Under the pieces are notes generated by a model. That model made no database searches. It saw only the letters and a list, made by a program, of their open reading frames with translations, and was not told the origin of the DNA. Positions 1 through 64,000 of a DNA stretch of 64,000 nt are shown here, one piece after another. Both the position numbers and the translations under genes were made by a program. The stretch's first letter is position 1. Every line of letters begins with the position of its first letter. The stretch comes from Longitalea luteola (lineage in GTDB: Bacteria > Bacteroidota > Bacteroidia > Chitinophagales > Chitinophagaceae): contig NZ_JAFIQX010000011.1 of assembly GCF_017356035.1 (NCBI RefSeq), positions 62,001-126,000 of the forward strand, in the 5' to 3' direction.

Positions 1-2873
1 ATATTTGTGTTTTCAACCAATTTTCCTGAAGCGTCTTTGTAAACAGAGTTCGGGAACACAAAACGCTCACGTCCATAGGCAGCACTGCGTTCTGAAATGC
101 CGGCAAAATCCATATCAGATCCTATACCGGCATAGAAGCTGTGACCCGTTTTATAATCCCAGGTCATGCTGGCGGTGAAACCGCCAATTGAATAAGACGG
201 TGTTAAACCTACCACCCACAAAGGCAATGAACGTCCTCTGACAGCCAGTTCAGTAGCGATTGTAGGATTACCGGTTATCGCATCAACAATCACTTTTCCG
301 GTCTCAGGATCCCTTTCATAATCTGTAAGCTGGAATGCAAACGCAGGTTTTCCAACAATGGCAATATTGTTTGCGGTTGGCGAGCTTACTGAGTTTTGAA
401 TAAATCCTGAGTTTCCACCGATAACAACAGGCACATTATCCAGCGTACGGGTCACTTTATTGTCGTTGTAAGTAGCATTGATCCTGAAATCAATCCTGCC
501 TTTGCCCACATTAATCAAAGGGGTCAGGTTCAGGTCCATTTCAACACCCTTGTTCTTGAAATCGGCAGCATTGGCCAATCCAACCGTGAAACCGGTCGTA
601 ATAGACTGGGACAGTGCCAGGATCTGATCAGTATTATTCTGATTGAAATAGGTAGCTTCTACGTTAATGCGGTTATTCAGGAAACCTAACTCCACCCCTG
701 CTTCCACGGTTTCAACAAATTCCGGTTTTAAGTTATCGGCAGGAATGGTTCCATTAGCAGTAAAACCCGGAATGCTCCCATAAGGAAAACCACCCGCTTG
801 TGAATATGTCGCTTGCAGCGCATACGCACCGAGGTTTACGTTACCTGATTTTGAAACAGCGCCTCTTACTTTGGCATAGGATATAACGCTGGTTTGCAAT
901 GCGGGGATCGCATCTGACAGGATCACCGATGCATTGGCGCCGGGATAGAACAGAGAACGGTTCTCTTTCCCAAGGCGGCTATCCCAGTCATTTCTGCCTG
1001 TAAATTCTACATTCGCCCAGCCTTTGTAGCTGAAGCCAACACTTCCATAAGCCGATAATAATCTTGATTCAATTTCATAGTTATTGCCGCCGTTCGTAGT
1101 TTGGGAGCTTCCTGTATACAAGGGTACATTAGCATCGCCGCTCCGTTGTCCCACATTGTATAAATAAGGAACCGCCAGGTTATTACCGCCTACTGCTACA
1201 TCCTTGAATCGGTTTTGACGAACCGTGCTACCGGCAATATATCGCACTGCAAAATCTTTGTTGATATTGTAATCACCATGCAAATAATAATCAAGGTTAA
1301 TGCGGGAAGAAAAGCCCTGTGCATCAAATACATTGCCTGGCCGGTTGGTATACTGGGTGGCATTGCGATGTTCTGCTGCCCATGGTGTTACCACAACCGG
1401 CGCGGTGGTATTTTTATAGCTATTGAAGCCCACGTTGGTGCTCAATCTTGCAGAAGCATTTAACCATTTTGTAAACTTGTAGTGAACGTCCACATTGCCG
1501 ATCAGATCATCTGTACGGCCCTTCTGGCGAAGGTTTCCAATGATCCAGTACGGATTAACGGCAAACTCGTTATAATAATTCGAATACTGGGCAAATTTGC
1601 TATTCTTCCAGTCTTTATAATCGAGTAACGGTACGTTACTGGGTGTTTGCATTACCAGGAACATAATACTGCCGTTGTAGGCCGGGAAAAGACCGGCCAT
1701 TGCGTTTTCATTCACTACATCATAATTCTGCAGCACATAGTTCAACCCGTAGTTCACAGAAAAATTGCCACGGCTTTTGGCACCGTTAAAACGAAAACTT
1801 GTTCTCCTGTTCTCATCTTCAGGCATCAAACCTTTTACTTTTGCATCCTGCACACTTACGTAAAAATCTTCGCCTGATACCGAAATGGAATTCTGCCAGG
1901 TTAAACCCGTATTCCAGAATTTGATTTTATCCTTATAACGACCATCATTATAAGGGCCTCTTTGGATTGTACCGTCTTCCAGCTGTACACCAATATCCTG
2001 CATGGAACCATCAAAGCGCGGACCATACTGCTGGTTCTCATAAGGCACATAGCCATAATTGCCATAAACATCAGTTACTTCACCGGCGCCTGCACCGAAT
2101 TCCCTTTGGATTTTAGGGAAATAGGCCACGCGGGCTGCCTGCAGTGCAGAGCTCACAGAGACACTTAATTTTTTGGAAGTACCTTTTTTTGTAGTTATTA
2201 CAATTACACCGTTCACCGCATCAGGGCCATAAATAGCGGCAGAAGCAGCACTTTTCAGAACGGTAAGTTCCTGAATATCATCTGGCGGAATTGAAGAAAG
2301 AAATCCTAATGGTGTTGGCGCACCATCAACTACCAGCATGGGCTGGTTATTACCTGTTAATGAACGGATACCACGAATGTTGATCTTGGCGCTTTCAAAT
2401 ACGCCACTATTGGTGGTAGTAACAGAAACACCAGATACTTTGCCATTCAGGGCTTGTTGAACGTTAACCGCCTTACCCTGCGTAAGTACCTTGTTGGTAA
2501 CAGAAGTAGCCGCATAGCCCAATTCCTTGGCTTGCCGCTTAATACCTAAAGAAGTGGTAACCACTACTGTTGACAACTCATTGGAGATCCTTGACAAAGT
2601 AACATTAAGCACATCACCGCCGCCGGCAGTGCTCACTTCACGGGTTTCAGCACCCGATGCGCTGATCACGAGCGTTGCGTTTGGCGGAACACTTAATCGG
2701 AAATTACCGGCTTCATCGGCAGCGGTACCCGTACTTGTTTTTTTGATTTTAATAGTGGCGAAGGGAATTGGGTCTCCTTTTTCGTCTGTAATGCGACCCG
2801 AGATCTGGCGATTTTGGGCAAACGCCATAACCGATAGCAATGCTGCTATCAGCAGTGATAGAATTTTTCTCAT
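1..2873 (-). CDS. SusC/RagA-type TonB-dependent outer membrane receptor, N-terminal 957 residues (3' end off window)
   Basis: Reading the minus strand from the ATG at 2873 gives an open frame that runs without a stop to the left edge. It starts with a signal peptide (MRKILSLLIAALLSVMAFAQ), then a CarboxypepD_reg-like domain (about residues 22-110, ISGRITDEKGDPIPF), then a plug domain with SusC-family features (SLGIKRQAKELGYA, GKVSGVSV, NIRGIRSLTGNNQPMLVVDG), then a long beta-barrel. Family knowledge: these receptors import glycans or peptides across the outer membrane with TonB energy, usually with a SusD lipoprotein encoded downstream; that position lies outside the window. The substrate cannot be told from the sequence. 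SusC proteins are usually 1,000-1,100 residues, so only the barrel C-terminus is missing. No frameshift is seen. Confidence 0.95.
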   Translation of the reverse strand, partial: MRKILSLLIAALLSVMAFAQNRQISGRITDEKGDPIPFATIKIKKTSTGTAADEAGNFRLSVPPNATLVISASGAETREVSTAGGGDVLNVTLSRISNELSTVVVTTSLGIKRQAKELGYAATSVTNKVLTQGKAVNVQQALNGKVSGVSVTTTNSGVFESAKINIRGIRSLTGNNQPMLVVDGAPTPLGFLSSIPPDDIQELTVLKSAASAAIYGPDAVNGVIVITTKKGTSKKLSVSVSSALQAARVAYFPKIQREFGAGAGEVTDVYGNYGYVPYENQQYGPRFDGSMQDIGVQLEDGTIQRGPYNDGRYKDKIKFWNTGLTWQNSISVSGEDFYVSVQDAKVKGLMPEDENRRTSFRFNGAKSRGNFSVNYGLNYVLQNYDVVNENAMAGLFPAYNGSIMFLVMQTPSNVPLLDYKDWKNSKFAQYSNYYNEFAVNPYWIIGNLRQKGRTDDLIGNVDVHYKFTKWLNASARLSTNVGFNSYKNTTAPVVVTPWAAEHRNATQYTNRPGNVFDAQGFSSRINLDYYLHGDYNINKDFAVRYIAGSTVRQNRFKDVAVGGNNLAVPYLYNVGQRSGDANVPLYTGSSQTTNGGNNYEIESRLLSAYGSVGFSYKGWANVEFTGRNDWDSRLGKENRSLFYPGANASVILSDAIPALQTSVISYAKVRGAVSKSGNVNLGAYALQATYSQAGGFPYGSIPGFTANGTIPADNLKPEFVETVEAGVELGFLNNRINVEATYFNQNNTDQILALSQSITTGFTVGLANAADFKNKGVEMDLNLTPLINVGKGRIDFRINATYNDNKVTRTLDNVPVVIGGNSGFIQNSVSSPTANNIAIVGKPAFAFQLTDYERDPETGKVIVDAITGNPTIATELAVRGRSLPLWVVGLTPSYSIGGFTASMTWDYKTGHSFYAGIGSDMDFAGISERSAAYGRERFVFPNSVYKDASGKLVENTN

Positions 2874-3311
2874 GAGACTTGTGAATTATTAAATAATTGA
2901 TTTAAATCCCGAAAACCAAACGATTTTCGTCGATCTTAAAATCGTGTGCAAATAAATACATTTTTTGCTAACCGGTAGACAAAACGAATTTTATAAATGC
3001 TGCAAGCATATTACACACAAAATTCACGACCTCATGAAAACTTCATTTTCATAACCACCATGCTGCAAAACACGACACCACAGGTTTTAAAACTCTCCCA
3101 CACATAGCATTCCGTTCTTCTCCATCGGCTTAAAAAAGGTAAATATGTTATCAAGTTGCCTGAAAACACGACAACTTAAACACAATATTATTACACAAAC
3201 GGTAAATTTATATAAATTTTATTTCGGCTATGATGCATAACCGAACAGCTCCTTTAATCAGATTTTAATCGCTTAAGAAATTTTAATGAACAAAAACGCT
3301 TGCAACATTGT
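2874..3311. other. Intergenic region upstream of the SusC-like gene
   Basis: AT-rich stretch between the start of the SusC-like gene and the stop of the HHH-barrel gene, both minus strand. It must hold the promoter and leader of the receptor gene, but I find no clean TAnnTTTG box or -33 element on the minus strand, no clear terminator for the gene ending at 3312, and no convincing small gene. Confidence 0.5.
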
Positions 3312-5384
3312 TCATCGCATACCCAAGATAACCTGCAGCTTAAAATCTGCTCTATTGTACGCCTCAACAGCATTCTTCGTTGCCTCAACTGCCTCTTTCG
3401 AGGGATAAACTGATTGTGCGCAGGATAAAGAGAGCAGGCAATTGAACTTTCTCGAATGTTGTTTCGCCCGACGCGCCATTAACCGGTAATTAAGGTTTAC
3501 AATACCGCGAAACGCTTTATTGAATAATGGCGGTATTGAAAAGTTATACAGAACGGTATTCTCCCAGGCATAGATCCGGCTGTTATAACCATCCGTTTCA
3601 ACATACTGCAACCGGGCATTAAAGAAAAAAGGTTTGAATGCCGGCTTAACATGCACATCCGTATAAAATAAAAAGCCGGTTTCCATTTCATACCCGTTAC
3701 TAACATACCAAACACTTTCAACCCGGCTTCTCAATTCAATGCTCCGGTTCAACCGGTAATTGATATGTGTGCGCCAGTTTAAACGGGTTACTTGTGCTAG
3801 CGGCTGAATGGCAATAACGGAATCGGCATTGTTCTTCCATTTTGTTTCATGCCTGAACCGGGAATAGATCTCAACATGCTTATCAGGCGTGTAAGTTGCC
3901 TGAACCAGGTATTCATGTCCGCCGGAAGGGGCATGCACCTGGTACTTTAACCAGGGGAATTTGAAAATATCAGTATATACATCCAGTTTCCAGCCGGCCA
4001 ACGGCCTTACCGATAAGCCTGCGTACAAACCATTTTCATTTGCCGGCAAACTGTTTTCTGTAAATGCATTGCTGAACAGGGATTGGTATTGCGGACTAAT
4101 ATTGCGATAAACAAGAGCCATATCTACTTTCGGATCGAGACTGGCCAGCAGCCCATGGATCATGGCCGTGTTCCGCTGCCTGTCCAAAGCTACTTCACCA
4201 TATACATGCACATTCCGGAAAGTATAACTGTAATCGAAACTATAATTGCTCCAGTTGCGCCCATTGATGGCATACCGGTCATATATTTCACCGGAGGGTT
4301 GCAGCGGTTTCGATAAACTGTACAGCACGGCCTGCACGCCAATATGAGATCTGTTGTTAGCGACCTGTAAAGATCCGCCGGCCGTTATACAGTGCACCGT
4401 ATGCCGGTCGTTCAATTCTTCCGGTGTCCTGTGGTAGCCGGAGGTTAAGATGGAAGAGATGTATGCTTGTGCATGAGATGCGCTATCCTCCATGATGTTG
4501 GCATCTAAATGTCGCGATGAGCCAAAGAACGTACACCTGACATTTTTTTGCTGCAGGGTTAAACCAATGCCCCGGTGAAAATTATACTCACCGGCTGAAT
4601 TGTAAGGCTGCAGCGCCGGCCCCTGCCTTTTTATATTTAAAACAGCAGCACTTTTTTTGAAAGCCATTCCCTGCCATTGTATCAAGCCCTGACCAAAACC
4701 AACCGTGAAGTCACCAATCGCCAGGGATTGAACGATGCCCAGCTTGCGGACGAAGCAATGAAAAGAATAAAAATCAAAGCCCTTTTGCTGCGCCCCTTTG
4801 AGAAAATGTTCACCGGCATCTTTATCGCCAGTTATGCCGTATTGTAACAGGTTTTTATAATTGTACTTATAGCGGAATAATACAGCGGTTCTGCTTCCCA
4901 GGTAACTTTCAGTAGTTTTATTATGTTCGGCAGAACTGCTTATTGTTCGGGAGCACCGTAACAGCGCCGTTTGTTCGCCATGCCGTAACCGTTCGCCCAG
5001 CCGGGCCACCATCTGTTTTTCATTACTTACGATAACATAGGGCATTAACTGTTTTATGGCAGCCACATCCCAGGCAGGGATGGCCTGCAGTTCATGTACC
5101 TGTAATAAGGGCCCCAGTAACCTGCGATACAACAAGAAATTACTGATCTGCAGATCGGTTAAAAGTCGTAACCCTTTCAACTCATACTCTGTAGCATCAT
5201 TTAAGTTCAGCGGATGTTTTGTCAAATATTCCAACTGCTGCCATTGGGCATCATCTTCTGCAAGGCCTTCTTCGCGCTCAGCCTGCAGTTCAAGCTGTTG
5301 TTCATTTACCGGTGTTTGCTGTCGTTCCTGCGGTGAGGCTGTCATCCAAGCGAGCAAGAACCATATCACCAGCCGCCATTTCAC
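3312..5384 (-). CDS. Secreted helix-hairpin-helix domain protein with outer-membrane barrel-like C-terminal region
   Basis: I place the start at the GTG at 5384, giving 690 residues beginning [19 protein letters not shown], a good signal peptide; the frame stays open upstream but there overlaps the preceding gene. The GTG overlaps the TGA of that gene (GTGA, 5381-5384), so translation is probably coupled. About residues 25-120 form an HHH-type region (HPLNLNDATEYELKGLRLLT, then LLQVHELQAIPAWD), the fold that binds DNA backbone in ComEA and many repair proteins. The remaining ~540 residues alternate aromatic and polar residues with many Tyr, Asn and Arg, as in outer-membrane barrels, although the last residues (VILGMR) are not the classical terminal Phe. 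Family knowledge: such HHH proteins of ~700 residues are common in Bacteroidota and mostly uncharacterised. A role in DNA uptake is only a hypothesis. Confidence 0.8.
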   Translation of the reverse strand: MKWRLVIWFLLAWMTASPQERQQTPVNEQQLELQAEREEGLAEDDAQWQQLEYLTKHPLNLNDATEYELKGLRLLTDLQISNFLLYRRLLGPLLQVHELQAIPAWDVAAIKQLMPYVIVSNEKQMVARLGERLRHGEQTALLRCSRTISSSAEHNKTTESYLGSRTAVLFRYKYNYKNLLQYGITGDKDAGEHFLKGAQQKGFDFYSFHCFVRKLGIVQSLAIGDFTVGFGQGLIQWQGMAFKKSAAVLNIKRQGPALQPYNSAGEYNFHRGIGLTLQQKNVRCTFFGSSRHLDANIMEDSASHAQAYISSILTSGYHRTPEELNDRHTVHCITAGGSLQVANNRSHIGVQAVLYSLSKPLQPSGEIYDRYAINGRNWSNYSFDYSYTFRNVHVYGEVALDRQRNTAMIHGLLASLDPKVDMALVYRNISPQYQSLFSNAFTENSLPANENGLYAGLSVRPLAGWKLDVYTDIFKFPWLKYQVHAPSGGHEYLVQATYTPDKHVEIYSRFRHETKWKNNADSVIAIQPLAQVTRLNWRTHINYRLNRSIELRSRVESVWYVSNGYEMETGFLFYTDVHVKPAFKPFFFNARLQYVETDGYNSRIYAWENTVLYNFSIPPLFNKAFRGIVNLNYRLMARRAKQHSRKFNCLLSLSCAQSVYPSKEAVEATKNAVEAYNRADFKLQVILGMR

Positions 5385-6202
5385 TGTGCTGCTTTTTGTT
5401 TCCCATAAAATAAGAGTAGCAATCCGGGTGTGAGCCCCAATTGAGGATGATACCGGACACATACATCGGCCCGGCAATTTTTCCATTGCCAGCCGAGGCC
5501 TGCATATGGCGAAGTAGTAGCTGTGGTTATACCGGTGCGTATAAATAACCGGTCGGGCACAACGACGTATTGCAGGCCAGCCTGCACACTTACCGGCCGG
5601 TCTTCCTCTTTGGTGATCTCGGTACTGATGAAGAGTTGCTTCGACACCTCATAGCCAGCGCCGAACTGGACGACAGCCGCGAGCTTTTCACGCCAATGAT
5701 TGCGAAAATGACCACCCACCGGATTCACAAGATGAAAACCGGTAACCAGTGATGAACTCACCTGCCACTGACTGGCCACCTCAAACCCAATGGCGGCATC
5801 ATTGCCGTAGCCTGCTACCTGCATCATGTTATAATTGCACTGAATGCCGAGGCTTACCCGGCCAAGGTCCTTGCCATAGGCCAGCGCTAACTGGCTTTCA
5901 TTAAAATCGCTGAAACCAGCATATTGCATGGCCATGCCGATGCCGCCCCGGTTTACCGGTATAGCTACTGTGGCCATGTACAGCGAAAGTTCCTTCAACC
6001 CATATTTTTGTTCGGCATATACGCCTGCACTCCATCTGGAAATATCACCCAGTGCAGCCTGGTTGGCCAGGAAGGAAAACGATTGGGTAAATTGTTGACT
6101 ATAAGCCCCCAGCCCGGTGTAGAGTGTACCCGGCGAATAACGTACTGACTGACCAACGGCCAGACAGGGGATAAAGTAAAATGGCAACAGCAGTCTTTTC
6201 AC
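5381..6202 (-). CDS. Outer membrane beta-barrel-like secreted protein, coupled to the HHH-barrel gene
   Basis: 273 residues with a signal peptide ([18 protein letters not shown]) and a body of Gly- and aromatic-rich amphipathic strands ([40 protein letters not shown]) typical of small PorV/PorQ-like or PorP-like barrels in Bacteroidota. It is the first gene of a two-gene minus-strand unit, its TGA overlapping the GTG start of the HHH-barrel gene by 4 bases. I cannot assign a specific function. The tight pairing suggests the two products act in one outer-membrane complex (inference). It is divergent from folD with about 105 bases between the starts. Confidence 0.8.
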
Positions 6203-6295
6203 GTTAGCAGACTTTCTAAAAAGCCATTAAACATATTCAAAAAACCTAATATAAAAAATTTTTTATTCTCCTTTAGGGCAACCAACCGCAGCACT

Positions 6296-6303
6296 TACCT
6301 TTG
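6296..6303 (+). promoter_or_regulatory. Probable -7 box (TACCTTTG) of folD
   Basis: TACCTTTG matches the Bacteroidota -7 consensus TAnnTTTG; a TTTA at 6272-6275 lies 20 bases upstream as a near-match to the -33 element. The folD ATG starts only 4 bases after the box, so the transcript should be leaderless or nearly so. Confidence 0.6.
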
Positions 6304-6307
6304 CGCC

Positions 6308-7183
6308 ATGAAAATTTTAGATGGTCAGCTTGTATCACAGGCAACAAAGGATGAATTGAAAATAAAGGTGGCTCAACTGGTAGCCGAAGGTAAAAAAGTG
6401 CCTCACCTGGCCGCTGTGCTGGTAGGTAACAATGGCGCCAGTGAAACCTATGTAGGTTCAAAAGTGAGAACCTGCGAAGAGATCGGTTTTCATTCTACCC
6501 TGATTCGCCTCGAGGACACCATCAGCGAGTTCAAACTGCTGGAAACTATCGAAGAGTTGAATATAGATCCTGATGTGGATGGTATCCTGGTACAGTTGCC
6601 TTTGCCCAAACATATTTCTGATGAAAAAGTGATCAACGCCATTCATCCTTCAAAAGATGTTGACGGTTTTCATCCCGTAAGCGTAGGAAGAATGGTGCAA
6701 TCCCTTCCCACCTTTATACCTGCTACACCGCATGGCATTATGCTTATGCTGGAACATTACAAGATCAACACCAAGGGCATGCATGCGGTAGTGATCGGCC
6801 GCAGCAATATTGTGGGCCGCCCCATGAGCATTTTGCTGAGCGCTAACAGCAACCCCGGCAATTGCACCGTCACTATTTGCCATTCCCATACAAAGAACCT
6901 AAGAGAAATTTGCCTGCAGGCAGATATTATTGTAGCCGCCTTAGGCCGGCCTGAGTTTGTGAAGGCCGATATGGTTAAAGACGGCGCCATTGTGATCGAT
7001 GTAGGTATCACCCGCGTTCCAGATGCTACGAAAAAAAGAGGATATTCATTAAAAGGAGATGTAGAGTTTGATACCGTTGCCCCGAAATGCTCGTGGATCA
7101 CGCCGGTGCCGGGTGGCGTAGGCCCCATGACCATTGCCGCATTGATGAAGAACACGTACAATGCGTGTTTGCTTAAACACTAA
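6308..7183 (+). CDS. folD: Bifunctional methylenetetrahydrofolate dehydrogenase / methenyltetrahydrofolate cyclohydrolase
   Basis: 291 residues, normal for FolD. It interconverts 5,10-methylene-THF, methenyl-THF and 10-formyl-THF with NADP(H) in the cytosol, supplying one-carbon units for purine and fMet synthesis. Visible signatures: [14 protein letters not shown] with the catalytic Tyr48 and Lys52 (equivalent to E. coli Tyr50/Lys54), VQLPLPKHI, the Rossmann-type GRSNIVGRP segment, and the C-terminal [14 protein letters not shown] signature. It is the first gene of a plus-strand run and is monocistronic or loosely linked to queE, about 177 bases downstream beyond a repeat-bearing spacer. Confidence 0.98.
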
Positions 7184-7189
7184 AACCAA

Positions 7190-7316
7190 TGTGCTGATGT
7201 AATAATTTGCTGATGTGCTAATGGTCTTCTTCGGCATGCATGACAACGATCTGCCTGCCCAAAAAATGCTCCATTAGCTAATTAGCCAATTATCACATTA
7301 GCAAATTATCACATTG
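7190..7316. repeat. Degenerate inverted repeat, ATTAGCACATT family
   Basis: The folD-queE spacer has AATTTGCTGATGTGCTAATG near 7204-7223 and, facing it, CCATTAGC..., TTATCACATTAGCAAATT near 7271-7308. The two arms can pair imperfectly. Related words recur at 34502-34540 and 61868-61908 in this window. Confidence 0.6.
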
Positions 7317-7360
7317 AAGGCAACATATTCGCCCATACACTGTTATTATCAAGAATATTG

Positions 7361-7987
7361 ATGTTAATGACTAAAGCTTCTACAGATACGATCCAATATC
7401 CTGTAATGGAGTCGTTTTATACGCTCCAGGGGGAAGGTTACCACCAGGGAAAAGCCGCATATTTCATCCGCCTCGGTGGCTGCGATGTAGGTTGTGTGTG
7501 GTGCGATGTAAAAGAAAGCTGGGATGCGTCCAAACATCCGCTGCTAACCATCGATGAAATGGTAACCGCTGCCAGCGCATTTCCCGGCCGTTTGGCCGTG
7601 ATCACGGGAGGCGAACCATTGATGCATAATCTCGATGCCCTTACTACAGCTTTGCATGAAGCGGGTTTTCAAACCAATATCGAAACTTCCGGCGCCTGGC
7701 CGGTAAGCGGTTCCTGGGACTGGATCTGCCTGTCGCCCAAAAAATTCAAAGCGCCTTTACCGGAAGTACTGCCACTGGCCAATGAACTGAAAGTGGTAAT
7801 TTACAATAAAAGCGATTTTGATTGGGCCGAAAAATATGCAGCACAGGTTTCGCCCACCTGCAAACTCTTCCTGCAACCGGAATGGAGTAAATCAGCCATT
7901 GTAACGCCACTGATCATCGAATATATTAAAGACAATCCGCGTTGGGAATTCTCCCTGCAGCTGCACAAATACATTCATGTGCCGTAA
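7361..7987 (+). CDS. queE: 7-carboxy-7-deazaguanine synthase (radical SAM)
   Basis: About 208 residues; start taken at ATG 7361, though ATG 7367 is equally possible. QueE converts 6-carboxy-tetrahydropterin to 7-carboxy-7-deazaguanine, the radical-SAM step of queuosine/preQ0 synthesis. The sequence shows the 4Fe-4S cysteine motif CDVGCVWC (C-x3-C-x2-C, about residues 41-48), the N-terminal ESFYTLQGEG typical of QueE, and ITGGEPLMH for SAM binding. The reduced length compared with other radical SAM enzymes is normal for the QueE family. Other queuosine genes are not adjacent; a QueF-like gene lies at 61328. Confidence 0.95.
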   Translation: MLMTKASTDTIQYPVMESFYTLQGEGYHQGKAAYFIRLGGCDVGCVWCDVKESWDASKHPLLTIDEMVTAASAFPGRLAVITGGEPLMHNLDALTTALHEAGFQTNIETSGAWPVSGSWDWICLSPKKFKAPLPEVLPLANELKVVIYNKSDFDWAEKYAAQVSPTCKLFLQPEWSKSAIVTPLIIEYIKDNPRWEFSLQLHKYIHVP

Positions 7988-8081
7988 CGTTCATTTATAA
8001 CACTTTCTTACAAACTTTTGGGCCGCTATTAGCATCTTACAGGTGTAGAAACCCGTTTTTCCGGGAAGTGCACACATTTTT

Positions 8082-8089
8082 TATCTTTA
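8082..8089 (+). promoter_or_regulatory. Possible -7 box (TATCTTTA) of the PorE-like gene
   Basis: TATCTTTA is one mismatch from TAnnTTTG and ends 4 bases before the ATG at 8094, the same near-leaderless layout as folD. No clear -33 element is seen. Confidence 0.4.
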
Positions 8090-8093
8090 TCTG

Positions 8094-10001
8094 ATGATTA
8101 AGCAATTAATTACAATATCCCTCATGATCGGCGTGTTTTGCTCAGCCCGGGCACAATATGATCCTGATAAAGTAAGTAAGAAAGCAAAAGCGCTGTTTGA
8201 AAAAGCATATGGCATAGCCATGAATGGCAATTACAATGAAAGCATAAAGACATTGCAGGATGCCATTAAAATAGAGCCCCGCTACCTCGAAGCTTTTCTT
8301 TCCATCGCCGGATTGTATTTTGAACAGAAGAATTACAAGAGCGCCATCGAGAACTATGAAAAAGCCAAAGCCATAGATAGCAGTTGGTTCAAAGATTATA
8401 ACCTGCCCTACTCCATCAACCTGGCCGGTACAGGCGAATTTGTAAAAGCCTTACAGGCGGTGAACGAGTTCCTTACCCTGCCTAACCTGAATGAACAAAG
8501 CCTGAAGGCAGCTAATTACCGCCGCAAGACCTATGAGTTTGCCATTGAATACAGCAAGCAGCACCCGAATGGTAATTACAAGTTCGAACCGCAGAATATG
8601 GGCGACAGCATCAACAGCGTGCATCTTGAATATTTTCCAACGCTTACCATCGATGATAAAGAATTTATTTTTACCCGGCGGGTAAATGGCAATGAAGAAT
8701 TCTATGAATCGAAATTTGAAAATGGTCACTGGACAAAAGCCCAACCGCTGCCTGGCGACATCAATTCAAACCTCAACGAAGGTGCGCAGAACATTTCGCA
8801 GGATGGTCAGTGGCTGATCTTTACCGGCTGCAATTTCCCTTATGGGTTAGGCAGCTGCGACCTGTATATTTCCTACCGCACGCCCGATGGCTGGAGTAAA
8901 CCGGAGAATATGGGCAACCGGATAAATACCGAATCGTGGGAATCCGCGCCCAGCCTGTCGCCCGATAAGCGCGATCTGTATTTTGCCAGCGGCCGCCTCG
9001 GCGGATATGGCGGTCAGGACCTGTACGTGTGTCACCTGTTACCTAATGGCCGTTGGAGCGATCCCGAAAACCTGGGCCCCGAAATAAATTCTATCGGTGA
9101 TGAGAATGCGCCTTTTATTCATGCCGATAATCAAACCCTGTACTTTACCTCAAGCGGCCATCTGGGTTATGGCGGCACCGACCTGTTCATGGCTAAAAAA
9201 CAAGCGAAAGGCTGGTCAAAGCCCCTTAATCTTGGCTACCCCATCAATACCATTGAAAATGAAGGCAGCCTGGTGATTGCCGCCGATGGCAAAACCGCTT
9301 ATTATACCAGCGACCGCAGCGATAGCAGGGGCGGCCTTGATCTGTATTCATTTGAATTACGCGAAGATGTAAGACCGGCCCGCACCCTGTGGGTAAAAGG
9401 AAAGGTGTACGATAAAAAAACGTTGAAAGGATTGCCATCCGGAGTTGAACTAACCGACCTGAGCACCCGCGATGTAATGAGCCGGGTACAGACGGACGCC
9501 ACCGGCAATTACCTCATCACCTTACCCGTTGGCAAAGACTATGCGTTCAATGTAAAACGCCGGGGCTATCTGTTCTTTTCGGAAAATTTTCCATTGAGCC
9601 AGAAAGGTGCTGATTCTACTTATAACATCGATATTCCCTTACAACCGATTGAAGCCAATGCGAGCGTTGTGCTGAAAAATATCTTCTTTGACCTGGGCAA
9701 GTTCGATCTGAGGCCGGAATCAACCATCGAGCTTGATAACATTTTCCAGTTGCTGAAAGAGAACCCGACGCTGAAGATCCAGATCAGCGGACATACCGAT
9801 AACATAGGTAAAGCAACCGACAATATGACCCTCTCGAACAACCGGGCACAGGCCGTGGTAAAATACCTCATGAGCAAAGGTATTGAAGCCGCCCGCCTTA
9901 CCTTCAAAGGATACGGCGCTACCAAACCAGTTGCCGATAACGATACTGAGCAGGGAAGAGCGCAGAATAGAAGAACGGAGTTGCAGGTGGTGAGTCAATA
10001 A
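8094..10001 (+). CDS. PorE-like protein: TPR, PD40 propeller, CRD and OmpA domains
   Basis: 635 residues. Signal peptide (MIKQLITISLMIGVFCSARA), TPR repeats about 30-130 (EKAYGIAMNGNYNESIKTL), a WD40-like PD40 beta-propeller about 170-425 with repeated blades (YFASGRLGGYGGQDLYV, YFTSSGHLGYGGTDLF, YYTSDRSDSRGGLDLYS), a carboxypeptidase-regulatory-like domain about 430-510, and an OmpA C-terminal peptidoglycan-binding domain about 525-633 (ISGHTDN, NRR). This exact order is that of PorE, the T9SS component that ties the secretion complex to peptidoglycan in Porphyromonas gingivalis. Here there is no lipobox cysteine after the signal. Bacteroidota genomes carry many paralogues with this architecture, so a role in T9SS is likely but not proven. 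No other por gene is adjacent. Confidence 0.85.
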   Translation: MIKQLITISLMIGVFCSARAQYDPDKVSKKAKALFEKAYGIAMNGNYNESIKTLQDAIKIEPRYLEAFLSIAGLYFEQKNYKSAIENYEKAKAIDSSWFKDYNLPYSINLAGTGEFVKALQAVNEFLTLPNLNEQSLKAANYRRKTYEFAIEYSKQHPNGNYKFEPQNMGDSINSVHLEYFPTLTIDDKEFIFTRRVNGNEEFYESKFENGHWTKAQPLPGDINSNLNEGAQNISQDGQWLIFTGCNFPYGLGSCDLYISYRTPDGWSKPENMGNRINTESWESAPSLSPDKRDLYFASGRLGGYGGQDLYVCHLLPNGRWSDPENLGPEINSIGDENAPFIHADNQTLYFTSSGHLGYGGTDLFMAKKQAKGWSKPLNLGYPINTIENEGSLVIAADGKTAYYTSDRSDSRGGLDLYSFELREDVRPARTLWVKGKVYDKKTLKGLPSGVELTDLSTRDVMSRVQTDATGNYLITLPVGKDYAFNVKRRGYLFFSENFPLSQKGADSTYNIDIPLQPIEANASVVLKNIFFDLGKFDLRPESTIELDNIFQLLKENPTLKIQISGHTDNIGKATDNMTLSNNRAQAVVKYLMSKGIEAARLTFKGYGATKPVADNDTEQGRAQNRRTELQVVSQ

Positions 10002-10040
10002 TAGTACTCACAATAAGGCATAACTATCCCTGGGAATCAG

Positions 10041-10068
10041 TTCCAGGTTACAAGTTGCAGGTTTCAGG
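10041..10068. repeat. Short copy of the GGTTACAAGTTGCAGGTTTCAGG-type repeat
   Basis: The spacer between the PorE-like gene and dprA carries ccaggttacaagttgcaggt followed by ttcaggg, one arm of the repeat family found in longer form at 23415-23497, 32281-32510 and 42879-43000. Confidence 0.6.
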
Positions 10069-10130
10069 GCTCTGCCTGTGTGTATCTGTATTCCTTGTAA
10101 CATAAAGCACGTATCTTAGTTAAAGTTTCA

Positions 10131-11255
10131 ATGGCACCATTAACCATGACGATAACTAACGATCTGCTATACCAGCTGGCATTAACCCAGGTACCCCAAA
10201 TAGGTTGCGTACATGCCAAACTGTTAATTCAACAATTCCATACGGCGGAAGCCATCTTTAAGGCACGCATTGCTGAACTGGAAAAAACAGAAGGCATCGG
10301 ATCTGTTCGTGCGCGGTGCATTAAATCGTTTAAACAGTTCAGCCAGGCCGAAAAAGAGATCGCCTTCATAGAAAAACATCACATAAAACCACTGTTTGTA
10401 AACCAACCCGATTATCCGCAGCGGCTTTTACATTGTTACGATTCCCCTACCCTGCTTTTCTTCCGGGGAGAAACCGATCTTAACGCAGCCCGCGTAATAG
10501 CGGTTATCGGAACAAGGCATCACACCAGCTACGGCAAACAACTTACTGAAAAGCTTATAGCCGAACTGGCCGAGTACAACGTGCTGGTGGTAAGCGGGCT
10601 CGCTTTCGGCATCGATGCCCTGGCGCATAAAGCAGCGCTGAAAAACGACCTGCCTACCATAGGTGTACTGGCCCATGGGCTCAATTCCCTGTACCCGTCA
10701 GAACACGCTGCACTGGCAAAAGACATGATAAAACAGGGCGGCGGATTGCTCACTGAATATTACAGTGATGTTACAGCGGAGAAACACCATTTCCCCATCC
10801 GCAACCGGATCGTAGCCGGCATGTGCGATGCCGTAGTGGTCATTGAAACCGGCATAAAAGGCGGCAGTATGATCACGGCTGAATTGGCGAATGGGTATAA
10901 CCGCGATGTTTTTGCCTTCCCGGGCAAGACAACCGATGCCAAAAGTGCAGGCTGCAATGCCCTTATTAAAAGCAATAAAGCGATTTTAGTCACAGAAACA
11001 CAGGAATTGGCAGCGGTCATGGGTTGGAATTTGCCAGCGGCTAAAAAGATTCGACCCCAAAAAGAACTTTTTGTTGACTTAAATGAGGTCGAAAAAACTA
11101 TTGTAGATATCCTCCACGAAAAGCAACCCGTGCATATTGACGAATTGAACCTCCGCTGCGGGCTCAGCACCAGCTCCATGGCAGCCGCCATCCTCAACCT
11201 GGAATTGCAGAACATTATACTGGCACTGCCTGGGAAGATGTATCAACTCGTTTAA
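10131..11255 (+). CDS. dprA: DNA-processing protein DprA
   Basis: 374 residues. DprA loads RecA onto incoming single-stranded DNA during natural transformation; the gene is also retained in many bacteria not known to be competent. Visible are an N-terminal helical HHH/SAM-like region (about 1-100), the Rossmann-like DprA core with GTRHHTSYG (about 127-135), VVSGLAFGIDALAHKAAL, LAHGLNSLYPSEH and HHFPIRNRIVAG, and a C-terminal winged-helix domain (about 310-374, EKTIVDILHEKQPVHIDEL). The ATG at 10131 is followed in frame by ATG 10146, so the exact start is uncertain by 5 residues. It converges with the collagen-like lipoprotein gene. Confidence 0.97.
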   Translation: MAPLTMTITNDLLYQLALTQVPQIGCVHAKLLIQQFHTAEAIFKARIAELEKTEGIGSVRARCIKSFKQFSQAEKEIAFIEKHHIKPLFVNQPDYPQRLLHCYDSPTLLFFRGETDLNAARVIAVIGTRHHTSYGKQLTEKLIAELAEYNVLVVSGLAFGIDALAHKAALKNDLPTIGVLAHGLNSLYPSEHAALAKDMIKQGGGLLTEYYSDVTAEKHHFPIRNRIVAGMCDAVVVIETGIKGGSMITAELANGYNRDVFAFPGKTTDAKSAGCNALIKSNKAILVTETQELAAVMGWNLPAAKKIRPQKELFVDLNEVEKTIVDILHEKQPVHIDELNLRCGLSTSSMAAAILNLELQNIILALPGKMYQLV

Positions 11256-11259
11256 GCGA

Positions 11260-11291
11260 ATTAAAGCACACGATCAGCTGCCCGCTTTAAT
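11260..11291. terminator. Possible bidirectional hairpin between dprA and the collagen-like gene
   Basis: ATTAAAGC (11260-11267) and GCTTTAAT (11284-11291) are perfect 8-base arms around a 16-base loop in the 31-base gap between convergent genes. The right arm overlaps the stop codon of the minus-strand gene. The T-run is short, so the call is tentative. Confidence 0.4.
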
Positions 11292-11823
11292 ACGGAAGGT
11301 TATAATACTTACATACTGCATAATAATCTGTGAAATCTATGGCAGGCAAACCGATGCGTCCACCAGCAGTAGCGGTATTGGCGTAAATACGAATGATCCT
11401 GATATTGGTGTATTCTTCGCCTGCTCCTGAAACCTTTGAGATGGTAAAATTCGCTTTATTGCTGAAATGAGACCAGTATACCCGGTAATCGCTGGTGCCA
11501 TTGAGGCCGAATCCAGGGATCGGATATATATTACCACTTGATCTCACCAGGTATACAAACCAGGCACTACGGTTCATGGTATCAGCTGTAGTGGTTACCG
11601 TCAGAGCAGCGATGGCTGAAGTGGCAAAATTATGTGCGCCGTATGTATACTGGGTCACATTGGCATTGCCTGCTATGCCTTGTGGCCCCTGGGCGCCGGC
11701 TGGACCTTGTGGGCCGGCCGGTCCGGCGGGACCTGCAGGTCCCTCGTCGCCCTTTTTACAGGCAGAAAAAATGAGTAAGACTGCAACAAGTGAGCTGCAT
11801 GCGAAAGTCAGCGTCTTTTTCAT
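11287..11823 (-). CDS. Collagen-like surface lipoprotein
   Basis: 178 residues. The N-terminus has a type II signal with lipobox LIFSAC (Cys22) followed by KKGDE, which resembles the acidic/lysine surface-export signal after the lipid Cys in Bacteroidota, so surface display is likely (inference). Residues 25-54 are ten uninterrupted Gly-X-Y triplets rich in proline and alanine (GPAGPAGPAGPQGPAG), a collagen-like stretch. The remaining ~125 residues form a small unassigned domain rich in Thr, Ala and Asn. Family knowledge: short collagen-triplet lipoproteins with such a C-terminal domain occur in Chitinophagaceae; their role is unknown. A trimeric stalk is the obvious structural reading. Confidence 0.8.
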   Translation of the reverse strand: MKKTLTFACSSLVAVLLIFSACKKGDEGPAGPAGPAGPQGPAGAQGPQGIAGNANVTQYTYGAHNFATSAIAALTVTTTADTMNRSAWFVYLVRSSGNIYPIPGFGLNGTSDYRVYWSHFSNKANFTISKVSGAGEEYTNIRIIRIYANTATAGGRIGLPAIDFTDYYAVCKYYNLPY

Positions 11824-12176
11824 AAATTAAAAAATTAATGGTTTGATAAGGAATGAATACTCCAAAACTGGCTTGAATTAGCAATATTCACAATACCACT
11901 TTGGTGGAAATGTGAGTGGTTTGTATTACTAAAAGGGGACCTTTTCGGGCAGGTAATAGAGACAGAAGGCTATTCAGGTGATTTCTAAGACCTTCAGGAA
12001 CCTTTTGGCCGGTGGATAATACCACAAAGCGGTAATAGGAATACTACAAACAGGCAACAGGACTGCCCGCTTTTTCTTACCTTTGACGTCCCTGTCAAAT
12101 TGGCTCTATACCAAAGTGTAGCATCCTTTTTGACCGGATGTAACTTTGAAATTTTAAAATAATTAACCGCTATATC
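11824..12176. other. Divergent intergenic region upstream of secA
   Basis: Holds the promoters of the lipoprotein gene (minus) and secA (plus). An imperfect inverted repeat around AATACCACT ... AGTGGTTTGTATT (about 11892-11925) lies close to the lipoprotein start and might be an operator. A secA -7 box is annotated separately. No small gene is convincing. Confidence 0.5.
12078..12085 (+). promoter_or_regulatory. Probable -7 box (TACCTTTG) of secA
   Basis: Exact TAnnTTTG match about 91 bases before the secA ATG, which implies a leader of roughly 85 nucleotides. No clear -33 TTTG is visible at the expected distance. Confidence 0.5.
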
Positions 12177-15512
<3,336 letters not shown>

Positions 15513-15543
15513 CAGCGTATATAAAAGGCAAAATTTATATAAG

Positions 15544-15573
15544 AGCATCTGTTGAAAAACAGGTGCTTTTTTT
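15544..15573 (+). terminator. Intrinsic terminator of secA
   Basis: AGCATCTGTT (15544-15553) pairs with AACAGGTGCT (15558-15567), with one G-U, around a GAAA tetraloop, and is followed by a run of T. It lies 32 bases after the secA stop. Confidence 0.9.
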
Positions 15574-15835
15574 ATATGGATAACGCTCACTTACAGACTG
15601 TACCTTAAAAATCATGACCACTGCTACCACTTACTGGTAATTTTTGCAGCAAAGACCGCCGTTTTCTGGCAAAACGGTGTATTTTAGTTTTTTAAATGCA
15701 TGCCAAAGTTAAAACCCTGGCATCGATGACGTACCATTGAAGACTCCGGAACATCCTATTACCGCGATTTGTACTTGCCTGTTCGCCCTGAAAAAGGTAT
15801 GAATTTTACCGGGTAGCATTTTTTATAAAGCCTAA
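15574..15835. other. Intergenic spacer after the secA terminator
   Basis: About 260 bases leading to the methyltransferase gene. No TAnnTTTG box close to the next start, no repeat of the families described elsewhere and no plausible small gene were seen. Confidence 0.4.
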
Positions 15836-16351
15836 ATGAACGTTTATATGGAGTCGCCGTCAATTGCAAAACATTTACGTGATATCATCATAATGCCTTT
15901 TACGGTCACATTTATTGTTCCTTACTTATTATACGACAGCAAAGATGTGCTGATACCACATTCCCTGACCCTCAAACTCACCGGCTGGCTGATAGCGGTT
16001 GTGGGTTCTGCCCTGTTTGTATACACTGTTTTTCTTTTTAAAACATTGGGGCAGGGCACACTGGCTCCGTGGGAACCTACCAAAAAATTAATCGTGGAAG
16101 GACCTTATCGGTATTGCCGCAATCCCATGATCTCCGGGGTATTCTTTATGATAACCGGGGAAGGGCTCATGTTGTATTCCAGCCATATCCTGGCCTGGGC
16201 GGTAGCCTTCTTTATCATCAATACGCTTTATTTCATTTTTGTGGAAGAACGCAGCATGATGCAGCGCTTTGGCAGCGATTATCTCAAGTATAAAAAACAT
16301 GTACCGCGGTGGTTACCCCGGTTACGTCCTTTCAGGCTATTGAATAGCTAA
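15836..16351 (+). CDS. Isoprenylcysteine carboxyl methyltransferase (ICMT)/PEMT-like membrane protein
   Basis: 171 residues with several membrane segments (about 18-32, 45-70, 103-140). The C-terminal half carries the family signature EGPYRYCRNPMISG, followed by FVEERSMMQRFGSDYLKYKK and a terminal VPRWLPRL, as in bacterial ICMT-like methyltransferases that use SAM on membrane lipids or isoprenoids. The true substrate is unknown. ATG 15836 is used; ATG 15848 is an alternative. It converges with the DUF1080 lipoprotein gene with a gap of only 8 bases, so transcripts must overlap or terminate inside coding sequence. Confidence 0.85.
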   Translation: MNVYMESPSIAKHLRDIIIMPFTVTFIVPYLLYDSKDVLIPHSLTLKLTGWLIAVVGSALFVYTVFLFKTLGQGTLAPWEPTKKLIVEGPYRYCRNPMISGVFFMITGEGLMLYSSHILAWAVAFFIINTLYFIFVEERSMMQRFGSDYLKYKKHVPRWLPRLRPFRLLNS

Positions 16352-16359
16352 CTAACTTA

Positions 16360-17184
16360 CTATTTCTTGCTTTTAATGTCCGCCTCCAGGTTGCGAATGT
16401 CTACTTTCCTGAAATCGATAGGCTGTCCCTCACTTTGCAGGGCAATGAATCCTGATGATAATATCTTACCATCCTGCTTCATCTTTGGATCAAAGTTCTG
16501 AACCACTTCGCCGCCGATCTGTGGTTTTGAATATTGCATTACCGTATCACCGTTTACAATATGGGTTATCAGTGAATCGCCCAGCACAATGAGTTCTGCA
16601 CGTACCCATTCATCTTTATCGTATGTTTTGGAACTGGAATTTATGCAATGGCGGGTGTCGAGCTTGCCATTATAAACAATGTGAGTGCCCGGCGAGCACA
16701 TGTTGCCGGTAGTACGGGGCTTGCCATCGCCCAGGCCGGCCAGCAACTGAAATTCGATGGAGATCGGCCAGTTCTGTTCTTTGGGCATGGTACGCGGATC
16801 CTGCGAATGGAACATGATACCACTGTTAAGCAGCGTGTACGAGGGAGCGTCCTTTTTCCATTCATCGGCAAAGCGGTATTCCACTACCAGATGGTAATAC
16901 GAAAAAGGCGTTTTATAATACAGATGCCCGAATTGATCGTTATAAGCGCCATACTGATCGTACCGGACCTTGATCATGCTGTCTTCTACCCGGAAGGTAT
17001 TTCCGAAATTCTCGCCTACCTCATGGTGGTTTATCTTTACGATCCAGTCGTTTATGTCGCGGCCGTTGAATAAAGATACCCAGCCATTTTTTACAGCCTG
17101 ACCCTTACGGGCTGTTTGGCAGGCAGCCAATATTGTAACAATAGCATATAACAGGCAATTGCGAATAAAAAATCCTGTGCGCAT
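16360..17184 (-). CDS. DUF1080 (3-keto-disaccharide hydrolase domain) lipoprotein
   Basis: 274 residues. Lipobox ILAAC (Cys22) indicates a lipoprotein. Residues about 33-265 match the DUF1080/3-keto-disaccharide hydrolase fold: WVSLFNGRDINDWIVK near the start, NSGIMFHSQD, SIEFQLLAG, and the end GFIALQSEGQPIDFRKVDIRNL. Family knowledge: this concanavalin-like domain occurs in secreted glycan-processing proteins and has been linked to hydrolysis of 3-keto-glycosides. It lies downstream of the cytochrome c gene on the same strand with about 140 bases between, so co-transcription is possible. No oxidoreductase partner making 3-keto sugars is adjacent. Confidence 0.88.
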   Translation of the reverse strand: MRTGFFIRNCLLYAIVTILAACQTARKGQAVKNGWVSLFNGRDINDWIVKINHHEVGENFGNTFRVEDSMIKVRYDQYGAYNDQFGHLYYKTPFSYYHLVVEYRFADEWKKDAPSYTLLNSGIMFHSQDPRTMPKEQNWPISIEFQLLAGLGDGKPRTTGNMCSPGTHIVYNGKLDTRHCINSSSKTYDKDEWVRAELIVLGDSLITHIVNGDTVMQYSKPQIGGEVVQNFDPKMKQDGKILSSGFIALQSEGQPIDFRKVDIRNLEADIKSKK

Positions 17185-17287
17185 AAAGGATAGTGTTCTT
17201 TATGCGGAAGATACAGGAATATCGTGAAACGCAAAACGGCAAATGACCCAAGGTGCTAATTCTCCCTGGTCTATCGCATTAACTGTA

Positions 17288-17327
17288 GCCTTTGTGCCTT
17301 TATGCCTTTGTGCCTCGTTGCGCCTTT
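17288..17327. repeat. Short direct repeat (GCCTTTGTGCCTTTATGCC words)
   Basis: Between the cytochrome and DUF1080 genes the words gcctttgtgc, ctttatgcct, ttgtgcctcg and ttgcgcc follow each other, a degenerate ~9-base direct repeat. It is another of the simple intergenic repeat types of this genome. Confidence 0.5.
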
Positions 17328-17934
17328 ATTGTTGCTGCTGCATATTATTGAGTTTGGCAGGAGGCACTACATTCTTGATCGGCTTGATCGATTTCAGGTA
17401 TGCAAAAATAGCTTTCAGGTCTTCATCACTTGCATGTCTGAATTCCTGCCAGGGCATCGGCGGCAACAGTGGGCGGCTGTTATCGAGCCCTTTATATTTC
17501 CCTTCCCGGATCGCTTTGAAGAATTGCTGTTCGGTCCAGCTACCGATACCGGTTGAATCCGGCGTAAGATTCGCAGAGTAAGAAATGCCCCAGGGCCCTA
17601 CATAATTGGTGAGCATCTGGTTGAATAAAATCCAGTTCCTGGCAGTACCGGCATCATATTTCGCTACAGGCATATCAGCCGGATGGCCCGACAACATTCT
17701 GTCGGTATCAAATTCAGGTCCCTGCGGCCCCATTTTTTTAGGGGTATGACAATCGTTACAGCCCATAATAGTCACCAGGTATTGGCCCCGCTTTACCATA
17801 CTATCGGGCGACATGGCTTCTTTGTTTGTTGATGCGTCTTTATGGCCAGGCTCGGCAGCGTTGGGTTGGTTACAGAAAACGAATATTACGGTCGTGCATA
17901 TAAGAGTGCCGGCTATTTCAAGAATTTTTTTCAT
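17326..17934 (-). CDS. Monoheme c-type cytochrome
   Basis: 202 residues from ATG 17934 (MKKILEIAGTLICTTVIFVF, an export signal); the longer upstream reading begins with 14 residues that look non-coding. One heme-binding motif CNDCH is at residues 59-63 (VTIMGCNDCHTP), and a candidate axial Met follows in LPPMPWQEF. The C-terminal segment DEDLKAIFAYLKSIKP is typical of periplasmic class I cytochrome c domains. Cys21 does not sit in a good lipobox, so a soluble or anchored form are both possible. Electron partners are not adjacent. Confidence 0.88.
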   Translation of the reverse strand: MKKILEIAGTLICTTVIFVFCNQPNAAEPGHKDASTNKEAMSPDSMVKRGQYLVTIMGCNDCHTPKKMGPQGPEFDTDRMLSGHPADMPVAKYDAGTARNWILFNQMLTNYVGPWGISYSANLTPDSTGIGSWTEQQFFKAIREGKYKGLDNSRPLLPPMPWQEFRHASDEDLKAIFAYLKSIKPIKNVVPPAKLNNMQQQQ

Positions 17935-18075
17935 ATGCGAGTCATTTTGGTTACAAGTACAGCATTGGTGAAGCACTTAATTTACTGCAATACGACCCCA
18001 CAAGGAAGATTTACTAATATATATCATGTTGTGAATGATACTTTTTGATCTATATCAACCCGGCGTTAAACAACA

Positions 18076-18125
18076 AAGGTGTGCCACGATTTCCTTTGAT
18101 TGCGCTCAGGAACGTGGCACACCTT
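18076..18125. repeat. AGGTGTGCCAC palindrome, copy 1 (probable terminator)
   Basis: AAGGTGTGCCACG (18076-18088) and CGTGGCACACCTT (18113-18125) are perfect 13-base arms around a 24-base centre. It lies just after the stop of the minus-strand amidohydrolase gene (18150), where it can act as a terminator, and upstream of the cytochrome gene. Similar hairpins occur at 35554-35602 and 53966-54013. Confidence 0.8.
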
Positions 18126-18149
18126 AGTGCGATTAGTACATCGTAATTC

Positions 18150-19457
18150 TTATTTCAACTCATACTTGTATTTATAGCGGTCGTACAATTGCTTTTGTTT
18201 GTTCTCAAGGCTTACCTGGCGGCCCTGGATAAAAGCATGTACAATGATGCTGGTACGCATGTCCAGGATATCGCCTTCACTTATTATAATGTTGGCATCT
18301 TTACCCGCTTCCAGCGACCCTGTTTTATCATCAATGCCCAGGATCCTGGCTGCGTTCAGGGTAATGGCCTGTAATGCCTGTTCTTTGGTCAATCCATAAG
18401 ACGCTGCTGTGCCCGCATTAAAAGGCAGGTTACGATAACGGCTTTCAGCATGTTCGTCATTCAGCGCAAACAATACCCCTGCCTTTTGCAATTGGGCAGG
18501 CGTTTTAAATGGTTGGTCTATATCATCATCTTCTGAAGTGGGCAGCGCATGCTCGTCTTCCAGGATCACGGCAATATTGTATTGCTTCAGCAGGTCGGCG
18601 ATCTGGAAGCTTTCACTGCCGCCAACGATCACCACGTCAAACCCGAACTCCTTTACAAAATCTATCGCGATGAGCATTTGCTTAACCTGGTTAGCATGCA
18701 CAAACAATTTCTGGGTTTTATTGAAAAGGCCTTTCAGCGCCTCAAGCTTCAGGTTGGTTTCCTTGTGCGTGGTTTCCTGCAGGTAAACTTTGGCCTGACG
18801 GAATATGGTTTTGATCTCATCTACTTTTTTCAGCGCCTCCTTAGCCGGATCAGTCGGCGGCTGCGGAATACCTGCAAAAACAGCAAAGCGGCTGGGCCGG
18901 CTGATAAATGTGGGCATGTTCAGGTGAATGGCATTGTCTGTTTTGTAGGCTGCATCTTCCCAGTTCCATGCATCCAGTTGTACTACGGAAGATGAACCGC
19001 TGATGGTGCCACCCTGGGGCGTAACACCCGCCAGTAAAATTCCATTTGCCTTCAGCGTGTTGATGATCTTTGAATCGGTATTGTATGCTACAATAGAGCG
19101 GATACTGTTATTGTATTCACCCAGTTCAGAAAAATCGTTCGACCCTCTTACGCCATTGGCTATCTCCTTTAACCCAAGATCCGTAACCGGCAATATTAAA
19201 CCGGGATATACCTGTTTACCCTTCACATCAACCACTTTGGCATCGGCTGCAACAGTGATATTGGCGCCTACCTGAACGATCTTTCCATTATTCACCTCGA
19301 TGGTGCCATTTTCAATGACCTGGCCATTTCCTACGTGTATCGTACCGTTAGTAATGTATAATTTACCGGCATACGGTTTTGCCGGATATACATCTTCCTG
19401 CGCCTGCAAAGCAACAGCAGCCGCGAGAAAGTGTATGTATATGATTAGCTTCTTCAT
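18150..19457 (-). CDS. Secreted amidohydrolase-fold protein lacking the HxH metal motif
   Basis: 435 residues from ATG 19457 (MKKLIIYIHFLAAAVALQAQ signal peptide). The composite-domain start (YITNGTIHVGNGQVIENGTI, then DVKGKQVYPGL) and the end (QALQAITLNAARILGIDDKT, GSLEAGKDANIIISEGDIL) are those of amidohydrolases. At the place where active members read PGLIDxHxH, this one reads YPGLILPVTDLGLKEI, so the first two metal ligands are absent. It may be inactive, bind metal differently, or act as a partner of the larger amidohydrolase encoded just upstream (about 80 bases, same strand). The family is often labelled imidazolonepropionase- or prolidase-like. Confidence 0.88.
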   Translation of the reverse strand: MKKLIIYIHFLAAAVALQAQEDVYPAKPYAGKLYITNGTIHVGNGQVIENGTIEVNNGKIVQVGANITVAADAKVVDVKGKQVYPGLILPVTDLGLKEIANGVRGSNDFSELGEYNNSIRSIVAYNTDSKIINTLKANGILLAGVTPQGGTISGSSSVVQLDAWNWEDAAYKTDNAIHLNMPTFISRPSRFAVFAGIPQPPTDPAKEALKKVDEIKTIFRQAKVYLQETTHKETNLKLEALKGLFNKTQKLFVHANQVKQMLIAIDFVKEFGFDVVIVGGSESFQIADLLKQYNIAVILEDEHALPTSEDDDIDQPFKTPAQLQKAGVLFALNDEHAESRYRNLPFNAGTAASYGLTKEQALQAITLNAARILGIDDKTGSLEAGKDANIIISEGDILDMRTSIIVHAFIQGRQVSLENKQKQLYDRYKYKYELK

Positions 19458-19538
19458 TGTAAACTCTTTTTTAAATTTTAATGCGGCACCGGGCAATCGT
19501 TCATTATAAAAAAGAACGAGCCCATTGCCGATTGACGG

Positions 19539-22500
19539 TTAGTATGCATTAGCATCATTTTCATTTACATCAACGGTGATCAAACCATCATGGTGGTCGT
19601 GATCGCCACAGCTCAGCACTACCTGCCAGCTCGGTGTTGCAGGCGCTACAGGGCTGCCGCTCTTCTTCTCCCCTAACATTTTTTGCACCAGCCGGTTCCT
19701 TTCTGCCGCGATCTTTTTACGCAATTCCAGGTCACGCGCCCGGTCGAAATAAACAATGCCATCCACGATCGTTTTCTCAGCCTTCGCATAAATGCTTAGC
19801 GGATGATCACTCCATACCACCACATCGGCATCTTTACCTGGCTTCAGGCTGCCTACTTTATCATCCACATGCAGGGCTTTGGCCGGATTCAAGGTTACCG
19901 TTTTGAATGCTTCGTCTTCCGGCATGCCACCATATTTCACACACTTGGCAGCTTCCTGGTTCAGGCGGCGCGCCATTTCAGCATCGTCTGAGTTAATGCA
20001 TACATTCAGTCCAACCCGTTGCATAAGGGCAGCATTGTAAGGAATAGCATCCTGTACTTCGGTCTTATAAGCCCACCAGTCGCTGAAAGTAGAAGCGTTG
20101 GCGCCATGCGCCTTCATTTTATCGGCAACCTTATAACCTTCCAGAATATGCGTGAATGTGTTTACGCGGAAATTAAATTTCTCAGCTACACGCATGGTAG
20201 CGGTGATCTCACTTTGTACATAGGAGTGGCAGGTGATGAAGCGCTTTTTATTCATGATCTCAACCAGGGCTTCCAGCTCCAGGTCGCGGCGTACCGGTGC
20301 GGCTGCAGCGTTAACCGCTGTTTTCTTTTTTGAAGCGGGTGCTGCAGCGGTTGGGGCTTCCTTACAGCCCTTTTCATATTCGCAGGCCCGGGTAAAAGCA
20401 TCCATCAACACTTCCTCAACGCCCATCCGCGTATCGGGAAAGCGATTGTTGCTTTGGGAGGTCGTGCGTTTTACATTCTCACCCAGGGCAAATTTTATGA
20501 ATGGATCGGCGCCTTTGAACTTGAGGTCTTCGTCATTCGCTCCCCAGCGCAATTTGATCAGCTGGGTTTGTCCGCCAATGGTATTGGCCGAACCGTGCAG
20601 AATGTGGGAAGAAGTAACGCCGCCACTCAACTGGCGGTAGATATTAATGTCTTCAGGATTCAGGTTATCTGCTATGCGTACTTCGGAAGTTACAGACTGC
20701 GCTCCTTCGTTGATGGAAGCAGCGGCAATATGGGAGTGCTCATCAATAATACCGGGTGTAACATACCTGCCGGTAGCGTCAATGACTTTGGCATTGGCAT
20801 CAGACAGGTTTTTACCGATCTGCGCGATCTTGCCATTCCTGATCAAAACGTCGGTATTTTCGAGGTTGCCCTCTTTTTCATTGGTCCAAACAGTACCATT
20901 CTTTATCAAAATGGTTTCGGGTTTTGGCAGCGAGTCCCAGCCATACCCATTAAACGGGTACACAATTTTTCCCAACGGGCTCTGCATTTTTTTCTTACTG
21001 GTATCAGGGGCAGGTGCACCTGCTTTGGAAAGACTGGCCGTCCATAAAAGAGGATTTCCATCGGCATCCATGCCATTGCCATTCCATACATCACCCGTTA
21101 CGCTGCCACCTAACCGAATGGAAGCGGCACGCGGTTTTTTCTCCGTTGGAAAGCTGATGGTCACCAGTTTGCCGTCGTAACTGAACTTCGCCTTGATCGT
21201 ATCTTTCGCAATGATACTGGCATCGGAGGTGCTTTTTACGTCGAGTGTATAGTTGCTGGCGCCAGCGGGCGATTTCACCTGAATGGCATAGGTTCCGGCG
21301 ATGGGCGACCAGTTCTCCTCTTTGATATTGTATTTATCGCCCTGTATCCAGTTTTGCAGGATCACGGTCTTTTCTTTAAATACTTCACCTGTAGTGATGA
21401 TAAAGTTGGCTACTTTCCCCGCATCGAGGCTGCCCACTTTATCATAAACCCCGAGGGCGATGGCAGGCGTTTTGGTAAGCGCTTCGAGCGCTTTCGTTTC
21501 GCTTAAACCATATTCAATGGCTTTGCGCAGGTTGGCCAGGAACTGTTTTGGATCTTTTAGTTCTGAAGCGGTTAAACAGAAAGGGATATTGGCTTTTTCG
21601 AAAGCAGCCGGATTGGCAGGCGCCAGCTCCCAGTGCTTCATATCACTGAGGGAAACGAACCGGGCGTCGTTGGGATCTTCCACATCCATAGCCTGCGGAA
21701 AGTTCAATGATAAAATATACGTCGCTTTTGTCGCTGCAATATCCTGGATCCGTTGGTATTCGTTACCGCCGCCTTTAATGATATACTGAACGCCGAATTC
21801 ATCACCGATACGATCGGCCCGCAGGTCATTCCATTTGTCACCCGCATCGAAGATCTGTGGCAACGACTGATTATCGTTCCAGGCTTTCAGCGACAGGTTA
21901 ACGCCTTCTGCAGCAGGATTGCTTTTATACCACTGTGCATCGAGGTAAGTTTGGCGTAATAAAGCAATAGCTCCCATCATGGAAGAAGGATAGCTCTGGG
22001 TTGAAGTGCCTTTAGAAAGGGAATAATGTGCAGATGCCCTTTCTTTCAGCATTACCAGGTTCTCTTTCTCGGTGGCGAGGCTAACCAGTGCACCCGTGCC
22101 ACGGGCAATACCATCTTTCTGGTGGGTAAGAACGGCGCCAAAACCAAGATCGCGCAGGGGTTTTGCTTTTGCATCATCGGTATTGAACAATTTGGCGGCA
22201 TCTATTTCACTTTTAATAGCCTGGTTCCAGCCAAAAACGCCTTTGGTGTTGGAAGTTAGCTGTGCCGGCGCGCGGAAATCGAAAGGAGGTCCCTGCCTTT
22301 GCGGAACCGGAACGCCATAATCGCCATAAATATCGATGAATGACGGGTAAATGAATTTTCCGCTGCAATCGATCACCACGGCATCTTTAGGTATAGCTGC
22401 CGACGCACCAACCGACACAATTTTACCCTCACGAATGACGAGCGTAGCATTGTTGAGCGTGGTTTGCACATCCTTTACAATGGTGGCATTGGTGAACGCA

Positions 22501-22634
22501 AAACATTTTGCCTGGGGATTGGCGATGCCATTAACAGGAAAGGTGACCTGTGCTTTGGCAGCCAGGTATGTTATGTACATCAGGCCCAACAGGAAATAAC
22601 GCTTTCCCGGGGGAAAGAAACAGTACTTTCTCAT
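19539..22634 (-). CDS. Secreted double amidohydrolase protein with one degenerate and one intact domain
   Basis: 1,031 residues. Signal peptide about 1-28 (YFLLGLMYITYLAAKAQ). The first amidohydrolase-like half (about 35-440) has IYPSFIDIYGDYGVP where the HxH should be and ends with ALEALTKTPAIALGVYDKVG. A linker region (about 445-560) looks like a small beta domain. The second half (about 575-1000) has the full motif IIDEHSH (His633, His635), then CHSYVQSE, THILEG and NSDDAEMARRL, and ends GSLKPGKDADVVVW. The last residues include SCGDHDHHDG, a metal-binding-like tail. So one half is probably catalytic and the other structural. It is the first gene of a probable two-gene unit with the 435-residue protein. 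The substrate is unknown. Confidence 0.9.
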   Translation of the reverse strand: MRKYCFFPPGKRYFLLGLMYITYLAAKAQVTFPVNGIANPQAKCFAFTNATIVKDVQTTLNNATLVIREGKIVSVGASAAIPKDAVVIDCSGKFIYPSFIDIYGDYGVPVPQRQGPPFDFRAPAQLTSNTKGVFGWNQAIKSEIDAAKLFNTDDAKAKPLRDLGFGAVLTHQKDGIARGTGALVSLATEKENLVMLKERASAHYSLSKGTSTQSYPSSMMGAIALLRQTYLDAQWYKSNPAAEGVNLSLKAWNDNQSLPQIFDAGDKWNDLRADRIGDEFGVQYIIKGGGNEYQRIQDIAATKATYILSLNFPQAMDVEDPNDARFVSLSDMKHWELAPANPAAFEKANIPFCLTASELKDPKQFLANLRKAIEYGLSETKALEALTKTPAIALGVYDKVGSLDAGKVANFIITTGEVFKEKTVILQNWIQGDKYNIKEENWSPIAGTYAIQVKSPAGASNYTLDVKSTSDASIIAKDTIKAKFSYDGKLVTISFPTEKKPRAASIRLGGSVTGDVWNGNGMDADGNPLLWTASLSKAGAPAPDTSKKKMQSPLGKIVYPFNGYGWDSLPKPETILIKNGTVWTNEKEGNLENTDVLIRNGKIAQIGKNLSDANAKVIDATGRYVTPGIIDEHSHIAAASINEGAQSVTSEVRIADNLNPEDINIYRQLSGGVTSSHILHGSANTIGGQTQLIKLRWGANDEDLKFKGADPFIKFALGENVKRTTSQSNNRFPDTRMGVEEVLMDAFTRACEYEKGCKEAPTAAAPASKKKTAVNAAAAPVRRDLELEALVEIMNKKRFITCHSYVQSEITATMRVAEKFNFRVNTFTHILEGYKVADKMKAHGANASTFSDWWAYKTEVQDAIPYNAALMQRVGLNVCINSDDAEMARRLNQEAAKCVKYGGMPEDEAFKTVTLNPAKALHVDDKVGSLKPGKDADVVVWSDHPLSIYAKAEKTIVDGIVYFDRARDLELRKKIAAERNRLVQKMLGEKKSGSPVAPATPSWQVVLSCGDHDHHDGLITVDVNENDANAY

Positions 22635-22733
22635 GTGCTTTTGGTTTTGTTATAATTCAGGTACAAAGGCCGAATTTAATTAAATGAACTAATTTAGTCG
22701 GGTTAAAAACTTCTTAACCGGTTAATACGCTCC

Positions 22734-23408
22734 ATGAACATTGCGCAATATATCGATCACACCCTGCTAAAACCCGCAACCACGATACATGATCTAAAAA
22801 AACTATGTGAAGAAGCGCTTCAGTACAATTTCTGCGCAGTATGTATTCCTCCGCCGCTCGTAAAGAACGCAAAGGCGATATTGGCCAACAGTACGGTTAA
22901 AACGGCAACAGTCATTGGTTTTCCCTTTGGCTACTCAGTAGCGCGCGCCAAGCAGGCTGAGGCGCAACAGGCTATCCAGGACGGCGCCGATGAACTGGAT
23001 GTAGTGATCAACCTGGTTGCCCTGAAAAACAAGGCCTGGCAGTACCTGGAGCTTGAAATGGAATCGATCGTTGAAGTAGCGCACGCCCACGACCGGCTGG
23101 TAAAAGTGATCATTGAAAGCGGCATTCTCACTGATGAGGAGATCATTAAATGTTGCGACATATATGCAAAAACGGGGGTGGATTTTTTAAAGACCTCTAC
23201 CGGTTATGCCGAAAAAGGAGCCACCATTGAAGCGGTGCAACTGATGCGGGCCCACCTGCCGTCTACTATACAGATCAAAGCCTCGGGCGGTATTCGCAGC
23301 TATGAGCAGGCAGTTCAATACATAAAAACCGGTGCAAACCGGCTCGGAACCAGTTCCGGGGTTGCTATAGTAACAAGCGCTGGAACAAATGGTACCCCCG
23401 GGTATTAG
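22734..23408 (+). CDS. deoC: Deoxyribose-phosphate aldolase
   Basis: 224 residues, normal for bacterial DeoC. It cleaves 2-deoxyribose-5-phosphate to glyceraldehyde-3-phosphate and acetaldehyde in deoxynucleoside breakdown. Seen: IAQYIDHTLLKPATT at the start, GFPFGYS, DELDVVINLVALKN, VKVIIESGILTDEEI with the Schiff-base lysine strand, DFLKTSTGYAEKGATIE, and IKASGGIRSYEQA. The gene is divergent from the amidohydrolase pair with about 100 bases between starts. No other deo gene is adjacent. Confidence 0.97.
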   Translation: MNIAQYIDHTLLKPATTIHDLKKLCEEALQYNFCAVCIPPPLVKNAKAILANSTVKTATVIGFPFGYSVARAKQAEAQQAIQDGADELDVVINLVALKNKAWQYLELEMESIVEVAHAHDRLVKVIIESGILTDEEIIKCCDIYAKTGVDFLKTSTGYAEKGATIEAVQLMRAHLPSTIQIKASGGIRSYEQAVQYIKTGANRLGTSSGVAIVTSAGTNGTPGY

Positions 23409-23414
23409 AAGGCT

Positions 23415-23497
23415 GTTACAGGTTACATGTTGGAAGTTGCAGGGAAAACAACAATAGTTGAAATCCCTGGAACCTGAAACTTGCAACCTGAAACCTC
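23415..23497. repeat. Head-to-head GGTTACAGG/CCTGAAACC repeat with hairpin potential
   Basis: After deoC, a forward arm near 23416-23444 (ttacaggttacatgttggaa, gttgcaggg) faces a reverse arm at 23465-23497 (ccctggaacctgaaacttgc, aacctgaaacc). The arms are imperfect complements and could fold into a long stem that may end deoC transcription. Same family as 10041, 32281-32510, 34286-34333 and 42879-43000. Confidence 0.7.
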
Positions 23498-23511
23498 TTG
23501 AACTATCTTTG
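23481..23511 (+). promoter_or_regulatory. Probable promoter of the SPOR-domain gene
   Basis: TTG at 23481-23483, 20 bases, then TATCTTTG at 23504-23511 fit the Bacteroidota TTG-N19-21-TAnnTTTG pattern. The -33 part lies inside the preceding repeat. The leader to the ATG at 23612 would be about 95 nucleotides. Confidence 0.6.
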
Positions 23512-23611
23512 GCGAAGATTTTGTATAATAATTGGTAGGGGCTGCATAAAACCATTGATATCAATAAGTACCAGCTCAATTTTATGCAGCTTTTATAAAT
23601 ATAATATTAGC

Positions 23612-24043
23612 ATGAAATACATTATCAGCTGTGTTTTGTTAATCCTGTCCCATACCTTGTTTGCCCAAACCGAAACAGACAGCAATTCAGTTGTTGTGCA
23701 TAAAGATCCGCGGATCGATATGTTGGTGAAAAAGCAGATCGAGATCAATGAATTTACTACCCGCGATGCGCGCAGCCGGGTGCAGGGCTTTAGAATACTG
23801 GTACTGAATACGAATGACCGCAATAAAGCCAATAATGCAAAAGCCAAAATATACCAGGAGTTTCCTGAGTTAAGAGCATATCTTGAATGGAAGTCGCCTT
23901 ATATGAAAGTGAAAGTAGGCGATTTCAAAACCCGCAACGAAGCAGAGCCCTACATGTCGGCCATTCAGCGCTTTTTTCCCAGTGGCGTATATATCATCCG
24001 AGATATTATTGAGGTGAACCCTGACAAATCGGGGACGTTGTAA
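23612..24043 (+). CDS. Secreted SPOR-domain-like protein
   Basis: 143 residues from ATG 23612; the frame is open upstream but that part falls in promoter and leader sequence. A signal peptide (MKYIISCVLLILSHTLFAQ) is followed by about 40 residues and then a C-terminal region resembling a SPOR domain: VQGFRILVLNTNDRNKANNA, VKVGDFKTRNEAEPYMSAI and FFPSGVYIIRDII. SPOR domains bind denuded peptidoglycan glycan strands at division sites. Such short exported SPOR proteins are common in Bacteroidota. Confidence 0.82.
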   Translation: MKYIISCVLLILSHTLFAQTETDSNSVVVHKDPRIDMLVKKQIEINEFTTRDARSRVQGFRILVLNTNDRNKANNAKAKIYQEFPELRAYLEWKSPYMKVKVGDFKTRNEAEPYMSAIQRFFPSGVYIIRDIIEVNPDKSGTL

Positions 24044-24160
24044 CATAGACGAACCTTCACAAACGATAGTAATAACCGCCATCGTTCACAATAGCAGAAA
24101 CCCCGTTTTTCCCAGAGAACGAAGCTGAAAGAGATGTTTTCAAACTTAGTCCTTTCCAAC

Positions 24161-24168
24161 TATCTTTG
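24161..24168 (+). promoter_or_regulatory. Probable -7 box (TATCTTTG) of the M20 gene
   Basis: Exact TAnnTTTG match ending 5 bases before the ATG at 24174, giving a near-leaderless message. TTTT at 24137-24140 sits 20 bases upstream as a weak -33 candidate. Confidence 0.55.
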
Positions 24169-24173
24169 TGGCT

Positions 24174-25361
24174 ATGAGCAGTTTACAAAAGAAGATCCAA
24201 AGCCTGGCAAAAACATATTCCACTGAGTTTATAGATATTCGCCATCATTTACATGCACACCCTGAACTGAGTTATCAGGAATTTGAAACATCGCGCTTCG
24301 TTCAAAATAAACTGTCTGAATTTGGCATCCCCTATACAGTTATGGCACAAACCGGGGTGGTGGGTCTCATAAAAGGGAAAAATCCCGGCAAGAAAGTGAT
24401 CGCCCTGCGGGCCGATATGGATGCGCTTCCCATTACCGAACAAAACGAAGTTCCCTATAAATCAAAGAACGAAGGCGTAATGCATGCCTGTGGCCACGAC
24501 GTGCATACCACCTGCCTCTTGGGTGCAGCCAAAATATTACAGGAGCTTAAAGACGAGTGGGAAGGAACCGTAAAGCTGATCTTTCAACCCGGCGAAGAAA
24601 GAAACCCAGGCGGCGCCAGCATTCTCATAAAAGAAGGCGTACTCGAAAATCCTGCACCACAAGCAATATACGGCCTGCATGTTCACCCACAACTGGAGAT
24701 CGGTAAACTGAGTTTTCGGGGCGGACAGGTAATGGCCAGCGCCGATGAAATTTATATTACCATTAAAGGCAAAGGCGGACATGCGGCTGCTCCGCATTTG
24801 ACCGCTGACACTATTTTAATTGCTTCTCATCTCATCGTTAGCTTGCAACAGATCATCAGCCGCAACAGAAACCCGCTGTCTCCTTCGGTACTATCCATCT
24901 GCTCCATTCAGGGCGGACATACCACCAACGTGATCCCCAGCGAAGTGAAGCTGATGGGTACTTTCCGCGCACTGGATGAAGAATGGCGTTTCAAAGCGCA
25001 TGATCTTATCCGTAAACAGGCAACTGAACTGGTGCACAGCATGGGCGCAGAGATCGATCTGCACATCGATGTAGGTTACCCCGCTGTTTACAACAATGAA
25101 AAGCTGAACAGTATTGCCCGCTCCCTCGCAGAACAATTTATGGGCAAAGAAAATGTGGAAACTACAGAAGTGCGTATGGGTGCTGAAGATTTTGGATATT
25201 ATACCCGCCATATTCCCGGATGTTTTTACCGGCTGGGTGTAATGAATGTAGCCAAAGGTATTACTTCCGGCGTGCATACCCCTACCTTTAACATTGATGA
25301 GAATGCCATTGAAACCGGCATGGGTATGATGGCCTGGCTGGGCGGTGCAACGGAGTTTTAA
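24174..25361 (+). CDS. M20 family metallo-amidohydrolase (N-acyl-amino-acid hydrolase/HipO type)
   Basis: 395 residues from ATG 24174; a GTG at 24168 would add two residues but lies in the -7 box. These di-metal enzymes remove acyl groups from amino acids or related amides. Seen: DIRHHLHAHPELSYQEFETS at the N-terminus, MHACGHDVHTTCLLG with the metal ligands, IFQPGEERNPGGA, GLHVHPQLEIG, the dimerisation domain from about residue 185, and AEDFGYYTRHIPGCFYRLG near the C-terminus. The Cys-containing HACGHD motif places it in the M20D (HipO/amidohydrolase) group. It lacks a signal peptide, so it is cytosolic. Exact substrate unknown. Confidence 0.95.
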   Translation: MSSLQKKIQSLAKTYSTEFIDIRHHLHAHPELSYQEFETSRFVQNKLSEFGIPYTVMAQTGVVGLIKGKNPGKKVIALRADMDALPITEQNEVPYKSKNEGVMHACGHDVHTTCLLGAAKILQELKDEWEGTVKLIFQPGEERNPGGASILIKEGVLENPAPQAIYGLHVHPQLEIGKLSFRGGQVMASADEIYITIKGKGGHAAAPHLTADTILIASHLIVSLQQIISRNRNPLSPSVLSICSIQGGHTTNVIPSEVKLMGTFRALDEEWRFKAHDLIRKQATELVHSMGAEIDLHIDVGYPAVYNNEKLNSIARSLAEQFMGKENVETTEVRMGAEDFGYYTRHIPGCFYRLGVMNVAKGITSGVHTPTFNIDENAIETGMGMMAWLGGATEF

Positions 25362-25382
25362 GAAAGCGTTTAAATTAAACAA

Positions 25383-25428
25383 AAAAATATACCGGCAGCG
25401 TTCGATGCAATACTGCCGGTATATTTTT
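25383..25428. terminator. Strong bidirectional terminator after the M20 gene
   Basis: AAAAATATACCGGCAG (25383-25398) and CTGCCGGTATATTTTT (25413-25428) are perfect 16-base arms with A- and T-rich ends, so the hairpin can work in both directions between the M20 gene and the minus-strand unit ending at 25453. Confidence 0.9.
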
Positions 25429-25452
25429 CATGGCTATACTCTTTTCATTCTA

Positions 25453-25647
25453 CTAATTAATAAACCAATCAAACCGCGAAGAATAAACAGAAAGCCGGTC
25501 ACCCGGTAAAGTTAGCGTTGTTTTCTTTTCTGTTTGTTTGTACCTCTTTATAAGCACCTTCGTATTACCGGCTTCTGGTACAACGCGCTTGTGGCCGGCA
25601 ATGATGGTCAGCAAGATAATAGAAAGTGCCAGTAATAGGAGTTGCAT
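25453..25647 (-). CDS. Small hypothetical membrane-anchored or secreted protein
   Basis: 64 residues: a hydrophobic start (MQLLLLALSIILLTIIAG) followed by a basic, polar tail. It lies between the bidirectional terminator and the end of the ABC-transporter operon on the same strand, so it could be its last gene. I do not recognise a family. Support is positional and the clean signal-like start; it could be a chance frame. Confidence 0.4.
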   Translation of the reverse strand: MQLLLLALSIILLTIIAGHKRVVPEAGNTKVLIKRYKQTEKKTTLTLPGDRLSVYSSRFDWFIN

Positions 25648-25790
25648 ATATGTTTTGCTTTAAGGCTTTAATAGTTATAGCCTGATATTACAATGGTGAA
25701 ACGCCACCTGTCTGCCCGATCAACTTCAGCCCTTCTCCCTGCGTGTTGCCATATCCCGGAATGCAATTATCAACACGATTGCATAACGGG

Positions 25791-26498
25791 TTACTTTACG
25801 GCTTTAATATTCCTGCCTGATAAGCGGATATTTGAGCGTTCATCCGCCTCTATGGTTATTTTTTTAACAGTGGCACCTCTATCATCAAAATTTGATCTCA
25901 TCAATTGCATATGGAGATTGTTCACTGTAAAATTATTATCGAGGTCAATACTTGCCTGCTCACCACTGCATGTAAGCTCATTTATATAGACAGTAGCATT
26001 ATTAGTTCCCCGGCTATTGGTAAATAGATACGCTGATTTACCCAGCTGTACATTGTAAGAGGGTGCGCTGGCTGAATCAAAACTCCCGCCGAGCCTGATA
26101 TCACAATACGCTCCTTTGATGGGTACAATAGTTGGGAGGTATATATTTACCGGCGTACGATTACGGGTCCCTTGCTCCAACTGATCACTCATATATGCAG
26201 GATCACCAATAACGATCAATGTGTCATTCACTACCCGGTAACTTATGCGGGCAGTTTTTTCTTTCTGCATCTCCAGTTTAAACTTTTCGCCAGGCATTAC
26301 TGCACAACTGCCCAACCCTTTTAGAGAAACAAACCGGATATCGGGTATCTCAACAACGGTCATTTCTGTGAACGCTTCCCGGTTGAATTTTACATATTCG
26401 CCGCGCTTGTATTTGGCAAATACCATCACCTGTATCAGCGTGGTGAATAGTATGATGGCAAGAAAAATACCTAATAATATTTTATTGCTTGTTTTCAT
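25791..26498 (-). CDS. Membrane-anchored hypothetical protein of the GntR/ABC operon
   Basis: 235 residues. N-terminal membrane segment (about 7-27, ILLGIFLAIILFTTLIQVMV), then a beta-rich extracytoplasmic part with repeated short strands (CDIRLGGSFDSASAPSYNVQ, INELTCSGEQASIDLDNNF, ITIEADERSNIRLSGRNIK) resembling right-handed helix or DUF2807-like auto-transporter-adhesin domains. No assigned function. It is the fourth gene of the minus-strand operon, about 60 bases after the GntR gene, so it probably serves the same envelope-stress or export response. Confidence 0.7.
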   Translation of the reverse strand: MKTSNKILLGIFLAIILFTTLIQVMVFAKYKRGEYVKFNREAFTEMTVVEIPDIRFVSLKGLGSCAVMPGEKFKLEMQKEKTARISYRVVNDTLIVIGDPAYMSDQLEQGTRNRTPVNIYLPTIVPIKGAYCDIRLGGSFDSASAPSYNVQLGKSAYLFTNSRGTNNATVYINELTCSGEQASIDLDNNFTVNNLHMQLMRSNFDDRGATVKKITIEADERSNIRLSGRNIKAVK

Positions 26499-26561
26499 GA
26501 TTACTCTACTTTTTACATTTTTAATTGGCGATTTGCATCAGGCGCTTGCGCCTGCGTTTGT

Positions 26562-26933
26562 TTATGCAAAGTGCTGCTTCTTGTATTTCTCAAACCGCGG
26601 TTTGAGTTCTTCGGGATCCATGCCCAGCAGGTACATGGTGCGGAAAACCTGGGGCAGGTCCTTTTCAACAAAATCATTCTTACGATAAGCCAGGGCATTC
26701 TTTAAAGCCGTGGTCGATACGAAAAAGCCTATGCCCCGCTGGTTGTAAATGATCTCCTGTTGTTGAAGGAACTCATAAGTGCGCATAACGGTATTCGGAT
26801 TTACCTCCAGCTGCACTGCCAGTTCCCGTACGGATGGAATACGCTCTTCCACCTTCCACTCTTTTAGCAGGATCTTTTCGCACACATAGTCTGCAATTTG
26901 TAAGTATATAGCTTGCGATTCACGGAATTGCAT
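26562..26933 (-). CDS. GntR-family transcriptional regulator, YtrA type
   Basis: 123 residues: an N-terminal winged helix-turn-helix (about 8-75: QAIYLQIADYVCEKILLKEW, RIPSVRELAVQLEVNPNTVM, RTYEFLQQQEIIYNQRGIGF) and a short helical C-terminal part, the layout of the YtrA subfamily that controls linked ABC transporter operons. In such systems the regulator represses its own operon. A palindrome with GT...AC ends sits on the operon promoter (28634-28655) and is the likely target. It is translated 19 bases after the permease gene. Confidence 0.92.
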   Translation of the reverse strand: MQFRESQAIYLQIADYVCEKILLKEWKVEERIPSVRELAVQLEVNPNTVMRTYEFLQQQEIIYNQRGIGFFVSTTALKNALAYRKNDFVEKDLPQVFRTMYLLGMDPEELKPRFEKYKKQHFA

Positions 26934-26952
26934 ATCATTTTTGATTTAGGCG

Positions 26953-27777
26953 TTAAACTTCTTTTTCTTTCAACCGGAAATAAGCCACCACCCAAAGACA
27001 GGGCGCCAGCGAATATTTCATGAGAAAAAGCATTATTGAACTGAGCCATTCGGGCAGTTGAACCATCACCTCGCCATGTACCGGATCGTACGCGCGGTAA
27101 ACTGTAAAGGGTTCAAAAAAACCGCCATTTGGCATGAATGAATCCAATACTTTATGTACGAAAAATACCAGTATCAGGAACACGATCAAACCGGCCACCA
27201 GCGTTTTAATAAAATGAAATTTTACAAAATAGACGGAGCCAAGCAGAAATACAGATTGTGCCGCAAAGTACATTAGCAGCATGTAAAAAATCACCGGATT
27301 ACCATTGCGTCCAACAAATACATTCACAAGTTCCATTGGCCTGAAAGGAAGATGCTGCCGTTCCATCTCGCCGCTAATAAAACCATTTGCCACTTTTATC
27401 ATAATAAAATCAACCGCATAAAATACGATGGTATAACAAACGAAAAACAGTACAACACCGTAAAGGATGGCACTCAATAATTTTTCGAGTATAGAGGCCG
27501 GCATCATTAAATAGTGAATTGCCTTTGGTCCCTCGCCCAGTTCACTGAATATAAGGCTGGCATATAAGGTACCGGTCAGGTACAGGCCAACATAATAGGT
27601 GATTGCCTGAATTTCTTCATTCAGCGGATGCCTTTTGTTAGTAAGCATCAGAAATGAAAACCACAATACCAGTAAGCCACCGATAGCAGACAAAGACAAT
27701 CCGTACTTTCTTTTATTTTCATTCCAGTGTTTGCCGATATACAGCAACCAACGGTTTAGATTAAAAACATCATTCAT
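26953..27777 (-). CDS. ABC transporter membrane subunit (ABC-2-like)
   Basis: 274 residues with about six membrane segments (about 26-45, 60-80, 105-130, 160-185, 190-212, 240-262). It lies 9 bases after the ATPase gene on the same strand, and the pairing with a YtrA-type regulator is typical of ABC-2-type exporters. The sequence itself is poorly conserved. The likely role is export of, or defence against, a membrane-active compound (inference from context only). Confidence 0.8.
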   Translation of the reverse strand: MNDVFNLNRWLLYIGKHWNENKRKYGLSLSAIGGLLVLWFSFLMLTNKRHPLNEEIQAITYYVGLYLTGTLYASLIFSELGEGPKAIHYLMMPASILEKLLSAILYGVVLFFVCYTIVFYAVDFIMIKVANGFISGEMERQHLPFRPMELVNVFVGRNGNPVIFYMLLMYFAAQSVFLLGSVYFVKFHFIKTLVAGLIVFLILVFFVHKVLDSFMPNGGFFEPFTVYRAYDPVHGEVMVQLPEWLSSIMLFLMKYSLAPCLWVVAYFRLKEKEV

Positions 27778-27786
27778 AGCATTAGT

Positions 27787-28620
27787 TTAAGCGTTAAAGA
27801 CAGATTCAATAGCATTGCCATTCAGCACAATGGCTTTGTACAGTAATTCAAGATCAAGTTTGCTTTCATCACCCTGCATGTTGCGGGTAATGACAGCGCT
27901 GCCGCGTAAGGAAGGTTCGCGGAACAATGCCTGTTTAATTTCGTCGCTGTCAAAAGAAATATGAAACGACAGTTTACGGGTGATGGCGTCGACGGTTTGA
28001 TCGAACAAGATGCGGCCTTCATCAATGATGGTAACGCGGTCGATAAGGCTTTCCAGGTCTTTTACCTGGTGGGTGCTGATGACAATACATTTGCTTTCAT
28101 CGAGGCAACCGGCAATCACTTTGCGAAACTGGCTTTTGCTCATGATGTCTAACCCGTTGGTAGGCTCATCCATGAGCAACACCGATGTATTGCAGGCCAG
28201 TCCAAGACTGATCAGCACTTTCTTCTTCTGGCCATAACTCATTTTTTGCAGGGTATTTGAGCGGGGAATATCGAATTCCGTGATATACCGGTTAAACTGG
28301 TCTGCACTGAATTTGGGATAAAAAGGGGCATGGTATTTCACCAGGTACTCAATAGGTACATCGGGTAAAAAAAACTCTTCCGGAACCAGAAAGATGTCTT
28401 GCAGAAAAGCGGGCTGCCGTTTGCCAGGTGTAAAACCGAGCACATTTACAGAGCCCTGTTGCGGGAACAATAGGCCGGCCATATTTTTCAGCAGGGTCGA
28501 TTTGCCGGTACCATTCTTACCAAGCAATCCGTAAATATGGCCGGCTTCCAATGTAAGGTTGAGGCCGGTAAAGATCTTTTTTCGACGATACCCAAAATGC
28601 AGGTTTTGGATCTGTATCAT
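27787..28620 (-). CDS. ABC transporter ATP-binding protein
   Basis: 277 residues. Walker A GLLGKNGTGKSTLLKNMAGL (about 32-51), Q-loop region, signature MSYGQKKKVLISLGLA, Walker B VLLMDEPTNGLD, and the switch His in VISTHQVKDLES. The C-terminal ~60 residues are an accessory domain seen in drug and antibiotic exporters of this type. It is the first gene of a four- or five-gene minus-strand operon (ATPase, permease, GntR regulator, anchored protein). The start ATG at 28620 follows the operator and promoter directly. Confidence 0.95.
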   Translation of the reverse strand: MIQIQNLHFGYRRKKIFTGLNLTLEAGHIYGLLGKNGTGKSTLLKNMAGLLFPQQGSVNVLGFTPGKRQPAFLQDIFLVPEEFFLPDVPIEYLVKYHAPFYPKFSADQFNRYITEFDIPRSNTLQKMSYGQKKKVLISLGLACNTSVLLMDEPTNGLDIMSKSQFRKVIAGCLDESKCIVISTHQVKDLESLIDRVTIIDEGRILFDQTVDAITRKLSFHISFDSDEIKQALFREPSLRGSAVITRNMQGDESKLDLELLYKAIVLNGNAIESVFNA

Positions 28621-28633
28621 GATTAGCGTTTTA

Positions 28634-28655
28634 GTGTACTAGTTTAATAGTACAC
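28634..28655. promoter_or_regulatory. Palindromic operator of the GntR/ABC operon
   Basis: GTGTACTA (28634-28641), 6-base spacer GTTTAA, TAGTACAC (28648-28655): a perfect 8-base inverted repeat beginning 13 bases upstream of the ATPase start. GntR-family sites are palindromes with GT...AC ends. The site starts right behind the -7 box (28657-28664), so it covers the expected transcription start. Confidence 0.75.
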
Positions 28656-28656
28656 G

Positions 28657-28664
28657 CAAACATA
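28657..28664 (-). promoter_or_regulatory. Probable -7 box (TATGTTTG) of the ABC operon
   Basis: On the minus strand the bases read TATGTTTG, an exact TAnnTTTG match, placed directly upstream of the palindromic operator. The -33 region has no clear TTTG. Confidence 0.6.
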
Positions 28665-28869
28665 AGCGCTTTTTTTGGATTTAGCCATACGTTTGGTAAA
28701 TAAATGTGATGAGCGGAAGGCGATCAGGGTCAGCCGAACACAGCGTTAATCAAGTCTTACACACCTAAGTGCTGCCATTCAGCCGATTATTTATTTAAGT
28801 TTCTAAACATATTGGATTAATTCTATAGAATATTTATTTTGTAGCAGCATTAATAAAACAAACATTCGA

Positions 28870-29568
28870 GTGAAACAACATTTAGTTTTTGGCTTTCTTA
28901 TAATATTTATTAATAACGCCTTTGCTCAAACTTCCGCTATTACCAGTGATATCGTTTCACCAAAAGAACTGGCCACCCTGCTTACTGACAGTATAAAAAA
29001 AGAAATGAAGATCAATTTGCCTGTCTATAGGGTCTACCGTTATGTCGACAAATCCGGCACACATTATTGTATACTAACAGAAAGCTCAGATGTAATAAAA
29101 GATAATGACACCCTGCATCAGACAATAAAGGCGGTAAACCTGGTACAAAAAGATGGGAATCTGAGTAAGGCCTGGGAGATGAATGACAATATTATCAAAT
29201 CGGAACAGGAAGAGAACTCTATCTGGTTCTGGACAAAATACATGGAATTCAGGGACTATAACGAAGACAGTTTGATTGACCCCTTCCTCATTTATGGCAC
29301 TTCAGGCTATGATGGCACCAGCAATGGCCGCATTAAGATCCTGATCTATTACAAAGGACAGAAAGTTGCTATCAGGCATCAGAACGGGGTGCTTGACTTT
29401 GAAAGGGAAACGCAGGTAGACCAGGCATTTTATAATTTACCCTTATCGCTGCAATCGGCTGTTCAGAAGAAGATGGAACTAATGACAAAAAATAACGTGG
29501 CTATTTTTCCCGCCGGCTGGCAGACAGCTATGAAAAATAGAAAGCTTGTGTTTAATGAGCGGAAATGA
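28870..29568 (+). CDS. Secreted protein, possibly M949_RS01915 family
   Basis: 232 residues with a GTG start at 28870 and a signal peptide (MKQHLVFGFLIIFINNAFAQ). The body has ENSIWFWTKYMEFRDYNEDS, then DPFLIYGTSGYDGTSNGRIK, and AIRHQNGVLDFERETQVDQ. From memory these resemble a Bacteroidota family linked by mutant work in Riemerella to surface polysaccharide (M949_RS01915), but I cannot confirm the match. It is preceded by an AT-rich region shared with the ABC operon promoter. Function is otherwise unknown. Confidence 0.75.
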   Translation: MKQHLVFGFLIIFINNAFAQTSAITSDIVSPKELATLLTDSIKKEMKINLPVYRVYRYVDKSGTHYCILTESSDVIKDNDTLHQTIKAVNLVQKDGNLSKAWEMNDNIIKSEQEENSIWFWTKYMEFRDYNEDSLIDPFLIYGTSGYDGTSNGRIKILIYYKGQKVAIRHQNGVLDFERETQVDQAFYNLPLSLQSAVQKKMELMTKNNVAIFPAGWQTAMKNRKLVFNERK

Positions 29569-29962
29569 TCAGCGCAGCTAGATCCCGATATTGAAAAAAA
29601 TAACTCAGTTCCAGCTTTTTACATAACAATTATCTAACATATACACTTCTCCCCTTTACCATGTAAACGCTTTTCCCGTAAATTGCGCGCCAAATGTTCT
29701 AATCAGGTTTTAACTGGTTCTGTGAATTAACCGTCCATGCATCCGATTTTTCTTCATAACTAATTGATTGAAAATGTGAAGCATGGTAAACAAACCAAGT
29801 CCCCAATGTACCGATGTACCTGGTGGCATTATTAAAAAATAACCGATGAAACGTCAATAGTGCAATTTTCATTTTGAATTGTAATGAAATGAAAATTCTG
29901 CTATGGTCAGCCTGCCTGGCGGCAGGCAGGTTCCATCTGGCCAAAAGAAATATAAATATCAG
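29569..29962. other. Intergenic region before the malic enzyme gene, with a palindrome
   Basis: AT-rich spacer. CCTGCCTGGCGGCAGGCAGG at 29911-29930 is a near-perfect palindrome, also seen as GCCTGCCGGCAGGC at 53323-53336. No convincing small gene; a minus-strand frame across 29699-29944 has no family features. Confidence 0.5.
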
Positions 29963-32281
29963 ATGAAAAAAGAACTGCGCAAGGAATCCGCATTAGAGTA
30001 CCATGCCAAGGGCCGTCCTGGCAAAATTGAAGTGATCCCAACAAAGGAAGCAAAAACCCAACGCGATCTTTCCCTTGCTTACTCACCTGGAGTGGCAGAA
30101 CCCTGTAAAGAAATTCACACCAATCCGGAAGCTGTTTATAAATATACCGCCAAAGGGAACCTCGTTGCTGTGATCAGTAACGGTACTGCCGTATTGGGTT
30201 TGGGCGACATTGGCCCGGAAGCCGGCAAACCCGTTATGGAGGGGAAAGGCGTACTGTTCAAAATATTTGCCGACATCGATGTATTCGATATCGAGATCAA
30301 TGAAAAAGACCCCGAGAAATTCGTTCAGATCGTTAAAGCCCTGGAACCTACTTTCGGTGGCATTAACCTCGAAGATATCAAAGCGCCTGAATGCTTCTAC
30401 ATAGAACAGGAGCTGAAAAAGCAAATGAAAATTCCGGTGATGCACGACGATCAGCACGGTACTGCCATCATCAGCGCAGCCGCCCTGCTGAACGCCCTGG
30501 AATTACAAAAGAAAAAGATCGAGAAAGCAAAGTTTGTCGTAAATGGCGCCGGCGCCGCCGCTATTGCCTGTATTAAATTGTACGAGGCACTCGGCGCTGT
30601 ACGCGAAAACATCCTTGTATTCGACAGTAAAGGCCTGATCCACGAAAGTCGTACCGATCTTGACGAACTGAAAAAAGAATTCATTTCAAAAGGCAGGAAC
30701 GTTACGCTTGAGCAATCGCTCGAAGGCGCCGATGTATTTATCGGTCTCAGTAAAGGAAATGTTTTATCCCAGGAAATGGTAAAAAGCATGGCCAAAAACC
30801 CTATTGTACTGGCCATGGCCAATCCCGATCCTGAGATCACTTACGAAAATGCCCTGGCCGCCCGCAAAGACATTATTATGGGTACAGGCCGCAGCGACTA
30901 TCCTAATCAGGTGAACAATGTATTGGGTTTCCCCTTCATTTTCCGCGGCGCCCTGGATGTTCGCGCTACGCAGATCAATGAAGCCATGAAGCTGGCTGCC
31001 GTTAAAGCCCTGGCCGAACTGGCTAAAAGTCCCGTGCCCGATATCGTGAACATTGCCTACAACGAAAAGAACCTGTCGTTCGGACCAGCTTATATCATTC
31101 CCAAACCACTCGATCCCCGGTTATTGAGCACCGTTGCTCCGGCCGTTGCCAAAGCAGCCATCGAAAGCGGTGTGGCGCAAACCGAGATCACCGATTGGGA
31201 AACCTATTCCATTGAACTGGATAAACGCCTTGGCCTCGACAACCAACTGATGCGCGTTTTAGGAGCCAAAGCGCGCCGTAATCCCAAACGCCTGGTATTT
31301 GCTGAAGCCGACAACATTAAAATATTAAAAACAGCACAGATCGCTTCGGAAGAAAGGATCGCTTATCCCATTTTGTTAGGTGATGAGAAAACGATCAGGC
31401 AGATCGCTGCTGATAATAATATCGATATCGACGATATGCCCATCATTGACCCGCGCAATGATGAGTATGAAGAGAAGCGCGCACAATACGGAGAGATCTT
31501 CTTCAAAAAACGCCAGCGTAAAGGCGTGAACAAGTATGAGGCATGTAAAATGATGAAAGACCGGAACCATTTTGGTTGTATGATGGTAGAAATGGGAGAT
31601 GCCGATGCTTTGATCTCTGGTTTAACCCGCAACTATGCCGAAGCCATCCGCCCCGCCCTGCAGGTAATTGGGATGGAAGACGGCGTGAAGAAGATCGCCG
31701 GGATGTACATGCTGCTGACCAAAAAGGGGCCTCTGTTCCTGGCCGATACCACCGTGAACTTCAATCCCACCGCCGAAGAGCTGGCCGATATCACATTACT
31801 GGCTGCCAAAGAAGTGCGCAGCTTCAACCTGGTGCCTCGCATTGCCATGCTGAGTTATTCGAATTTCGGCAGCAGCGATTCACCCGAAGCCCGGCTGGTT
31901 GCCCAGGCAAAAGACATCGTTAAACAAAAAGACCCAACGATCATAATCGATGGCGAAATGCAACCGAATATCGCCTTTAACCAGGAGATCCTGCGCGATA
32001 ACTATCCGTTCAGCGAGCTGGTGGGTCAGGAAGTGAACACGCTCATTTTCCCGAACCTGGCTGCAGGTAATATTGCCTATAACCTGATGAAGGAAATTGG
32101 CGGCGCCGATGCAATTGGTCCAATCTTGTTAGGATTGAAAAAACCGGTGCACGTATTGCAATTGGGCAGTTCGGTGCGCAGCATTTACAATATGGCGCTG
32201 ATCGCCGTTATTGACGCTCAGTTAAAATGTAATAATGTAAACCAGGAAGCTGCGAAAAAGCCCTGGTGGAAGAAGAAATAG
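29963..32281 (+). CDS. maeB: NADP-dependent malic enzyme fused to a phosphotransacetylase-like domain
   Basis: 772 residues from ATG 29963 ([20 protein letters not shown]). The upstream frame extension reads through the palindrome and is unlikely to be translated. The N-terminal ~430 residues are malic enzyme: [70 protein letters not shown]. The C-terminal ~330 residues resemble phosphate acetyltransferase ([60 protein letters not shown]). It decarboxylates malate to pyruvate giving NADPH; the PTA-like domain in MaeB proteins is generally regulatory and binds acetyl-CoA. Length is typical for the MaeB type. Confidence 0.97.
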
Positions 32282-32510
32282 TTACCAGTTGCCGGTTGGC
32301 CGGTCACCAGGAAATATAGTTTCAGGTTTGAGGTTACAGGTTTCAAGTTACAGGGTACAGGTTTCAAGTTACAGGGTACAGGGTACATTGACTCCGGATT
32401 CCCGTGCAACCTGCAACTTGTAACCTGTAACGCTTTATTTAGTCCGGGAAAAACCGGCGACTGGTAACGGCAACAAGCAACAGGTAACAGGTAACTGGTA
32501 ACCGGTAACC
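32281..32510. repeat. Nested inverted arrays of two repeat families
   Basis: An outer pair (gttaccagttgccggttggc at 32281-32300; ggtaactggtaaccggtaac near 32490-32509) encloses an inner pair: direct copies of aggtttcaagttacagggta at 32338-32385 and reverse copies (gcaacctgcaacttgtaacc) near 32405-32424. The whole spacer could fold into one long branched hairpin between maeB and mlaE. Confidence 0.7.
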
Positions 32511-32564
32511 GCTACTTTGCGTTTTAAAGGTTTAGCCGTACTTTTACACTATTGCTTATCAATC

Positions 32565-33305
32565 ATGACTTTATTTAAAGAGTTTGGCCGTTACCTGTTG
32601 ATGATTAAAGGAATGTTTTCGAAACCGGAAAACTGGAAAATGTATTGGAAAGAGCTGATGCACCAATGCAACGAGATCGGTATCGGCTCCTTAGGCATAG
32701 TAGTCATCATTTCCTTCTTTATGGGTGCGGTTTCTGCCCTGCAAACAGCCTATCAGCTCGTTAGCCCGGTCATTCCCATGAGCACCGTTGCCCAAATTGT
32801 GCGGGATACGGTTATTCTGGAATTTGCCCCTACGCTGGTATGCATCGTACTCGCCGGTGTGGTAGGCAGCAAAATTGCCAGTGAACTGGGTAACATGCGG
32901 GTAAGCGAACAAATAGATGCCCTTGAAATCATGGGCATCAACACCAAAGCTTACCTGGTATTACCCAAGATTCTGGCATCGCTTATCATGATCCCGCTGC
33001 TGGTTGTTATTTCGGCGGCGTTGGGCATCGTGGGCGGACAATTAGCTGCTACTTCGGCGGGCATCCTCTCGGCAAACCAGTATGAAACAGGTTTGCTGTC
33101 GAATTTTCAACAGTACAACGTATTTTTCGCCCTGGTAAAAGCATATACTTTTTCATTCTTAATTTCAAGTATACCAGCTTATTACGGTTATCACGTGCAG
33201 GGCGGCGCCCTGGAGATAGGCCGGTCGAGCACCAAATCAGTGGTGGTAAGCTGTGTGAGCATCCTGTTTGCCGACTATGTGCTGGCCGCATTATTGTTGC
33301 AATAA
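32565..33305 (+). CDS. mlaE: MlaE-family lipid ABC transporter permease
   Basis: 246 residues from ATG 32565 (MTLFKEFGRYLLMIKGMFSK); the longer frame starts at a TTG inside likely promoter sequence. Five or so membrane segments, with family motifs FFMGAVSALQTAYQLV, LVCIVLAGVVGSKIASELG, MRVSEQIDALEIMGI and LPKILASLIMIPLLVV. MlaE is the inner-membrane core of a phospholipid transporter that keeps outer-membrane lipid asymmetry. The ATPase follows about 150 bases downstream; the MlaD substrate-binding protein is not in this interval. Confidence 0.95.
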   Translation: MTLFKEFGRYLLMIKGMFSKPENWKMYWKELMHQCNEIGIGSLGIVVIISFFMGAVSALQTAYQLVSPVIPMSTVAQIVRDTVILEFAPTLVCIVLAGVVGSKIASELGNMRVSEQIDALEIMGINTKAYLVLPKILASLIMIPLLVVISAALGIVGGQLAATSAGILSANQYETGLLSNFQQYNVFFALVKAYTFSFLISSIPAYYGYHVQGGALEIGRSSTKSVVVSCVSILFADYVLAALLLQ

Positions 33306-33453
33306 TGGCTAACCGGCAATGAACCGGCAGCGAAAACACCGGCAAAACGGTCAATAAGTAGAACTAAAACAACTTTAATAAGTTATAGCTGTTATTACTC
33401 CCGGGCCCGGCAATCGCCCATGAAAACGGATCCGTAGCATGAATTCATAAGCC

Positions 33454-34266
33454 ATGATCGAAGTAAAAAATATAAGAAAAGGATTTGGTGAGAAAACCGT
33501 ATTGAACGGTGTAACTGTTACTATGCAGCCAGGTAAATGTAATCTCATTATCGGCGCCAGCGGTAGCGGCAAAACGGTTTTTATGAAATGCATGGTAGGC
33601 TTGCTGATCCCCGACCAGGGCGAGATCTGCTACGATGATAAAGATTTCAATAAGCTGGGTGCAGAAGAAAAGAAAGAGATCCGCCAGCAGATCGGCATGC
33701 TGTTCCAGGGTTCCGCATTATTCGACAGCTTAACGGTTGAACAAAACATTATGTTCCCGTTGAACATGTTCACCCAGGACACTTATGGTCAGAAATTAAA
33801 AAGGGTGAATGAAGTGCTGGAACGGGTTAATCTGAAGGACGTGAATAAAAAGTACCCGGCCGAACTGAGCGGCGGGATGAAAAAAAGGGTGGGTATTGCC
33901 CGCGCCATTGTATTAAATCCTAAGTATCTTTTTGTGGATGAGCCTAACTCAGGCCTCGACCCGCAGACTTCGCTGGTTATTGATAAGCTGGTGAAAGAGA
34001 TCACTACAGAATATAACATTACCACGGTGGTGAACACCCATGATATGAACTCGGTGATGGAGATTGGTGACCACATCATTTTCATGTACCAGGGTAAAAA
34101 AGAATGGGAAGGCAGTAATAAGGAGATCATTTTTAACAAGAATGAACGCCTGAACGAATTCATTTTTGCCTCTGAATTCTTAAAAGACGCCAAGGATATG
34201 CGGATGCTGGAACAAACGGGCAAGATTTCTAACGACCGGGATATGGACAAATTAACGAAAGAATAA
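33454..34266 (+). CDS. mlaF: MlaF-family ABC transporter ATPase
   Basis: 270 residues. Walker A IIGASGSGKTVFMKCMVGL (about 31-49), signature ELSGGMKKRVGIARAI, Walker B YLFVDEPNSGLDPQTS, switch His in VVNTHDMNS. MlaF powers the MlaE permease. The C-terminal ~30 residues (ASEFLKDAKDMRMLEQ) are the extension common in Bacteroidota homologues. It is followed by a repeat-bearing spacer, not by mlaD, which is a common arrangement in the phylum. Confidence 0.94.
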   Translation: MIEVKNIRKGFGEKTVLNGVTVTMQPGKCNLIIGASGSGKTVFMKCMVGLLIPDQGEICYDDKDFNKLGAEEKKEIRQQIGMLFQGSALFDSLTVEQNIMFPLNMFTQDTYGQKLKRVNEVLERVNLKDVNKKYPAELSGGMKKRVGIARAIVLNPKYLFVDEPNSGLDPQTSLVIDKLVKEITTEYNITTVVNTHDMNSVMEIGDHIIFMYQGKKEWEGSNKEIIFNKNERLNEFIFASEFLKDAKDMRMLEQTGKISNDRDMDKLTKE

Positions 34267-34595
34267 TACCGCCATAGGGGATGTTTCGGGTTCCAGGTTA
34301 CAGGGGTACCAGTTACCGGTTGCCAGTTACCGGGACTTGAATTTCCATCCTTCTTCATGTAGACGGGATCTCCGAATTTTTCGTCTGGGATCTGGTAAGA
34401 GGTAACAGCACCATTCACGATTGCTACGCACAAGAGCTTCCCTTAGCCATTCAACACTAGTCACCCGCCTTCCGGCAACGTTACCGTAACTTTAATTGCC
34501 CCATTAGCACATCAGCACATTATCACATTGGCACATTGACCATTATCCCCTATTTTTGCACACCCGATAAATGTCGGGGAACAAAATTTCCGCTG
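34267..34595. other. Intergenic region mlaF-sucD with two repeat types
   Basis: Holds a copy of the ggttccaggttacagg / accagttaccggttgcc repeats at 34286-34333 and the ATTAGCACATCAGCACATT type at 34502-34540, the latter reaching into the sucD promoter. No gene seen. Confidence 0.6.
34528..34558 (+). promoter_or_regulatory. Promoter of sucD
   Basis: TTG at 34528-34530, a 20-base spacer, and TATTTTTG at 34551-34558 fit the Bacteroidota consensus. The TTG is contributed by a repeat word (cacattggcacattg). The leader to ATG 34596 is about 30 bases. Confidence 0.65.
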
Positions 34596-35468
34596 ATGAG
34601 TATTTTAGTAAACAAACAATCAAAGATCCTGGTGCAGGGCTTTACCGGTACAGAAGGAACCTTTCATGCTACACAAATGATAGAATATGGTACCAATGTA
34701 GTAGGTGGCGTTACACCAAACAAAGGAGGCACATTGCATTTGGACAGGCCGGTATTTAATACCGTAGCGGAAGCAGTTAAGGAAACCGGGGCCAATGTGT
34801 CTATCATATTTGTACCACCGGCTTTTGCATCCGACGCTATTATGGAGGCTGCGAATGCCGGCATTGAACTGGTAGTATGTATAACGGAAGGTATTCCCGT
34901 GCAGGATATGGTGAAAGCCAAATTATACCTGCAGGGCACTAAAACCCGCCTCATTGGGCCTAACTGTCCTGGTGTTATCACTGCCGGTGAATGCAAAGTG
35001 GGTATCATGCCCGGCTTCGTGTTCAAAAAAGGTAAAATTGGTATTGTATCTAAATCAGGTACACTTACCTATGAAGCTTCTGACCAGGTGGCTAAAGCCG
35101 GGTTGGGTGTTTCTACAGCTGTAGGTATCGGTGGCGACCCCATCATTGGCACCACTACCCGCGAAGCACTGGAAATGTTCATGAACGATCCTGAAACGGA
35201 AGGCGTGGTAATGATCGGTGAGATCGGTGGCGGTATGGAAGCGGAAGCAGCCCGCTGGTATAAAGAAAACGGTAAAAAACCTGTAGTTGGTTTCATTGCC
35301 GGCCAAACAGCTCCTCCCGGACGTCGTATGGGTCACGCGGGTGCTATCGTTGGTGGTGCAGAAGATACAGCAGCTGCCAAAATGAAGATCATGCAGGAAT
35401 GCGGCATCACCGTAGTATCAAGCCCTGCAGATATTGGCGTAACCATGGCCAAGATCATTAAGAAATAA
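34596..35468 (+). CDS. sucD: Succinate-CoA ligase, alpha subunit
   Basis: 290 residues from ATG 34596 ([18 protein letters not shown]); upstream frame extension covers the promoter. SucD with SucC makes ATP or GTP from succinyl-CoA in the TCA cycle. Seen: CoA-binding [59 protein letters not shown], and the phospho-histidine loop [13 protein letters not shown]. sucC is not adjacent, as is usual in Bacteroidota. A strong terminator follows. Confidence 0.98.
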
Positions 35469-35491
35469 GCGTATTCGCTATTAAATAAAAG

Positions 35492-35549
35492 AACCTTGCA
35501 GAACTGCCGTGCTGGCATAGCCGGTTAGATTTGCAAGGTTTTTTATTTT
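35492..35549 (+). terminator. Terminator of sucD
   Basis: AACCTTGCA (35492-35500) pairs perfectly with TGCAAGGTT (35532-35540) with an inner GC-rich part, then a T-rich tail. Confidence 0.85.
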
Positions 35550-35553
35550 CATG

Positions 35554-35602
35554 AAGGTGTGCCACATTTGCTTTATAAGCGCAGGTAAAACGTGGCACAA
35601 CT
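35554..35602. repeat. AGGTGTGCCAC palindrome, copy 2
   Basis: AAGGTGTGCCAC (35554-35565) faces GTGGCACAACT (35592-35602), one mismatch in the outer stem. It lies right after the sucD terminator and just before the stop of the minus-strand DUF4476 gene at 35605, so it can terminate the latter. Its centre shares a GCGC core with copy 1. Confidence 0.75.
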
Positions 35603-35604
35603 CG

Positions 35605-36333
35605 TTATTTGTAGTTCCGTATATACTCCCCCAACTCTTCTTTGCTTTTACTGAATGTAAAAGCACTATACACAATGAAGTAATTTTTAGTGTCGGTTAT
35701 TTTGCCATACATATATTTAGCGATCTGAAGTTTGCTACTCTCGAAAGAGAACAGGGATATGATCTGTTTTGCCTGTGCCGACGTAAAATAATGCTGATCG
35801 ACACCTGATTTGGCAATGGCCATACGCGAATCGTCGAAACTTTCATGTTTAATAGTTTCAACAAATGCAGTGAAGGTAGCATCGTCTATCAGGCGCGGCG
35901 CGGTATTTGGTGCGGGATAGTCATTACGGGGATGGTCATTTACAGCAGCGTTGTTTTCATCATTGCGGTCATCCACATCATACCGGTTATCTGTGATCAA
36001 CTGCTCATCGATCAATGCCCTGCTGAACCGGTTAATGATAATATCAACGTAATATTTCGGCTTCACATATACGTTCTTGTTGTAAATCATGGTGCGCGGA
36101 CCAGGAAGTGTTTTTGGTTTTCTCGCATACACTTTTAACTGGTGGTAACCGGACGTAATATTACGCAGTACCAGCGTCGTGTTATTTACAGGGTATCGCC
36201 GGCCATCAACTTCAACAAGCACATCTGTGGGGCTTAGATTGGTAATGCTGATCATGCCGTCATTGGCGCCATCCCGTGCCATTGCCGAGAAGGCCAGCAG
36301 TGTAAGCAGGAATTGGAAACAGGTCTTTCTCAT
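35605..36333 (-). CDS. Secreted DUF4476 protein
   Basis: 242 residues. Signal peptide about 1-19 (MRKTCFQFLLTLLAFSAMA); a PEGA-like beta domain about 25-95 (ISITNLSPTDVLVEVDGRRY, LVLRNITSGYHQLKVYARK); an acidic Asn/Asp-rich linker; and a C-terminal DUF4476 domain about 150-240 (FVETIKHESFDDSRMAIAKS, FTSAQAKQIISLFSFESSKL). Family knowledge: DUF4476 proteins are exported and frequent in Bacteroidota, with unknown function. Monocistronic, convergent with sucD. Confidence 0.9.
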   Translation of the reverse strand: MRKTCFQFLLTLLAFSAMARDGANDGMISITNLSPTDVLVEVDGRRYPVNNTTLVLRNITSGYHQLKVYARKPKTLPGPRTMIYNKNVYVKPKYYVDIIINRFSRALIDEQLITDNRYDVDDRNDENNAAVNDHPRNDYPAPNTAPRLIDDATFTAFVETIKHESFDDSRMAIAKSGVDQHYFTSAQAKQIISLFSFESSKLQIAKYMYGKITDTKNYFIVYSAFTFSKSKEELGEYIRNYK

Positions 36334-36723
36334 ACTGGGTGTTTAAAGGGCTTCAGATTTGTAGAACGAAATTTGCGGTGTTTACGTTGCACAATCATAT
36401 GGATCAATGACTTATATTTAATATTACTATATATAACGGGTGTAACGGAGTAACCCCCATGCAATAACGAAGAAAAACCAACCGGCGCCCCGTTAAGAGA
36501 CTTTAACAAATAGCAGTATGTATTTTATTCGCAACTTGCATCGTTTTACAGAAGCCGGACGTCAGAGACCGGAAGCGGGGGGTTCGAAGCCGGAGATTCC
36601 GCATCAGATTTCAGACCTCAGACTTCAGACCTCAGACGTCAGACTTCTGACTTCAGACTTCTGACCTCAGACTTCTGACTTCTGACCCCGGTATTCAATA
36701 ACTTGTATAAAAAACTGGCCTAA
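36334..36723. other. Divergent intergenic region with a TCAGACTTC repeat array
   Basis: Between the DUF4476 and alpha-2-macroglobulin genes. It carries the array annotated at 36604-36687 and AT-rich promoter sequence on the left side. No gene seen. Confidence 0.5.
36604..36687. repeat. Degenerate TCAGACTTC/GTCAGAAG array
   Basis: About nine units of a 7-9 base word follow each other (cagatttcag, acctcagact, tcagacctca, gacgtcagac), then turn into ttctgacttcag words that are partly the reverse complement of the first half. Simple, degenerate and self-complementary. Not a CRISPR: no constant repeat and no unique spacers. Confidence 0.75.
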
Positions 36724-39700
36724 ATGATTTTTAAGAGAAGTTTATTATTGATCTGTGCAGCCCTGCTTGTACTGGTCACCAATGCGCAACAAAGAATGAA
36801 AACCTACGAAAGAGAATGGAAAAAGATCGACAGCCTTATTCAAAAAAGCGGGCTCACCCAATCGGCCCTTGCCGAAGTGAATCAGATTTATTCGCTGGCT
36901 AAACAGGAAGGCAATGATGCGCAGGTGATAAAGGCCCTGTTATACCGGTCAGAATTACAACAGGTGAGAGAAGAAGATGCTTTTAAGAAAAATATACAAC
37001 AGCTCGAAACAGAGATCGCCGCATCGAAGGACCAGGTACGTGCGGTATTGCAAAGTGTAACAGCACAAAAATACTGGAACTGGTTTCAGTTACACCGCTA
37101 CCAGATATACAACCGTACGAAAACCGTTAACTTCAAAAAAGACGATCTGGCCACCTGGGGCGCAGATGATTTTCATAAAAAGATCGGTGAACTGTACCTG
37201 GCTTCCATCAGCAATGAGAAGCAGTTACAGCAAACAAAGCTTGAACCATTTGATCCGGTCATTATAAAAGGCAATGTGCGTCATTTACGCCCTACCCTGT
37301 TCGATTTGTTGGCGCACCGGGCGCTGGATTATTGTAAGAACAGTGAACGCACCATCACCCAACCAGAAAATGCATTTGAGATAGATGATACCGCTGCTTT
37401 TGCAACAGCCAGGACATTCATGCAGCACAGGTTCATTACCGGCGACAGCCTTTCCTTACAGTTTAAAGCCCTGCAATTGTATCAACGCCTGTTGCAGTTC
37501 CATGCCGGCGATGCCAAACCCGATGCCCTGCTGGATGCAGATCTCGACAGGTTACAGTATGTGTACAACCATGCCACGATGGAAAATAAAGAGGTGTTGT
37601 ATACAAAGGCCCTGGAACAAATTGGTAATAATTACGGTTTGATACCAGCCGCTACGCAGGCCTGGTATTTACTAGCTCAGTGGCACGCTGAACGCGCGCG
37701 TTTATACGACCCGTTAAAAGGTGAAACCTATCGCGATGAATACCAGAAAGCAGTGAACATTATCGATAAAGTATTAGTGCAGAAAGACAGCAGCGAAGGA
37801 AAATTGAACTGCGCCAACCTGATGAAGGAGATCACGCGCAGTGAAATGAACCTGCAATCAGAGAAAGTAAATGTGCCGGGCCAGGCCTTCCGCACTTTGA
37901 TCTCTTACCGCAATTTTACCCGGCTGCATCTTCGCATTGTTAAGATGGATGCTAAAACCCGGGAATCGCTCGGAACCAGCAACTGGGAAGACAGCTATTG
38001 GCAAAACCTTGTTGCGTTACCGGTGCTCAAATCAATTAACCAGCCGTTACCAGCTGCCAAAGACTATCAAAAGCATTCAACCGAAATAAAAATAGAGGCC
38101 TTACCGATTGGCGAATATGCGTTGGTGGCCAGCGGTAACGATCAATTTTCGCTGAGCGATAACCAGCTGGCTGTACAATTTTTTTACGTATCCAACATTG
38201 CTTACATCAATAAAGACAGTGAATATTTCATTGTACATCGCGAGACCGGCAAACCCCTGGCAAATGCCAATGTACAGGTATGGTACCGGTCGTACGATTA
38301 CAACAAACGCAGGTATACCGATACAAAAGGGCAAAGCACGGTTGCCAATGGAAACGGTTATGTAAAGATCAACCCGCCTAAGAATAATAATGAAAACAAT
38401 TTCAAACTGGAGATAACCAGCGGCAATGATCATTTGATGCTGGACGATTATCAATACAATTATGTGTATTCAGGCGCTGCAAATCAATCATCCAACAAGG
38501 ACACAAAAACGACTTTCCTGTTCACTGACCGGTCAATTTACCGCCCTGGACAAACTGTATACTTTAAAGGCATAGTTGTGAACAGAAATACCAAAACCCG
38601 TGAAACCACCATTTTGCCTAACTATGAAACAAGTGTGGAACTACTCGATGCCAATGGGGAAATGGTAGATGACATGGAAATCACTACCAACGAGTATGGC
38701 GCCTATTCAGGAAAGTTCACTCTGCCCACCAATTTGTTGAATGGAGAATTCAGGATCGCTGATGAAAATGGCAGCGACATTCGCTTTTCAGTAGAAGAAT
38801 ACAAACGGCCAAAATTCCTTGTAGAGATCAATAAACCTACCGGCACTTACCGGTTAAATGAGAACATTACGGTAAACGGTATTGCCAAAGCATATGCCGG
38901 TAATACCATCGATGGCGCCAGGGTAAAGTACCGCGTTGTGCGTAAAACCATAATGCCTTTATGGTTTTATGGAGGCGGTTACCGCAAGATGATCTGGCCA
39001 CCGTATGGCCGTGAAGAAACGGAAATCGCCCATGGCGAACTGACTACCGATGCAAAAGGTGAATTCAGGATCAGCTTTAAAGCATTACCCGACAACACCA
39101 TCGCGAAAAAAGGTCAGCCCACTTTCTATTACGAAGTTTCCGCCGATGTTACCGATATAGCCGGTGAAACAAGAAGCGGCAATACCCAGGTGGCTGTAGC
39201 CTACCAGGCCTTGCAGCTTAAGCTGATGGTGCCCGAGAAACTGCATACAGATAGTCTCAAACATATTATGCTCCAGAGCACTAACCTGAACGAGGTGTTT
39301 GAACGATCAACCGTTACGCTTACTGTTCATAAATTGCAAACACCCGAACGCCTGTTCAGACCGCGCTACTGGCCACAACCAGACACCTTCGTTCTATCGC
39401 AGCAGGAATTCTATGCGGCATTCCCGTATGATGCATACAAAGACGAAGATGCGCCCGCGAAATGGACGAAAGCGCAAAAAGTGGCTGAAAGAACGGATAC
39501 CACCTCCGGCAACAAGCCCTTTACCATTGATCACTCACCTTTAACACCCGGCTGGTATGTCATAGAAGCGATTACAAAAGATAAATATGGCGAAGAAGTA
39601 AAAGACGTAAAATACGTACAACTGTACAACCAGGGTTTAGTAAGCCCATTGGCAATGGGCGGTATAGAAAGCGGTAAAACTACGGTTGAACCCGGTGAAA

Positions 39701-42700
39701 AAGCCGTTTACCAGGTAAGCACTACTGTAGAAGATGCTTTTGTGGTTCATGAGTTGAATAGAAAGGATACCACGACCGAGAGAAGCTTTTTCACGTTGAA
39801 CAGGAACAGCCGCTCATTTGAAATTCCTGTTACAGAAAAAGACCGCGGCGGTTTCGGTATACAAATAGCATTCGTAAAACATAACCGGGTGTATACCGAC
39901 GAACAGACATTCGTGGTTCCTTACACCAATAAAGAGCTCACCATTGCCTATGAAACATTCCGCGACAAAACCCTGCCTGGCAGTGAAGAAAAGTGGAAGG
40001 TAAGGATCAGCGGCCATAAAGGCGATAAAGTGGCGGCAGAAATGCTTACCGCCCTGTACGACGCCTCCCTGGATCAGTTTAAACCGCAAAAATGGAACAA
40101 ACCATTCCTGTGGGACCTTTATTACCCCCGGCAAAAATGGGCCGGCGGCAATGGCTTTACTGCTGTACAGTCACTGGAGAAGTATAATATCATCCAGGAA
40201 TATAAACCCATTTATAAGGAGTACGATCAATTGAATATTGCCCCGGGAGGTGGACATTTCACAATATTAAGACGCCGCGTGCCAGGCATAGAAGCCGCAG
40301 CACCTGCTGCAGTACCGCAGGCAGCCAATGCTGATCTATCAGAGGTTGTAGTGGTAGGTTACGGAACACAAAAACGAAAATCAGTAGCGGCAGATTCAAA
40401 TGAAAAAGAAGAGGAAATGCCTGACGTACAGGAAACGCCAGCTGCACCCCAGGCAGCTGTGCAGGTACGTAAGAATTTCAACGAAACCGCTTTCTTCCTG
40501 CCCGACCTGCATACCGATGCCGATGGAAATATTGAATTCGCATTCACGATGCCCGAAGCTGTTACCCAATGGAAATGGATGAGCCTGGTGCATTCCAAAG
40601 ACCTGTCGTTTGGTTACGATGAGAAAACCATTGTTACCCAGAAAGACCTGATGGTGCAACCTAATGCGCCCCGGTTTTTACGGGAAGGCGATCGGATGAA
40701 CTTCAGTGGCAAGATCGCCAACCTGACCGACAAGGAAATTACGGGTCAGGTGCAGCTGCAACTGATCGATGCCGCTACGAACCAGGCTGTAGATGGCTGG
40801 TTCCGCAATGTGATCCCCAGCCAGTTCTTTACCGTTCCGGCCAAACAAAGTGTACCCGTCAGCTTCAGCATCGAGATCCCATACCAATATAATAAACCGG
40901 TCACCTACCGCCTGGTTGCGCAGGCTGGTAATATCAGCGATGGTGAAGAAGCCATCCTGCCGGTGGTAAGCAATCGCATGTTGGTTACAGAAAGTTTACC
41001 GCTGCCTGTCAGAGGCAATGGAACCAAAAACTTCAGCTTTGAAAAACTCGCCAAAAGCAGCAGCAGCGAAACGCTAAACCACCATGCATTAACGGTTGAA
41101 TTCACCACCAATCCCGCCTGGTATGCAGTACAGGCACTGCCTTATTTGATGGAATATCCCTATGATTGCTCGGAACAGGTGTTCAATCGTTACTATGCCA
41201 ATGCACTGGCCAGCACCATAGCCAATGCTTCGCCGAAGATCAAACAAATATTCGAACGGTGGAAAACAGCCGACTCTTCTGCGTTGCTGAGCAATCTGCA
41301 AAAGAACGAAGAACTGAAATCAGTGCTGTTGCAGGAAACGCCGTGGGTGCTGCAGGCAAAGAATGAAGCGCAACAGAAGAAGAATATAGCCTTACTGTTC
41401 GATCTGGTGCGCATGAGCGGTGAACTTACAAAGAACATAACCAAACTGCAGGAACTGCAAAGCTCCAATGGTGGTTTTGTATGGTTCAAAGGCGGCCCCG
41501 ACGATCGTTATATGACCCAATATATACTTACCGGCATCGGCCACCTGAAAAAGCTGAAGGCTTTACCTTCGAATGATATCCTGAATGACATCATTAAAAA
41601 GGCCATCCCTTACCTGGATGCACGACTGCAGGAAGATTATGAGAATATGCTGAAGCATAGCAAAAAACTGCCTGAAGCTGACTATATCAGTCCACTGCAC
41701 ATTCAATATTTATACATGCGCAGCTTCTTCCCCGAAAATGGGGTGCCGGGCAATGTGTTCAAAGCGTATAACTATTATCGCTCACAGTCACAGAAAGCCT
41801 GGGTTAAACAAAGCAAATACATGCAGGGGATGATCGCGCTTTCGCTGTTCCGCACCGGTGATGTACAAACAGCCCGCAACATTGTAAGATCGTTAAAAGA
41901 GAACGCCCTTACCAGTGAAGAGATGGGCCTGTACTGGAAAGATTTTTCCGGTGGTTACTACTGGTATCAATCACCGGTCGAAAGCCAGGCATTAATGATT
42001 GAAACATTTACAGAAGTAACACAGGATATCGCCGCTGTAAACGAAATGAAATTATGGCTGCTGAAACAAAAGCAAACGCGGGACTGGAGAACTACAAAAG
42101 CCACTGCCGATGCCTGTTATGCCTTGCTGTTGCAGGGCGCCGATCTACTGAGCAACACGCCGGATGTTACCATAGAACTTGGAAATACGGCCGTACGCAG
42201 CCAGGACCAGCAACAGGAAGCCGGCACCGGTTATTTCAAAAAAGTGCTTGATGAAAAACAGGTAAAACCGGAGATGGGGAATATTAAAGTCACTGTTTCT
42301 TCAATGAACAATGATAACAAAGCCGCAGCCGCGTGGGGCGCCGTATACTGGCAGTATTTTGAAGATCTCAACAAGATCACGCCTGCTGCAACGCCATTAC
42401 AACTAACGAAAAAGTTGTTTGTAGAAAAGAATACGGAGCGTGGTCCCGTATTACAACCGGTGAACGAAGGTGATGTAATGAAACCGGGCGACAAAGTAAA
42501 AGTGCGTATCGAGCTGCGCGTTGACCGTACGATGGAATATGTGCACATGAAAGATATGCGGGCTGCCTGCCTGGAACCGGTAAATGTGATCAGCCAGTAT
42601 AAATGGCAGGGCCGACTGGGTTACTATGAATCAACCAAAGACGCCAGCACTAACTTCTTCTTTGGCCAGCTGCCCAAAGGCACGTACGTATTCGAGTATC

Positions 42701-42813
42701 CGTTATTTGTCACCCATACGGGTACCTTCAGCAATGGCATCACTACCATTCAATGTATGTATGCCCCTGAATTTACCAGCCATAGTGAAGGCGTTACCGT
42801 GAAGGTGGAGTAA
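36724..42813 (+). CDS. Very large alpha-2-macroglobulin family protein with thioester motif and a SusC-like TonB segment
   Basis: 2,029 residues. Signal peptide about 1-21 (SLLLICAALLVLVTNAQ), no lipobox. An N-terminal helical region is followed by macroglobulin domains; an MG2-type domain starts near 600 (FTDRSIYRPGQTVYFKGIVV). The A2M domain starts near 1256 (AFFLPDLHTDADGNIEFAFT). The thioester motif CSEQ is intact at 1482-1485 (PYDCSEQVFNRY), within a helical domain reaching about 1790, and a C-terminal beta domain ends the protein. Family knowledge: bacterial alpha-2-macroglobulins trap proteases in the periplasm or at the surface. Unusual is EVVVVGYGTQKRKS at about 1207-1220, the hallmark near the TonB box of SusC receptors, followed by an acidic linker. 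No penicillin-binding protein 1C gene is adjacent. Confidence 0.95.
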   Translation: MIFKRSLLLICAALLVLVTNAQQRMKTYEREWKKIDSLIQKSGLTQSALAEVNQIYSLAKQEGNDAQVIKALLYRSELQQVREEDAFKKNIQQLETEIAASKDQVRAVLQSVTAQKYWNWFQLHRYQIYNRTKTVNFKKDDLATWGADDFHKKIGELYLASISNEKQLQQTKLEPFDPVIIKGNVRHLRPTLFDLLAHRALDYCKNSERTITQPENAFEIDDTAAFATARTFMQHRFITGDSLSLQFKALQLYQRLLQFHAGDAKPDALLDADLDRLQYVYNHATMENKEVLYTKALEQIGNNYGLIPAATQAWYLLAQWHAERARLYDPLKGETYRDEYQKAVNIIDKVLVQKDSSEGKLNCANLMKEITRSEMNLQSEKVNVPGQAFRTLISYRNFTRLHLRIVKMDAKTRESLGTSNWEDSYWQNLVALPVLKSINQPLPAAKDYQKHSTEIKIEALPIGEYALVASGNDQFSLSDNQLAVQFFYVSNIAYINKDSEYFIVHRETGKPLANANVQVWYRSYDYNKRRYTDTKGQSTVANGNGYVKINPPKNNNENNFKLEITSGNDHLMLDDYQYNYVYSGAANQSSNKDTKTTFLFTDRSIYRPGQTVYFKGIVVNRNTKTRETTILPNYETSVELLDANGEMVDDMEITTNEYGAYSGKFTLPTNLLNGEFRIADENGSDIRFSVEEYKRPKFLVEINKPTGTYRLNENITVNGIAKAYAGNTIDGARVKYRVVRKTIMPLWFYGGGYRKMIWPPYGREETEIAHGELTTDAKGEFRISFKALPDNTIAKKGQPTFYYEVSADVTDIAGETRSGNTQVAVAYQALQLKLMVPEKLHTDSLKHIMLQSTNLNEVFERSTVTLTVHKLQTPERLFRPRYWPQPDTFVLSQQEFYAAFPYDAYKDEDAPAKWTKAQKVAERTDTTSGNKPFTIDHSPLTPGWYVIEAITKDKYGEEVKDVKYVQLYNQGLVSPLAMGGIESGKTTVEPGEKAVYQVSTTVEDAFVVHELNRKDTTTERSFFTLNRNSRSFEIPVTEKDRGGFGIQIAFVKHNRVYTDEQTFVVPYTNKELTIAYETFRDKTLPGSEEKWKVRISGHKGDKVAAEMLTALYDASLDQFKPQKWNKPFLWDLYYPRQKWAGGNGFTAVQSLEKYNIIQEYKPIYKEYDQLNIAPGGGHFTILRRRVPGIEAAAPAAVPQAANADLSEVVVVGYGTQKRKSVAADSNEKEEEMPDVQETPAAPQAAVQVRKNFNETAFFLPDLHTDADGNIEFAFTMPEAVTQWKWMSLVHSKDLSFGYDEKTIVTQKDLMVQPNAPRFLREGDRMNFSGKIANLTDKEITGQVQLQLIDAATNQAVDGWFRNVIPSQFFTVPAKQSVPVSFSIEIPYQYNKPVTYRLVAQAGNISDGEEAILPVVSNRMLVTESLPLPVRGNGTKNFSFEKLAKSSSSETLNHHALTVEFTTNPAWYAVQALPYLMEYPYDCSEQVFNRYYANALASTIANASPKIKQIFERWKTADSSALLSNLQKNEELKSVLLQETPWVLQAKNEAQQKKNIALLFDLVRMSGELTKNITKLQELQSSNGGFVWFKGGPDDRYMTQYILTGIGHLKKLKALPSNDILNDIIKKAIPYLDARLQEDYENMLKHSKKLPEADYISPLHIQYLYMRSFFPENGVPGNVFKAYNYYRSQSQKAWVKQSKYMQGMIALSLFRTGDVQTARNIVRSLKENALTSEEMGLYWKDFSGGYYWYQSPVESQALMIETFTEVTQDIAAVNEMKLWLLKQKQTRDWRTTKATADACYALLLQGADLLSNTPDVTIELGNTAVRSQDQQQEAGTGYFKKVLDEKQVKPEMGNIKVTVSSMNNDNKAAAAWGAVYWQYFEDLNKITPAATPLQLTKKLFVEKNTERGPVLQPVNEGDVMKPGDKVKVRIELRVDRTMEYVHMKDMRAACLEPVNVISQYKWQGRLGYYESTKDASTNFFFGQLPKGTYVFEYPLFVTHTGTFSNGITTIQCMYAPEFTSHSEGVTVKVE

Positions 42814-42832
42814 CGATTTCGGTTTACATCAT

Positions 42833-42870
42833 AAAAATGGGCTATCCAGAAATGGGTAGCCCAATTTTTA
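42833..42870 (+). terminator. Terminator of the alpha-2-macroglobulin gene
   Basis: AAAAATGGGCTATCC (42833-42847) pairs with GGGTAGCCCAATTTTT (42854-42869), loop of six bases, ending in a T-run. Confidence 0.85.
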
Positions 42871-42878
42871 TTAATGCG

Positions 42879-43000
42879 TTACAGGTTACAAGGTACAGAT
42901 TGCAGGGCTTTTACATCGGCCTTGCGGCTTTTGTAAGTTACCATGAAACTGAAACCTATACCGTAAACCCTGTAGCCTGTAACCTGAAACCTGTAACCCT
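42879..43000. repeat. Head-to-head GGTTACAGG-type repeat before the FAD oxidoreductase gene
   Basis: Forward arm ttacaggttacaaggtacag (from 42879) and reverse arm near 42966-43000 (accctgtagcctgtaacctg, aaacctgtaaccc) are imperfect complements separated by about 60 bases. Same family as 23415 and 32281. Confidence 0.65.
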
Positions 43001-43021
43001 GCTATTCTTGAAGTTCTCCCT

Positions 43022-43029
43022 TACATTTG
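43022..43029 (+). promoter_or_regulatory. Probable -7 box (TACATTTG) of the FAD oxidoreductase gene
   Basis: Exact TAnnTTTG match ending 4 bases before ATG 43034, another near-leaderless arrangement. No -33 element at the expected distance. Confidence 0.5.
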
Positions 43030-43033
43030 TGAC

Positions 43034-44089
43034 ATGCATGTTGATTTTATAATAATCGGACAGGGTATTTGCGGCACTTTCCTGAGCTGGGAATTACAGA
43101 AAGCGGGTTACTCGTTCCTCGTGATCGACAATAACCGTCCGGGAACGGCTTCAAAAGTAGCAGCCGGCATCATTAACCCCGTTACCGGAAGGCGTATTGT
43201 AAAAACGTGGATGATAGATGAAGTGATGCCTTTCGCCTGGCACCAATACACTGAAATCGGCAGTCAGTTACAGGTAAATGCCATCGAACAAAAAGACATC
43301 ATTGATTTTTTTCCAACTCCGCAAATGAAGCTGGCCTATGAAAAACGGTATGCAGAAGATACCCAATATATCTCAATAAATAATGATCCCGCCGCCTGGA
43401 GCAATTACTTCAACGCCGATTTCGGTTTCGGCACCATTAGCCCCTGTTACCTGGTGAACCTGCATGAATTGTTACCGGCGTACCGCCAGTTACTGAAAAC
43501 CGGGAATAACCTGCTGGAAGAAAATTTCGATCTCAGTCAATTGCAGATACTTGCCGATACTGTACACTACAAAGGCATAACTGCCCAACGGATCATTTTT
43601 TGCGATGGCATCACCTCCTTTAACAATCCGTGGTTTGCCAACCTGCCTTTTGCACCCAATAAAGGCGAAGTATTATTGGTAGAAGCGAAGGACATGCCCA
43701 CGGACCATATCTTCAAAAAAGGTATAAACTGGGTGCCCTGGCAGGATAATATTTTCTGGGTCGGTTCCTCCTACGAATGGGATTTTACCAGTGACCATCC
43801 TACGGAACAGTTCCGGGAAAAGACCCTGGCCATACTAAAGCAGTGGGTTAAAGCGCCGGTGCGTGTGCTTGAACATACGGCGGCGGTACGCCCGGCCACC
43901 ATCGAACGGCGGCCATTCATCGGGTTCCACCCCACGCAGCCGGCCATTGGCATTTTCAATGGTATGGGCACCAAGGGCTGCTCGCTGGCACCTTTTTTTG
44001 CACCACAGCTGGTGCAACATCTTCAGCATCAGTCGCCACTGCAACCTGAAGCCGATATTCAGCGATTCAAACGTGTATTATCGAAATAA
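43034..44089 (+). CDS. FAD-dependent oxidoreductase (DAO family)
   Basis: 351 residues. N-terminal dinucleotide-binding motif VDFIIIGQGICGTFLSWELQ (about 3-22), a ASKVAAGIINPVTGRRIVKT segment like that of glycine oxidase/DAO proteins, and the C-terminal FAD-closing region ERRPFIGFHPTQPAIGIFNG, then GTKGCSLAPFFA. No signal peptide. The substrate is unknown; the DAO family oxidises amino acids or amine groups, and a link to tRNA modification (MnmC-like C-terminal domain) is another possibility. A 97-base gap separates it from a small membrane protein gene. Confidence 0.9.
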   Translation: MHVDFIIIGQGICGTFLSWELQKAGYSFLVIDNNRPGTASKVAAGIINPVTGRRIVKTWMIDEVMPFAWHQYTEIGSQLQVNAIEQKDIIDFFPTPQMKLAYEKRYAEDTQYISINNDPAAWSNYFNADFGFGTISPCYLVNLHELLPAYRQLLKTGNNLLEENFDLSQLQILADTVHYKGITAQRIIFCDGITSFNNPWFANLPFAPNKGEVLLVEAKDMPTDHIFKKGINWVPWQDNIFWVGSSYEWDFTSDHPTEQFREKTLAILKQWVKAPVRVLEHTAAVRPATIERRPFIGFHPTQPAIGIFNGMGTKGCSLAPFFAPQLVQHLQHQSPLQPEADIQRFKRVLSK

Positions 44090-44092
44090 TTA

Positions 44093-44100
44093 TATTTTTG
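44093..44100 (+). promoter_or_regulatory. Possible -7 box (TATTTTTG) of the small membrane protein gene
   Basis: TAnnTTTG match directly after the FAD oxidoreductase stop, about 85 bases before the GTG start at 44187. No clear -33 element. Confidence 0.4.
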
Positions 44101-44186
44101 CACTGCCTCGCTAAAGTCTTGGCGCAGGCGGGCACTGCACCGAAGAGCAGCAGGCATTCATTTAACTTAAAACTAAATCACCAACT

Positions 44187-44609
44187 GTGGGGCAGGAATC
44201 AAAAGATCTGTATGTTATACCAGCCAAATATCGCAAACTCGAAAATCTGCATATCCTGTTCTGGCTGGTAAAAGATATTTGCTGGTGTGTGATCCTTAAA
44301 CCGCTGGGTATTGCGATGATCTTTCCGACCTTACTTATTGCCATTTATATTGCCTGGCGTACCCGCCATATTATGGCCGAACTAACGCATAACATCGCCA
44401 TCACCTTATGGATAAGCGCTAACTCCTTATGGATGGTCGCCGAGTTTTTAGAAGTAGACGAGCAGGTAAAGCCTTATTGTCTCATTCCTTTTTGCCTTGG
44501 GTTGGTGGTGCTGTTTTATTACTATCTCATCTATTCTCCTTTAAAAAGAAAAAAGGAAACGGCTGCTGCCATTGCCGCCCCAAAGGCCATACCGGTAGAA
44601 GAAGTATAA
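44187..44609 (+). CDS. Small integral membrane protein, unknown function
   Basis: 140 residues with a GTG start at 44187. Membrane segments about 24-62 (two close segments, ILFWLVKDICWCVILKPLGI and MIFPTLLIAIYIAW), 70-90 and 98-115 (CLIPFCLGLVVLFYYYLIY), then a charged, Ala-rich tail (KRKKETAAAIAAPKA). I do not recognise a named family. No ATG start is available in frame nearby, supporting the GTG. It may share transcription with the FAD oxidoreductase gene. Confidence 0.75.
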   Translation: MGQESKDLYVIPAKYRKLENLHILFWLVKDICWCVILKPLGIAMIFPTLLIAIYIAWRTRHIMAELTHNIAITLWISANSLWMVAEFLEVDEQVKPYCLIPFCLGLVVLFYYYLIYSPLKRKKETAAAIAAPKAIPVEEV

Positions 44610-44725
44610 CAATACCGGGCAGGAATAATTGAAAAAAAAAAATGTCGAACACGTCCCGACAAATCCGGACATATCCGACATAGAAAACACAATCCTCAAT
44701 GGTAGGCTAAAAGTAAAATAGTGCG

Positions 44726-45526
44726 CTAGGCAGCCAGTTTATTTAAACTTAACATTCCAATCGGGTCCTGCCGCAATAGAGCGATCATGGCATTGTACAG
44801 TTCGGGCATATCGTGCCGCATACGAACCGGGTTCTCGAAGAAGACCTCCACACTTACGGCCCAAAATTCCTGGTAATTGGTGCCGGCATAGTCATCGAGC
44901 AAATTTTTGGCGCCCTGCCGCATGCTTTCAAAAATGGGACGGGCCACTTTTGAAAAATTCATCCATTCCTTTTTAAAATGCTTGTCTTCCTCCGTTTGGG
45001 AAATGAAGTTTACATATGCCAGTGCATGCCCCATTTCGTGCAACCCCATATTGCAGTTGGGAGTAAGTCCCTTCAAACCCTTTATGAATTTATCCCATGA
45101 CAGATAAATGCCACTGTGATCTACGTGCCCTTCAAAAGGCCGGGAATAAAAACCGTAATGATAATCGTGCTTCAGCACGTAGATATCCCGGAAAAAGTTG
45201 AACTGGTACTTATCTAATCCAAAAGTCAGCTGCACGGCCGTTGCACTGATTAAGATGGGCATTTCGGCGCATTCTTCCACTTCTATGTAATGGAATTTTT
45301 TGGCTTTTTTGAACAGGTAAGTCCTGAACAGGAATTTGTGCTGGTTGGCGGTGTTCAGCCGGTTGTAATACTTCAGGTTTTGTGAAACGATGGCGTGATA
45401 AAAGGTTTCCTGGGTAAGAAATAGTTTATACTGCCTTTTTTCATACAGGTAATTGTAACACTTTATCACTGGACCCTGTAGCAGAATGATACCGAAGACC
45501 ACCAGAAAAATGATCAAAATCTCCAT
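44726..45526 (-). CDS. Zinc peptidase of the M90 (MtfA-like) family, paralogue 1
   Basis: 266 residues. An N-terminal membrane segment (MEILIIFLVVFGIILLQGPV) anchors a cytosolic or periplasmic metallopeptidase domain. The HExxH motif is HEMGH at 163-167, followed by GTNYQEFWAVSVEVFFENPV, which carries the third ligand Glu of the family and matches MtfA-type enzymes. E. coli MtfA is a cytosolic zinc aminopeptidase that also binds the Mlc repressor; the membrane anchor here differs. Closely related to the gene at 45763-46584 (same motif position, same strand), so a tandem duplication. Confidence 0.88.
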   Translation of the reverse strand: MEILIIFLVVFGIILLQGPVIKCYNYLYEKRQYKLFLTQETFYHAIVSQNLKYYNRLNTANQHKFLFRTYLFKKAKKFHYIEVEECAEMPILISATAVQLTFGLDKYQFNFFRDIYVLKHDYHYGFYSRPFEGHVDHSGIYLSWDKFIKGLKGLTPNCNMGLHEMGHALAYVNFISQTEEDKHFKKEWMNFSKVARPIFESMRQGAKNLLDDYAGTNYQEFWAVSVEVFFENPVRMRHDMPELYNAMIALLRQDPIGMLSLNKLAA

Positions 45527-45762
45527 AATGCTCTATTTTTCGTAAATGACTCGGGGATCAGATCAACGACGTGGTTTTCAAATAGAGAAGATGGATCAAC
45601 TAACGGTTTTCAGGGATTCTTGGGGAGATATGGCAAATTAAAGGGTGGTGATCATTAGAGGGTTCTATCAGGGTACAAAGTATAAAGAAAAATCTAAAAA
45701 AGAAAGTACCCCACTGCAAATTTAAGATATCTGTTAGTATAGTGTGATTAGAACTTTATTAA

Positions 45763-46584
45763 CTAGTATTGTTCTTCAAAAACAGGATGCAACAAGAGGC
45801 CGGGTTTTAACATATCCTGATTTAGCAATTTACATATAGCATCATATAATTCAGGCAGTTGCATTTTAAAAGATTCAGGACGTTCAAAAAAGTTCTCCAC
45901 ACAAACCGCCCAGAATTCCTGGTAGTTCGTGGCCGCATAACTTCCCAGAAAATTCCTCTCTCCCGCCTGCATGCGCTCAAAGACCTCTCTGCCGGTTGCG
46001 GTGAATGTCTTAAACCACCGGTACTGAAATCCTTCATCTTCGCCCTCATGTTCATGCTCCGGAAAATTTACATAGGCCAGGGCATGCGCCATTTCATGTA
46101 ATCCCACATTATCGCCATCGGTGTAATTGGCGTAAGACTTTAAAAAATTATTCCACGAAAGATAGATCCCGTCCTCGCTTACATGTCCCTGGAAAGGGAT
46201 ATTGAATAAACCGTAATGGTAATCGCGTTTCATGATGTAGATCTTGTTGAAATGGTCCATCAGGTAATGCTCCAAACCAAAAGTCAGCTGTATGGCAGCG
46301 GCGCTGATGAGGAGCGACATATGCTCCTCTTCTTCCATTTCTACAAATTCAAAATGTTTGGTAGCCCTGAAAATGAGGGTCCGTTTCAGAAAGCGGTCGC
46401 GCAATGAAGCATCCAGTTTGCGATAATAGGGAATATATTGCTGAAGGATGGCGTCGTATGCTTTGTGTTTATTGTCATACTGCTCTTTTACCCGTTGCGC
46501 CAGATACTGAATACGTAAATACCGGGCAAAAGCAAACCCGCCTATAACCACAATTAAGAGTATAAAAATGATTCCGGATTCCAT
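45763..46584 (-). CDS. Zinc peptidase of the M90 (MtfA-like) family, paralogue 2
   Basis: 273 residues with an N-terminal membrane segment (SGIIFILLIVVIGGFAFARY). HEMAH at 163-167 is the HExxH zinc motif, exactly where paralogue 1 has HEMGH. The shared blocks LLISAAAIQLTFGLEHYLMD, DYHYGLFNIPFQGHVSEDGI and ATNYQEFWAVCVENFFERPE make the common origin clear. The gap of about 235 bases between the two genes holds no repeat of the families described here. It is upstream of paralogue 1 on the same strand and may be co-transcribed. Confidence 0.88.
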   Translation of the reverse strand: MESGIIFILLIVVIGGFAFARYLRIQYLAQRVKEQYDNKHKAYDAILQQYIPYYRKLDASLRDRFLKRTLIFRATKHFEFVEMEEEEHMSLLISAAAIQLTFGLEHYLMDHFNKIYIMKRDYHYGLFNIPFQGHVSEDGIYLSWNNFLKSYANYTDGDNVGLHEMAHALAYVNFPEHEHEGEDEGFQYRWFKTFTATGREVFERMQAGERNFLGSYAATNYQEFWAVCVENFFERPESFKMQLPELYDAICKLLNQDMLKPGLLLHPVFEEQY

Positions 46585-47002
46585 TATATGATATTGGTAA
46601 TTGAGCTGTTGTTTTTGTTACCGGTCTGTTCAATTTTCCCGCTGTAATTCCTTTCTGGCGTTGCAAAACAATAGCATACGGGGCGAAAAATAATAAAAAT
46701 TAAGCAACAACCGGAAATTGCTTCTTTAGACAACCCAAAAAGGCGCTCCCCCCTTAAATTGCAAAAAAACAGCATATTTTTATGAAAATCGCTACCCCGG
46801 CCCCGCCGAAAATGATCGCTCGCGCTGCCTGACCCAATGAAAGCATATCGTTTTGAATTACCTTTGGCCGCAAATTCCAAATAACAAATAACAGATCTCA
46901 AATACCGGCTTCTGGAATTTGATCTTTCTTATTGTTTTTGGTGTTTGTTCCCGTAATTAACGGAATAGGATTTTGAGATTTTAAAGATTTAAAATATTAA
47001 GA
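46585..47002. other. Divergent intergenic region upstream of aspS
   Basis: Holds the promoters of the M90 paralogue (minus) and aspS (plus). An exact -7 box TACCTTTG is at 46859-46866, giving an aspS leader of about 130 bases that is AT-rich. I see no T-box, hairpin-terminator or small gene in it. Confidence 0.5.
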
Positions 47003-48829
47003 ATGTACAGAACTCATACCTGTGGAGAATTAAGGATGGCACAAACCGGGCAACAGGTAACGCTTGCCGGCTGGGTGCAAACCATCAGAAAGTTTGGTAG
47101 TATCACCTTTATTGACCTTAGGGACCGCTATGGCATTACCCAGTTATTATTAGGGGAAGAACTGAATGCTCAACTCGATCAGCAGCCGCTGGGCCGTGAA
47201 TTTGTGCTGCAGGCCACAGGTGTGGTAAGCGAACGGAGCAATAAAAACCCCAACCTGCCAACCGGCGACATTGAGATCAAAATCTCTTCATTTGTAATTC
47301 TTAATAAATCCGTAACCCCACCTTTTACTATCCAGGATGATACCGATGGCGGCGATGACCTGCGCATGAAATTCCGCTACCTCGATCTGCGCCGGAACCT
47401 GGTAAAGAAGAACCTCGAATTGCGCTATGCCGTTAACAGGGCTGCCCGCAATTACCTGCACGATAACCATTTTATGGATATAGAAACCCCCTTCCTCATT
47501 AAATCAACACCGGAGGGGGCCCGCGACTTCGTGGTGCCATCGCGGATGAATCCCGGGCAGTTTTACGCCTTACCGCAATCGCCGCAAACCTTTAAACAGT
47601 TGTTGATGGTGAGCGGTTATGACCGGTATTACCAGGTAGTAAAATGTTTCCGCGATGAGGACCTGCGTGCCGACCGCCAGCCCGAGTTCACCCAGATAGA
47701 TTGTGAAATGAGCTTTGTTGAACAGGAAGATATCCTGAACATGTTTGAAGGAATGATCAAACATATTTTCAAGGCGGTGAAGGGACTGGAAATTACCGAG
47801 AAGGTACAGCGCATGACCTGGGAAGACGCTATGTGGCAGTACGGAAACGACAAACCCGACATTCGTTTTGGCATGCAGCTGCTGAACATAAAATCAGCTT
47901 TTACCAAGGATGGTAAACTGCCTGCCACCGGTGAACTGATCGCCGGCACTGAATTTAAAGTGTTTAATGACGCTGAAACCGTAGTGGCCATTGCGGTGCC
48001 CGGCTGTGCCGAATATACCCGCAAACAAACCGATGAACTGACGGAGTGGGTAAAACGCCCGCAAATAGGCATGCAGGGGCTGGTGTTCATCAAGTGTAAT
48101 GCCGATGGCACCTACAAAAGCAGCGTAGACAAATTCTTTACAGAAGATAAACTGAAAGCCATTGCCGATGCAGCAGGCGCCAAAGCCGGCGACCTGGTGC
48201 TGATACTGGCAGGCGCTGAAGAACGCACCCGCAAAGCCATGAGCGAATTGCGCCTCGAAATGGGCGAACGACTGGGACTGCGCAAAAAAGACGAATTTAA
48301 ATTACTTTGGGTGCTCGATTTCCCGCTGTTCGAATACAGTGAAGAAGATAACCGCTGGGTAGCGCGCCACCATCCGTTCACGTCACCAAAGCCCGATCAT
48401 ATTGACATTATGATCAAAAACAGCCCCGTTATCGACAACGCGGCTGAGTACCTGAAACACCCGTATGCTAACATTAAAGCCAATGCGTACGATATGGTGC
48501 TGAACGGAAATGAAATAGGCGGGGGTTCTATCCGGATCTTCCAGCGCGACCTGCAGGAAAAAATGTTTGCAGCCCTGGGTATGAGCCAGGAAGAAGCCAT
48601 GCACAAATTCGGCTTCCTGCTGGGCGCTTTTGAATACGGCGCTCCGCCGCATGGTGGCATTGCTTATGGGTTCGACCGCCTGTGCGCTATTCTGGGTGGC
48701 AGCGAAAGCATCCGCGATTTTATTGCCTTCCCTAAAAACAACAGCGGCCGCGACGTTATGCTCGATGCTCCCAGCGCCATCGATCAAAAGCAATTCGACG
48801 AATTACAAATTAAACTGAATTTGCAATAG
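47003..48829 (+). CDS. aspS: Aspartyl-tRNA synthetase
   Basis: 608 residues, the bacterial-type length. It charges tRNA-Asp with aspartate. N-terminal OB-fold anticodon-binding domain ([34 protein letters not shown]), class II motif 2 in [20 protein letters not shown] (from about residue 215), the bacterial GAD insertion domain about 290-420, and motif 3 in [18 protein letters not shown]. All catalytic motifs are present. It is monocistronic, with two hairpins after the stop. Confidence 0.99.
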
Positions 48830-48844
48830 ATTGATAGCTAATAA

Positions 48845-48874
48845 GCCAGTGGCAGGTAGCAAGTTGCCACTGGC
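48845..48874 (+). terminator. Hairpin 1 after aspS
   Basis: GCCAGTGGCA (48845-48854) and TGCCACTGGC (48865-48874) are perfect 10-base arms. The T-run is weak, so it is more likely a 3'-end stabiliser ahead of the stronger terminator. Confidence 0.6.
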
Positions 48875-48893
48875 TTTACACTGCTAACTATTT

Positions 48894-48930
48894 CCCCATG
48901 CCGCCAATAACGACATGGGGCTTTTTTTAT
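48894..48930 (+). terminator. Intrinsic terminator after aspS
   Basis: CCCCATG (48894-48900) pairs with CATGGGG (48914-48920), followed by C and seven T residues. Confidence 0.8.
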
Positions 48931-48986
48931 ATGGGCTGCAATGACCAGCGGCCTTTATGTTTTAATTTAGCAAGGGTAAATACACC

Positions 48987-49496
48987 ATGATGAAAGGGTT
49001 CACTACCTCCTGGAAAATATTCAGATCGGTTTGCATCGTACAGTTGATCCTGGTAGCATTCAAAGCCATGATGTCATTTGGCGAAGTGTTGTTCCGGGGG
49101 AGCGCTTTCTTAGGCCTGATCAATATTATCGCCTATGCGCTGGTGTTTGTATTTGTGTACCATGGCTTATCCATGCTGAATTATAATTACCCCGATGTTC
49201 CCCTGTCTCAAAAGCAGAAACGTTCGTTCAACATTTTATACATCCTGAATTTTATCCTCATCGCTTTTCTATTTGCCCAGGTAGTGAATACCTGGGGAAT
49301 GTGGAAGGTGCTGTTTGATCCGGGTATTTACCGCGAGTTCAAAATCAACTGGTTAAATTTTACTATACATCTGCTATTTCCTTGGGGTATTTTTTTGATA
49401 CATTTTGTTTTTCTTACGGGTATGTTCCGCTTACGGAGACTCATTCATGAGAACACGGTCAATACCTGGTACGAACAGTTTGATCAGAAACCGTAA
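48987..49496 (+). CDS. Four-helix integral membrane protein, unknown function
   Basis: 169 residues with four predicted membrane segments (about 12-32, 38-60, 82-104, 122-145) and a charged C-terminal tail (RLRRLIHENTVNTWYEQFDQ). No enzyme motif. It starts 26 bases before rarA's possible upstream frame, and is only about 75 bases from rarA, so the two may be co-transcribed. I do not recognise a named family. Confidence 0.75.
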   Translation: MMKGFTTSWKIFRSVCIVQLILVAFKAMMSFGEVLFRGSAFLGLINIIAYALVFVFVYHGLSMLNYNYPDVPLSQKQKRSFNILYILNFILIAFLFAQVVNTWGMWKVLFDPGIYREFKINWLNFTIHLLFPWGIFLIHFVFLTGMFRLRRLIHENTVNTWYEQFDQKP

Positions 49497-49570
49497 TACC
49501 ACAGGTGCCTGATCGAATACCCATGAGGCAAAATTTTACTACCTTGAGGAGCTATTTTTCTTCCCATAAT

Positions 49571-50830
49571 ATGGAAGCAACACCACTTGCAGAAAGGTTA
49601 CGTCCGAATACATTAGATGAACTGGCAGGTCAGGAGCACCTTACCGGTAAAGGCAGCATTTTGCGTACAGCTATTGAGCAGGGGAAAGTGCCCTCCATGA
49701 TCCTGTGGGGGCCGCCCGGTACGGGAAAAACCACTATTGCCAATATAATAGCCCATACATTACAGGTTCCCTTTTACACGCTCAGCGCTATCAGTTCCGG
49801 CGTAAAAGAAGTACGCGAAGTAATTACAGAAGCTAAAGAAAAAGAGCGGGCGATCTTATTCATCGACGAAATACACCGTTTCAATAAAGGACAACAGGAC
49901 GCCCTGCTGGGCGCCGTAGAAAAAGGCATTGTTACCCTCATTGGCGCTACCACCGAAAATCCTTCTTTTGAAGTGAACAGCGCCTTACTTAGCCGTTGCC
50001 AGGTATATGTGCTAAGGCCGCTGCAGGAAGAAAACCTTATCACTTTGTTACAGCAGGCCATTACCAAAGATGTGCTGTTGCAGAAAAAACATATTGAACT
50101 GCAGGAAACCGCTGCGCTGATCACTATTTCCGGTGGTGACGCACGTAAATTATTGAACCTGCTTGAGCTGGTGGTAAATACGCTGGGAGAGACCGCCATT
50201 ATCACCGACCAGGCCGTTATGGATATTGCCCAGCAGCGGATTGCCCTGTATGACAAAAGCGGCGAACAACATTATGATATCATTTCAGCCTTCATTAAAA
50301 GTATGCGTGGCAGTGATCCCAACGGTGCCGTGTACTGGCTGGCGCGGATGATAGAAGGCGGCGAAGATGTAAAATTCATCGCGCGCCGCATGCTTATACT
50401 GGCCAGTGAAGACATTGGGAATGCCAATCCCACCGCGCTGGTGCTGGCCAATGCTACCTTTGAAGCGGTAAACAAGATCGGATATCCTGAAGCCCGGATC
50501 ATTTTATCGCAATGCGCCGTTTACCTGGCTACTTCGCCTAAAAGCAATGCTTCTTATGTGGCCATCAATGATGCGCTGGCAGCGGTTCGTGAACATGGCG
50601 ATCTGCCGGTGCCACTGCACATTCGCAATGCCCCTACCCACCTGATGAAAAAACTCGATTACGGCAAAGGCTATAAATATTCCCACGATTACGAGGGCAA
50701 TTTTTCCAGCCAGGAATATCTGCCACCACCGCTTACCGGCCGGAAATTTTATGATCCGGGGCAAAATGCCCGTGAAGAGGAACTAAGAAGGTACCTTAAA
50801 AACCTATGGAAGGAAAAATATGGCTACTAG
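49571..50830 (+). CDS. rarA: Replication-associated recombination protein A (MgsA/WRNIP1 AAA+ ATPase)
   Basis: 419 residues from ATG 49571 ([20 protein letters not shown]), which matches the usual family start; upstream ATG 49523 and 49505 would add poorly conserved residues. Walker [10 protein letters not shown] (from Gly47), Walker [21 protein letters not shown], sensor region [20 protein letters not shown], and the C-terminal RarA tetramerisation domain ([39 protein letters not shown]). RarA acts at stalled replication forks with the clamp-loader fold. Confidence 0.97.
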
Positions 50831-50924
50831 CAAGAGATACCAAATTTCAGTTACCATTTACTACCAGTAACGCATTATTGATAGCATATCATTTTATCAG
50901 GAAATACAAACAATTTATTATCGC

Positions 50925-51383
50925 TTGAGCAACCTAACGTTTATACACAAGCCGTTCAATGAACTAACACCGCACGAATTGTATGCTATTTTGCAGTTGC
51001 GCAGTGAAGTATTTGTTGTTGAACAAAATTGTGTGTTTCAGGATGCAGATAATAAAGACCAGGCTTCGTATCATGTCATGGGCTGGCAAAATGATCTGCT
51101 GGCAGGTTATACACGGTTAGTCCCCGCCGGTATATCCTATGATGAACCTTCTATTGGCCGTGTTGTTACTTCGCCGAAAGTTAGGCATGCGGGTATAGGA
51201 AAACTACTAATGCAATATTCCATTCGTACAACCTACGCATTGTGGGGGAAAACTACGATTACCATCGGTGCGCAATTCTACCTCCGTAATTTCTATAATT
51301 CACTAGGGTTTCAACAGTGTAGTGACATCTATCTTGAAGATGGTATTCAACACATTAAGATGTTTCTACCGATTAACGGTTGA
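50925..51383 (+). CDS. elaA: GNAT N-acetyltransferase, ElaA family
   Basis: 152 residues. The start is a TTG at 50925; no in-frame ATG fits, and the protein from there begins where ElaA homologues do. Motifs LYAILQLRSEVFVVEQNCVF and IGRVVTSPKVRHAGIGKLLM (acetyl-CoA binding R/Q-x-x-G-x-G/A variant), then ITIGAQFYLRNFYNSLGFQQ, closely follow E. coli ElaA. Substrate unknown. It lies about 95 bases after rarA on the same strand. Confidence 0.92.
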   Translation: MSNLTFIHKPFNELTPHELYAILQLRSEVFVVEQNCVFQDADNKDQASYHVMGWQNDLLAGYTRLVPAGISYDEPSIGRVVTSPKVRHAGIGKLLMQYSIRTTYALWGKTTITIGAQFYLRNFYNSLGFQQCSDIYLEDGIQHIKMFLPING

Positions 51384-51533
51384 AAACAGTAAAACAAAAC
51401 ACTTATTTGCATATTTTTTTAAAAGCTGCACACAAAAAAAGGACAATTCTGCGTTTATAGTATGTGTGACTGGTGTTTGTTATTTTAGCACCAGATTTTC
51501 TCTGACCGTCTGAAAACTAAATCTGATATTCTC

Positions 51534-52484
51534 ATGAAACAGTTTTTACACTCTGTATGGAGGTGTAGCATGTTATTACTGGTTAGTGCAGGTAGTTGCA
51601 TTACTTCCTACGGCCAGTACACCGAAAGTTCCTCCTTTTTTGAAGCGGGTATTAGCCTGGGACCTACCAACCTTCTGAGTGACCTTGGAGGTAATGCCGG
51701 AAAGGGTACCAAGTTTATCAAAGACAACAACTTCCCATCAACCAAACTCATTTTTGGTGCTTATCTTACCTATCAGCCCAATGAATGGCTGGGTTTCCGG
51801 TTAGCAGTGAACAGAGGTACACTGTCTGGTGATGATGCCCTTATCAAAGGCAAAGGTGGCCTGGAAGAAGCCCGCAAAAACCGTAATTCGGACGTTCGCA
51901 CGCGGATAACGGAAGGATTGTTGCTGGCAGAAGTTTATCCCACTGTTTTCCTGGAAGGCGACCCATCTGATGTAATAGGAAGGATCAGACCGTATGTAAT
52001 GGGTGGTATCGGTTTCTTCAAATTTAATCCGCAGGGTACCGATCCCCTGACTGGAGAATGGGTTGATCTGAAACCTTTACGTACTGAAGGACAAGGTTTA
52101 CCAGGATATCCTGGCCGCAAGGAATATAAATTAACAGCCTTTAATTATTCTTTGGGTGCAGGCGCTAAATATTTCCTCAGTGAAAAAGTAAATATCAGCC
52201 TCGAACTATTACACAGAACTACCAATACCGACTATATAGACGACGTAAGCACTACTTATATTGATAATTCTGCTTTTTTTGCAAGTATGCCGCTGCCGCA
52301 GGCGCAACTCGCTGCAAGAATGGCAAACAAGAGTGGTAGTATTGCAGCACCTTATACCGCAGGTATGAAAAGAGGAACGTCAACTAACAATGACGCCTAT
52401 TTCTCGCTCAACCTGAAATTAGGTTTCAGATTAGGCCAGGGAAGCAGCAACTATAGCTCTACCCGTTGCCCTGTCAGATTCTAA
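51534..52484 (+). CDS. DUF6089/PorG-like outer membrane barrel protein
   Basis: 316 residues. Signal peptide about 1-27 (SMLLLVSAGSCITSYGQ). The body matches the DUF6089 family: FFEAGISLGPTNLLSDLGGN at the start, IFGAYLTYQPNEWLGFRLAV, RPYVMGGIGFFKFNPQG, FNYSLGAGAKYFLSEKVNIS and HRTTNTDYIDDVSTTYID. Members include PorG, an outer-membrane component of the T9SS, but the phylum has several DUF6089 paralogues. The C-terminus runs LNLKLGFRLGQ. Its neighbour downstream is a stand-alone sorting-domain protein. Confidence 0.88.
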   Translation: MKQFLHSVWRCSMLLLVSAGSCITSYGQYTESSSFFEAGISLGPTNLLSDLGGNAGKGTKFIKDNNFPSTKLIFGAYLTYQPNEWLGFRLAVNRGTLSGDDALIKGKGGLEEARKNRNSDVRTRITEGLLLAEVYPTVFLEGDPSDVIGRIRPYVMGGIGFFKFNPQGTDPLTGEWVDLKPLRTEGQGLPGYPGRKEYKLTAFNYSLGAGAKYFLSEKVNISLELLHRTTNTDYIDDVSTTYIDNSAFFASMPLPQAQLAARMANKSGSIAAPYTAGMKRGTSTNNDAYFSLNLKLGFRLGQGSSNYSSTRCPVRF

Positions 52485-52572
52485 TGTTACAATTTCCGTA
52501 TTCAAGATATCGTTGTTGATCCGTACCCTTTTGAAAATTTTTCGCCTCTGATGAGGCAGCGAACCCGAACCC

Positions 52573-52980
52573 ATGAACACAAGCGAAACCGTAGGAAGGT
52601 ATATTAGTATCCGTATTATCCCCGCGCTGTTTACAATAGTTCTATTGTGCACAGGCATACATCCTTCTATCGGTTGTCCGTTATCAGTACCTACTTATTC
52701 AAATGATACCATACTGGTACAAAAACAGGTTACCAGTAAAAAGCATAAAATAAAGTTGTATCCAAACGCTGAGCAGGATGTTCTTTTTTTTAGTGTGCGA
52801 GGATCAGAAGATAAAGTATACCAGTTCTTTTTATTTGATGTTAACGGCAACCTGGTTAAGCAGGCTAACATCAAAGGCAGGCAAACGACTGTTATTGACA
52901 ACATTGAAAAAGGCAATTACCTGTTCGAAGTATTCTCTGATGATGTGCGCATTGAAAATGGACAGGTGATCATACGATAA
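52573..52980 (+). CDS. Small secreted protein consisting almost only of a T9SS type A sorting domain
   Basis: 135 residues. A hydrophobic export signal (about 14-34, IIPALFTIVLLCTGIHPSIG) is followed by a ~25-residue linker and then, from about residue 60 to the end, a sequence with the pattern of the type A C-terminal sorting domain: KIKLYPNAEQDVLFFSV, FFLFDVNGNLVKQANI, IEKGNYLFEVFSDD and a terminal GQVIIR. Normally this domain sits at the end of a large cargo protein; here there is no cargo. It lies 88 bases after the DUF6089 gene, same strand. Possible roles: substrate mimic, T9SS regulator, or remnant of a longer gene. Confidence 0.75.
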   Translation: MNTSETVGRYISIRIIPALFTIVLLCTGIHPSIGCPLSVPTYSNDTILVQKQVTSKKHKIKLYPNAEQDVLFFSVRGSEDKVYQFFLFDVNGNLVKQANIKGRQTTVIDNIEKGNYLFEVFSDDVRIENGQVIIR

Positions 52981-53426
52981 ATTATTTTCGGTTGCCATTA
53001 AGGCAATCATAAAGCTCTTTGTTACCACAACTTATAATCCAATAAGCTGCAGGGAAATTAGTAAAATCCATATATCCGGTTGAGTCAAAACCTGATCCGT
53101 TCCCTATTTTTAAGTACCCTGAAACACAAAGATTTTATTAATCACTCCCTGCACCTGCTTATTGGAACCACAAACTTCTTCTGGTTAATACCAGTATCCT
53201 CAGTAGCCGGCGATGAATAATTGCCGGCTACTTGTATTTTAGGCCGAATGCTAAACGCCTAAGGCTTGTTCTGCAGAGGCGCTTCGCGCCTGGTGTTATC
53301 AATTAACATTATAGCGTTTAGCGCCTGCCGGCAGGCAGGTTCAGCGTTTTGCGTTTAGCGTTCTGCGTTCTGCATAAAAAAGGGCGGCCTTTCAGCCACC
53401 CGGTTTATTTAATATCGCATTGCAGG
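52981..53426. other. Intergenic region with AACGC-type repeats and a GC palindrome
   Basis: Convergent gap. It carries gcgcttcgcgcc and AACGC/GCGTT-type words (ctaaacgcct near 53250; gcgttttgcgtttagcgttc near 53344-53363) and the palindrome GCCTGCCGGCAGGC at 53323-53336. The left part is AT-rich. No gene seen. Confidence 0.6.
53323..53336. repeat. GCCTGCCGGCAGGC palindrome
   Basis: Perfect 14-base palindrome extended on the right by AGG. A related copy is at 29911-29930. Confidence 0.6.
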
Positions 53427-53951
53427 TTATTTTAAGAAGATACCGGCAGCCTCTTCCCAGTTGTTGATGCGGTCGTAACCGGTCACGTCTTTGTTATGAA
53501 TAGCCGTAAAAAGGTGCTTTTTTCCGTTGAAATGCTGCAGGTGCCGTACATGATCATCGATCATGTGATCACCATACACCATGCGCTTTTCACCGCATAA
53601 CACGAGTTGTTTCCAGGTGAAGAACGGAAAATGCTCCATCAACCAGTCAAACTTATCTTTTAATGAGTTCGGAAACTCCGTGGCAGCGGATACGATAAAG
53701 ATCTCATATCGTTTATTCATTTCCTTAAGCACATCAACACTGTCTTTCATGACCGGCAGGTCGCGAAAAAAACCAGGTTCGGATAAACGTGAACGAACAA
53801 GCGCCTGGTGCTGTTCGGGAAAACCGAATAACCACGATCCACTCATCTTACTAAAATCAACCGGTAATCCATATTCTTTTTTGTACCACTCGATCATTGC
53901 CCCCATAGGATCGGCAATCACTTCATCCATATCGATTATTACTCTTTCCAT
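53427..53951 (-). CDS. 5'(3')-deoxyribonucleotidase-like HAD phosphatase
   Basis: 174 residues. The first HAD motif is DMDEVIAD (about 7-14), matching the NT5C-type DMDGVLAD with both aspartates. SAATEFPNSLKDKFDWLMEH carries the second motif Ser/Thr, and a later D-D pair (HMIDDHVRHLQ) is motif 4. These enzymes dephosphorylate deoxyribonucleotides, helping control dNTP pools. Size and order fit the bacterial NT5C family. It is upstream of the AGGTGTGCCAC hairpin that ends uvrA, on the same strand. Confidence 0.88.
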   Translation of the reverse strand: MERVIIDMDEVIADPMGAMIEWYKKEYGLPVDFSKMSGSWLFGFPEQHQALVRSRLSEPGFFRDLPVMKDSVDVLKEMNKRYEIFIVSAATEFPNSLKDKFDWLMEHFPFFTWKQLVLCGEKRMVYGDHMIDDHVRHLQHFNGKKHLFTAIHNKDVTGYDRINNWEEAAGIFLK

Positions 53952-53965
53952 TGGTAGTATTATTT

Positions 53966-54013
53966 AGGTGTGCCACATTTCGATCGCTACATTAGAGAAA
54001 GTGAGGCACACCT
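53966..54013. repeat. AGGTGTGCCAC palindrome, copy 3 (probable uvrA terminator)
   Basis: AGGTGTGCC (53966-53974) pairs perfectly with GGCACACCT (54005-54013) around a long centre. It lies just downstream of the uvrA stop (54025, minus strand) and upstream of the nucleotidase start at 53951. Confidence 0.75.
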
Positions 54014-54024
54014 TTGTTAACTAA

Positions 54025-56985
54025 CTATTTCAACTCTTCTTTTAAAAATTTCGCGGTGTGACTGGCCTTTACTTTCAGCAAATCTTCAGGCGTTCCTTCA
54101 AAAAGGATCTGTCCGCCCCCATCGCCGCCTTCAGGTCCCAGGTCAATGATATGATCGGCCACTTTAATTACGTCCATATTGTGTTCGATCACCAAAACAG
54201 TATTGCCGCGGTCAACCAGCTTGTTAAGCACATCGAGCAAATGCTGAATATCTTCAAAATGCAACCCGGTCGTAGGCTCATCCAGGATGTAAAAAGTTTT
54301 ACCGGTATCTTTTTTCGACAGCTCGGTAGCCAGTTTCACCCGTTGGGCTTCGCCGCCGCTCAACGTAACAGCGCTTTGTCCAAGGGTGATATAACCCAGT
54401 CCTACTTCCTGTAACACTTTTATCTTCCGGTACAAATAAGGTACATTCTGGAAGAACTCAACGGCATCATCAACCGTCATATCGAGCACATCACTGATGC
54501 TTTTTCCTTTATACCTGATCTCGAGGGTTTCGCGGTTGTATCGCTTGCCCTGGCATTTCTCGCAGTGTACATATACATCTGGCAGGAAGTTCATTTCAAT
54601 CACCCGCATACCACCGCCTTCACACACATCGCAACGACCGCTTTTAACATTAAAGGAGAACCGGCCTGCATTATACCCCCTGATCTTGGCTTCAGGAACG
54701 GATGCATACAGTGTTCTTATGTCGGTAAAAAAGCCGCAATAGGTGGCCGGATTGCTTCGGGGTGTACGGCCGATAGGCGACTGATCAATTTCAATTACTT
54801 TATCAATATGTTCGAGGCCCTTGATATTTTTATATTCAAGTGGCGTCATACGCGAGTTATAAGCATGTTTGCTTAAAATGGGATACAGGGTCTCAATGAT
54901 GAGCGTTGATTTTCCACTGCCGCTAACCCCCGTTGCCACGATCAATTTACCCAGGGGAAACTTTGCAGTTACTTTTTGCAGGTTATTGCCATTGGCGCCA
55001 ATTAGCTCCAGCACCTTTCCACTGCCTTTTCTTCTTTCTTTAGGCACCGCAATTTCGCGAATACCATTCAGATAAGCAGAGGTAAGGGTATCCAGCTTCA
55101 ATAAAGCTGCGGGCTCTCCCTGGGCTACTACCCTGCCGCCATGAAAGCCGGCTTTAGGCCCAATATCAACCAGGTGGTCGGCCGCCAGCATAATATCTTT
55201 ATCATGTTCTACCACCAGCACGCTGTTACCAATGTTACGCAGGTTCTTTAATGCTTCAATTAACCGGTGGTTGTCGCGCTGATGTAAACCGATGCTGGGT
55301 TCATCGAGAATATAAGTGATGCCCTGTAATTGGGAACCGATCTGTGTAGCCAGTCTGATGCGCTGGGATTCTCCACCGCTGAGTGTGCGCGAAGACCGGT
55401 TAAGTGTGAGATAGTTTAAACCAACGTCGAGCAGGAACTGTAACCTTTCCCTGATCTCCTTCAGCACATCTTTTGCAATGGTATTCTGCTTCGTAGATAA
55501 TCTTTTCTCGATGCCTTTGAACCATTGCATCAGTTTATCGAGATTGAGCTCACTAAGCTCTGCAATATTTTTTTCGTCAACCTTAAACCATAAACTCTCC
55601 TTTTTCAACCGGGCGCCACCGCAGGCTGTACAGGTCTTTAATTCCATGAACTGTTCTGTCCACTGACGAATCGAATCACTGGAACTGGCAGCGAACCACC
55701 GCTTTAACTGAGGTACGACGCCTTCAAATTCTTCTGTGTATATATTCGCTTCCGGATTAATAGCATCAAAATCCAACACTTCTTCATGATCGCCGGCCTC
55801 ATTACCATACAGTACCAGATTAAGGGCTTTCTTTGGCATTTCGTTCAAAGGCACATCGAGGCTGAACCTGTGTTTCTTGGCGAGCCGTTGTACCTGGCTG
55901 AACACGTAGTTATCTCTTTCTTCACCCAGTGGGGCAATGCCGCCTTCATTTATGCTTAATGAATGATCAGGAATAACGGCCTCCATACTGATCTGGTAAA
56001 CATTACCAAGGCCTTTACAAACCGGACAGGCGCCGTATGGACTGTTAAATGAAAAGCTGTTGGGAGATGGTTCTTCGTAACTGATCCCCGTGTCTTCACA
56101 CATTAACTGACGCGAATATTGAACCAGGACCTCTCCCCGGCCGGCACCATTGGAGGAGGAATTGCCGTTTTTCGTTTTGCTTTGCTTGTCATTTCCATTG
56201 CCTGCATCATGTACTAACAGGAACATCAGCTCCTTCCCCATTTGCAAGGTCTTCTGAACGCTCTGGCTTAAGCGCAGTTTCATGTCATCTGTAACTGCCA
56301 TGCGATCGATCACCACTTCAATGTCATGTATCTTGTAACGATCAACCTGCATTTTAGGAACAAGATCCTTTACTTCACCATCAACGCGCACTTTGAGATA
56401 ACCTTTTTTACGAATATCTTCAAACAGTTCGCGATAATGTCCTTTGCGCCCACGTACCAGGGGAGCAAGCAATGTTATTTTCTTTCCTTTGAACTTTTTA
56501 TAGATATTATCAACGATCTCTTCTTCACTGAACTTGACCATTTTTTTCCCCGTATTGTAACTGTAAGCCTCCCCAACGCGGGCAAACAATAAGCGCAGAA
56601 AATCATACACTTCTGTAATGGTTCCTACAGTTGAACGGGGGTTCTTGTTAGTGGTCTTTTGCTCAATGGAAATCACAGGTGACAGGCCAGTGATCTTATC
56701 TACATCAGGACGTTCCATATCACCAATGAACTGGCGGGCATATGCGCCGAAACTTTCCATATAACGGCGTTGCCCCTCCGCATATATGGTATCAAAAGCG
56801 AGTGACGATTTTCCACTGCCACTGATACCCGTTATTACAACCAGTTTATTTTTAGGGATACTGATATCGATATTCTTAAGATTGTGAACCCGCGCTCCAA
56901 AAACATGAATAGCCTCATCAGATTCGGCACCGGCAACCTGTTCGCTTTTTGGTATAGCCGGTTTTTTAGCTTTCACATCTGCCAT
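54025..56985 (-). CDS. uvrA: Excinuclease ABC subunit A
   Basis: 986 residues. UvrA recognises helix-distorting DNA damage with UvrB. Two ABC modules: first Walker A VVITGISGSGKSSLAFDTIY, second LIVATGVSGSGKSTLIIETL; two ABC signatures (RTLSGGESQRIRLATQIGSQ; TLSGGEAQRVKLATELSKK) and Walker B with ILDEPSIGLHQRD and ILDEPTTGLHFED. Zinc-binding cysteines are seen in CPVCKGLG, CTACGGARLK and CDVCEGGG...CEKCQGKRYN. A short low-complexity Asn/Ser/Gly linker (NGNDKQSKTKNGNSSSNG, about 268-285) interrupts the conserved sequence and looks lineage-specific. The UvrB partner gene is not adjacent, which is normal. Confidence 0.99.
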   Translation of the reverse strand: MADVKAKKPAIPKSEQVAGAESDEAIHVFGARVHNLKNIDISIPKNKLVVITGISGSGKSSLAFDTIYAEGQRRYMESFGAYARQFIGDMERPDVDKITGLSPVISIEQKTTNKNPRSTVGTITEVYDFLRLLFARVGEAYSYNTGKKMVKFSEEEIVDNIYKKFKGKKITLLAPLVRGRKGHYRELFEDIRKKGYLKVRVDGEVKDLVPKMQVDRYKIHDIEVVIDRMAVTDDMKLRLSQSVQKTLQMGKELMFLLVHDAGNGNDKQSKTKNGNSSSNGAGRGEVLVQYSRQLMCEDTGISYEEPSPNSFSFNSPYGACPVCKGLGNVYQISMEAVIPDHSLSINEGGIAPLGEERDNYVFSQVQRLAKKHRFSLDVPLNEMPKKALNLVLYGNEAGDHEEVLDFDAINPEANIYTEEFEGVVPQLKRWFAASSSDSIRQWTEQFMELKTCTACGGARLKKESLWFKVDEKNIAELSELNLDKLMQWFKGIEKRLSTKQNTIAKDVLKEIRERLQFLLDVGLNYLTLNRSSRTLSGGESQRIRLATQIGSQLQGITYILDEPSIGLHQRDNHRLIEALKNLRNIGNSVLVVEHDKDIMLAADHLVDIGPKAGFHGGRVVAQGEPAALLKLDTLTSAYLNGIREIAVPKERRKGSGKVLELIGANGNNLQKVTAKFPLGKLIVATGVSGSGKSTLIIETLYPILSKHAYNSRMTPLEYKNIKGLEHIDKVIEIDQSPIGRTPRSNPATYCGFFTDIRTLYASVPEAKIRGYNAGRFSFNVKSGRCDVCEGGGMRVIEMNFLPDVYVHCEKCQGKRYNRETLEIRYKGKSISDVLDMTVDDAVEFFQNVPYLYRKIKVLQEVGLGYITLGQSAVTLSGGEAQRVKLATELSKKDTGKTFYILDEPTTGLHFEDIQHLLDVLNKLVDRGNTVLVIEHNMDVIKVADHIIDLGPEGGDGGGQILFEGTPEDLLKVKASHTAKFLKEELK

Positions 56986-57208
56986 AAAAAACGTTCGCCT
57001 TTTTATTTTTGTGGGAAATTACACCAACCCCGCTGATTTTACTAAATAATTTGTCAAAGATAAGAACAAAAAAACAGTAGGAATGTTGAATATCCTTTAA
57101 GATATTTGCGCCTCATAATCAACCCAATAGCTTTGAATTAGGATTGTGGTATATAATTTGAAAGCTGTTGGACTATTCATAACGTCGTCTTTACTAAAAC
57201 AATATAAT

Positions 57209-57883
57209 ATGAGATCAATCCAAAAAACCCTGACAAGTATCGCCGCCGTAGCCATTATTCTGGGCGGCTGTAAAAGCATGAACAAAACGACCAAAGGAGC
57301 TATTATCGGAACAGCAGGCGGTGGCGCCGTTGGTGCAGTAATAGGCAAAGCAGCTGGTAATACAGCTTTAGGCGCCATCATCGGTGCAACTGTGGGTGGT
57401 GTTACCGGTGCTGTAATTGGTAAGAAAATGGATAAACAAGCGAAAGAGATCGAAAACAAAGTACCTGGTGCTAAAGTTGAGCGCGTAGGTGAAGGTATCG
57501 TTGTTGAATTCAGCGATAAGATCTTATTCGGCTTTGACCGCGCAGACCTTTCTGCTGGTGCTTCTACGAACCTCAACAAACTGGTTGAAGTGTTAAAAGC
57601 TTATCCTGATACCGATATCGAAATCCAGGGGCACACTGATAACAAAGGCGCTGACGATTATAACCTGAAATTGTCAGAAAGAAGAGCTTCAGCCGTAGCC
57701 AACTTTTTACGCAGCAAAGGGGTAGCCAACAGCCGTATCAGAATTAAAGGCTTTGGTGAAACTGCGCCGGTTGCCAGCAACGATACCGAAGATGGCCGTT
57801 CTCAAAACCGTCGGGTAGACTTCCTGATCACTGCCAACGAAAAAATGAAAGCAGACGCCAAGAAGGAAGCAGCTAATCAGTAA
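57209..57883 (+). CDS. OmpA-family lipoprotein with glycine zipper
   Basis: 224 residues from ATG 57209. Lipobox IILGGC (Cys at about 20), then a glycine-zipper membrane-like region (about 28-75, GAIIGTAGGGAVGAVIGKAA, GNTALGAIIGATVGGVTGAV), and a C-terminal OmpA peptidoglycan-binding domain (about 100-215: LFGFDRADLSAGASTNLNKL, IQGHTDNKGADDYNLKLSER, NRRVDF). It should anchor the outer membrane to the cell wall. Two small barrel genes follow on the same strand, the first only 60 bases downstream, so it may head a small outer-membrane unit. Confidence 0.93.
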   Translation: MRSIQKTLTSIAAVAIILGGCKSMNKTTKGAIIGTAGGGAVGAVIGKAAGNTALGAIIGATVGGVTGAVIGKKMDKQAKEIENKVPGAKVERVGEGIVVEFSDKILFGFDRADLSAGASTNLNKLVEVLKAYPDTDIEIQGHTDNKGADDYNLKLSERRASAVANFLRSKGVANSRIRIKGFGETAPVASNDTEDGRSQNRRVDFLITANEKMKADAKKEAANQ

Positions 57884-57942
57884 AAAACGCTTTCTTATAT
57901 ACAGCACCATTAATCAATTTTTCACCTTCAACACTATTAGTT

Positions 57943-58596
57943 ATGAAAACAAAAGCCCTGTTGCTCGCACTCACAACTACTGCATTTGCCTTTGGCGCCA
58001 AAGCGCAGGAAACAACTACGTTTGGCTTACGGGCAGGTGTTAACTTCCAGAACATCAATGGAAAAGAGTTTAACGGCGATGACACAGAAAACAAATTGAA
58101 AACAGGTTTTCATGTAGGTGTCAATGCCGAAATACCCATCGCTTCGGAGTTCTATCTGCAACCTGGTGTACTGTTCACAACCAAAGGAGCAAAGAGCAAG
58201 GATGATGATGATATCAAGGTCAACCTTTCCTACATTGAAGTGCCCATCAACTTCCTGTACAAGCCTGCTTTAGGCACCGGTAAACTGTTATTGGGCATCG
58301 GACCCTACATAGCTTTTGCAGTAGGCGGAAAAGCATCCGATGAAGATGGCGAAGAATCTGATTTCAAATTCAAGAATGAGGTCTCCGCAGCAGAATACCT
58401 TCAGGATCCTTATGCAAGACGTATAGATGCAGGTGGTAATTTTCTGGTTGGTTATGAATTTAGCAATAAATTCTCAGCTCAGTTGAATGCGCAATTAGGA
58501 ATGTTAAAGATCAATCCTGAAATTGAAGGCGTATCTAATGATGAAACAAAGTACAAGAACACTGGCTTCGGCATTTCATTAGGTTATCGCTTTTAG
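57943..58596 (+). CDS. Small outer membrane beta-barrel protein (PorT-family-like), copy 1
   Basis: 217 residues with a signal peptide (MKTKALLLALTTTAFAFGAKA) and a barrel domain: TFGLRAGVNFQNINGKEFNG at the start, FYLQPGVLFTTKGAKSKDDD, LSYIEVPINFLYKPALGTGK, and the terminal strand NTGFGISLGYRF ending in Phe, as expected for BAM-inserted barrels. Function unknown; PF13568-type outer-membrane barrels are abundant in Bacteroidota. Closely related to the next gene (58846), the two arising by tandem duplication. A terminator follows. Confidence 0.9.
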   Translation: MKTKALLLALTTTAFAFGAKAQETTTFGLRAGVNFQNINGKEFNGDDTENKLKTGFHVGVNAEIPIASEFYLQPGVLFTTKGAKSKDDDDIKVNLSYIEVPINFLYKPALGTGKLLLGIGPYIAFAVGGKASDEDGEESDFKFKNEVSAAEYLQDPYARRIDAGGNFLVGYEFSNKFSAQLNAQLGMLKINPEIEGVSNDETKYKNTGFGISLGYRF

Positions 58597-58657
58597 TGGA
58601 TGCAATTCAGGGAACGGAAAGTTTCCTGAGCAGTAAGACAAACAATTGTATAAAATA

Positions 58658-58700
58658 CACAATAAAGCCGTTCCGTTAATGCGGGGCGGCTTTTATTGTA
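58658..58700 (+). terminator. Terminator between the two barrel genes
   Basis: ACAATAAAGCCG (58659-58670) pairs with CGGCTTTTATTGT (58687-58699) with one bulge, plus an inner GC part. Confidence 0.8.
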
Positions 58701-58845
58701 TTATATATGAAATATTTTAGTTAGGTGTAAACACTTACGCAATTTAAATATGAATACTACGTTTAATTGCAAGCTTAAAGCGAAATGTATCCCGTTAAAA
58801 ATCCATGTTCCTAATTAACAATTAAAAAACCCTATCAATTTAGTT

Positions 58846-59490
58846 ATGAAATCAAAAGTTTTGTTGCTTGCTTTGGCAACCACCGCACTTGCTTTGACCT
58901 CTAAAGCCCAGGACGCTGCTAAAACAACCTTTGGCGTACGCGCTGGTGTTAACTTCACTAACATTACCGGTGACGATCAGGATAGCAAAATCAAACCAGG
59001 ATTTAACATTGGCGTTAATGCTGAAGTTCCTGTTGCTACTGACTTTTATCTGCAACCCGGCTTATTATTCACCACAAAAGGTGCAAAAGCTGACGAAGGT
59101 GATGGCAAAGTAAACCTTTCTTACCTTGAAGTTCCTATTAACTTCCTGTACAAACCTACATTAGGTGATGGTAAACTGTTATTAGGTTTCGGTCCCTACG
59201 TTGGTTTTGGAATTGGCGGTAAATACAAAGAAGGTGATGACGAAATGGATGTTAAGTTCAAAAATGATGTTAAAGCCGGAGACCAAAGCATGACCGATCC
59301 TAAGATCTTCATGAAAGGATTGGATTTCGGTGGAAACCTGTTGGTTGGTTATGAACTGAGCAGCAAGTTGTCATTCCAACTGAACGCTCAATTAGGTATG
59401 AGCAACCTGAATCCTAAATTCGAAGGTGAAAAACCTGAAGACAAAATAAAAAATACCGGTTTTGGTATTTCAGTTGGTTACCGCTTCTAA
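58846..59490 (+). CDS. Small outer membrane beta-barrel protein (PorT-family-like), copy 2
   Basis: 214 residues: signal peptide MKSKVLLLALATTALALTSK, TFGVRAGVNFTNITGDDQDS, FYLQPGLLFTTKGAKADEGD, LSYLEVPINFLYKPTLGDGK and terminal NTGFGISVGYRF. About two thirds of residues match the copy at 57943 by eye, with differences concentrated in the acidic loops (extracellular in a barrel), so the duplicates have diverged mainly in exposed parts. It has its own spacer and terminator and is probably transcribed on its own. Confidence 0.9.
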   Translation: MKSKVLLLALATTALALTSKAQDAAKTTFGVRAGVNFTNITGDDQDSKIKPGFNIGVNAEVPVATDFYLQPGLLFTTKGAKADEGDGKVNLSYLEVPINFLYKPTLGDGKLLLGFGPYVGFGIGGKYKEGDDEMDVKFKNDVKAGDQSMTDPKIFMKGLDFGGNLLVGYELSSKLSFQLNAQLGMSNLNPKFEGEKPEDKIKNTGFGISVGYRF

Positions 59491-59553
59491 TGAACTCTAC
59501 CCAACTGCATCGCCTATAGCCCTTGCAAATTCTTAGATGGATACATTAAAAAG

Positions 59554-59588
59554 ATCCTCCCGCATGACCTGTCGGGAGGATTTTTTTT
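59554..59588 (+). terminator. Terminator after barrel copy 2
   Basis: ATCCTCCCG (59554-59562) pairs perfectly with CGGGAGGAT (59573-59581), followed by eight T residues. Confidence 0.9.
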
Positions 59589-59625
59589 GTTGGTACTAAG
59601 CACCTGAAGTCAGGTTAAAAAGAAA

Positions 59626-59656
59626 TTTGACAATTTAAATCCCGTCATTATCTTTG
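59626..59656 (+). promoter_or_regulatory. Promoter of the SAM-riboswitch operon
   Basis: TTTG (59626-59629), a 19-base spacer, TATCTTTG (59649-59656): an almost ideal Bacteroidota promoter. Transcription should start near 59662, about 15 bases before the riboswitch. Confidence 0.75.
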
Positions 59657-59675
59657 CACCAGTTCTTTACACATC

Positions 59676-59794
59676 GCTTATCAAGAAAGGCTGAGGGAAA
59701 TGGCCCGATGAAGCCTTGACAACCTGCACGCTGGTTTTAACAGAACCGCTGTAAGGTGCCAACTCCATCCCGCGGAAGGCGGGACAGATAAGTC
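59676..59794 (+). ncRNA. SAM-I (S-box) riboswitch aptamer
   Basis: The sequence follows the SAM-I consensus closely: CTTATCAAGAAAGGCTGAGG at the 5' side, GGCCCGATGAAGCC, GACAACC, AAGGTGCCAACTCC, and GACAGATAAG at the 3' side. P1 forms between CTTATC (59677-59682) and GATAAG (59787-59792). Family knowledge: SAM binding stabilises P1 and switches off methionine genes. Here it precedes a cystathionine gamma-synthase-like gene, a matching target. Confidence 0.95.
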
Positions 59795-59866
59795 AGATAT
59801 AAGCTTCTACAATACTGAACTGCAACATATTGAAAGCTCTTCTGACTTACGGAAGAGCTTTTTTTA
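59790..59866 (+). promoter_or_regulatory. Expression platform: antiterminator and terminator
   Basis: Terminator: AAAGCTCTTC (59833-59842) with GAAGAGCTTT (59852-59861), then T-run to 59865. Antiterminator: AAGTCAGA (59790-59797) is the exact complement of TCTGACTT (59841-59848) and uses part of the P1 3' strand, so SAM-bound P1 would free the terminator. Confidence 0.8.
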
Positions 59867-60096
59867 TTGCATCCGCCGGGGCTCCGGCTAAAGCGGATAA
59901 AAAGAAGACAGATCAAGCACACCAGGATCTGCCGGCAATAAACAACACTCTTCCAGTAAGAACTCTCTTGATAAGTGCTGTCGCGAACATGTACATCGCA
60001 TAGTCAATACCATAAGACTGGCCAACGTACACTGTCTAATCAATTTTTTTTAATTCCCTTACCCTGTTTAAAGGGATGGGAGCAAAAATGTTTATC
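59867..60096. other. Leader between riboswitch terminator and metB-like gene
   Basis: About 230 bases with a small inverted repeat ATCCGC (59871-59876)/GCGGAT (59893-59898) and otherwise no recognisable feature. No small gene is convincing. Possible in-frame upstream ATGs for the next gene are at 60076 and 60088. Confidence 0.4.
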
Positions 60097-61281
60097 ATGC
60101 AAGCGACAACACAACTCATTCACAGCATCCCTGTAGATGCACTGACCGGCGCTGTATCTGTGCCTATTTACCAAACCTCTACTTTCGTTCAGGAAGCCCC
60201 TGGCGTTAATAAAGGTTTTGATTACGCAAGAACAAACAATCCCACCAGGGCAACACTCGAAAAACTGATCGCTCAACTGGAAGGCGGCCAGGTTGGCCTT
60301 GCTTTTTCGAGCGGACTCGCCGCTATTGACGCCATCGCCAAGCTGTTACGGCCCGGTGATGAAATTGTAGCTGTAGATGATATCTACGGTGGTGCTTACC
60401 GGTTATTCACCCAGGTGTATCAGCAATTCGGGGTCACCATTAATTTTGTTGATACATCCGATCCCGAAAAAGTATTTAACGCCGTTACCCCCAACACCAA
60501 ACTCATCTGGCTCGAAACACCTACCAATCCAACGTTAAAGATCTCTGATATCGAGGCCATCGCACAGATCGCCAAAGCCAACGGGTGTTTACTTTGCGTG
60601 GATAACACTTTTGCTTCACCGGCATTACAACAACCTATTTCGCTGGGAGCTGATATTGTAGTGCATTCCGCCACCAAATACCTCGGCGGCCATAGCGACC
60701 TCATCGCCGGTTTGGTAGTAACAAAAGATAAAGCCCTTGGCGATACTCTTAAATTCTATCAAAATGCCTGCGGCGCCATTCTGGCCCCTTTCGATAGCTG
60801 GCTGGTAATTCGGGGTATCGAAACCCTGCACCTGCGCGTTCAGCAACATTGCCGCAGCGCCCAGGAAGTAGCCGGGTTCCTGCAGCAACACCCTGCCGTT
60901 GATAAAGTATATTATCCAGGATTGAAAGATCATCCCAATCATGCCATTGCCAAAAAACAAAGCAGGGGTTTTGGCGGTATCGTTTCTTTCACGTTGAAAG
61001 AAGATACGGCTGCTGCAGCTACCGCATTTGTTACCAGCACCCGGTTATTCAAGCTGGCCGAAAGCCTGGGCGGAATTAAAAGCCTGGTAAGCCACCCGGC
61101 CAGCATGACGCATAAAACCATTCCGGCCGAAAAACGCCGCGCTGCCGGCGTTACAGACAGCCTTATTCGCTTAAGTATAGGCCTTGAAGATGCCGGCGAC
61201 TTATTGCAGGACCTGCAACAGGCGCTGGAAAAGACCAACGCGGTTGTTACAACAGCCGCCAACAGGGCAGTACCCTGTTAA
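60097..61281 (+). CDS. metB: Cystathionine gamma-synthase / trans-sulfuration PLP enzyme
   Basis: 394 residues from ATG 60097; ATG 60076 would add seven residues. Cys/Met-metabolism PLP family: VPIYQTSTFVQEAP, YARTNNPTRATLEKLIAQLE, FSSGLAAIDAI, the substrate-binding WLETPTNPTLKI, and the Schiff-base Lys194 in VVHSATKYLGGHSDLIAG; the end SLGGIKSLVSHPASMTH is typical. It makes cystathionine from an acyl-homoserine and cysteine (or acts as O-acetylhomoserine sulfhydrylase or cystathionine lyase; sequence alone does not separate them well). The SAM-I riboswitch upstream supports a methionine role, and homoserine dehydrogenase is downstream. Confidence 0.93.
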   Translation: MQATTQLIHSIPVDALTGAVSVPIYQTSTFVQEAPGVNKGFDYARTNNPTRATLEKLIAQLEGGQVGLAFSSGLAAIDAIAKLLRPGDEIVAVDDIYGGAYRLFTQVYQQFGVTINFVDTSDPEKVFNAVTPNTKLIWLETPTNPTLKISDIEAIAQIAKANGCLLCVDNTFASPALQQPISLGADIVVHSATKYLGGHSDLIAGLVVTKDKALGDTLKFYQNACGAILAPFDSWLVIRGIETLHLRVQQHCRSAQEVAGFLQQHPAVDKVYYPGLKDHPNHAIAKKQSRGFGGIVSFTLKEDTAAAATAFVTSTRLFKLAESLGGIKSLVSHPASMTHKTIPAEKRRAAGVTDSLIRLSIGLEDAGDLLQDLQQALEKTNAVVTTAANRAVPC

Positions 61282-61327
61282 TAAAAGGGAAAGTATAGCC
61301 ATTTATAGTATTTCTAAACAATAAACA

Positions 61328-61780
61328 ATGTCTGAACAAATAACCCGGGAACCTGTTAAAACATACAAGGATATTGACCGCAGTATCCTGAAACCTATTC
61401 CTAACCCCACTGACCAGGCCTATGAGATCAAGATCAAAATACCTGAGTTCACTTTTCTGGGCGTTAAGGAACAACCTGATTTTGCAGTTATTTACTGCAC
61501 TTTCTATCCCGGTAAGAAAATAATAGAATTGAAATCATTGAAACATTATGTCTTCCAGCTGCGCAATATCGTAGTCTCCTACGAAAGACTGATCAACATC
61601 ATTTATGATGACCTGGTGGCTGTATATGAACCTGCCCGTTTACGGTTGGTCATGGTCTGCAATCCGCGCGGTGGCATCAGTTCTAAACTTACCATCGATT
61701 CTGACTGGAAGATCCGTGGTGGTAAAGAACAGTTCAACGACTGGCAGATCGTGGAAGACGAATGGTCGGTAGAAATGTAA
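61328..61780 (+). CDS. QueF-family (preQ0 reductase-like) protein lacking catalytic Cys and His
   Basis: 150 residues. The T-fold and signature of NADPH-dependent preQ0 reductase QueF are clear: EFTFLGVKEQPDFAVIYCT, IIELKSLKHYVFQLRN (cf. VESKSLKLYLFSFRN), then INIIYDDL and CNPRGGIS. Active QueF reads EFTSLCPxTGQPDFA, with the Cys forming the thioimide. Here that position is Gly45 and one residue is missing, so the nucleophile is gone; Asp51 of QPDFA stays. The FHE-type His is replaced by Tyr85 (SYERLIN), with Glu86 kept. Cys57 is nearby but in another position. It lies 46 bases after the metB-like gene in a riboswitch-controlled unit. It could bind a deazaguanine without reducing it, or do other chemistry. 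Confidence 0.9.
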   Translation: MSEQITREPVKTYKDIDRSILKPIPNPTDQAYEIKIKIPEFTFLGVKEQPDFAVIYCTFYPGKKIIELKSLKHYVFQLRNIVVSYERLINIIYDDLVAVYEPARLRLVMVCNPRGGISSKLTIDSDWKIRGGKEQFNDWQIVEDEWSVEM

Positions 61781-61908
61781 GAACGCTGAACGCCCAACGC
61801 GAAACGCTGAACGCTGAACGCTAAATGCGAAACACAGCACCAGGCATGTCAGTAAGACTTAGCTTTCAATTATCACATTATCGAATTATTAAATTAGCAA
61901 ATTATCAT
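61781..61908. repeat. AACGCTGAACGC array and ATTATCACATT words between QueF-like and hom genes
   Basis: gaacgctgaacgcccaacgc and gaaacgctgaacgctgaacg (61781-61820) repeat a degenerate 7-9 base word; 61868-61908 repeats tatcacattatcgaattatt-type words. The hom gene's frame stays open through the array, which can mislead start calling. Confidence 0.7.
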
Positions 61909-63165
61909 ATGGACGCACACAAGTCATTAACAATCGGTTTATTTGGTTTTGGTGTAGTAGGTGAAGGTTTGTACAAAGTATTACAACAAACGCCTTCACT
62001 GAAAGCCACTATAAAAAAGGTCTGTATAAAGAACCCCGGGAAAAAACGCAATGCGCCAGATGCATTGTTTACGACCAATAAAGATGAGTTGCTCAATGAT
62101 CCTGAGATCAATGTGATCGTAGAAGTGATCAACGAATCAGAACCTGCCTTCGAGATCGTTTCTACCGCATTAAAGAATGGTAAAGACGTGGTGAGCGCCA
62201 GCAAAAAAATGATTGCCGAGCATTTACCCGAATTACTGGGTTTACAAAAACTCACCGAGCGCTCCTTCCTGTATGAGTCTGCTGCCTGCGCCTCCATCCC
62301 GGTTATCCGCAATCTGGAAGAATACTACGACAACGATCTTTTACATTCCATCAAAGCCATTGTTAACGGCTCCACCAACTTCATTCTTACCAAAATGTTT
62401 GAAGACAAGCTGGATTTTCAACAGGCGCTGTTACTGGCGCAGCAGCTGGGTTTTGCTGAAAGCGACCCCACACTCGATGTGGAAGGCTTTGATGCTGCCA
62501 ATAAATGGAATTTCCTGCTCACCCATGCTTATGGTATTGTAGTGGCGCCAGATGCCGTGGTATTTAACGGCATTCAAAACATTCATCAAAACGACGCCCT
62601 GGTTGCTACTGAAAAGCATTACGATATTAAACTGGTTGCCCAGGCAAAGAAACTCGAGAATGGAAAAGTAGCTGCTTTTGTACTGCCGCAGTTCGTTAAA
62701 CACGATGATCACCTGGCTTTTGTAAAGAATGAATACAATGGTGTTGTGATTGAAAGTGGTTTCGCCGATAAACAATTCTTTTATGGCAAAGGCGCCGGCA
62801 GCTTCCCTACCGCTTCTGCCGTTTTAAGCGACCTTTCTGCCCTGCGTTACCAATATAAATATGAGTACAAGAAATTGTACCACCACACTCCCAACGAGCT
62901 CACCAATGATTTTTATGTGCGGGTGTACGTGAGCTTCGACGACTGGAAATACATTCCAAAAGAGAAATTCGAATGGATCGAAGAGTGGCATGCCGAAAGC
63001 GATCGTAAATACCTGGTTGGTGTGCTTCACTTTAATGAGCTGGCTCAAAACAGCTGGTGGCGTGAGAACAAAACTTCACTGATCCTTTCTCCTGAAGCCG
63101 TTATCGAAGATGTGGAAGTGCGTAAACTGAAAAAGAAAAGCCTCGAACTGGCCGGCATCATTTAA
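61909..63165 (+). CDS. hom: Homoserine dehydrogenase
   Basis: 418 residues from ATG 61909 (MDAHKSLTIGLFGFGVVGEG); the upstream 28 in-frame codons are repeat sequence. NAD(P)-binding GLFGFGVVGEGLYKVLQ, catalytic-domain blocks VVSASKKMIAEHLPELL, LHSIKAIVNGSTNFILTKM and ESDPTLDVEGFDAANKW. It reduces aspartate semialdehyde to homoserine, the branch point to methionine and threonine. The last ~100 residues form a C-terminal extension that may be regulatory. It is the third gene after the SAM-I riboswitch, so methionine supply may control it, and a terminator follows. Confidence 0.96.
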   Translation: MDAHKSLTIGLFGFGVVGEGLYKVLQQTPSLKATIKKVCIKNPGKKRNAPDALFTTNKDELLNDPEINVIVEVINESEPAFEIVSTALKNGKDVVSASKKMIAEHLPELLGLQKLTERSFLYESAACASIPVIRNLEEYYDNDLLHSIKAIVNGSTNFILTKMFEDKLDFQQALLLAQQLGFAESDPTLDVEGFDAANKWNFLLTHAYGIVVAPDAVVFNGIQNIHQNDALVATEKHYDIKLVAQAKKLENGKVAAFVLPQFVKHDDHLAFVKNEYNGVVIESGFADKQFFYGKGAGSFPTASAVLSDLSALRYQYKYEYKKLYHHTPNELTNDFYVRVYVSFDDWKYIPKEKFEWIEEWHAESDRKYLVGVLHFNELAQNSWWRENKTSLILSPEAVIEDVEVRKLKKKSLELAGII

Positions 63166-63178
63166 TTAAGTAAAAACC

Positions 63179-63212
63179 AAGAGGATGTTTTCATTGAGGC
63201 ATCCTCTTTTGT
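63179..63212 (+). terminator. Terminator of the met/hom unit
   Basis: AAGAGGATG (63179-63187) pairs perfectly with CATCCTCTT (63200-63208), followed by T-rich sequence. Confidence 0.85.
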
Positions 63213-63246
63213 TTTCATCAGTATATTTACTTTGTGTAGTAAAAAA

Positions 63247-63300
63247 AGAAGCACGAGATATGAAATTCGCGAGCTTCCTACTTCGTGCTTCGTACTTCTA
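63247..63300. repeat. Inverted repeat of ACTTCGTGCTTCGTAC type
   Basis: Left arm agaagcacgagatatgaaat and right part gagcttcctacttcgtgctt, cgtacttct share a degenerate word (AAGCACGAAGTA) in both directions. It sits before the thrC stop, so it can act as the thrC 3' hairpin. Confidence 0.55.
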
Positions 63301-63306
63301 TGACAA

Positions 63307-64000
63307 CTAATATTTCTTCAGCAACGTTTCTTTCAATGCATTATAATCCGGTGCTATCAATGTACTTTGCTTCGTAAGTTTAAGCTGCTCCTCGATGGCT
63401 GCAGGTACCGACACCTGTTCGCCTATAACAGGCTCTACCACATCATAAAACTTTACAGGATGTGCTGTTTCGAGGAACATGCCTTTTGCACCTGCATGCT
63501 GTTGTAAATAACGTTCCAGCGCCAGGTAACCAACCGCGCCGTGCGGATCCGGCAGGTACTTGTATTGCTGATACACTTCTTTCATCACCTTTCTCGTTTC
63601 ATCATCAGAAATGCTGTAGCCGGTCAATACTTTACGCAGATCACCCAATTGGTTATGGAACAGCTCCAGGATCCGTACAAAATTGCTGGGGTTGCCAACA
63701 TCCATGGCATTGGAAATGGTAGCAATGGCTTTTTTCGGCTGATATTCGCCATTAGCCAGAAAGGAAGGCACTACCGCATTGGCATTGCAGGCAGCAATAA
63801 AATGTTTAACCGGCAAACCAGCAACATGTGCCAACAAGCCCGCACAGATATTTCCAAAGTTTCCGCTGGGCACCGATATCACCGGCGCATTTGCCTTATC
63901 GGCCCATTGCTTCCAGGCAAATACATAATAGAACTGCTGGGGCAACCAACGGGCTACATTTATGGAATTGGCCGATGTGAGGAAAATCTTTTTGTTCAGC
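63307..64000 (-). CDS. thrC: Threonine synthase, C-terminal 231 residues (5' part off window)
   Basis: The minus-strand frame is open to the right edge and reads LTSANSINVARWLPQQFYY, the conserved stretch of threonine synthase, then PVISVPSGNFGNICAGLLAH (phosphate/PLP-binding loop), ACNANAVVPSFLANGEY, and GYSISDDETRKVMKEVYQ, ending ETLLKKY. It makes threonine from O-phosphohomoserine using PLP; the PLP-lysine region lies beyond the edge. The visible part is intact. It converges with hom; both use homoserine-derived metabolites. The upstream neighbours (perhaps thrA or thrB) are outside the window. Confidence 0.96.
   Translation of the reverse strand, partial: LNKKIFLTSANSINVARWLPQQFYYVFAWKQWADKANAPVISVPSGNFGNICAGLLAHVAGLPVKHFIAACNANAVVPSFLANGEYQPKKAIATISNAMDVGNPSNFVRILELFHNQLGDLRKVLTGYSISDDETRKVMKEVYQQYKYLPDPHGAVGYLALERYLQQHAGAKGMFLETAHPVKFYDVVEPVIGEQVSVPAAIEEQLKLTKQSTLIAPDYNALKETLLKKY

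Follow-up and report, generated by a model that had tools for sequence, protein, structure and literature searches.

What does a protein of the QueF family do once it has lost the cysteine on which QueF chemistry depends, and when its gene lies among methionine genes? The question is raised by a locus of Longitalea luteola, within a stretch of 64,000 nucleotides (contig NZ_JAFIQX010000011.1, positions 62,001 to 126,000, forward strand) that was analysed as a whole and is here called the window. QueF is described in parts of one study as reducing a nitrile via a Cys thioimide with NADPH, an Asp serving as general acid (PMC5485725). For the window protein an earlier note on this DNA, made from the sequence alone, had considered three options: a sensor of preQ0 or a related ligand, an enzyme catalysing another step, or a T-fold enzyme unrelated to queuosine. 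We use the label QFL for the Cys-less QueF-like clade that includes this protein.

The gene and its operon

The window protein (150 aa, encoded by an open reading frame; Table 1) scores above the cut-offs of both family models (TIGR03139, 91.9 bits, cut-off 86.9; PF14489, 66.6 bits, cut-off 27.3), and its closest PDB structures are those of Bacillus subtilis QueF (4fgc, 4f8b and 5udg; sequence match E 2.6e-17). By the QFL gene, its nearest named relatives are Longitalea arenae and Niastella yeongjuensis. The arrangement that the earlier note had described, with the gene lying between metB-like and hom in an operon led by a SAM-I riboswitch, is borne out. The hairpin behind the aptamer would probably act as the off-switch under SAM binding, and the one behind hom probably marks the end of the operon. 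The promoter-like site is weak, since the region holds five such sites against 6.2 expected. The 25 NCBIfam matches shown for the metB-like protein all fall below their cut-offs, and an in-frame ATG at 61909 is a likelier start for hom than the called one. By eye, the interval between QFL and hom (61781–61830, +) holds a short degenerate direct repeat, gaacgctgaacgc..., and the called hom start lies inside the repeat.

Table 1. Features of the QFL operon, in window coordinates
Feature	Coordinates	Strand	Basis
Promoter-like site (TTGACA, 16 nt, TATCTT, then TG)	59627..59654	+	Consensus scan only, weak
SAM-I (S-box) riboswitch aptamer, operon leader	59675..59794	+	Rfam RF00162, 73.9 bits, E 2e-15
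Intrinsic-terminator-like hairpin 3' of the aptamer	59832..59862	+	13-pair stem and T tail
metB-like, cystathionine gamma-synthase/lyase-family PLP enzyme, 401 aa	60076..61281	+	PF01053, 522 bits
QFL, T-fold protein of the QueF family without the Cys (150 aa), putatively a 5,10-methylene-THF reductase	61328..61780	+	
Gly45 codon, position of the QueF thioimide-forming Cys	61460..61462	+	Alignment
Asp51 codon, QueF general acid/base Asp; kept in 41/41 aligned QFLs	61478..61480	+	Alignment
ELKSLK, residues 67-72, presumed NADPH-type motif of QueF	61526..61543	+	Alignment
Tyr85-Glu86	61580..61585	+	Alignment
DSDW, residues 124-127, C-terminal motif diagnostic of the QFL clade	61697..61708	+	80/80 loci
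hom, homoserine dehydrogenase	61825..63165	+	PF00742, PF03447; NF004976 over its cut-off
Terminator-like hairpin 3' of hom	63179..63208	+	

Active-site residues

To compare QFL with ordinary QueF we used 28 Bacteroidota loci (L116–L143), the best-scoring among the loci returned, from 208 matching genomes. In the alignment the QueF segment EFTSLCPKTGQPDFA corresponds to EFTFLG-VKEQPDFA in QFL, so that the replacement of the thioimide Cys by Gly45, together with a one-residue deletion, is seen directly, as the earlier note had claimed. Gly occupies this position in all 41 aligned QFLs and Cys in 27 of the 28 ordinary QueFs, and the Cys motif is absent from all 80 QFL loci (described below). Without this Cys, QFL is barred from the known route of nitrile reduction. 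Cys57, which the earlier note had named as a possible back-up residue, does not hold up in this role, being Leu or Met in five of the seven sequences compared.

Other parts of the QueF active site are kept. The signatures QPDFA and RGGI and an E.KS.K-type motif are present, and Asp51 and Glu86 are retained in 41/41 aligned QFLs, in agreement with what had been noted for the window protein. Within the E-x-K-S-x-K motif, which we take to be the NADPH motif of QueF, Glu67 and Lys72 are found in all 41 sequences, Lys69 in 37 (Arg in 4) and Ser70 in 38 (Ala in 3). The position of Glu86 is presumably the ligand anchor of QueF and T-fold enzymes, which holds a 2-amino-4-oxo-pyrimidine ring. Tyr85 does replace the His of FHE, but its earlier reading as a sign of lost QueF function fails, as 27 of the 28 ordinary QueFs lack this His (Tyr in 17, Phe in 10, His in 1). 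E-L-K-S is likewise common among these 28, and the position of DSDW differs in them. Most Cys-bearing Bacteroidota QueFs are also without that His, which is therefore no defining feature of QueF, and neither Tyr85 nor ELKS is an argument against QueF function; to judge from the residues, it is Gly45 that would speak against it.

QFL as a conserved clade

The 80 QFL loci are the best 80 of 83 confirmed, all from named genomes and collected with two peptide patterns. TFLGV..QPDFA, NPRGGI and DSDW occur in every one of them and SYER in 79, although the presence of Gly45 in 80/80 is partly built in, because one of the search patterns, GV[KHE][EG]QPDF, contains the Gly. A profile search free of this bias, run over 395 genomes of the phylum, gave two matches above 285 bits, while the other 208 matching genomes scored at most 78 bits; across the profile searches QFLs score 245–302 bits against no more than 78 for ordinary QueFs. 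The 41 aligned QFLs, a diverse set, share 50 invariant columns, among them Asp51 and Glu86, and in their C-terminal region DSDW..RGG is invariant and a DW nearly so. All 41 match TIGR03139 at E <= 1e-10, the model's cut-off itself being shown for the window member alone. A tree built by a quick method from 51 QFLs and 16 of the 28 ordinary QueFs splits the QFLs from the rest at a single branch (SH-aLRT 99), and the stem that leads to them is long; five end branches were flagged for their length, and one warning concerned long branches meeting each other.

The predicted structure agrees with this placement. An AlphaFold2 monomer model (pLDDT 82.3) gave 4fgc as its best Foldseek match (E 7.7e-10), and the top five matches bear out the fold shared with unimodular QueF. 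B. subtilis QueF matched best; the QueF of Vibrio, GTP cyclohydrolase I and the archaeal QueF-Like protein came after it. The similarity to a subunit of ciliate complex I (E 0.57) disappeared once a profile was searched. QFL is a member of the QueF family by descent, probably either derived from QueF or its sister, and lacks QueF's defining catalytic residue; for this reason we do not call it a QueF.

Is the Cys-less protein simply a decaying or non-catalytic one, carried along in methionine operons? The loss of the catalytic Cys and the presence of MetF in the host (see below) would be in keeping with this. Between the window QFL and that of locus L034, however, 61 of 66 nucleotide differences fall at third codon positions and only 2 amino acids differ; the comparison with L035 gives 40 nucleotide and 2 amino acid differences, and that with five further relatives 60–75 and 3–8 respectively. 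So few amino acid changes beside so many nucleotide changes, relative to seven close relatives, indicate that QFL is under strong purifying selection. The earlier note had left room for a strain-specific loss of the Cys. The absence is clade-wide (80/80 loci, partly built in as explained above), which together with the purifying selection rules out strain-specific decay. With the 50 columns that stay invariant across the 41 diverse QFLs and the recurrent and varied methionine contexts also against it, a passenger without catalytic function is hardly credible.

QFL and the queuosine pathway

A preQ0-binding sensor, or a queuosine enzyme employing another residue, would be in keeping with the matches to QueF fold and family models and with the QueE homologue in the window. 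The genome of the window organism, which is 99.98% complete, has no match to QueC and, in answer to a check that the earlier note had suggested, no second QueF over the cut-off; no source of preQ0 was therefore found in it. A weak second match to TIGR03139 (a 203-aa frame, 26.9 bits) is read as FolE-like. Among 72 genomes searched for QueC, 50 of them QFL carriers, 42 of the 50 carriers had no match at E <= 1e-10, and within the organism's own family none was found in 27 of the 30 genomes searched. Six QFL genomes have a strong QueC (G452, G456, G470, G477, G489 and G495); each also has a second QueF, which bears the Cys in 6/6 and in three of them (G452, G456, G477) is separated from queC by no more than about 2 kb. 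Weaker QueC matches were found in G006 and G007 (113 and 46 bits), and in G006 the QFL is the only QueF-family match at E <= 1e-8, which makes it one case against a clean split.

A queuosine role for QFL was rejected on two grounds, the absence of QueC and the second, Cys-bearing QueFs. With Cys57 also not conserved, we regard the proposal of a preQ0 sensor or an alternative queuosine enzyme as very improbable, and the idea that this operon places deazapurine chemistry under methionine control does not survive. Of the three options first considered, a T-fold enzyme unrelated to queuosine fits the evidence, and QFL very probably belongs to methionine and folate metabolism instead.

The QueE homologue at 7361 is indeed present, its best NCBIfam match being a QueE model (126 bits, below the cut-off of 200); it follows folD in the window (6308–7984, +), and QueC has no match in this genome. 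Another, separate QueF that has lost the Cys was seen in genome G148 (L142/L148/L170), where EFTTLGPVNRQPDFA has Gly at the Cys position with no deletion. At E <= 1e-8 it is all that PF14489 matches in G148, and no methionine neighbour was recognised beside it. The Cys is retained in L146 and L147, from the same family as G148.

Methionine and folate neighbours

The common methionine synthases take their methyl group from 5-methyl-THF, whose usual source is MetF. We identified the neighbours of QFL as long ORFs around all 80 loci, by simple greedy calling followed by clustering. A metH ORF lies within 3 kb of QFL in 17 of the 80 loci. In 14 loci the two are co-directional, and in 13 of these QFL sits between the halves of a split metH (L064, L068, L072, L082, L084, L085, L086, L089, L093, L096, L099, L104 and L105), with an N-half of about 330 aa and a C-half of about 890 aa where not cut. 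The gap from QFL to the upstream half is below 20 bases, or the two overlap, in 9/13; L084 has an extra 171-aa ORF between the halves besides QFL. In L058 just 10 bases separate QFL from the metH ORF ahead of it, and in L066, L071 and L112, the last from the gammaproteobacterial isolate Pleionea mediterranea, it is divergent from a whole metH. Further contexts include metE downstream of QFL (L076), metH1 and gcvT at distances of up to about 2.3 kb, with gcvH up to about 6.3 kb away (L167), and an upstream gene for a 285-aa pterin-binding-domain protein weakly similar to MetH (25%; L080/L169). As in the window, hom and metB-like genes are neighbours of QFL in 21/80 loci each, all among L034–L056.

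The methionine synthase of the L080/L169 genome (G470) is apparently in pieces on three contigs, namely the pterin-binding-domain protein, a homocysteine-methyltransferase-like and a B12-domain-like piece.

Beyond the window, Rfam places a SAM-I riboswitch in six of 17 scanned QFL loci (L045, L058, L064, L066, L068 and L071) and no SAM riboswitch in the other 11. At metF and metH of the window organism's own genome none was found at Rfam gathering scores. The riboswitches of L058, L064, L068, L066 and L071 precede metH or split metH; these loci come from Bacteroidota MAGs and one labelled Halanaerobiales. Among the neighbours annotated, none with a methionine role was recognised in the Marinilabiliaceae, Chitinophaga and several Flavobacteriales, and those that could be identified there are unrelated: by Pfam an RNA methyltransferase (L087), lepA (L073), a cold-shock protein (L100) and ferritin (L091), and by eye riboflavin synthase (neighbour cluster 36).

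MetF and MetH in genomes with QFL

Fifty QFL genomes were picked from the 80 loci for taxonomic spread and searched for MetF (PF02219); 27 have no match at E <= 0.001. The 23 with a match include Niastella, Chitinophaga, eight of nine Marinilabiliaceae and Marinoscillum, and are mostly isolates. Of the MetF-less genomes 25 are labelled MAG, the exceptions being P. mediterranea and Marinilabiliaceae bacterium ANBcel2, against four of the MetF-bearing ones, among which L057 and L063 are labelled uncultured; incompleteness and lineage are thus confounded with MetF absence in this comparison. Plain incompleteness does not explain the missing MetF, since 24 of the 25 MAGs have MetH matches. Of all 27 genomes without MetF, 26 gave a MetH match, which implies that they need methyl-THF. 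The MetH search covered 48 entries, 47 with QFL and one without (G516), and gave matches in 46 of the 47, or 41 of 42 different genomes, as five were entered twice (G040/G462, G519/G459, G055/G486, G552/G480 and G505/G481). The matches extend into what we take, from the presumed place of the folate domain within MetH, to be the folate-domain region, except in G470, whose pieces miss it.

The association can also be followed within the order of the window organism, where 17 of 396 genomes have QFL and 363 have MetF (at E <= 1e-10). MetF is absent from 9/17 genomes with QFL, the other 8 having both, and from 24/379 without QFL, the other 355 having MetF only (Fisher one-sided p 9.8e-7, relatedness ignored). 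When only genomes with a completeness of 90% or more and a contamination of 5% or less are counted, the four classes, in the same order, number 5, 8, 15 and 322, so that MetF is absent from 5/13 and 15/337 respectively (p 3.5e-4). These tests treat related genomes as independent, and five of the nine QFL genomes without MetF are of one genus. The 8 genomes with both genes are all from the organism's own family; outside it, none of the 9 QFL genomes has MetF. On the QFL tree, which is not a species tree, the MetF state requires at least nine changes.

Two simple rules fail. QFL does not always replace MetF, which is present in the window's own genome, and the rule that MetH implies MetF or QFL failed in part, as MetH is found in 13 of the 24 order genomes with neither gene (6 of 15 when only complete genomes are counted; the 24 were derived by hand from the MetF listing and agree with its totals). 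In comparison, all nine MetF-less order genomes with QFL have MetH (9/9 versus 13/24, p 0.013). Two members of the organism's own family (G027 and G775, genus g19) have MetH and no QFL; MetF gives a weak partial match of 20 bits in G027 and none at E <= 1e-10 in G775, and both perhaps carry a strongly diverged MetF.

Gene order varies among relatives. In G516, which has no QFL, metF adjoins metH1-metH2, whereas in G505, a member of that family, no metF accompanies metH1-metH2 in the 13 kb covered and QFL lies on a different contig. In Carboxylicivirga (G452) metF comes next after metH, and in its relative ANBcel2 (G477) the gene behind metH codes for an aldehyde dehydrogenase. In Marinoscillum (L086) metH1, QFL, metH2 and metF stand in a row, metF 4 bases behind metH2, and this state with both QFL and metF may precede the loss of MetF.

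The Marinoscillum operon could also be taken to mean that QFL assists methionine synthase without being the reductase itself, acting in folate channelling, in the assembly of split MetH or in the reductive reactivation of cobalamin. The tight placement of QFL between metH halves would suit such a role, and the invariant DSDW..RGG and nearly invariant C-terminal DW could form a contact surface. An accessory would, however, leave unexplained why MetF is absent from 27/50 QFL genomes and from the nine order genomes outside the own family; QFL also accompanies unsplit MetH (L066, L071, L112), and a role in B12 chemistry clashes with the metE neighbour in L076. On balance we consider an accessory function unlikely.

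Proposed function and mechanism

The simplest joint reading of pocket, gene context and MetF absence is that QFL is a methylene-THF reductase. More precisely, we propose, with a probability of about 0.6, that QFL is a flavin-free, NADPH-dependent 5,10-methylene-THF reductase that is not homologous to MetF and serves as its substitute or partner. Every chemical step, from the substrate and cofactor to the hydride chemistry, is one that we infer. Pterin shares the 2-amino-4-oxo-pyrimidine ring that is bound in QueF. QFL would no longer act on preQ0; it would reduce 5,10-methylene-tetrahydrofolate, probably in its 5-iminium form, to 5-methyl-THF, with a hydride passing directly from NADPH and no flavin taking part, and the product would supply methionine synthase with its methyl donor. 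The Asp, the Glu and the NADPH motif kept from QueF would serve the pterin substrate, and the Cys would be dispensable, as methylene-THF should need no covalent catalysis when its iminium form can take the hydride directly. In lineages without MetF, QFL would be the sole source of methyl-THF, and in the window organism, where MetF is retained, its role would be that of another isozyme, regulated by the SAM riboswitch. Counting against the proposal are the 23 of 50 QFL genomes with MetF, the further cases of the window's own genome and its family, metF behind metH1-QFL-metH2 in Marinoscillum, and the lineages with no recognised methionine neighbour.

The retained anchor Glu and NADPH motif, GTP cyclohydrolase I among the structural matches and the folate-gene neighbours would also suit the reduction of another pterin or folate, such as dihydrofolate, dihydropteridine or dihydromonapterin, with only an indirect benefit to methionine synthesis. 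Against this stand the recognised neighbours, which are users of methyl-THF (metH, metE and the MetH-like pterin-binding domain), and the correlation, which is with the absence of MetF, so that a different pterin substrate appears decidedly unlikely.

Comparison with known systems

With unimodular QueF, the NADPH-dependent 7-cyano-7-deazaguanine reductase (TIGR03139, PF14489; 4f8b, 4fgc, 5udg), QFL is homologous in sequence and predicted fold. It differs in the missing thioimide Cys, a loop shorter by one residue and a C-terminal motif of its own, DSDW, and further in its position on a separate long-branch clade, its methionine context in many loci and the absence of QueC from most of the hosts searched. 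T-fold enzymes have a pocket of the pterin/purine type. GTP cyclohydrolase I (FolE) and other enzymes of this kind share the fold class with QFL and have a different chemistry. The archaeal QueF-Like archaeosine synthase (5jyx, 5k0p), itself a structural match, is like QFL a QueF-derived T-fold with a changed reaction; unlike the bacterial QFL, which is without the Cys, it is described in parts of one study as keeping it and forming a thioimide with preQ0-tRNA (PMC5485725).

The reaction proposed for QFL is that of MetF, the flavin-dependent methylene-THF reductase. MetF is a TIM barrel. QFL is not homologous to it by sequence, the QueF families being its only Pfam matches at E <= 1 and PF02219 not being found at this threshold, and in contrast to MetF it would be flavin-free. 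Closer in mechanism is the flavin-independent mycobacterial MTHFR (MSMEG_6649), for which direct hydride transfer from NAD(P)H, as here proposed for QFL, has been put forward in one account (PMC13001107). In passages of that account and of another, these flavin-free mycobacterial MTHFRs are described as distant relatives of MetF (PMC13001107, PMC7857596), whereas QFL is a homologue of QueF, and given this ancestry homology of QFL to MSMEG_6649/6596 is unlikely. A search of titles and abstract openings, with most subscription journals and bioRxiv outside its range, returned no link of QueF to MTHFR, metF or metH.

Implications for methyl-THF supply

A 2021 survey calls MetF, in one passage, the only known path to 5-methyl-THF, and also counts the flavin-free mycobacterial relatives (PMC7857596). 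Taken as a whole, the clade now annotated as preQ1 synthase would constitute a new methylene-THF reductase that has lost the Cys, is flavin-free and NADPH-dependent, often lies in an operon with split metH, stands partly under SAM-riboswitch control, and has permitted MetF to be lost repeatedly, both in Bacteroidota and in at least one gammaproteobacterium; for this extended claim we would put the chances somewhat above even. If it is true, a third, unrelated enzyme would fill the pathway gap in bacteria that lack MetF and keep MetH, the automatic annotation 'preQ(1) synthase' would have to be corrected for a clade that matches TIGR03139, and the loss of its covalent residue would have turned a nitrile reductase into one that acts on folate.
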